Shown piece by piece: positions 1-23,032 of a stretch of DNA of 23,032 nucleotides. The translations under genes and the position numbers were made by a program. Below the pieces are notes generated by a model, which saw only the letters and a list, made by a program, of their open reading frames with translations, was not told where the DNA came from and did no database searches. The DNA is taken from IMG/VR virus record IMGVR_UViG_3300025083_000243, positions 1 to 23,032 of that record. One strand, 5' to 3'. Numbering within the stretch: position 1 is the stretch's first letter; the number at the start of each line of letters is the position of its first letter. The stretch comes from a virus.

Positions 1-115
1 TACACACGTTAAGAAACTCGTACTTCTCTTTTGTGTCAACATCCTGGGCACATATCACATGGATTTTGGTAGCATCCAATGCATCTGTCTCTATGTCCAT
101 TGCAACTACCTTCAT
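1..115 (-). CDS. DNA polymerase, N-terminal fragment (cut by window edge)
   Basis: Only the first 38 codons are inside the window, read leftwards from ATG at 115. The translation opens MKVVAMDIETDALDATKIHV. The D-I-E triplet (D7, E9) near the start, followed by an acidic residue and a 'TKIH' stretch, matches the exonuclease motif I of T7-type family A DNA polymerases (T7 gp5 begins with a DIE motif and has TKFH in the same place). The role would be replicative polymerase with 3'-5' proofreading, working with the primase-helicase encoded just upstream. Its ATG overlaps the TGA of the preceding 70-aa gene (ATGA at 115-112), so translation is probably coupled. The polymerase domain itself is not visible, so a stand-alone exonuclease remains possible. 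Confidence 0.75.
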   Translation of the reverse strand, partial: MKVVAMDIETDALDATKIHVICAQDVDTKEKYEFLNVC

Positions 116-324
116 TCGTTACCTCGATCCATCCATGTCATCCATAGACATAAACCTAACTCGTAAGGCCACACGACAGCTTTAAATCTCATAGAATTAG
201 CATCTCTTGGTGCTTCAAGTATAATGTGTATGGTGTTCATCAAGACGTAGTGATTGACAACACCCAAGAAATATATCCCTGCTGCTGTGTACACTAACGG
301 ATCATATTCTAGTAGCTGTTCCAT
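112..324 (-). CDS. Hypothetical small protein (70 aa) between helicase and polymerase
   Basis: This 70-residue protein begins at ATG 324-322, which shares one base with the TGA of the primase-helicase (TGATG). A good Shine-Dalgarno GGGGAG lies 5 nt upstream, inside the helicase's last codons, which favours this ATG over the in-frame TTG three bases earlier. Residues about 10-38 are mostly hydrophobic (LVYTAAGIYFLGVVNHYVLM...), so one membrane-associated segment is possible; the C-terminal part is rich in Trp and Met (WMTWMD). No known family is recognised. Its position suggests a replication-linked or accessory early role, but that is inference from context only. Confidence 0.7.
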   Translation of the reverse strand: MEQLLEYDPLVYTAAGIYFLGVVNHYVLMNTIHIILEAPRDANSMRFKAVVWPYELGLCLWMTWMDRGNE

Positions 325-1955
325 CAATACTCCCCATATTTTTCTGATAGGGTAAAGCTATCAGTGTTAAATTTAAGTTGACCTGCGTATCCTGTAGGAC
401 CTACTGGTCTGTTCTTTGTGACTAACAACTTAGTTGTATTCCTTTCGTCAACATCCTCTGACATCTTATCTCTTTGTAATTCTACAACAACGGATGCTCT
501 TTGTTCTATCATACGGCAGTACTTAACAGCACCATCATCATTTGTATGTCCGATTGTTACAATGCCTACGCCTAACTCAGCTGCTAACTTAGATAATCTG
601 ACAGATAGATCAGCAAGGAATTGCTCTTTGCTTTCATCGCCACCCATGTTGGCTGCTATGTCCTGTATAGGTTCAAAGAATATGTACTGAACACCACAAG
701 CCTGTGACAGGTAACGTATATGCCCAAGTATGTCAAGTGGATCGTCCTCGTCATTCAAAAAGAACTGATATAGCCTCTCATCTTTGGTTAACTTAACGAT
801 AGCATCTCGTACTCTCTGTTCAGCACCATCCTGAGCTATTAAATCCTTGCGTGTTAGGTTCTGGTTCAATTCGTATGACACCAACCCAAGTAATGAACGT
901 AACTTTGTCTCTTCCATGTGCCATGCTGCAATGTTTATCTCAGGGTGGTTCGTTAGTATGTGGTACTCAAGGTATCTCATGAATTCTGTCTTACCTATAC
1001 CAGTCTGAGCCTTGAACAATGTGAAGTGTCCCTGCATAAGCCCCATACATAGGTCGTCGAACTCCTGGACGCCTGTCTCTACATACACATGGCTCTCACT
1101 CGTGTTGTACATCTTTAAGAACTGATCCGATGTATTGATTATGTTTTCAGGTGTGTACTTCTTAGCATTAAACCATGCATTGTAAAATTCTTTTCTTGCC
1201 CCTGCCTCAAGGAACTCATTAGCATCCTTGTATTTGTCATGCTGCACCCTGTAAACTTTATTAGGGTATAGGTTAGCTATGCGTTGAGCTACAGCATTGC
1301 CTTGTTCATCATGTTCTATCGACAGTATGATCTTATTGAATGACCCTAACCAATCGGCTGTCTTAGTCCATAGCTTATTACTTGGGGTAGCTGATGGTAG
1401 TGACACAAATGCTGATGAATATTTCTCTGAGTTACACATTTGGTATGCTGACATGGCGTCTAGCTCACCCTCTGTTACAGTTACGATCTTACCTGAACCT
1501 GCATTCCATAGGTTCATACCGAATAGTTCATCTGACTTTAGGTTGGTAGCTCTAAACTCTTTAGGGAAAAACCTAGTCTTGATACCGCCTGATGGGTAAG
1601 GGTATTCCTGCTTAACCTCTTTGCCATTGCTATCTACATATGTCTTGACACCATAGTGTCTCATTGTCTGATCATTGATAGACCTAACAGTCCTATAGAC
1701 AGGTGTCAGTACCTCGGTAGGCACTGGCTTAATGTTTGTTTGTTGTTGGTTCATATCCCAATCGTCTTTCTCTTGTTCTTGCCCCATGACAGGGTATGTT
1801 TCTGATGCCCACTCAAACTTTGTGTCCTTTGTTCTAGGGTACACCCTCTCGCAGCTATGACACCTACCTGAACAACTCTCTAGGTTGTAGCTGAAGGCAT
1901 CGGTGCTGCCACAGTCTTCGTATGGACATTCTTTGTGGCTTAACCAATTGCTCAT
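324..1955 (-). CDS. T7-like bifunctional DNA primase-helicase
   Basis: This 543-residue protein makes RNA primers and unwinds DNA at the phage replication fork, like T7 gp4 (566 aa). It has an N-terminal zinc-binding domain (C10, C15, C32, C35), a TOPRIM primase core with TEGELDA at 161-167 and HDEQG at 215-219, and a RecA-type helicase domain with Walker A QTGIGKT at 317-323. Further on are a Walker B-like hydrophobic strand (QYIFFEP), the 'IVTIGHTND' strand that matches the T7 helicase motif 3 region, and a C-terminal 'KNRPVGPTGYAG' segment equivalent to T7's arginine-finger/DNA-loop region. The start at ATG 1955 is chosen over an upstream in-frame ATG at 2000 because it puts the zinc ribbon at the N-terminus and forms an ATGA overlap with the previous gene. 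All key residues look intact. Confidence 0.95.
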   Translation of the reverse strand: MSNWLSHKECPYEDCGSTDAFSYNLESCSGRCHSCERVYPRTKDTKFEWASETYPVMGQEQEKDDWDMNQQQTNIKPVPTEVLTPVYRTVRSINDQTMRHYGVKTYVDSNGKEVKQEYPYPSGGIKTRFFPKEFRATNLKSDELFGMNLWNAGSGKIVTVTEGELDAMSAYQMCNSEKYSSAFVSLPSATPSNKLWTKTADWLGSFNKIILSIEHDEQGNAVAQRIANLYPNKVYRVQHDKYKDANEFLEAGARKEFYNAWFNAKKYTPENIINTSDQFLKMYNTSESHVYVETGVQEFDDLCMGLMQGHFTLFKAQTGIGKTEFMRYLEYHILTNHPEINIAAWHMEETKLRSLLGLVSYELNQNLTRKDLIAQDGAEQRVRDAIVKLTKDERLYQFFLNDEDDPLDILGHIRYLSQACGVQYIFFEPIQDIAANMGGDESKEQFLADLSVRLSKLAAELGVGIVTIGHTNDDGAVKYCRMIEQRASVVVELQRDKMSEDVDERNTTKLLVTKNRPVGPTGYAGQLKFNTDSFTLSEKYGEY

Positions 1956-2197
1956 AATATCTGATCCCAATAATCTTGTGTAAACATGTCTAAAATGCAC
2001 AGTATCTCCTTAGATGTCAATGACTTTAAGTCCACCGCCTTTCGACTATCATTATTGTATGCCTCAGTGATAGCAAACTCAGGCACTCTTTCAACTACGA
2101 ACTGGTGTTCTTCCCAATAGCCTATACCATCCTGCCAAACCTCACCGAACACCTCTAGTTCTTTAGTGCCTCTCATTATGTATGTTCTGTATTCCAT
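1952..2197 (-). CDS. Hypothetical protein (81 aa) upstream of primase-helicase
   Basis: An 81-residue protein starting at ATG 2197; a purine-rich GGGAATAAAAT run precedes the start. Its TGA overlaps the primase-helicase ATG (ATGA at 1955-1952). The sequence is acidic, with many aromatic residues (YWEEHQF, DYWDQIL) and no Cys cluster or membrane segment. The N-terminal half (residues 1-40) has the alternating hydrophobic pattern of a small beta-rich fold and the C-terminal third (SLTSKEILCILDMF) looks helical. I do not recognise a family. Location in the replication operon is the only functional hint. Confidence 0.72.
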   Translation of the reverse strand: MEYRTYIMRGTKELEVFGEVWQDGIGYWEEHQFVVERVPEFAITEAYNNDSRKAVDLKSLTSKEILCILDMFTQDYWDQIL

Positions 2198-2241
2198 TTA
2201 TTTTATTCCCTACTCTTGACAGATGTAAAAATGTTGATACC

Positions 2242-2403
2242 CTAGGGCTTGTCCCTGACAAGGGTTCTATAGGTTAATTCTTTAAGATAACTATAGTCTT
2301 CTTCTATATCATCTACTGTAGGCATCTTATCCAACCATACAGCATCATCTATTTCTTTGATTAAATCATCATGGTATTTATGTAATGGTGTATCTTTAGA
2401 CAT
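2242..2403 (-). CDS. Hypothetical small acidic protein (53 aa)
   Basis: A 53-codon frame from ATG 2403 to TAG 2242. It overlaps the end of the preceding 79-aa gene by 8 bases and has GGAG 7 nt before its ATG, both typical of the other genes in this operon. The product is acidic and hydrophilic, with runs such as DDLIKEIDD and DDIEEDY, and is probably helical. No family is recognised. A short inverted repeat (2248-2253 with 2257-2262) lies in its last codons. A 44-bp gap to the next gene follows, the largest in the operon. Confidence 0.6.
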   Translation of the reverse strand: MSKDTPLHKYHDDLIKEIDDAVWLDKMPTVDDIEEDYSYLKELTYRTLVRDKP

Positions 2404-2635
2404 CTAACAGCTCCATACTATCTGAATATAGATTACAGTAGTCTAACCTTTTAGTATCAAACATATCTATATTTATTAGTTGTTCCAGTACACTACCATC
2501 ACTCAGTTCAACGTAAAGTGTACCCCACTTGTCATATACGTGGGTTACATCCTTATCTGTCATCCCTTTGGGTAACTCAACGTATGCATGGGCAAAGGCC
2601 GTGTAACTTCCTTCAAGTTTAAGTGTATGGTTCAT
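2396..2635 (-). CDS. Hypothetical protein (79 aa)
   Basis: A 79-residue protein beginning at ATG 2635 (MNHTLKLEGSY...). This start forms an ATGA overlap with the preceding membrane-protein gene and is preferred over an in-frame upstream ATG at 2650 that would lie inside that gene. Sequence features: alternating hydrophobic residues with Gly/Tyr in the first half (AYVELPKGM, WGTLYVELSDGS), suggesting a small beta-sheet fold, and an acidic C-terminal tail. No family recognised. Part of the tightly packed early operon. Confidence 0.68.
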   Translation of the reverse strand: MNHTLKLEGSYTAFAHAYVELPKGMTDKDVTHVYDKWGTLYVELSDGSVLEQLINIDMFDTKRLDYCNLYSDSMELLDV

Positions 2636-2790
2636 AACACCCACCCCCATACTAGAGTTAACGCCAAGCTAAACGTGTACATGACACCAATGGCTGCGAA
2701 TGCTAGTGTTAGGTATACCAATGCTGTCATAAGCCTATCCTTTCGTTGTTCTTTCAGTTTATGTTCTGTTGTATTAAAGTACTTGCTCAT
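2632..2790 (-). CDS. Small membrane protein (52 aa)
   Basis: A 52-residue protein from ATG 2790 (MSKYFNTTEHKLKEQRKDR...). The start is chosen because it overlaps the previous stop as ATGA; a longer in-frame version from 2814 would extend into that gene. The first 20 residues are charged and basic, and residues about 21-52 are almost entirely hydrophobic (LMTALVYLTLAFAAIGVMYT, then LALTLVWGW). This predicts one long or two short membrane spans with the basic end inside the cell. Its early-operon position argues against a classical lysis protein, though a holin-like or host-membrane-modifying role cannot be excluded. No family recognised. Confidence 0.65.
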   Translation of the reverse strand: MSKYFNTTEHKLKEQRKDRLMTALVYLTLAFAAIGVMYTFSLALTLVWGWVL

Positions 2791-2993
2791 TTTGTATTCC
2801 TCTCTTTGACCCATAGTCTTTTAAGTTTGTTATTCCTACCGCCTTTTGCACCTGTCTCCTGTCTATTCCTTTGGGCTGTCCATTGGTCACCCTCTTTGTA
2901 GGTTCTTATGTTGAATACTTCACGCATTCTTTTGTTCTCTTGCTTGCATACCAGTTCATGTGCAAGCCGTAGCCTATCTTCAACGTCCATCAT
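2787..2993 (-). CDS. Hypothetical basic protein (68 aa)
   Basis: A 68-residue protein from ATG 2993, with a full Shine-Dalgarno AGGAGG ending 7 nt upstream; this decides the first of two adjacent ATG codons as the start. The ATG overlaps the stop of the preceding 50-aa gene (ATGA). The C-terminal half is strongly basic (RNRQETGAKGGRNNKLKRLW), which could bind nucleic acid. No domain is recognised. It sits between two other tiny genes in the early operon. Confidence 0.68.
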   Translation of the reverse strand: MMDVEDRLRLAHELVCKQENKRMREVFNIRTYKEGDQWTAQRNRQETGAKGGRNNKLKRLWVKERNTK

Positions 2994-3142
2994 TTGCTTA
3001 CCTCCTGGATTTGATTTGTTATTCCTTTGATTGCCTCATACCTTTTGACAACTTGTAAGGCTTCCGCCTTTGTATCTGTTGTCTCATAACATACTACAGC
3101 CCCAGTCTTATTGCTTATTGTATTTACTTTGTATGTATTCAT
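2990..3142 (-). CDS. Hypothetical small protein (50 aa)
   Basis: A 50-codon frame from ATG 3142 (MNTYKVNTISNKTGAVVCYE...) to TGA 2990, fitting exactly between the zinc-ribbon gene (one base gap after its TGA) and the next gene (ATGA overlap). A GAAGGGAAA purine run lies just upstream. The pattern of a beta hairpin (residues 1-20) followed by an amphipathic helix (TKAEALQVVKRYEAI) is seen; such small beta-beta-alpha proteins are common in phage early regions. Function unknown. Confidence 0.62.
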   Translation of the reverse strand: MNTYKVNTISNKTGAVVCYETTDTKAEALQVVKRYEAIKGITNQIQEVSK

Positions 3143-3143
3143 T

Positions 3144-3326
3144 TCATTTTCCCTTCTCTAAATACATTTCCACTGTATTAACTCTGTATCCACACGTCAA
3201 ACATTTCTTACGGCGTTTAAATGATGGGTAGCCTACCTTAAAATATTCTCTTGTGTCAATTACTTTTAGCTTACGCCTATAGGATTTGACTAAACACTCA
3301 GGGCAATAGCTTAAAGATTTATTCAT
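3144..3326 (-). CDS. Stand-alone zinc-ribbon protein, NrdR-N-terminus-like
   Basis: A 60-residue protein with two CXXC knuckles (C8/C11 and C42/C45) around a basic segment. The order C-P-x-C, then VIDTREY (22-28), then RRKKCLTCGYR (38-48), then NTVE closely follows the zinc ribbon of NrdR, the repressor of ribonucleotide reductase genes, where VIDSR and RRRxCxxCGxRFTTxE occur. NrdR is about 150 aa and carries an ATP-cone after the ribbon; that part is absent here, and the next gene follows immediately. It may be a small DNA-binding regulator; an Ogr/Delta-type phage activator is the alternative, but that family has different cysteine spacing. Start ATG 3326 overlaps the methyltransferase stop (ATGA). 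Confidence 0.75.
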   Translation of the reverse strand: MNKSLSYCPECLVKSYRRKLKVIDTREYFKVGYPSFKRRKKCLTCGYRVNTVEMYLEKGK

Positions 3327-4429
3327 TTTACTTGCTCCATATAGCTTAGAATGTGGGCTATCACATCGACAGTGAAGCCGTTGCCTAGCATCTTGTACCT
3401 TTGGGTATTGCTAACGCCTTCAGTGTATCCATCTGGCACTGTCTGAAGACGTTCGCATTCTATTGGTGTTAGCTTACGCCATGTCATATCTTCAACTAGT
3501 ATGCTATCCTTAGTTACTGTGGTTAGACAGTTAGTCTTATCATCTTCTCTAACCTCAATCCTTTGCTTTAATGGTATGGATTTATCATGATCTTTACGAG
3601 TACCATTTTCGTCTAGCCTACGTCCAACCATACGCCCACCTTTAACCAATACTTTAGGTTCTCTATGACCACCACCCATCGTCGTTAGGGTTGGTGCTTT
3701 ACCTTCTGGATGGTAAACTCTTTTGATAGACTGGTTGCCGTTCAAGTCAGCATCTCCGACGTGACACAAACCATTAGGGCTAAATACTAGTTGTCGCCTA
3801 TGCTTTTCAAAGTAACTCTTTAAGTTACCACCTTTAAAATAGTTTGCATCAATACAGTGAGATTTTTCTCTATCTGTTACACCATTTTCCAAGATATCTT
3901 TAAGGACTACGCCTTTATCTTTAGGTTGCTCAATGCCTTCAATGTTAGTCCAATAATACCTCTGCCTATTTTGTGCTGACACCAATGCACTATTGATTAG
4001 ATGCTTATTGACTACGCCTAACGCCTGTTCAGTATGGTGCGTGATGTACTGCTCGAAGTCAGCTTTCATCTTTACATTTTCCATAAGGAATTTTGCATTT
4101 GGATTTGCTTCTAGTACATGCTGTATAATATCCAAGGTTACCCAAAACAGTTGACCTCTATTGTCTCTGTCACCTAGCCTAGCCCCTGCCATTGACCAGG
4201 ACTGACAAGGGAAGCCCGCCACAATTAAATCTATAGTTGACCAATCAACGTCCCACTCTCTCCACTTAGTAACGTCGCCTAGTGGTATTGTGTCAGGGAA
4301 ATTCTTTTGAGTAATGATTGATGCATACTTGTCCCACTCAGCAGCATAATATTTTTCTGGCCTAACGCCTAACGATTTAAGGGCTAGTTGCGTGCCTGAC
4401 ATACCATCAAATAAACTTAATACATTCAT
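3323..4429 (-). CDS. DNA (cytosine-5-)-methyltransferase
   Basis: This 368-residue enzyme transfers a methyl group from S-adenosylmethionine to C5 of cytosine in DNA. Conserved motifs appear in order: motif I LSLFDGMSG (4-12, cofactor binding), motif IV GFPCQSWS (72-79) with the catalytic C75, motif VI MENV (116-119), motif VIII QNRQRYY (153-159), a variable target-recognition region about 160-315, motif IX-like RKLTPIECERLQ (318-329) and motif X LGNGFTVDVI (348-357). The core looks complete and active. No restriction endonuclease is next to it, so it is an orphan enzyme; protection of phage DNA from host restriction is the usual explanation. It is part of the early operon, with ATGA junctions on both sides. 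Target sequence cannot be read from the protein by eye. Confidence 0.95.
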   Translation of the reverse strand: MNVLSLFDGMSGTQLALKSLGVRPEKYYAAEWDKYASIITQKNFPDTIPLGDVTKWREWDVDWSTIDLIVAGFPCQSWSMAGARLGDRDNRGQLFWVTLDIIQHVLEANPNAKFLMENVKMKADFEQYITHHTEQALGVVNKHLINSALVSAQNRQRYYWTNIEGIEQPKDKGVVLKDILENGVTDREKSHCIDANYFKGGNLKSYFEKHRRQLVFSPNGLCHVGDADLNGNQSIKRVYHPEGKAPTLTTMGGGHREPKVLVKGGRMVGRRLDENGTRKDHDKSIPLKQRIEVREDDKTNCLTTVTKDSILVEDMTWRKLTPIECERLQTVPDGYTEGVSNTQRYKMLGNGFTVDVIAHILSYMEQVK

Positions 4430-4614
4430 TTTAGTTCTACCTCTTTAATAATAAATAAAGCTTTATCCACATTGAGTATATCGTCAACATTCCATAGCCT
4501 ACAGTCTTCAGCTTTGTCTGATGTTCTTAAAATTTGGGTAGCATATACTTCATAACCTTCTCTATAAGCTTGTATAGCATATGATTTTTTATATGTTTGT
4601 ATTTCATTATTCAT
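4426..4614 (-). CDS. Hypothetical protein (62 aa)
   Basis: A 62-residue protein from ATG 4614; its TGA overlaps the methyltransferase start (ATGA at 4429-4426) and its start is one base after the previous gene's TAA. Sequence: a Tyr-rich N-terminus (YKKSYAIQAYREGYEVYATQI) then an acidic middle and a hydrophobic end (KALFIIKEVEL). Mixed alpha/beta, no Cys, no membrane span. No family recognised. The tight coupling to the methyltransferase suggests co-expression. Confidence 0.68.
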   Translation of the reverse strand: MNNEIQTYKKSYAIQAYREGYEVYATQILRTSDKAEDCRLWNVDDILNVDKALFIIKEVELK

Positions 4615-4615
4615 T

Positions 4616-4921
4616 TTATTTAATCCCTTTTGTTGTTACAAATTCTAGCAATTCTTTAAAGCTATCTGTTTCAAAATACATTGTATGATCATCACTATTG
4701 CCATTGTAACTGTTAGCTGTTTGCACTGTAAACCTTGGCAATAAACCTTTATCAGAACCTATAATATTTTTAGTGTTTAATTCACGTTCGGTTGTTTCGT
4801 GGCTATCAATCCAAATATGCCAACCATTAATTTGATAGCTTGGCAATGCATCATTGTTATAGCTTGTACATTCCCAATTGTTAGGAATGTTTAGATCTGT
4901 TGTGTATGTATTCCAATCCAT
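4616..4921 (-). CDS. Hypothetical protein (101 aa), first gene of the early operon
   Basis: The first gene after the leftward promoter. The start is placed at ATG 4921 (MDWNTYTTDLNIPNNWECTS...) with an AAAGAGAAA ribosome site about 7 nt before. The longer in-frame ATG at 4975 lies upstream of the -10 element (4954-4959), so it would not be on the transcript. The 101-residue product is rich in Trp, Asn and Ser, with short strands (YQINGWHIWIDS, PRFTVQTANS, HTMYFETDS) and a final helix (FKELLEFV), suggesting a small beta-rich soluble protein. No family recognised. As the first early gene it may be a host-takeover protein, which is inference from position only. Confidence 0.7.
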   Translation of the reverse strand: MDWNTYTTDLNIPNNWECTSYNNDALPSYQINGWHIWIDSHETTERELNTKNIIGSDKGLLPRFTVQTANSYNGNSDDHTMYFETDSFKELLEFVTTKGIK

Positions 4922-4945
4922 TTTATTTCTCTTTCTGTTTTGGTT

Positions 4946-5062
4946 ATTGACACAATATAAATGTAAGGTTTTCAATATGTCAACCCATTAAATAAAATAA
5001 ATCATAATTAATTTCATACTATATAATGCATAGATAAAACGAACGTGTCCTATTGTGTCAAT
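4946..5062. repeat. 11-bp perfect inverted repeat pair around the early promoter
   Basis: ATTGACACAAT at 4946-4956 and its exact reverse complement ATTGTGTCAAT at 5052-5062 flank the leftward promoter. A 10/11 match of the second copy is found again at 5559-5569 overlapping the other leftward promoter's -35. The left copy touches the -10 and predicted start region, so it could be an operator. The repeat also contains TTGACA/TGTCAA, so part of the similarity may reflect promoter sequence. Confidence 0.4.
4954..4983 (-). promoter_or_regulatory. Leftward sigma70-type promoter of the early operon
   Basis: On the minus strand, TTGACA (4983-4978), an 18-bp spacer and TATATT (4959-4954; 5 of 6 consensus). 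The predicted start is near 4947, leaving about 25 nt of leader before ATG 4921. Its position directly before the first leftward gene supports function. Confidence 0.75.
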
Positions 5063-5173
5063 CTGTTTGGATCATCCTTGGATTTGTCATGGATATCAGT
5101 GGGTTAAATCCATTTGTATTTACTTGGTGTCATTGCCCCGACAATCTTTAAGCATCCCTGTGTCATTCCTACA

Positions 5174-5199
5174 ACACTGCGATGGATTTACCACAGTGT
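5174..5199. repeat. Inverted repeat ACACTG...CAGTGT
   Basis: Six-base arms (5174-5179 and 5194-5199) separated by 14 bases that contain a smaller TGG/CCA pair. It could fold as a stacked hairpin or act as a two-half-site operator. It lies in the non-coding region left of the predicted small RNA. Confidence 0.4.
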
Positions 5200-5207
5200 G
5201 ATACTTT

Positions 5208-5247
5208 TGCAACTACCTAGGGTGTAACATTTGTGCAACACTAGGGT
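5208..5247. repeat. Imperfect direct repeat, iteron-like
   Basis: TGCAACTACCTAGGGT (5208-5223) is repeated as TGCAACACTAGGGT (5234-5247), differing by two inserted bases in the first copy. The copies are spaced 26 bp start to start. Two copies are too few to call iterons, but they lie in the non-coding region next to a G-rich hairpin. Confidence 0.45.
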
Positions 5248-5326
5248 ATTGACCAAGGGGGCTTGGGGGTATCCTTCTATATGTACATTGTACCAAAACA
5301 TTTTCTAAGGATTTTCTTAGGCATGC

Positions 5327-5363
5327 AAAAAGAAACCCACCAAAGGAGTTAACCAATGGTGGG
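5327..5363 (-). terminator. Intrinsic terminator of the predicted leftward small RNA
   Basis: On the minus strand, CCCACCA (5363-5357 complement side) pairs with TGGTGGG (5342-5336 side) across a 14-nt loop, followed at once by TTTCTTTTT (5335-5327). The uridine run is present only in the leftward direction, so the element acts on minus-strand transcripts. It isolates the upstream promoter from the early operon. Confidence 0.75.
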
Positions 5364-5480
5364 CTGCATGTAATATCTGTATGGGTGGTGGTGCCTACAG
5401 TAGAATCTGGACGTGTCCCTAAGCTCTACCGTAAGTACCTTGCGTAGACTACCAAGCTTAGATAAACATTAGAGTAATGG

Positions 5481-5519
5481 ATTATACCTTGGTATAGCTA
5501 TAGTATATATACTTATACC
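5481..5519. repeat. AT-rich palindrome cluster
   Basis: Overlapping dyads: TATACC-TT-GGTATA (5483-5496), TATAGCTATA (5493-5502), the 12-bp palindrome AGTATATATACT (5502-5513), and GGTATA (5491-5496) with TATACC (5514-5519). It lies in the initially transcribed part of the leftward small RNA. Candidates are an operator array, a cruciform, or a DNA-unwinding element. Confidence 0.5.
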
Positions 5520-5528
5520 GCCTGGCGG
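5518..5528. promoter_or_regulatory. GC-rich 11-bp dyad just after the leftward start site
   Basis: CCGCCTGGCGG is a perfect dyad (5-bp arms, one central base) in otherwise AT-rich DNA. It covers about +6 to +16 of the leftward transcript from the perfect promoter. It could be a repressor operator, or form a 5' stabilising hairpin in the RNA. Confidence 0.45.
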
Positions 5529-5539
5529 CTAGTAATGAA

Positions 5540-5568
5540 ATTATACACCTTATTCTTACTTGTGTCAA
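5540..5568 (-). promoter_or_regulatory. Perfect-consensus leftward sigma70 promoter
   Basis: On the minus strand TTGACA (5568-5563), exactly 17 bp, then TATAAT (5545-5540): all 12 consensus bases with ideal spacing. Start expected at A5533. It is 570 bp upstream of the early operon's own promoter and separated from it by an intrinsic terminator, so its main product should be the short RNA. Confidence 0.8.
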
Positions 5569-5616
5569 TACCTTTACCTACATTTGAGTATATTCTGTAA
5601 ATAAATAAATAAAGTG

Positions 5617-5646
5617 TTGACATATATATCACACCCATGGTATACT
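5617..5646 (+). promoter_or_regulatory. Rightward sigma70 promoter with extended -10 for the late genes
   Basis: TTGACA (5617-5622), an 18-bp spacer ending in TGG, then TATACT (5641-5646; 5 of 6). The TGN before the -10 makes it an extended -10 promoter. Predicted start near 5653, about 30 nt before the small terminase ATG at 5684. It is the only clear rightward promoter before the structural genes. Confidence 0.75.
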
Positions 5647-5683
5647 ACGTAAATTATTAATAGTAAAGAGTGTGAAACCAAAC

Positions 5684-6214
5684 ATGATGTTCCAGTACGA
5701 AAACTTCAAAGGCTCTAACGGCAAGACAAAAACTAAGAGCTTATTCTATGAGTTATGTTATTCGGATACAGAAGATGCTGTGTTCACACTTAAAGATAGA
5801 GACCTAGAAGCTCACGGCAAGATGTACTTGTCATTACAGAAGCTATACCTACAGATGGCTCCAGCTGACCCAACAGAGTACGAGTTTGCTCAGACAGTCT
5901 TTGGTTCTTGGGATATATGGCAGAACGTGTCAAATGCATCAGGCGTTAAGCCTCACATATCCAGATGGAGAAAAGAGGTAGAGGTTAAGGTTAAGTCAGA
6001 AGCTATCAAAGCTATAGCTGAAGAGATGAAGTCTAACGGAAGAAGTTCCTTTAGTGCAGCCAAACTCCTATTGGATAAAGGTTGGTTAGACAAAGACACA
6101 GCTTCAGCAGCTAAAGGTAAACTTAAAGCTAAAGAAGTAGAAGACGAAAACAAAGCAGCACTAAATCTTCTCAATGAAGATGCTGAACGATTAGGCTTGA
6201 ATAGAGCTAACTAA
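5684..6214 (+). CDS. Probable terminase small subunit
   Basis: This 176-residue protein probably recognises phage DNA and loads the large terminase. The C-terminal half carries 'SFSAAKLLLDKGWL' (about residues 128-141), a helix-turn seen in small-terminase-like proteins of marine phages, with long charged helices around it (VEVKVKSEAIKAIAEEM before, KGKLKAKEVEDENKAAL after) suited to oligomerisation. The N-terminal half (FQYENFKGSNGKTKTKSLFYEL) is not assigned. It is the first rightward gene, about 30 nt from the promoter. The start is uncertain: ATG 5684 is preferred; a GTG at 5672 would have AAAGAG only 1 nt upstream, which is too close, while ATG 5684 has it about 13 nt away. It is separated from terL by the fibre genes. 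The call rests on remembered similarity and position, so a different DNA-binding role is possible. Confidence 0.6.
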   Translation: MMFQYENFKGSNGKTKTKSLFYELCYSDTEDAVFTLKDRDLEAHGKMYLSLQKLYLQMAPADPTEYEFAQTVFGSWDIWQNVSNASGVKPHISRWRKEVEVKVKSEAIKAIAEEMKSNGRSSFSAAKLLLDKGWLDKDTASAAKGKLKAKEVEDENKAALNLLNEDAERLGLNRAN

Positions 6215-6252
6215 AATTAAAACAATCCACCACTGGTAAAGGATTATACACC

Positions 6253-9207
6253 ATGGCTAAAAAACCTGACATAACTACTATAGCATCAGGCTATTACAGT
6301 AGACAAGCACTCAATACAAACTTTGAAAACCTACAGAATGGTTTTAATAACACACTGTCATTAGATGGTAGTGCACCTAACTCTATGAGTGCTGACATTG
6401 ATTTAAACAGCAATGATTTACTTAATGCTCGTAACGGATCTTTTCAAGGTCTAGTAGTAGCAGGTACTGCTGTACAACCAAAAGACTTAGAGGCAACTGG
6501 AGCTTCTGTTGTTACAGAACAGTTCACAGGTGATGGTTCTACAAAAACATTTACACTTACTTATTCTCCTGGGGTCAAAGATCATACAGGTGTTTTTATT
6601 GAAGGCATCTACCAAAAGAAAGATGGGTACTCTTTATCTGGAACAACACTTACTTTTATTATAGCTCCCCCTTTAAATGCAGAGATTGAAGTTCAAGTAT
6701 TCCGTAGTCTTATAATAGGAACAACTACAGCTACCAACGTAACCTACAACCAAGAAGGTACAGGTGCTGTTGACACAACACTAAAAGCTAAATTACAAGA
6801 ATCAATATCTGTTAAAGACTTTGGTGCTTTAGGTGACGGATCAACAGATGATACAGCAAGTATTCAAGCAGCTTTAACAGCAGCAGCAGGAAGTAATAAT
6901 GTATACCTTCCAGCTAGTACTTATATTGTCAGTGATACTATATACATCCCAAGTAATACTTTTTTCTTTGGTGACGGTCAAAACAGTGTTATCAAAATGG
7001 TTTCTACCCAAGGACGTGACACAACAGTTGTTATGACAGGTTTTAGAAATAACAAACGTGAAAACATTGTCATTCAAGACATGGAGATTAACTTTAACCG
7101 TAGCAGGTGGACAGTAACAGGTGGTACTAAACTAACAGATGCATTCAGTGGTACTGCTGGCTATGACACATACCAGGATAACAACGGAACAGCATTAAGT
7201 ATTTGTTACTCAGAAAATGTACTTGTTAAAAATGTTAGAGCTATAGATGGTTACAAACATTGTATAGACATACAGGCTCCATCTTACAGAACAGGAACAG
7301 ACGGTGCTACATATGATAGTCAGCCGTCTAAGAATGTAACACTTGAAAGCTGCTATGCGTCAGGCGGTGGTGATGACAACATAACATCTCACCACTCTAC
7401 AGACATTAACATTACCAACTGTTGGTCAGAAAACCCATCTGGTGTTATGGTCCCTCAAAACTCAAACTGCTATGAGATTGACGATGGTAGTCGTAATGTT
7501 TTTATAACTAACTGTGTTGCTATAGGTGGTATGTATGGTCTTCAAATCAAAGGTCACGACTATGCACCAGCTCCCTATAATGTTACCGTTAGTGGCCTTC
7601 GTGCTGTAAACAATGCTCAGGGTGTAGAACTAAGACACTCAGGGTGGTATTCTAACTCTGTTTCATTTAGTGGTGACGGAAGTACAACAGCATTTACATT
7701 ACCTGCTGGTTATACTCTATCACCTGTAGTTTATATAGGTGGTGTCAAACAAACATCAGGTTACTCTGTAAGTGGTGTTACATTAACATTTTCTTCAGCA
7801 CCAGCATCAGGTACAGACAACATTGTAGTTTACAAGTCTGACTCAGGAGAAGACCCTGAGATTGTTGACGAAGAAGGCAACGTAATTGCTTACACAGGTA
7901 CAAGCCCTACAGCACGTAATGTTATGCTTTCAGATATTTCTATTATAGCTCCAAGAGAAAAAGTACACCCAACTGTAACAGGTTCAAACATCCCTGCTCA
8001 AGTTACATATGGTGCTAAATATGGTATGCGTATTCGTTCATATGAAAATGTACAACTTGTTAATGTCAGCTTTAACGACAGCACACTAGACTTAGCAGGT
8101 GATTACGAAGCAGCTACAGCAATGTACGGTGACACAGTTTGTAGAATATACTCTGGTGCATCTAATGTTATTATACAAAACATGTCAATCTACGGATTTG
8201 GTGCAGGTACCTTGGAAATGGAAAAGGGTCTATCTACAACAAACAGTTTTGTAGGACCTATATATGTTGACGGATTTATCTCTAGCAACGGACCTGAGCA
8301 TCCTATTAGAATGAGCAGTGGTGAGAGTGTTTACGAAGGCACTGTCAATAACTTTATTATATCTGGTAGTCAAGCTGACAAAGCAGCAGTTCTTGTAACA
8401 TGTCCAAATGTTCAAGTTGGATCAGGTACTGTTACAGGATACGATGTACCAGTTTCAGGTGCAGGTGGTGCTACAGAAGAATCACAACCTAAAGGATTTA
8501 CTTTATCAAGAGCAGCAAGATCGTCAGGTGGTACTACAACCACACCTGTCTCTGCTGTAAACCTTGATTGGTATGAACCTGATGGTCAGAACTTAGGTGC
8601 AGGTGAAGGTCTTAAACAATCCTGGAGAACTAAGCTACAGGCTGACTCTACTCCTATTGAAGTTGGGTATGTAGGGTTTATTAAAAGTGGAGCTACAGAC
8701 GCAGAAAGAATGCATGATTTTGTCATAGCTAACTCAGCTGACGGTGGTGACACAGCAGCAACACCTAAGTTTGAAGTAGCACCAGACGGTACAACAAGAC
8801 CATCAGGAAACGGTACTCAAAAGCTAGGTGACAGTAGTCACAAATGGAGTGAAGTGTTTGCTAGTAACGGCACAATTAATACTTCAGATGAACGTCAAAA
8901 ACAAGACATAGCAGATATAGATGCTGCTGAAAGTAGAGTAGCTTTAGTCTTAAAAGGTAAACTAAAGAAGTTTAAATGGAAAGACGCAGTATCAGCTAAA
9001 GGTGAAAATGCTCGAATACATATAGGTATAATGGCTCAAGAAGTACAGGCAGCTTTTGCAGCTGAAAGTTTAAATGCTAATGACTACAGTATGTTTTGTT
9101 ATGATCAATGGACTACAGGCTCAGAGGAAACTGGTGATTTAGAAACACATGACAGTTATGGTGTTAGATATACCGAACTTCTAGCATTTATAATCTCTGC
9201 AATGTAA
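6253..9207 (+). CDS. Tailspike: pectate-lyase-type beta-helix with C-terminal S74 chaperone
   Basis: This 984-residue protein is a receptor-binding tailspike, probably trimeric. Residues 1-90 form the virion-attachment end. Residues about 91-152 are a small beta domain (FTGDGSTKTFTL...GVFIEGIYQKK) which is repeated at about 472-530. At 186-210, SVKDFGALGDGSTDDTASIQ is the classic opening of a pectate-lyase-3-type right-handed beta-helix, which fills much of 190-720 and may bind or cut host polysaccharide. The C-terminus is an intramolecular chaperone (peptidase S74): TSDERQKQDI begins at T877 with the expected catalytic Ser878 and Lys883, then HIGIMAQEVQ. This domain assists trimer folding and is then cut off by itself. 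No catalytic residues for depolymerase activity could be assigned. An AAAGGA ribosome site precedes ATG 6253. Confidence 0.88.
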   Translation: MAKKPDITTIASGYYSRQALNTNFENLQNGFNNTLSLDGSAPNSMSADIDLNSNDLLNARNGSFQGLVVAGTAVQPKDLEATGASVVTEQFTGDGSTKTFTLTYSPGVKDHTGVFIEGIYQKKDGYSLSGTTLTFIIAPPLNAEIEVQVFRSLIIGTTTATNVTYNQEGTGAVDTTLKAKLQESISVKDFGALGDGSTDDTASIQAALTAAAGSNNVYLPASTYIVSDTIYIPSNTFFFGDGQNSVIKMVSTQGRDTTVVMTGFRNNKRENIVIQDMEINFNRSRWTVTGGTKLTDAFSGTAGYDTYQDNNGTALSICYSENVLVKNVRAIDGYKHCIDIQAPSYRTGTDGATYDSQPSKNVTLESCYASGGGDDNITSHHSTDINITNCWSENPSGVMVPQNSNCYEIDDGSRNVFITNCVAIGGMYGLQIKGHDYAPAPYNVTVSGLRAVNNAQGVELRHSGWYSNSVSFSGDGSTTAFTLPAGYTLSPVVYIGGVKQTSGYSVSGVTLTFSSAPASGTDNIVVYKSDSGEDPEIVDEEGNVIAYTGTSPTARNVMLSDISIIAPREKVHPTVTGSNIPAQVTYGAKYGMRIRSYENVQLVNVSFNDSTLDLAGDYEAATAMYGDTVCRIYSGASNVIIQNMSIYGFGAGTLEMEKGLSTTNSFVGPIYVDGFISSNGPEHPIRMSSGESVYEGTVNNFIISGSQADKAAVLVTCPNVQVGSGTVTGYDVPVSGAGGATEESQPKGFTLSRAARSSGGTTTTPVSAVNLDWYEPDGQNLGAGEGLKQSWRTKLQADSTPIEVGYVGFIKSGATDAERMHDFVIANSADGGDTAATPKFEVAPDGTTRPSGNGTQKLGDSSHKWSEVFASNGTINTSDERQKQDIADIDAAESRVALVLKGKLKKFKWKDAVSAKGENARIHIGIMAQEVQAAFAAESLNANDYSMFCYDQWTTGSEETGDLETHDSYGVRYTELLAFIISAM

Positions 9208-9219
9208 AGGATAAATAAC

Positions 9220-11883
9220 GTGAGTGATTTTGGAACAAACCCTACATTTAAAAATGTTGATGTAAACGGCGATCTTAATGTAGATGGTGACCTTACATTA
9301 ACAGATATAACTTTAACAGGAGACTTAACAGTATCAGGTACTGTAGACGGACGTGACATCTCCGCAGATGGTACTAAACTAGACGGCATCGAAGCAGGTG
9401 CTACAACTGACCAAACGGATGCTCAAATAAGAGCTGCTGTTGAAGCTGCCACAGACAGTAATGTATTTACAGATGCAGACCATTCTAAGTTAAATGGAAT
9501 AGAGGCTGGTGCAAACATAACAGATACAGCTAATGTAACATCTGCTGGTGCTTTAATGGATAGTGAGGTTACTAACCTTGCACAAGTTAAATCCTTTGAT
9601 TCATCTGATTATGCTACAGCAGCCCAAGGTACTAAAGCAGATGATGCTTTGCCTTTAACTGGTGGTACAATGTCAGGAAATGTAACATTTGGCGACAATG
9701 ACAAAGCCATATTTGGTAATGGGTCTGACCTACAGATTTACCATGATGGGTCTAACAATTATGTTGATGCCGCTGGTGTTGGACATTTGTACCTACAGTC
9801 GCAAGGTAATGACAAAGATGTAAAGATACTGTCAGATGATGGTTCTGGTGGGTTAACAGAATATTTTCGTGCTGATGGCTCTGTTGGTAAGGCACAGATG
9901 TTTTACTATGGAACAAAAATCTTAGAAACCACCAGCACAGGCATTGACGTAACTGGCACAGTGAATGCAACAGCATTTACAGGAGATGGCTCTGGGTTAA
10001 CTAACTTACCTCCTGGTACAACTATAGGTGGAAACACTGGGGTTTCCTTTAATGATAATGTTAAGGTAAAGTTTGGTGATAGTGATGACCTACAGATTTA
10101 CCATGATGGGTCGCATAGTTATATTAAAGATGTTGGTACAGGCAATTTAAACTTACAAGGTGAAAACTTAGCATTAGAGAATACATCAGGTGATAATTAT
10201 TTTCTCGGGGTGAATGGTAGTTTTGCTAAAATATATTACAGCGGCGCAGAAAAACTAGCCACAACATCAACAGGCATAGACGTTACTGGTACAGTGACTG
10301 CTGATGGGCTGACTGTTAGTGCCAGTTCACCCGCTATTGTTGTGCAAGATAGTGATGGGACTAATCAGATTGGAACCTTGCGTCAAGGTGGGGCATCGAC
10401 CATTATTTCTAGCCGAAACAATACGTCAGATGGCATTATAAAGTTTATGGGAAATGGCGGCGGCTCTGAAACAGAGAGGTTGCGCATAGGCTCCAACGGC
10501 GACATCAGCTTCTACGAGGACACAGGCACAACGCCAAAAATGGTGTGGAAGAGTGCTGATGAACGGCTTGGTATTGGGACGAGTTCGCCAGACCGTACAT
10601 TGACTGTAAACTCTGGCGGAACTAACGGAATTGCTACATTTGAAAGCACAGATTCAACAGGTGTTGTGTGGGTAGCTGATGGTAATTCTTCGAACACATC
10701 ACAAGTAGGTCTTGGTGCTGTAACAAATGATATGCTGTTGTATGCTGGAGGCACAGAACGTATGCGCATCGACAGCTCTGGTAATGTTGGGATTGGGACA
10801 GATGACCCTACCGCCGTTAGTGGTTCAAAAGTATTAGAAATAACAAGCGATACAGGTTCAGAAGTTATTATTGGTTCTTCCAAAGCTAATTCTGCAGCAA
10901 ATGATTTATTTGGTGGCCTTGCGTTCAAGAGTGGAGACACCAACAGCACATTCCCCCATTACTCAGGCATAAAAGCAAGAGCCGCAGATACTTTTGGTGG
11001 GGCTAATCTTGAGTTTTATGCAGGCCGTAGTAACTACGAAAGTAATGACCCTAGGTTTATTATTGAAGGCCCTCAATCTGTTTCAGGCGAAGCCATGCGC
11101 ATCGACTCGTCAGGCAACGTTGGTATTGGGACAGATAGTCCTCAATCTGAGCTTCATGTAAGTTCTTCAGCTAATACTGATATTCGTTTGACAAATGATA
11201 CTGTTGGAAATGACGTTAATTCTGGATTAACCATTACAATGGCTACTAATAGTTTTGCCTACATTAAAAACAAAGAAAATGCTCCTTTATTGTTCCACAC
11301 CAACGACTCAGAACGCCTCCGCATTGACTCATCAGGAAACCTTTTAGTTGGAGCAACAGCTCAAATAGGCACAGGCTCACACCTTATAAAAGCTATAGGA
11401 GATACTTTAGCTTTAGACGTATACACTTCAACCTCTACTGCTGGTCGAGATGTATTTGCTGTACGTTCTGATGTTGGCGGCACTGAAACAAAGGTCGGGG
11501 TTATCGAAGCTAACGGAGATTTCCAATCAGCAACGAACTCTTATGGCAGCATTTCAGATCAAAGTGTAAAGCAAGACATTGTTGATGCTAACAGTCAGAT
11601 AGAAGACGTTAAGAATATTCGTCTGCGTAACTACAGACTAATAGATCATGTTACTGCGTATGGTGACGATGCTAAAGTACACTTAGGTGTAATAGCTCAA
11701 GAACTTGAAGCAGAAAACATGAATGGTCTTGTGTCAGAAAATGCAGATGGCGTTAAAGGTGTTCGTTATTCTGTAATGTTACTGAAGGCTCTTGGCGCAT
11801 TACAAGAAACCATCACAATGGTTGAAGACTTACAAGCAGAAAACACTCAAATCAAAGCAAGACTAACAGAATTAGAAGGATAA
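9220..11883 (+). CDS. Long tail fibre with repeats and C-terminal S74 chaperone
   Basis: An 887-residue fibre protein that starts at GTG 9220 with AAGGA 8 nt upstream. The N-terminal part (MSDFGTNPTFKNVDVNGDLN...) is a Gly/Asp-rich beta-repeat. Two copies of DLQIYHDGS followed by (K/E)xLxTTSTGIDVTGTV appear, then several MRIDSSGNVGIGT-type repeats typical of marine phage fibres. The C-terminal end is an S74-type chaperone: SDQSVKQDI (Ser and Lys dyad), HLGVIAQELEAE, then a terminal coiled coil ENTQIKARLTEL. So two consecutive fibre genes each carry their own self-cleaving chaperone. DNA from about 10380 to 11340 is visibly richer in G+C than the flanks (63 of 120 bases at 10441-10560 against 20 of 60 at 9241-9300), suggesting that the receptor-binding part was exchanged from another source. 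Confidence 0.87.
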   Translation: MSDFGTNPTFKNVDVNGDLNVDGDLTLTDITLTGDLTVSGTVDGRDISADGTKLDGIEAGATTDQTDAQIRAAVEAATDSNVFTDADHSKLNGIEAGANITDTANVTSAGALMDSEVTNLAQVKSFDSSDYATAAQGTKADDALPLTGGTMSGNVTFGDNDKAIFGNGSDLQIYHDGSNNYVDAAGVGHLYLQSQGNDKDVKILSDDGSGGLTEYFRADGSVGKAQMFYYGTKILETTSTGIDVTGTVNATAFTGDGSGLTNLPPGTTIGGNTGVSFNDNVKVKFGDSDDLQIYHDGSHSYIKDVGTGNLNLQGENLALENTSGDNYFLGVNGSFAKIYYSGAEKLATTSTGIDVTGTVTADGLTVSASSPAIVVQDSDGTNQIGTLRQGGASTIISSRNNTSDGIIKFMGNGGGSETERLRIGSNGDISFYEDTGTTPKMVWKSADERLGIGTSSPDRTLTVNSGGTNGIATFESTDSTGVVWVADGNSSNTSQVGLGAVTNDMLLYAGGTERMRIDSSGNVGIGTDDPTAVSGSKVLEITSDTGSEVIIGSSKANSAANDLFGGLAFKSGDTNSTFPHYSGIKARAADTFGGANLEFYAGRSNYESNDPRFIIEGPQSVSGEAMRIDSSGNVGIGTDSPQSELHVSSSANTDIRLTNDTVGNDVNSGLTITMATNSFAYIKNKENAPLLFHTNDSERLRIDSSGNLLVGATAQIGTGSHLIKAIGDTLALDVYTSTSTAGRDVFAVRSDVGGTETKVGVIEANGDFQSATNSYGSISDQSVKQDIVDANSQIEDVKNIRLRNYRLIDHVTAYGDDAKVHLGVIAQELEAENMNGLVSENADGVKGVRYSVMLLKALGALQETITMVEDLQAENTQIKARLTELEG
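9726..10112 (+). repeat. 27-bp exact direct repeat within the fibre gene
   Basis: Positions 9726-9752 and 10086-10112 are identical over 27 bases and exactly 360 bp apart, in frame. They encode the repeated DLQIYHDGS segment. The conservation at nucleotide level, including third positions, points to recent duplication or recombination within the fibre. Confidence 0.8.
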
Positions 11884-11887
11884 CATT

Positions 11888-12190
11888 ATGCCAAACACAC
11901 ACACATGGTCTATTGCAAACCTAGAGAGAAACACATCTGATGATGGAGTAACAATAGCTCACTGGCGTTGCGAAAGCACAGATGGAACGAACACTGCATC
12001 AGCATATGGAACTACAAGTCACACACCTAATCCATCGGACTCTGACTTTATTCCTTACGTTGATCTAACAGAGGCAAACGTATTAGAATGGGTACACGAA
12101 CAAGTAGTCAAAGCTGATACAGAAGCGGCAAACGATGCTAAGATAGCTGAACTTGCAAACCCAACATCCACAACTGGGATGCCTTGGTAA
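11888..12190 (+). CDS. Small DUF7936-like protein after the fibre genes
   Basis: A 100-residue protein starting 4 nt after the fibre stop, with AAGGATAACATT before ATG. The opening THTWSIANLER, the later 'IAHWRCESTDG', 'FIPYVDLTEANVLEWVHEQV' and the C-terminal GMPW match a small family frequent beside tail-fibre genes in marine phages (recalled as DUF7936). Its function is unknown; a fibre assembly or attachment role is a reasonable guess from location. The last quarter is an acidic, Ala-rich helix. Confidence 0.6.
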   Translation: MPNTHTWSIANLERNTSDDGVTIAHWRCESTDGTNTASAYGTTSHTPNPSDSDFIPYVDLTEANVLEWVHEQVVKADTEAANDAKIAELANPTSTTGMPW

Positions 12191-12219
12191 TTTTAAACAC
12201 TTAACTAAAGGAGATCAAA

Positions 12220-12432
12220 ATGGCTGAAGATAAAAAGGTTATTACGATTGACGACAAAGACTACACTGAAGACCAACTCACTGATGCGCAGAAAACTATG
12301 ATTAATCATATTAATTCTCTGCAGCAAAAGATTGGATCAGCTGAATTTAACTTAGATCAGCTTAAAGTAGGCCAAGGAGCATTCACTAAGATGTTACAAG
12401 ACTCTTTGGATAAATCAGAAGATATAGCTTGA
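12220..12432 (+). CDS. Small DUF6447-like coiled-coil protein
   Basis: A 70-residue acidic protein with an excellent ribosome site (AAAGGAGATCAAA before ATG). It opens with VITIDDKDYTEDQLTDAQK, a beta hairpin and helix, then a predicted amphipathic helix HINSLQQKIGSAEFNLDQLK and a second helix. The pattern 'ITIDGKEY...L..LQ' is that of a small family widely seen in cyanophages and marine phages (recalled as DUF6447). Function unknown. It ends 24 bases before terL; the intervening bases hold a promoter-like sequence. Confidence 0.6.
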   Translation: MAEDKKVITIDDKDYTEDQLTDAQKTMINHINSLQQKIGSAEFNLDQLKVGQGAFTKMLQDSLDKSEDIA

Positions 12433-12458
12433 CAACAGTAACATAACCGTGGTACAAT
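12429..12458 (+). promoter_or_regulatory. Near-consensus promoter overlapping the terL start codon
   Basis: TTGACA (12429-12434), an 18-bp spacer ending in TGG, then TACAAT (12453-12458; 5 of 6). This resembles the rightward promoter at 5617 including the TGGTA junction and a C/A-rich spacer. The -10 overlaps ATG 12457, so transcripts would start inside terL near 12465 and mainly serve portal and later genes. Activity is uncertain. Confidence 0.45.
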
Positions 12459-13992
12459 GGCAACAATAGATCAAATTAGACAAGCTGCTGAGAATGACTT
12501 AGTAACTTTCATTAAGTTAGTAGCTCCTGAGCAAGTCCTTGGACAGTGTCATGAAGATGTATGTAATTGGTGGGGTAATGCAAATGCTAAGTCTCACCAG
12601 CTTCTTTTGTTTCCTCGTGACCACGGTAAGTCTCGTTTAGTTGCTTACAGAGTTGCCTGGGAATTAACCAAAGACCCAACCCTTCGTATCCTATATATAT
12701 CAGCTACAGCTAACTTAGCAGAGAAACAACTAGGATTTATTAAAAGTATTCTAACCTCAGAGATATACAGTAGGTACTGGCCTGACCATGTACACCCTGA
12801 AGATGGTAAGAGAACAAGGTGGACTAACTCTGAGATTATGTTAGACCATCCTTTAAGGAAAGCAGAGAAAGTACGTGATCCGTCTGTGTTCACTGGTGGT
12901 CTTACTACTTCTCTTACAGGGATGCACTGCGATATTGCTGTCCTCGATGACATAGTAGTATATGAGAATGCTTACACTGGTGAGGGACGTAATAAAGTTA
13001 AAAGCCAATACTCTCTATTGTCATCTATTGAGGGAGCCGATGCTAGAGAATGGGTGGTAGGTACACGTTATCATCCTGTAGATCTTTACAATGATCTTCT
13101 ACAAATGGAAGAAGAGTTGTTTGATAACGAAGGAAATAAGATAGGCGAAGAAAACATCTATGAAATCTTTGAACGTCCTGTAGAGGATAGAGGAGATGGA
13201 ACAGGTGAAATGTTATGGCCTCGTAGTCAACGTAGAGATGGTAAGTGGTTTGGTTTTGACATTAAAGTATTAGCTAAGAAACGTGGGCAGTACTTAGACA
13301 AGGGACAGTTCAGAGCACAGTACTACAACGATCCGTCAGATCCTGACAACGTACCAATAGAAAGCAGTAGGTTTCAGTACTATCAACGTAAGTTACTTAG
13401 AGAAGAAAACGGTTATTGGTTCTACAAAGAGGCTAAGTTAAACGTATTTGCAGCAGTTGACTTTGCGTTTAGTTTATCTAAGAAATCTGACTATACAGCT
13501 ATTGTTGTTGTAGGTGTTGACTCAGACAATAATGTTTATGTACTTGACATAGATCGTTTCCGTACTGACAGAATCACAGACTACTTTGAACATATACTAC
13601 AGTTGTCAACTAAGTGGTCATTCCGTAAACTAAGAGCTGAGGTTACAGTAGCTCAACAAGCAATCGTTAAACAACTTAAAGAACTTATCAAACAACATGG
13701 ACTTGCTATAAGTGTAGATGAGTTCAGACCTAACAAATACCAAGGTAATAAAGAAGAACGTATCTCAGCTACTTTAGAACCTCGTTATGACAACTTACAG
13801 ATATGGCACTACCGTGGTGGTAACATACAAACTTTAGAAGAAGAACTTCAATCAAGGAACCCACCGCACGACGATATTAAAGATGCTCTTGCTTCAGCTA
13901 TAGATATTGCTGTTAAACCCTTTAAGAGTGTACGTAGAAATAAGAGTGCTAATATAGTTTGGGCTAATAATAGATTTAGAGGAGCCTCTTAA
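12457..13992 (+). CDS. terL: Terminase large subunit (packaging ATPase and nuclease)
   Basis: This 511-residue motor pumps DNA into the procapsid and cuts it. The N-terminal ATPase has a Walker A-type PRDHGKS (53-59), a Walker B strand DIAVLDD (159-165) with D164/D165, and a coupling-like motif VVGTRYHP (200-207). The C-terminal RNase H-like nuclease begins near 330 with FAAVDFAFS (D335 a likely metal ligand) and continues through VYVLDIDRF; the acidic HDDIKDALASAIDIA near the end supplies another likely metal-binding Asp. The length fits podovirus-type large terminases. Start ATG 12457 has only a weak purine run upstream (GTGG), and the stop overlaps the portal ATG as TAATG. Confidence 0.93.
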   Translation: MATIDQIRQAAENDLVTFIKLVAPEQVLGQCHEDVCNWWGNANAKSHQLLLFPRDHGKSRLVAYRVAWELTKDPTLRILYISATANLAEKQLGFIKSILTSEIYSRYWPDHVHPEDGKRTRWTNSEIMLDHPLRKAEKVRDPSVFTGGLTTSLTGMHCDIAVLDDIVVYENAYTGEGRNKVKSQYSLLSSIEGADAREWVVGTRYHPVDLYNDLLQMEEELFDNEGNKIGEENIYEIFERPVEDRGDGTGEMLWPRSQRRDGKWFGFDIKVLAKKRGQYLDKGQFRAQYYNDPSDPDNVPIESSRFQYYQRKLLREENGYWFYKEAKLNVFAAVDFAFSLSKKSDYTAIVVVGVDSDNNVYVLDIDRFRTDRITDYFEHILQLSTKWSFRKLRAEVTVAQQAIVKQLKELIKQHGLAISVDEFRPNKYQGNKEERISATLEPRYDNLQIWHYRGGNIQTLEEELQSRNPPHDDIKDALASAIDIAVKPFKSVRRNKSANIVWANNRFRGAS

Positions 13993-15737
13993 TGGCTGGT
14001 GAAACAATAGAATTAGAATATCTTTTAAGTCCTGACTCAATGGCTGTCGAGGTGTCTAATCGTTGGCGTGAGTGGTCTAACCTACGTCAAACAAAAGTTG
14101 AAGAGTGGAAAGAGTTACGTAACTACTTATATGCTACTGACACAAGTACAACTAAGAATGCTATGCTTCCTTGGTCTAACAGTACTACAACTCCCAAGCT
14201 AACACAGATCATGGATAATCTCCATGCTAATTACTTTGCTACATTATTCCCACAGTCTAAGTGGATGCGTTTTGAAGCTGAGACAAGAGATGCTAACACT
14301 AAAGCTAAACGTAGTGTCATACAAGCATACATGGATAACAAAGTTCGTCAGTCTGACTTTATTAATACAGCCAGTGACCTACTGTACGATTATATTCAGT
14401 ATGGCAATTGCTTTGCTACTGTTACATGGGAAGATAACTACCAAGTCAAAGAAGCTGGGGACCTCGTTGTAAACTATGTAGGTCCAAAGATTGTTCGTGT
14501 TTCACCATACGATCTTTGCTTTAACCCTACAGCACCCAGCTTTGAGAAGTCACCTAAGATCCTCAAGTCTATAAAGACTCTTGGAGAGATCCGAAGTATG
14601 ATAGACAGTGATCCGTCAAAGTCATACATGGAAGGTGTCTTCTCTAAAATGATGGGTGCCAGAGCTGCTGTAAGGGGTTCTGACGCCACATACGATAAAG
14701 CTGACGGTTACATAGCTGACGGCTTTACATCCATTCAGCAGTACTATGAGTCGGACTACGTGGAAGTTCTAACCTTCTATGGCGACTACTACGATACTGA
14801 GAATGGTGTTCTACTAAAGAATCGTGTCATCACAGTCGTTGATCGTGCATATGTCATGGCTAACGAAGAAGACCCTAGCTGGTTAGGTAGCTCTCCTATC
14901 TTCCAAGCTGGATGGCGTCCACGTCCTGACAACTTATATGCTATGGGGCCATTAGATAACTTGGTTGGTATGCAGTACCGTATTGACCACTTAGAGAACT
15001 TGAAGTCAGATGTGTTTGATCAGATAGCTTATCCTATGCTAAAGATCCGTGGTGATGTAGAAGACTTTGACTTTGAACCTGGTGGTCGTGTGTACCTAGG
15101 GGAAGAGGGTGATGTAGGCTACATGGCTCCTGATGCTACAGCATTACAGGCTGACCTACAGATTAGACTATTGGAAGACAAGATGGAAGAGATGGCAGGT
15201 GCTCCTCGTCAGGCCATGGGTATCCGTACACCAGGTGAGAAGACAGCCTTTGAGGTACAGTCATTACAGAACTCAGCATCTCGTATCTTTGAACACAAGA
15301 CTGCACACTTCGAACGTGTATTCCTTGAGCCAATACTAAATGCTATGTTAGAAACATCTCGTCGTCATATGAATATGTCTGACACAATAAGAGTCTTGGA
15401 TGATGCAACAGGTGCTGTTCTGTTTCAGACGATTACAAAAGATGACATTACAGCTAAAGGTAAGATTGTTCCTGTAGGTGCTAGGCACTTTGCAGAACGT
15501 GCAAGACGTATTCAGAACCTTACCCAGTTATATCAGATCAAGTTGTCAGATCCTACAGTGTCTGCTCACTTATCAGGTAAAGAGTTTGCTCGAATCTTAT
15601 CAGAAGAATTGGGTGAGCCAGAGTTGTTCTCAGAAAACATTCAAGTATCTGAGCAACTTGAAACACAACAGCAGATGCAAGAAGCTGAAGCTATTAACCA
15701 AGAACAATTAATGTTAGCTCAAGAAATGGGAATATAG
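13992..15737 (+). CDS. Portal protein (head-tail connector)
   Basis: A 581-residue T7-type portal that forms the dodecameric ring through which DNA passes, between the terminase and the tail adaptor. Characteristic features: an N-terminal helix-rich region with RWREWSNLRQTKVEEW (about 23-38), LPWSNSTTTPKLTQI near 59-73, and a C-terminal segment APRQAMGIRTPGEKTAFEVQ (404-423) followed by SASRIFEHKTAHFER, typical of podovirus head-tail connectors. The C-terminus is Gln/Glu-rich (QLETQQQMQEAEAINQEQLM), a probable coiled-coil crown or tail. The gene overlaps terL by one base (TAATG), as expected for a co-translated packaging pair. Confidence 0.9.
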   Translation: MAGETIELEYLLSPDSMAVEVSNRWREWSNLRQTKVEEWKELRNYLYATDTSTTKNAMLPWSNSTTTPKLTQIMDNLHANYFATLFPQSKWMRFEAETRDANTKAKRSVIQAYMDNKVRQSDFINTASDLLYDYIQYGNCFATVTWEDNYQVKEAGDLVVNYVGPKIVRVSPYDLCFNPTAPSFEKSPKILKSIKTLGEIRSMIDSDPSKSYMEGVFSKMMGARAAVRGSDATYDKADGYIADGFTSIQQYYESDYVEVLTFYGDYYDTENGVLLKNRVITVVDRAYVMANEEDPSWLGSSPIFQAGWRPRPDNLYAMGPLDNLVGMQYRIDHLENLKSDVFDQIAYPMLKIRGDVEDFDFEPGGRVYLGEEGDVGYMAPDATALQADLQIRLLEDKMEEMAGAPRQAMGIRTPGEKTAFEVQSLQNSASRIFEHKTAHFERVFLEPILNAMLETSRRHMNMSDTIRVLDDATGAVLFQTITKDDITAKGKIVPVGARHFAERARRIQNLTQLYQIKLSDPTVSAHLSGKEFARILSEELGEPELFSENIQVSEQLETQQQMQEAEAINQEQLMLAQEMGI

Positions 15738-15739
15738 AT

Positions 15740-15838
15740 ATGCCATACAAAGCAGGTAAAGTTAAACCGTACAGTAACACAACAAAGAAACCTATAGTCA
15801 AAAAGAAGCCTAAAGCAAAACCAATGAAAAAGAAGTAA
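15740..15838 (+). CDS. Tiny lysine-rich protein (32 aa)
   Basis: A 32-codon frame from ATG 15740 (MPYKAGKVKPYSNTTKKPIV) to TAA 15838, fitting exactly between portal and the next gene (its TAA shares a base with that gene's ATG, TAATG). The second half is almost only Lys and Pro (VKKKPKAKPMKKK). Comparable very short, Lys-rich MPY-type peptides are often found at this point in marine podovirus genomes. Such a charge could bind DNA inside the capsid. No domain is recognisable at this size; the exact fit between neighbours is the main evidence that it is real. Confidence 0.6.
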   Translation: MPYKAGKVKPYSNTTKKPIVKKKPKAKPMKKK

Positions 15839-16077
15839 TGCAAGCTACTTGGTTAAAAGGTCTTAAAGGACGAGAGAAAGAAAAACGTAAAGCTGAAGTA
15901 TTAGGTTACAGAAATGCTTTTGATTCTCTCAAAGAAATTCTCGAACATGATTTCAAAAAGAAACAATCTGTTCGTGATTACGAAGTACCCAATTGGGAAC
16001 TACGTCAAGTGGCAGTCAACGAGTACAACCAAGTACTTGATGATCTGCTTAAACTCATAACAATTAATAAGGAATAA
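15838..16077 (+). CDS. Hypothetical protein (79 aa) between portal and scaffold
   Basis: A 79-residue, almost all-helical protein that begins at the TAATG junction. The N-terminus is basic (LKGLKGREKEKRKAEVLGYR) and the rest contains hydrophobic heptad-like positions (FDSLKEILEHDF, VLDDLLKLITI). It ends 3 nt before the scaffold ATG. It is likely a head-assembly helper by position. No named family recognised. Confidence 0.7.
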   Translation: MQATWLKGLKGREKEKRKAEVLGYRNAFDSLKEILEHDFKKKQSVRDYEVPNWELRQVAVNEYNQVLDDLLKLITINKE

Positions 16078-16080
16078 AAC

Positions 16081-16854
16081 ATGGATGTGTTTTCTGAGAG
16101 TGGACAAACCAATGACACTACTCAACCTGAGCTTCAAGCTACTGAGAGTACCCAACCACAGGATTCTTTTGTACAGAAACTCGTAGAGGCGAAGGGAGAT
16201 AATTGGAAAGACCCTGAAGTATTAGCTAAAGGCAAAATAGAAGCTGATAGCTATATTAAAGAACTTGAAGGACAACTCACTAATATGAGGGAAGATTTAA
16301 GTAAACAGGATTACGCCAAAGATCTCTTGGAACAGTTGCAAAATAAGGCCGCAGACCCCATCAATGCGAAGAATGCAACGCCAAACAACAATACTGGTGG
16401 CACGTCAGAAGGGAACACCAACCCTAGTCTGAGTGAGGAAGACCTGAAGAGCCTTGTTGAACGTACACTAACTGAACGAGATAAAGATTCTGTTGTAAAG
16501 CAAAACCTTAATCTTGTTAATGAGGAAATGGAAAAGAGTTACGGCACTGATGCCTCAACTAAGATCCAAGATAAAGCTAAGGAGCTAGGGTTAACTATAG
16601 AACGTATGCAAGAAATTGCTGCAGAGTCACCCACAGCTTTCTTTAACCTTATTGGTGAACCTAAGAAAGACTTTAAACCATTGGTTGAAGGTTCGGTTCG
16701 CACAGAAGGTGTAAATATACAAGCCTCGAATGAACGTGATTGGTCTTACTACCAGAACCTTCGTCGAGAAAACAAAAACCTTTACTACACACCCAAGATC
16801 CAACGCCAATTAATGGATGACAAAATGCGTTTGGGTACTAAATTTGGATTGTAG
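16081..16854 (+). CDS. Capsid scaffolding protein
   Basis: A 257-residue, highly charged, acidic, low-complexity protein directly upstream of the major capsid gene, the usual place for the scaffold. Predicted features: a disordered N-terminus (residues 1-30, Gln/Thr-rich), a coiled-coil helix about 48-95 (IEADSYIKELEGQLTNMRED), a flexible Asn/Thr/Gly linker about 97-120, a second helical region, and a C-terminal basic segment (YYQNLRRENKNLYYTPKIQR) typical of the part of podovirus scaffolds that contacts the coat protein. A ribosome site AAGGAATAAAAC precedes ATG. No protease motif seen. The call is from position and sequence character. Confidence 0.8.
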   Translation: MDVFSESGQTNDTTQPELQATESTQPQDSFVQKLVEAKGDNWKDPEVLAKGKIEADSYIKELEGQLTNMREDLSKQDYAKDLLEQLQNKAADPINAKNATPNNNTGGTSEGNTNPSLSEEDLKSLVERTLTERDKDSVVKQNLNLVNEEMEKSYGTDASTKIQDKAKELGLTIERMQEIAAESPTAFFNLIGEPKKDFKPLVEGSVRTEGVNIQASNERDWSYYQNLRRENKNLYYTPKIQRQLMDDKMRLGTKFGL

Positions 16855-16875
16855 TTTTAATTTGGAGTAAATAAA

Positions 16876-17838
16876 ATGGCTGGTATGACTTCTGCCACTA
16901 ACTACTTGACTCGTTCCGACGTATGGAGTCAAGAATTAAAAGAACTTCTTCGTGATGAAATGATGGCACAACGGTACGTCCGTATGCTTGAAGGTTTCCC
17001 AGACGGAGATACTTTTCATATCCCACAAATAGGTGAGATTACAACTAACAACTATACTGAAGATACACAAGTTACGTATGATCCACTTGCAACAGCAGAC
17101 TTCACGTTTACTGTAGACAAGTATCTTACTTCAGCTACTTATATTACTAAGAAAGCTGAACAGGACTTCTTCTACGCAAACGAACTAATGTCTCGTTTTG
17201 TGCCTGAGCAAGAACGTGCTATACTTGAGCATTTTGAAGCTACAACTTTTGCAGCTCCTGAATCTGGTGTGTCTGCTAACTCTGCTGAAGCTATCAACGG
17301 TATTGCACACCGTATTGCTGGTGGTAACGCAGGTAAAATGGAACTAGAAGACTTTGCATATGCACGTTACGCATTGAAAAAGTCAAATGTTCCAGATCAA
17401 GCAATGGTTGCTATTGTTGATCCGTCAGTTGAGTTCACAATCAATACACTGTCAAACTTAGTTAATGTTTCTAACAACCCTAAGTTCGAAGGTGTAGTGT
17501 CACAAGGTGTTGCAACTGGTATGCGTTTCGTAGCTAACGTTTATGGCTTCGATGTATATACATCTAACTACCTTCCAGACAACACTGACTCTGCTTTACT
17601 AGAACGTGATGGCACAACTGCTAATGACTTCTCTAGTAACAACGGTAAAGTCAACATGTTCTTCTCTGCTGCACCTGTTGCTAACCCATTCGTGGGTGCA
17701 TGGCGTCAGATGCCAGAAGTGGACTATGAGTACAACAAAGACTTCCAACGTCACGAGTATGTAACATCATCTCGTTACGGTGTTAAGTTGTACCGTCCTG
17801 AAGGTATTGTTCGTGTTGCGACAAACCCAGACGTATAA
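16876..17838 (+). CDS. Major capsid protein
   Basis: A 320-residue coat protein that builds the icosahedral shell. The opening (MAGMTSATNYLTRSDVWSQE) and the following 'FPDGDTFHIPQIGE' and 'FTVDKYLTSATYITKKAEQDF' resemble HK97-fold coat proteins of marine podoviruses: an N-arm, then a P-domain/E-loop region, and a long helix near ERAILEHFEATTF. The C-terminal RYGVKLYRPEGIVRVATNPDV is the expected last strand of the A-domain. The codon use is the most regular of the window, consistent with high expression, and a GGAG ribosome site lies 8 nt before ATG 16876. A hairpin follows its stop. Confidence 0.88.
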   Translation: MAGMTSATNYLTRSDVWSQELKELLRDEMMAQRYVRMLEGFPDGDTFHIPQIGEITTNNYTEDTQVTYDPLATADFTFTVDKYLTSATYITKKAEQDFFYANELMSRFVPEQERAILEHFEATTFAAPESGVSANSAEAINGIAHRIAGGNAGKMELEDFAYARYALKKSNVPDQAMVAIVDPSVEFTINTLSNLVNVSNNPKFEGVVSQGVATGMRFVANVYGFDVYTSNYLPDNTDSALLERDGTTANDFSSNNGKVNMFFSAAPVANPFVGAWRQMPEVDYEYNKDFQRHEYVTSSRYGVKLYRPEGIVRVATNPDV

Positions 17839-17852
17839 ATAAAACAAAGTTC

Positions 17853-17873
17853 GGGGGGCCTAGTGCTCCCCTT
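17853..17873 (+). terminator. Hairpin after the major capsid gene
   Basis: GGGGGGC (17853-17859) pairs with GCTCCCC (17865-17871) with one G-U and a 5-nt loop, followed by a T-poor tail (TTACCTCTCTT). It begins 14 bp after the capsid stop. It is likely a weak or partial terminator or an mRNA-stabilising stem that keeps capsid transcript levels above those of the tail genes. Confidence 0.55.
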
Positions 17874-17901
17874 ACCTCTCTTGTCATAACAAGGAATTAA
17901 A

Positions 17902-18363
17902 ATGGCTAACGTAAACCACTCATCACTTACAGATCCTCTTATACATGAACCTAAAGGTGTAGCCTCAGCTAATGCTAATGAGGTATACGTAGCTAACGGA
18001 TCAGGTTCAGGTACCTGGAAAGATCACCGTCGATCAGTATTCACACTTCACTTTGCAGACATATCAACTGCATCAAACATGTACTTTCCTATTCCTTTCG
18101 GTGGAACCGTTAGTCGAGTAACGTCAGTACTTGAAGATTCTATCGCAGGTAGTGATCTAGTTGTTACAGTTAAGAACTCATCTTCTGCAAGTATGGGTAC
18201 TATCACAGTTACTCAGTCAGGTTCTGCAGCTGGTGACATAGACTTCTTGAACCCATCATCTAATAATACGGTTGCAGATAACGACTACATTCTTGTTCAA
18301 ACAAATGGTGGTCCTACAAGCCACGTTGACTTCATGATTTCAGTTGTAGTGGAGCATGTGTAA
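17902..18363 (+). CDS. Head fibre or decoration-like protein
   Basis: A 153-residue Ser/Thr/Gly-rich protein next to the capsid gene. It begins with NHSSLTDPLIHEPKGVASAN (residues 4-23) then EVYVANGSGSGTW, a module I recall from capsid-attached head fibres and decoration proteins in marine phages. Residues about 45-150 look like a beta-sandwich (alternating strands with VVTVKNSSS and TITVTQSGS). It probably binds outside the shell. The ATG has AAGGAATTAAA upstream and its stop shares a base with the next gene (TAATG). Assignment is by neighbour and pattern, not by a decisive motif. Confidence 0.65.
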   Translation: MANVNHSSLTDPLIHEPKGVASANANEVYVANGSGSGTWKDHRRSVFTLHFADISTASNMYFPIPFGGTVSRVTSVLEDSIAGSDLVVTVKNSSSASMGTITVTQSGSAAGDIDFLNPSSNNTVADNDYILVQTNGGPTSHVDFMISVVVEHV

Positions 18364-19094
18364 TGAAACGTACCCTCCTAGAAATGGTTCAGTCAATACT
18401 TAGTGATATGGACTCAGAAGCTGTTAACTCTATTAGTGATTCTGTTGAGGCTGAACAGGTAGCATCTGTCATACAAGACACATTCTTTAATCTGATTGCA
18501 GCAAGAGACATACCTGAGCACAGACAGTTAATTAAACTAACATCATTATCTGACAGTGATAAACCTACACACTTCAAGTACCCAACGAATACTCGTCAGC
18601 TTAGTAGAGTTGACTATAACGTAGCAACAACAGGTACTACATACAGAGAGATTACATTTGTTGAGCCTATGGTCTTTATAGATCGTATGAACCAAGATAC
18701 CTCTAGTAGTATTACAGTTACAGATGTTGCAGGTGGGACTACACTATTCATAGGTAACTCCACAAGCCCATCATACTACACAAGTTTTGATGACGAACAT
18801 ATTGTCATGGACTCATATGATGCTGACGTTGACTCAACATTACAGAACATTAAGTCAAGAGCATTTGGTTATGTGTACCCAACATTTACTATAGAAGATA
18901 GTTTTCAGCCTGACCTAGATGACACAATGCTTCCCTACATGTTAGCTGAAGCTAAGTCTACTTGTTTCTCATTGTTTAAGTCAGGATCAGATCCTAAGAT
19001 TGAACAGTCAGCACGTAGGCTAAAGTCGTTTGTACAAAACGATATGTATAAAACTAAACGAGCTAACAAACGCCCACACTACGGAAGAAATTAA
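18363..19094 (+). CDS. Tail adaptor (tail tubular protein A-like)
   Basis: A 243-residue protein starting at the TAATG junction. The N-terminal helices (LLEMVQSILSDMDSEAVNSI, then SVIQDTFFNLIAARDIPEHR at 32-51) and the later DTMLPYMLAEAKSTCFSLFK and ARRLKSFVQNDMYK at the C-terminus are like the T7 gp11/P22 gp4 adaptor ring that sits between portal and nozzle. It carries a central beta-rich part (TFVEPMVFIDRM...). Length (T7 gp11 is 196) and place, between head and nozzle genes, agree with this role. Confidence 0.72.
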   Translation: MKRTLLEMVQSILSDMDSEAVNSISDSVEAEQVASVIQDTFFNLIAARDIPEHRQLIKLTSLSDSDKPTHFKYPTNTRQLSRVDYNVATTGTTYREITFVEPMVFIDRMNQDTSSSITVTDVAGGTTLFIGNSTSPSYYTSFDDEHIVMDSYDADVDSTLQNIKSRAFGYVYPTFTIEDSFQPDLDDTMLPYMLAEAKSTCFSLFKSGSDPKIEQSARRLKSFVQNDMYKTKRANKRPHYGRN

Positions 19095-19435
19095 TGATTG
19101 AATTTATACAAGACACACCTAACCAAAAGTGTGTTTGCAAGACTGACAAACTTAACACTGACATTATAATACAGAAATCAAATAATGGGTTTGTATTCTT
19201 TGAGATTAAGTTTACCAAAGGAAGCCCACCTGCTGAACTTAGTGGTAATTACACAAATATTCTAAAAGCTAAACAAGCTGTAGAAAAGTATGTAAGAAAC
19301 AGGAAAGAAACTCCCACAGTCCGAAGAGACAATTTCAGTAAAGCTAGACAAGAACGGAAAAAACAAGATGGCGCAGAGATTAAGTCAAAAGGTAGTGAAC
19401 ACGTTCATCAAGGGTCTGATAACGGAAGCTGGTGA
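19094..19435 (+). CDS. Hypothetical protein (113 aa) overlapping the nozzle gene
   Basis: A 113-residue protein starting at a TAATG junction. Residues 1-70 form a small folded part with strands (TDIIIQKSNNGFVFFEIKFT) and a helix after LSGNYTNILKAKQAVEKYV; the remaining 43 residues are basic and probably disordered (RRDNFSKARQERKKQDG...). The last 22 codons overlap the nozzle gene's first codons in another frame (68 bases), so the tail sequence is constrained by the nozzle. The conserved-looking SGNYT element suggests a virion-associated role. No family is recognised. Confidence 0.65.
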   Translation: MIEFIQDTPNQKCVCKTDKLNTDIIIQKSNNGFVFFEIKFTKGSPPAELSGNYTNILKAKQAVEKYVRNRKETPTVRRDNFSKARQERKKQDGAEIKSKGSEHVHQGSDNGSW

Positions 19436-21539
19436 ACTAACATTTCCTGAAGACGCATCCATTGATGAATCTAACTGTCTTCTTGAAAGAGATGGTACAC
19501 GCCGACGTAGGTTAGCTGTTGAGTTAGAAACAAGTAATGTTAACTCTACATTTACAATAGACAATACATTTGTATTTACAACTGGCAGATGGAAGAACGC
19601 AGCTGGTGTAGCTGGCTTAGACTTTCTTGTTGTACAAGATGGTACAACCCTACGTTTTTACAATACGACAGCAGAACCATACTCAGGTAATGAGGAAAGC
19701 TTTAGTATTGATCTCACAACGTACAATTTCTCAGGTAGTGTAGGACCAGGTTTAGCTAAGGTTCAAATGGACACAGTTAACGGTAGTCTTGTTGTTACTT
19801 CTGAGGCTATCGAACCGTTTTACGTTGAGTACGATTCTAGTGCTAACACAATATCTACGACACAAATCTCTCCTCGTGTAAGAGACTTTGAGTGGTTAGG
19901 TGACACAACAACCTATACTTCAAGTAAGAAAAACCCTGACACTAATCGCCAGTATGATACTGCTAACTCTGGTTGGTCAGGTAAAAAAGGATCAGCTGCT
20001 TTAGCAACCTACGAATCAGCTAACAGTGACAAGTACCCACCTCTCACACATCCTTGGTACTCAGGTAAAGATACATCAGGTAACTTTAGTGAATCAGAGT
20101 GGGAAAAAGTATTCACAGGTTCTACACTTACAGGCAATGGTAGCTTCATCCTTGATTTCTTTTCTAAGAACCGTAGTGTTGCATCAGGTATTGCAGGGAT
20201 TACAACTGAGAATGAAAACAGTAGGTTTAAAGCTGTAGCTTCTTTCTCAGGTAGAGTCTTCTATGCTGGCTTGACAAGTTCAAAGAATGCTGGTAAGATA
20301 CTATTTAGTAAGTACCTAGATAACATAACAGAAGCTGGTAGGTGTTATCAACAGAACGATCCAACCTCAGAAGAAATAAGTGATTTGCTTGCTACTGACG
20401 GTGGTGTCATATCCATACCTGAAGCATCTAATATACTAAAGCTACATGTATTTGGAAGTTCAATCTTTGTATTTGCTGAGAATGGCGTATGGCAAATCAT
20501 GGGTGTTGAAGGTGTATTTAAAGCAACAGAGTATTCTATATCACAAGTCTCACAGATTGGTATTAATAACCCACAGTCTTTTGTCAGTGTTGAAGGAGTA
20601 CCTATCTGGTGGTCTAAGCACGGTATACACACACTAGCCTTTGACCAAGTATCAGGACGTGCTCAGGAACAGAACCTTAGCATTGGTACTATACAGTCAT
20701 TCTTTGAAGCTATAGACGGTAATGCTCGTCAGCAGTGTACAGCAGTATACGATGAGACAAACAAAAGAATACACTGGTTCTACCCTAACAACGGTGAGGC
20801 AGTATCTAACAAGAAGAATAAAGTATTAACACTTGATACTACGATACAAGCATTCTACCCTTGGACTGTAGCTGATAGTGAAACCAACACTGATTATATC
20901 TTAGGAGCTGAGTACTACCCTGGCTTCGGATCTAAGTTTATAGACAATGATGTTATAACATTAGATGGTGACGATGTAATTACTTCTGGTAATGACGATG
21001 TTGTAGTTTCTTCACTAACTGAGTTAGCACAAGCTGATGCTAATATAGTACTTATGGTATTCGATGGTGATACAAGTAAGTTGACAATGGGATTGTTCTC
21101 TGGTACTAACTTCTTAGATTGGGGTAATACTAACTACAGTTCATATGCTGAAGCTGGTTATGACTTCATGGGTGACCTTATACTGAAGAAGAATGCACCA
21201 TATGTACAAGTTTACTTACGTCCTACAGAGACAGGGTTCTCAGGTAGTGACGAATTAGGTTACACACCAGTTCGTGAGTCATCACTATTGGTGTCATCGT
21301 ATTGGGACTTCCGTACTAACACGTCATCATCACCACAACAGGCATACAGATTAAAGTATACTCCTGTTGTTAACGAGTCCAGCTTAGGCACATGGGACTA
21401 TCCTGAAAAAGTCGTAACCACACGGCTAAAAATGAGAGGTCATGGTCGCAGTATGCGCCTTAGATTCGAAAGTGAACAAGGTAAAGATTTCGTACTGTTA
21501 GGCTTTGGAATACTTAATGCAGTCAATACTCGTTTCTAA
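19368..21539 (+). CDS. Tail nozzle (tail tubular protein B-like)
   Basis: A 723-residue protein forming the tail tube beyond the adaptor. The N-terminus (MAQRLSQKVVNTFIKGLITEAGELTF) with later PEDASIDESNCLLERDGTRRRR (about 27-48) has the spacing of the T7 gp12 N-terminal motif (KGGISQQPD...P..). The rest is a large beta-rich protein with propeller-like short strands (e.g. FVFTTGRW, LDFLVVQDG, IHWFYPNNG), and DVITLDGDDVITSGNDDVV near 527-545 is an acidic tandem repeat. T7 gp12 is 794 aa. The start at ATG 19368 keeps the conserved N-terminus; its ribosome site (ACGGAAAAAACAAG) is weak and lies inside the previous gene. Confidence 0.75.
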   Translation: MAQRLSQKVVNTFIKGLITEAGELTFPEDASIDESNCLLERDGTRRRRLAVELETSNVNSTFTIDNTFVFTTGRWKNAAGVAGLDFLVVQDGTTLRFYNTTAEPYSGNEESFSIDLTTYNFSGSVGPGLAKVQMDTVNGSLVVTSEAIEPFYVEYDSSANTISTTQISPRVRDFEWLGDTTTYTSSKKNPDTNRQYDTANSGWSGKKGSAALATYESANSDKYPPLTHPWYSGKDTSGNFSESEWEKVFTGSTLTGNGSFILDFFSKNRSVASGIAGITTENENSRFKAVASFSGRVFYAGLTSSKNAGKILFSKYLDNITEAGRCYQQNDPTSEEISDLLATDGGVISIPEASNILKLHVFGSSIFVFAENGVWQIMGVEGVFKATEYSISQVSQIGINNPQSFVSVEGVPIWWSKHGIHTLAFDQVSGRAQEQNLSIGTIQSFFEAIDGNARQQCTAVYDETNKRIHWFYPNNGEAVSNKKNKVLTLDTTIQAFYPWTVADSETNTDYILGAEYYPGFGSKFIDNDVITLDGDDVITSGNDDVVVSSLTELAQADANIVLMVFDGDTSKLTMGLFSGTNFLDWGNTNYSSYAEAGYDFMGDLILKKNAPYVQVYLRPTETGFSGSDELGYTPVRESSLLVSSYWDFRTNTSSSPQQAYRLKYTPVVNESSLGTWDYPEKVVTTRLKMRGHGRSMRLRFESEQGKDFVLLGFGILNAVNTRF

Positions 21540-21822
21540 AAGTTTAGAGGGAATAAGAGGTTCATGTTTTAGTATAAGGTTAGAGTACAACGAAGAGTTT
21601 ATTATAGTACACCTACCCACTATAGATAAGATGACAAAAGAAGTCTTCCTAGAAATGAAAACATTATTAGATAACTGGTGGATGTTCTGGAAGACTGTAG
21701 GTTACAAAGCTGTATTTGCAGCTGTAGAACCTGAAAGTAAAATGAATAAACTTCTACGTATGTTAGATTTTAAGTATGTAGGAAAAGACAAAGAATACTT
21801 TGTTTATCAATTTAAGGAGTAA
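21517..21822 (+). CDS. Small GNAT-like protein, internal-virion-A position
   Basis: A 101-residue protein whose first 23 bases overlap the nozzle gene. ATG 21517 is chosen over an in-frame TTG at 21505. The middle and end (YNEEFIIVHLPTIDK, then GYKAVFAAVEPESKMNKLLR, then LDFKYVGKDKEYFVYQF) follow the C-terminal half of an acetyltransferase fold (strand, helix, 'GF.yvG...y.yqf'), as also reported for T7 gp13-type internal core proteins. The acyl-CoA P-loop is not clearly present, so it is probably a structural or assembly relative, not an enzyme. It precedes the gp14-like gene, in the T7 order. Confidence 0.6.
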   Translation: MQSILVSKSLEGIRGSCFSIRLEYNEEFIIVHLPTIDKMTKEVFLEMKTLLDNWWMFWKTVGYKAVFAAVEPESKMNKLLRMLDFKYVGKDKEYFVYQFKE

Positions 21823-21825
21823 GAT

Positions 21826-22248
21826 ATGCCAGAAGCAGCAGTTATAGGTGCTGTACTGACTACAGTTGGTACTTTAAGTCAAATGAGTGCTCAGAAAAGA
21901 CAAGCCACGGCACAGAGACAGCAGCAACAACTACAGTCTCGTCGTAGTCAACGTCAGGCTGTACGTGAGGCACAGCTGCGTAGAGCACAAGCACAAGTAC
22001 AGGCTGGAGCTATGGGTGTTACAGGCGGCTCAGGTTTAGCTGGTGGACAGGCTTCTCTGTCATCACAGCTAGGTGGTAGTCTTGGGTTTGCAGGACAAAT
22101 GTCAGGATTATCTCAAGAGATTAGTATGCAGCAGAGTAGAGCACAAACAGCAGGTGCTGTAGCTGGTTTGGGTGGATCTTTATTCTCAGTGGGCTTTGGT
22201 GCTCAACCATCTGGCCCTACTCAAGAACAATTACTTAAAGGTATTTGA
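21826..22248 (+). CDS. Internal virion protein B-like (T7 gp14 position)
   Basis: A 140-residue protein with an excellent ribosome site (AAGGAG, 6 nt). An N-terminal hydrophobic helix (AAVIGAVLTTVGTL, residues 4-17) is followed by a long Gln/Arg-rich amphipathic helix (21-62) and a Gly/Ser-rich part ending in a second hydrophobic Gly/Ala stretch (AVAGLGGSLFSVGFGA). T7 gp14 has the same plan and forms a channel in the outer membrane on DNA ejection. Identity with T7 gp14 is not evident in sequence; the assignment rests on architecture and gene order. Confidence 0.65.
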   Translation: MPEAAVIGAVLTTVGTLSQMSAQKRQATAQRQQQQLQSRRSQRQAVREAQLRRAQAQVQAGAMGVTGGSGLAGGQASLSSQLGGSLGFAGQMSGLSQEISMQQSRAQTAGAVAGLGGSLFSVGFGAQPSGPTQEQLLKGI

Positions 22249-22250
22249 TA

Positions 22251-23032
22251 ATGACTAACACTCTTCCACTAGGATACAATATTAATTTTAAATCATTAGA
22301 CGAACAGTTCGGTTTAGTTGAAAAACAAACTGACAGAACAGAGGATATTGTAGCTGTAACAGGGGAAGAGTTAGGTACTGAGGAAGCTAAAGCTAAAGTA
22401 CGCCAAGCTGAAACTGATCCGTACTACCAAGTATTTCAAAAAGGTTATGCAGAAGGCAAGACTGTTGAGCAGTTAAGCATCGAAGCTACAGATATTGGCC
22501 AGAAGAATGAGGAGTTCAACAGTAACCCTGAGTTTATCTCTGAGCAAGCACTAGCTGTCAATAACTACGACTACTCTGCATTAGATGCTCGTGTAGCTAC
22601 AAACTACCAGATTGCTAATGAAATACTAAGTGATCGTAAGTTTGAACTGTACACAAGTAAGACTCCGTTTGCACGTACCCTTGATACTGTTGACAGATTT
22701 CTTAGGGATATATCACCTGTTGGTACTATTGAAGCTATCACAGCTAAGACAGAAAAGCAAAGCCGTGAGATACTAACAGCTGCAAGCACTAAGACAGCAC
22801 AAGAGTTCAAGGTTTGGTTTGAGGCTTTTGCTGATGAAGTAGCTGAAGAAGGTTTCTTTAGAGGTAACACTATAGGAGCACTTGAAGCTTTAGGTGGTGA
22901 AGTAGCAGGTGCAGGTTTTGACCCCAACAAAAATGTTGCAATGGCATTGTCAGCACTAGACTTGGTAGCTGTAGGACAGCTTGCAAGCATAGGCGTTAAG
23001 GCTACCGTTAAGACAGCTATGAACTCCTCTAC
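22251..23032 (+). CDS. Large internal virion protein, N-terminal part (cut by window end)
   Basis: An open frame from ATG 22251 (MTNTLPLGYNINFKSLDEQF) to the last base, 260 complete codons without a stop. The product is mostly helical and acidic, with coiled-coil-like stretches (EELGTEEAKAKVRQAETD, TAKTEKQSREILTAASTKTA) and a hydrophobic segment near the visible end (VAMALSALDLVAVGQLASIG). It follows the gp14-like gene in the place of T7 gp15/gp16, which form the ejection core; gp16 also carries a lytic transglycosylase, not seen in this part. It starts 2 nt after the previous stop. Confidence 0.72.
   Translation, partial: MTNTLPLGYNINFKSLDEQFGLVEKQTDRTEDIVAVTGEELGTEEAKAKVRQAETDPYYQVFQKGYAEGKTVEQLSIEATDIGQKNEEFNSNPEFISEQALAVNNYDYSALDARVATNYQIANEILSDRKFELYTSKTPFARTLDTVDRFLRDISPVGTIEAITAKTEKQSREILTAASTKTAQEFKVWFEAFADEVAEEGFFRGNTIGALEALGGEVAGAGFDPNKNVAMALSALDLVAVGQLASIGVKATVKTAMNSS

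Follow-up and report, generated by a model that had tools for sequence, protein, structure and literature searches.

Phage phi29 encodes near its genome end a small RNA (pRNA), transcribed from a host promoter towards that end. Trans-acting small RNAs are known in other phages, as PreS of lambda and VpdS of VP882 (PMC12197685), which act on host or phage transcripts. In T3 and T7, maturation and packaging are set off by a polymerase complex pausing at the concatemer junction (PMC3276506). The pseudo-ToxI RNA of phage PhiTE is an antitoxin mimic with tandem repeats that can expand (PMC3475682). The locus described here represents a new family within a known kind, the phage small RNA genes. Like PreS and VpdS, it is a small noncoding RNA that stands by itself in the genome of a phage; PreS and VpdS, however, belong to temperate phages, bind Hfq and have known effects, whereas the present unit, a predicted RNA gene, belongs to a T7-like podovirus and is fixed at the genome terminus.

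Cobaviruses are widespread marine phages of Rhodobacteraceae. The window, i.e. the whole stretch of 23,032 nt analyzed (positions 1 to 23,032 of the virus record IMGVR_UViG_3300025083_000243), comes, as judged from its sequence, from a cobavirus of the Veravirus side (Zobellviridae, Cobavirinae). A podovirus is indicated by the encoded proteins, with primase/helicase on the minus (early) strand, and tail fibres, large terminase, portal and major head protein on the plus (late) strand; the large terminase is of the ordinary type. The nearest records are Roseobacter phages CRP-5 and CRP-4, Lentibacter phages ICBM1-3, P12053L and SIO1. The annotations of ICBM2, CRP-4 and CRP-5 list no RNA polymerase gene. 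The features of the locus are listed in Table 1.

Table 1. Position of the RNA unit and of neighbouring features in the window
Feature	Position	Strand	Basis or remark
Separate early-gene promoter, TTGACA-18-TATATT	4954..4983	-	11/12 consensus bases
Inferred direct terminal repeat, with AATGTACATATAGAAGGATACCCCC at its start (5289)	5130..5289	-	homology to ICBM2 and ICBM1 repeats; far limit 5130 guessed from the 159-bp ICBM2 repeat
Conserved double box (AAGAAAATCCTTAGAAAATG), flanked by terminator and terminal repeat	5290..5326	-	comparison of termini
Intrinsic terminator, hairpin and U tract	5327..5365	-	fold z -4.1; covariation
Predicted noncoding RNA, about 207 nt	5327..5533	-	start inferred about 7 nt past the -10 box
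Conserved motif GGACACGTCCAGATTCTAC, core CAGATTC, 5' of terminator	5400..5418	-	representatives vs. shuffles
Palindrome TATA[GC]TATA	5499..5507	.	single copy in window, in first ~35 transcribed bp
5' GC hairpin GCCGC/GCGGT at RNA start	5517..5529	-	z -1.5 in window (weak)
Sigma-70 consensus promoter, TTGACA-N17-TATAAT	5540..5568	-	12/12 consensus bases
Divergent promoter for late genes, TTGACA-18-TATACT	5617..5646	+	11/12 consensus bases
First late gene, phrog_8035	5672..6214	+	borders RNA unit on the side away from the repeat

The promoter of the unit (TTGACA at 5568-5563, TATAAT at 5545-5540) is the sole 12/12 site at spacers of 16-18 bp in the 23-kb window. Among ten close relatives, window included (clade A), both hexamers are invariant (0%), while the spacer between them diverges by 0.18 (18.2%). 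At the other end of the unit, residues 5365-5357 pair with 5342-5334 to form the terminator stem AGCCCACCA/TGGTGGGTT, the tail TTTCTTTTT spans 5335-5327, and the RNA 3' end reads AGCCCACCATTGGTTAACTCCTTTGGTGGGTTTCTTTTT. The hairpin was missed by an automatic terminator scan, because its apical region exceeds the 8-base loop. In a set of 18 distinct terminators that spans diverse clades, 95.8% of the stem cells pair, and changes on both sides of the stem number 27 (8.2 +/- 2.1 in shuffles); stem covariation is 0.658 vs. 0.251 +/- 0.037, none of 500 shuffles being as high. These figures support a terminator acting at the RNA level, although covariation alone shows no function for the RNA product. 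The CCTTGG-loop-CCTTGG terminator core was discarded as an RNA-specific signature, being found also in the central bidirectional terminator of ICBM2.

Neither an ORF of at least 8 aa with Shine-Dalgarno and start within the predicted RNA (5533-5327), nor an ORF conserved in the unit among relatives was found, in keeping with a phage small RNA gene. The perfect minus-strand promoter, the GC-rich-stem intrinsic terminator and the roughly 205 nt lacking any usable ORF between them, all claimed in the preliminary description of this DNA, were recovered upon closer analysis. The unit appears to be a discrete gene for a noncoding RNA, equipped with a promoter and a terminator of its own and probably strongly transcribed; strong expression would be sustained by the host polymerase.

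The RNA is conserved among close relatives. Mean pairwise difference in the ten clade-A members is 0.061 (6.1%) for the RNA, 0.191 (19.1%) for third codon positions of the adjacent gene, and 0.243 (24.3%) for the flanking spacer upstream of the promoter. The first 94 nt of the RNA differ by 0-3%, and no substitution, but a single 2-nt indel, is found at 5533-5500 across the clade. The interval 5389-5352, which contains the first arm of the terminator, is near neutral overall (17.5%), and the constrained body is therefore taken to extend from about 5533 to 5395. Evolving more slowly than third codon positions, the RNA body is, by this comparison, under purifying selection among close relatives. 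Between clades it is replaced in both sequence and length, the latter being very variable. Mosaic units were also found: a clade-B 5' hairpin is joined to a clade-A body in L013, a clade-A 5' hairpin to a different body in L020 (L numbers denote individual loci).

The free variation of the body between clades would fit a functionless product, promoter and terminator serving only to regulate or insulate the intergenic region, for example by directing supercoiling or blocking read-through. This is quite unlikely: the body is constrained within clade A, the CAGATTC motif persists, and insulation needs no perfect promoter. Mere polymerase passage would not need a constrained body, and selection on the latter supports a function of the product; a functional RNA is favoured over transcription alone for this reason.

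Constraint on the sequence is not matched by a conserved fold. A 5' GC mini-hairpin and a CTAAGCT/AGCTTAG stem had been proposed within the RNA. The former is present at 5529-5517, at weak significance (z -1.5), and hairpins of differing sequence, individually weak, are found at this position in about 14 of the 23 representatives. The latter exists as letters (CTAAGCT at 5461-5455, AGCTTAG at 5425-5419), but does not hold as an RNA stem: it is absent from the predicted best fold of the window RNA, shows no covariation, and is broken, with no compensating change, in three of nine close relatives (L004, L005 and L006). Promoter and terminator are conserved together in relatives; this internal stem is not conserved with them. 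None of the pairs predicted for the clade-A body changed on both sides, and 20 cells are broken; no global fold of the body conserved among relatives was found. A shared central stem just upstream of the motif was rejected as too weak (0.47 vs. 0.36 +/- 0.06 in shuffles, 1/40), and is missing in the clade of the window. As judged from these alignments, clear covariation is limited to the terminator stem.

Homology searches with the unit were negative. No Rfam covariance model matched at the gathering threshold or up to E 5, in line with the earlier impression that no recognised family is represented; ARAGORN detected no tRNA or tmRNA in the unit, a sensitive nucleotide search in phage records gave chance-level matches only, and a plasmid search gave none. 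A same-sense likeness of GGGACACGTCCAGATTCTAC..GGCA to 16S rRNA (E about 10) was dismissed as chance, the extra matching bases being lost in relatives.

The CAGATTC motif is kept across clades in which the remaining body has turned over. It is exact in 9 of 23 representatives (shuffle mean 0.1), and found with at most one mismatch in 17 of 23 (shuffle mean 2.9), counts which are not independent, since the representatives are related. The motif is missing or diverged in units L112, L060, L081 and L096. The motif region showed no unusual pairing with phage gene starts in the window phage or CRP-5; in ICBM2 one gene is matched to a degree reached by only 1% of shuffles, and this gene had no match elsewhere. 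Tandem repeats of 13-32 nt reside in the body of about 12 representatives, 0 of 100 shuffles being as good in each case. The repeats take in the motif in L027 and L091, as expected of what may be a multi-copy binding site; in ICBM2 they involve the sequence immediately 5' of the motif, and the repeat content differs between L021 and L022. No tandem repeats were found in the window RNA or in its close relatives. In L010 a palindromic insert of ~15-30 bp (AGAAGGCGTAGTCTTTGACCACTT type) lies inside the RNA, splitting the motif; inserts of the same type are found directly after the terminator in L012, L016 and L017.

Repeats varying in number and period, fast turnover and a strong promoter recall RNAs mimicking an antitoxin or another defence RNA, in the manner of PhiTE pseudo-ToxI. 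Both pseudo-ToxI and the cobavirus RNA are noncoding, and repeats occur in some cobaviruses; yet the two share no sequence match, the RNAs of the window and its close relatives lack repeats, the Rfam search returned no antitoxin family, and an exact search for the conserved 21-mer found none in 84,980 bacterial and archaeal genomes. An anti-defence decoy of this type is very unlikely.

The unit lies at a genome end. In ICBM2 and ICBM1 genome ends were fixed by PacBio reads (PMC6775973). The ICBM2 direct terminal repeat is annotated at 1-159 / 40749-40907, and opens with ATTGTACATACAGCAGG. The window carries the same repeat-start landmark on the minus strand at 5289 (AATGTACATATAGAAGG), which places the RNA unit just inside the right genome end. 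The unit is transcribed towards the DNA end, and its U tract stops 37 nt short of the repeat; the terminator is found 37-38 nt ahead of the repeat in many diverse members. The double box between the two is a candidate terminase recognition site, and an altered form of it precedes the terminal repeat also in relatives devoid of the RNA unit. The repeat start of cobaviruses has a signature, seen at many loci (5326-5270 in the window, minus strand), made up of a double GAAAA box followed by GTGCA|TTGTACATACAGNAGG, which provides a handy landmark for genome ends in metagenomic contigs.

On its other side the unit is flanked by phrog_8035. Homologues of this gene immediately precede the large terminase/packaging gene in PA11, ICP2 and two other Zobellviridae, and because of this synteny, its only basis, phrog_8035 probably encodes the small terminase subunit of Zobellviridae. 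The predicted structure of the protein, of low confidence (pLDDT 65), found no PDB match by fold or sequence. In cobaviruses, tail-fibre genes separate phrog_8035 from the large terminase. The view of a small RNA unit insulated from the early operon stands as far as a noncoding gene under its own promoter, closed by a terminator, is concerned; its place at the right genome end, beside the cut site and next to the first late gene, is not simply one of early-operon insulation.

The distribution of the unit was monitored in 71 distinct terminus regions, obtained by scanning IMG/VR with the terminal-repeat landmark and pooling the result with further loci; a unit was scored when a promoter matching at least 10/12 consensus bases was found about 200-390 bp upstream of the repeat. 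Units were found in 46 of 71 termini. The spacer is 17 bp long in all 46, and 41 carry the exact TTGACA-TATAAT hexamers. The promoter-terminator pair is beyond chance, as dozens of related phages have it in this very position. The unit is missing from all 14 Siovirus-side termini, which retain the terminal-repeat site. In a tree of the probable small terminase these 14 termini form one clade, and the unit is spread across the Veravirus-side clade. ICBM1 and P12053L have the terminal-repeat site and no such promoter facing it, CRP-4 and L066 a weaker promoter (TTGACA-17-TACCCT). L083 escaped the threshold solely through a masked -35 region; L033 (IMGVR_UViG_3300021964_001234), which carries the unit, was not counted because other sequence, apparently a gene, lies between terminator and repeat site. 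The unit is listed in none of the annotated relatives compared, and neither promoters nor intergenic or non-coding features came up in a term search of the main text of the paper on cobavirus genomes (PMC6775973).

The palindrome TATA[CG]TATA, often extended to TGTTATA[CG]TATAACA, is found in one or two copies per relative genome, mostly in terminus regions (at 287 in ICBM2, 147 and 40138 in ICBM1, 42 in P12053L, 40344 in CRP-4 and 38982 in CRP-5). It lies within the first 35 transcribed bp of the unit in the window and CRP-5, and inside the terminal repeat or close to it in ICBM1, ICBM2, P12053L and CRP-4. It is a possible site for a phage DNA-binding protein.

A cis-acting unit may be envisaged in which transcription towards the end, or the RNA as a primer, aids concatemer processing, duplication of the repeat, or replication. 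It would correspond, with the host polymerase at work, to the right-end promoter and concatemer-junction pause of T7; the two have in common the link to packaging genes and a strong promoter that is close to the right end and faces the terminal repeat. Placement between the probable small terminase gene and the repeat, pointing to the end, the steady distance of the terminator from the repeat, and the near-unique palindrome also marking termini all speak for it. T7, however, uses a phage polymerase; the cobavirus unit has a host sigma-70 promoter and is missing in the sister genus, where Siovirus-side relatives keep the repeat site, and transcription, rather than running through the repeat to a junction pause, is predicted to end at the terminator 37 nt before it. 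Constraint on the RNA body in close relatives is a further point against. Kept alive by the location of the unit beside the cut site, a role in cis is nonetheless rather unlikely. The broader proposition that the phage DNA end is formed or packaged with the help of the RNA, or of its synthesis by the host RNA polymerase, is also unlikely, somewhat more so; such a step would be host-driven, limited to one cobavirus branch, and would have no described counterpart.

In size, host promoter, genome-end position and direction of transcription the unit also resembles phi29 pRNA, a structured RNA forming part of the packaging motor. The two have no common fold, and no Rfam model matched the cobavirus RNA, the body fold of which is not conserved and the length of which is very variable; moreover, the large terminase is ordinary, and the unit is missing in relatives with a portal about 68% identical. 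A pRNA of this type is highly improbable. Absence from the Siovirus side would argue against a general need of the unit for packaging. Since an entire sister branch lacks the unit, an accessory role in trans, as base-pairing RNA or decoy, is preferred to that of an essential packaging component.

The best explanation, to which we assign a probability of about one half (0.48), is that the unit is a conserved noncoding RNA gene of Veravirus-side cobaviruses, its product a stable trans-acting or decoy RNA, its terminator an insulator of the repeat. The host sigma-70 RNA polymerase would start at a promoter of maximal strength, transcribe the unit in the direction of the terminal repeat, and halt at the intrinsic terminator just before the cut site. 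The product, framed by the 5' hairpin and the terminator, may build up as a stable small RNA, and may act in trans in the course of infection, its binding partner being either an RNA of host or phage contacted through the CAGATTC region, or a protein titrated by the RNA as decoy. The terminator would double as an insulator, keeping transcription out of the terminal repeat. In favour of this view are the joint conservation of promoter and terminator in 46 termini, the covariation of the terminator stem, the constraint on the RNA body in close relatives, the survival of the motif, the tandem repeats of some relatives, the absence of the unit from the Siovirus side, and the precedent of phage sRNAs acting in trans. 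Against a trans-acting or decoy RNA count the unremarkable pairing of the motif with phage gene starts, the body structure, which is not conserved, the loss or divergence of the motif in some units, the lack of repeats in the window RNA, and the fixed place beside the cut site, which a role in trans leaves unexplained.

An exact-consensus host promoter beside the terminase cut site defines an RNA gene that can be tested, as cultivated hosts are available for ICBM2 and CRP-5. The outcome would be either a new phage regulator of a major group of marine bacteria, or a transcription step in the formation of phage DNA ends.
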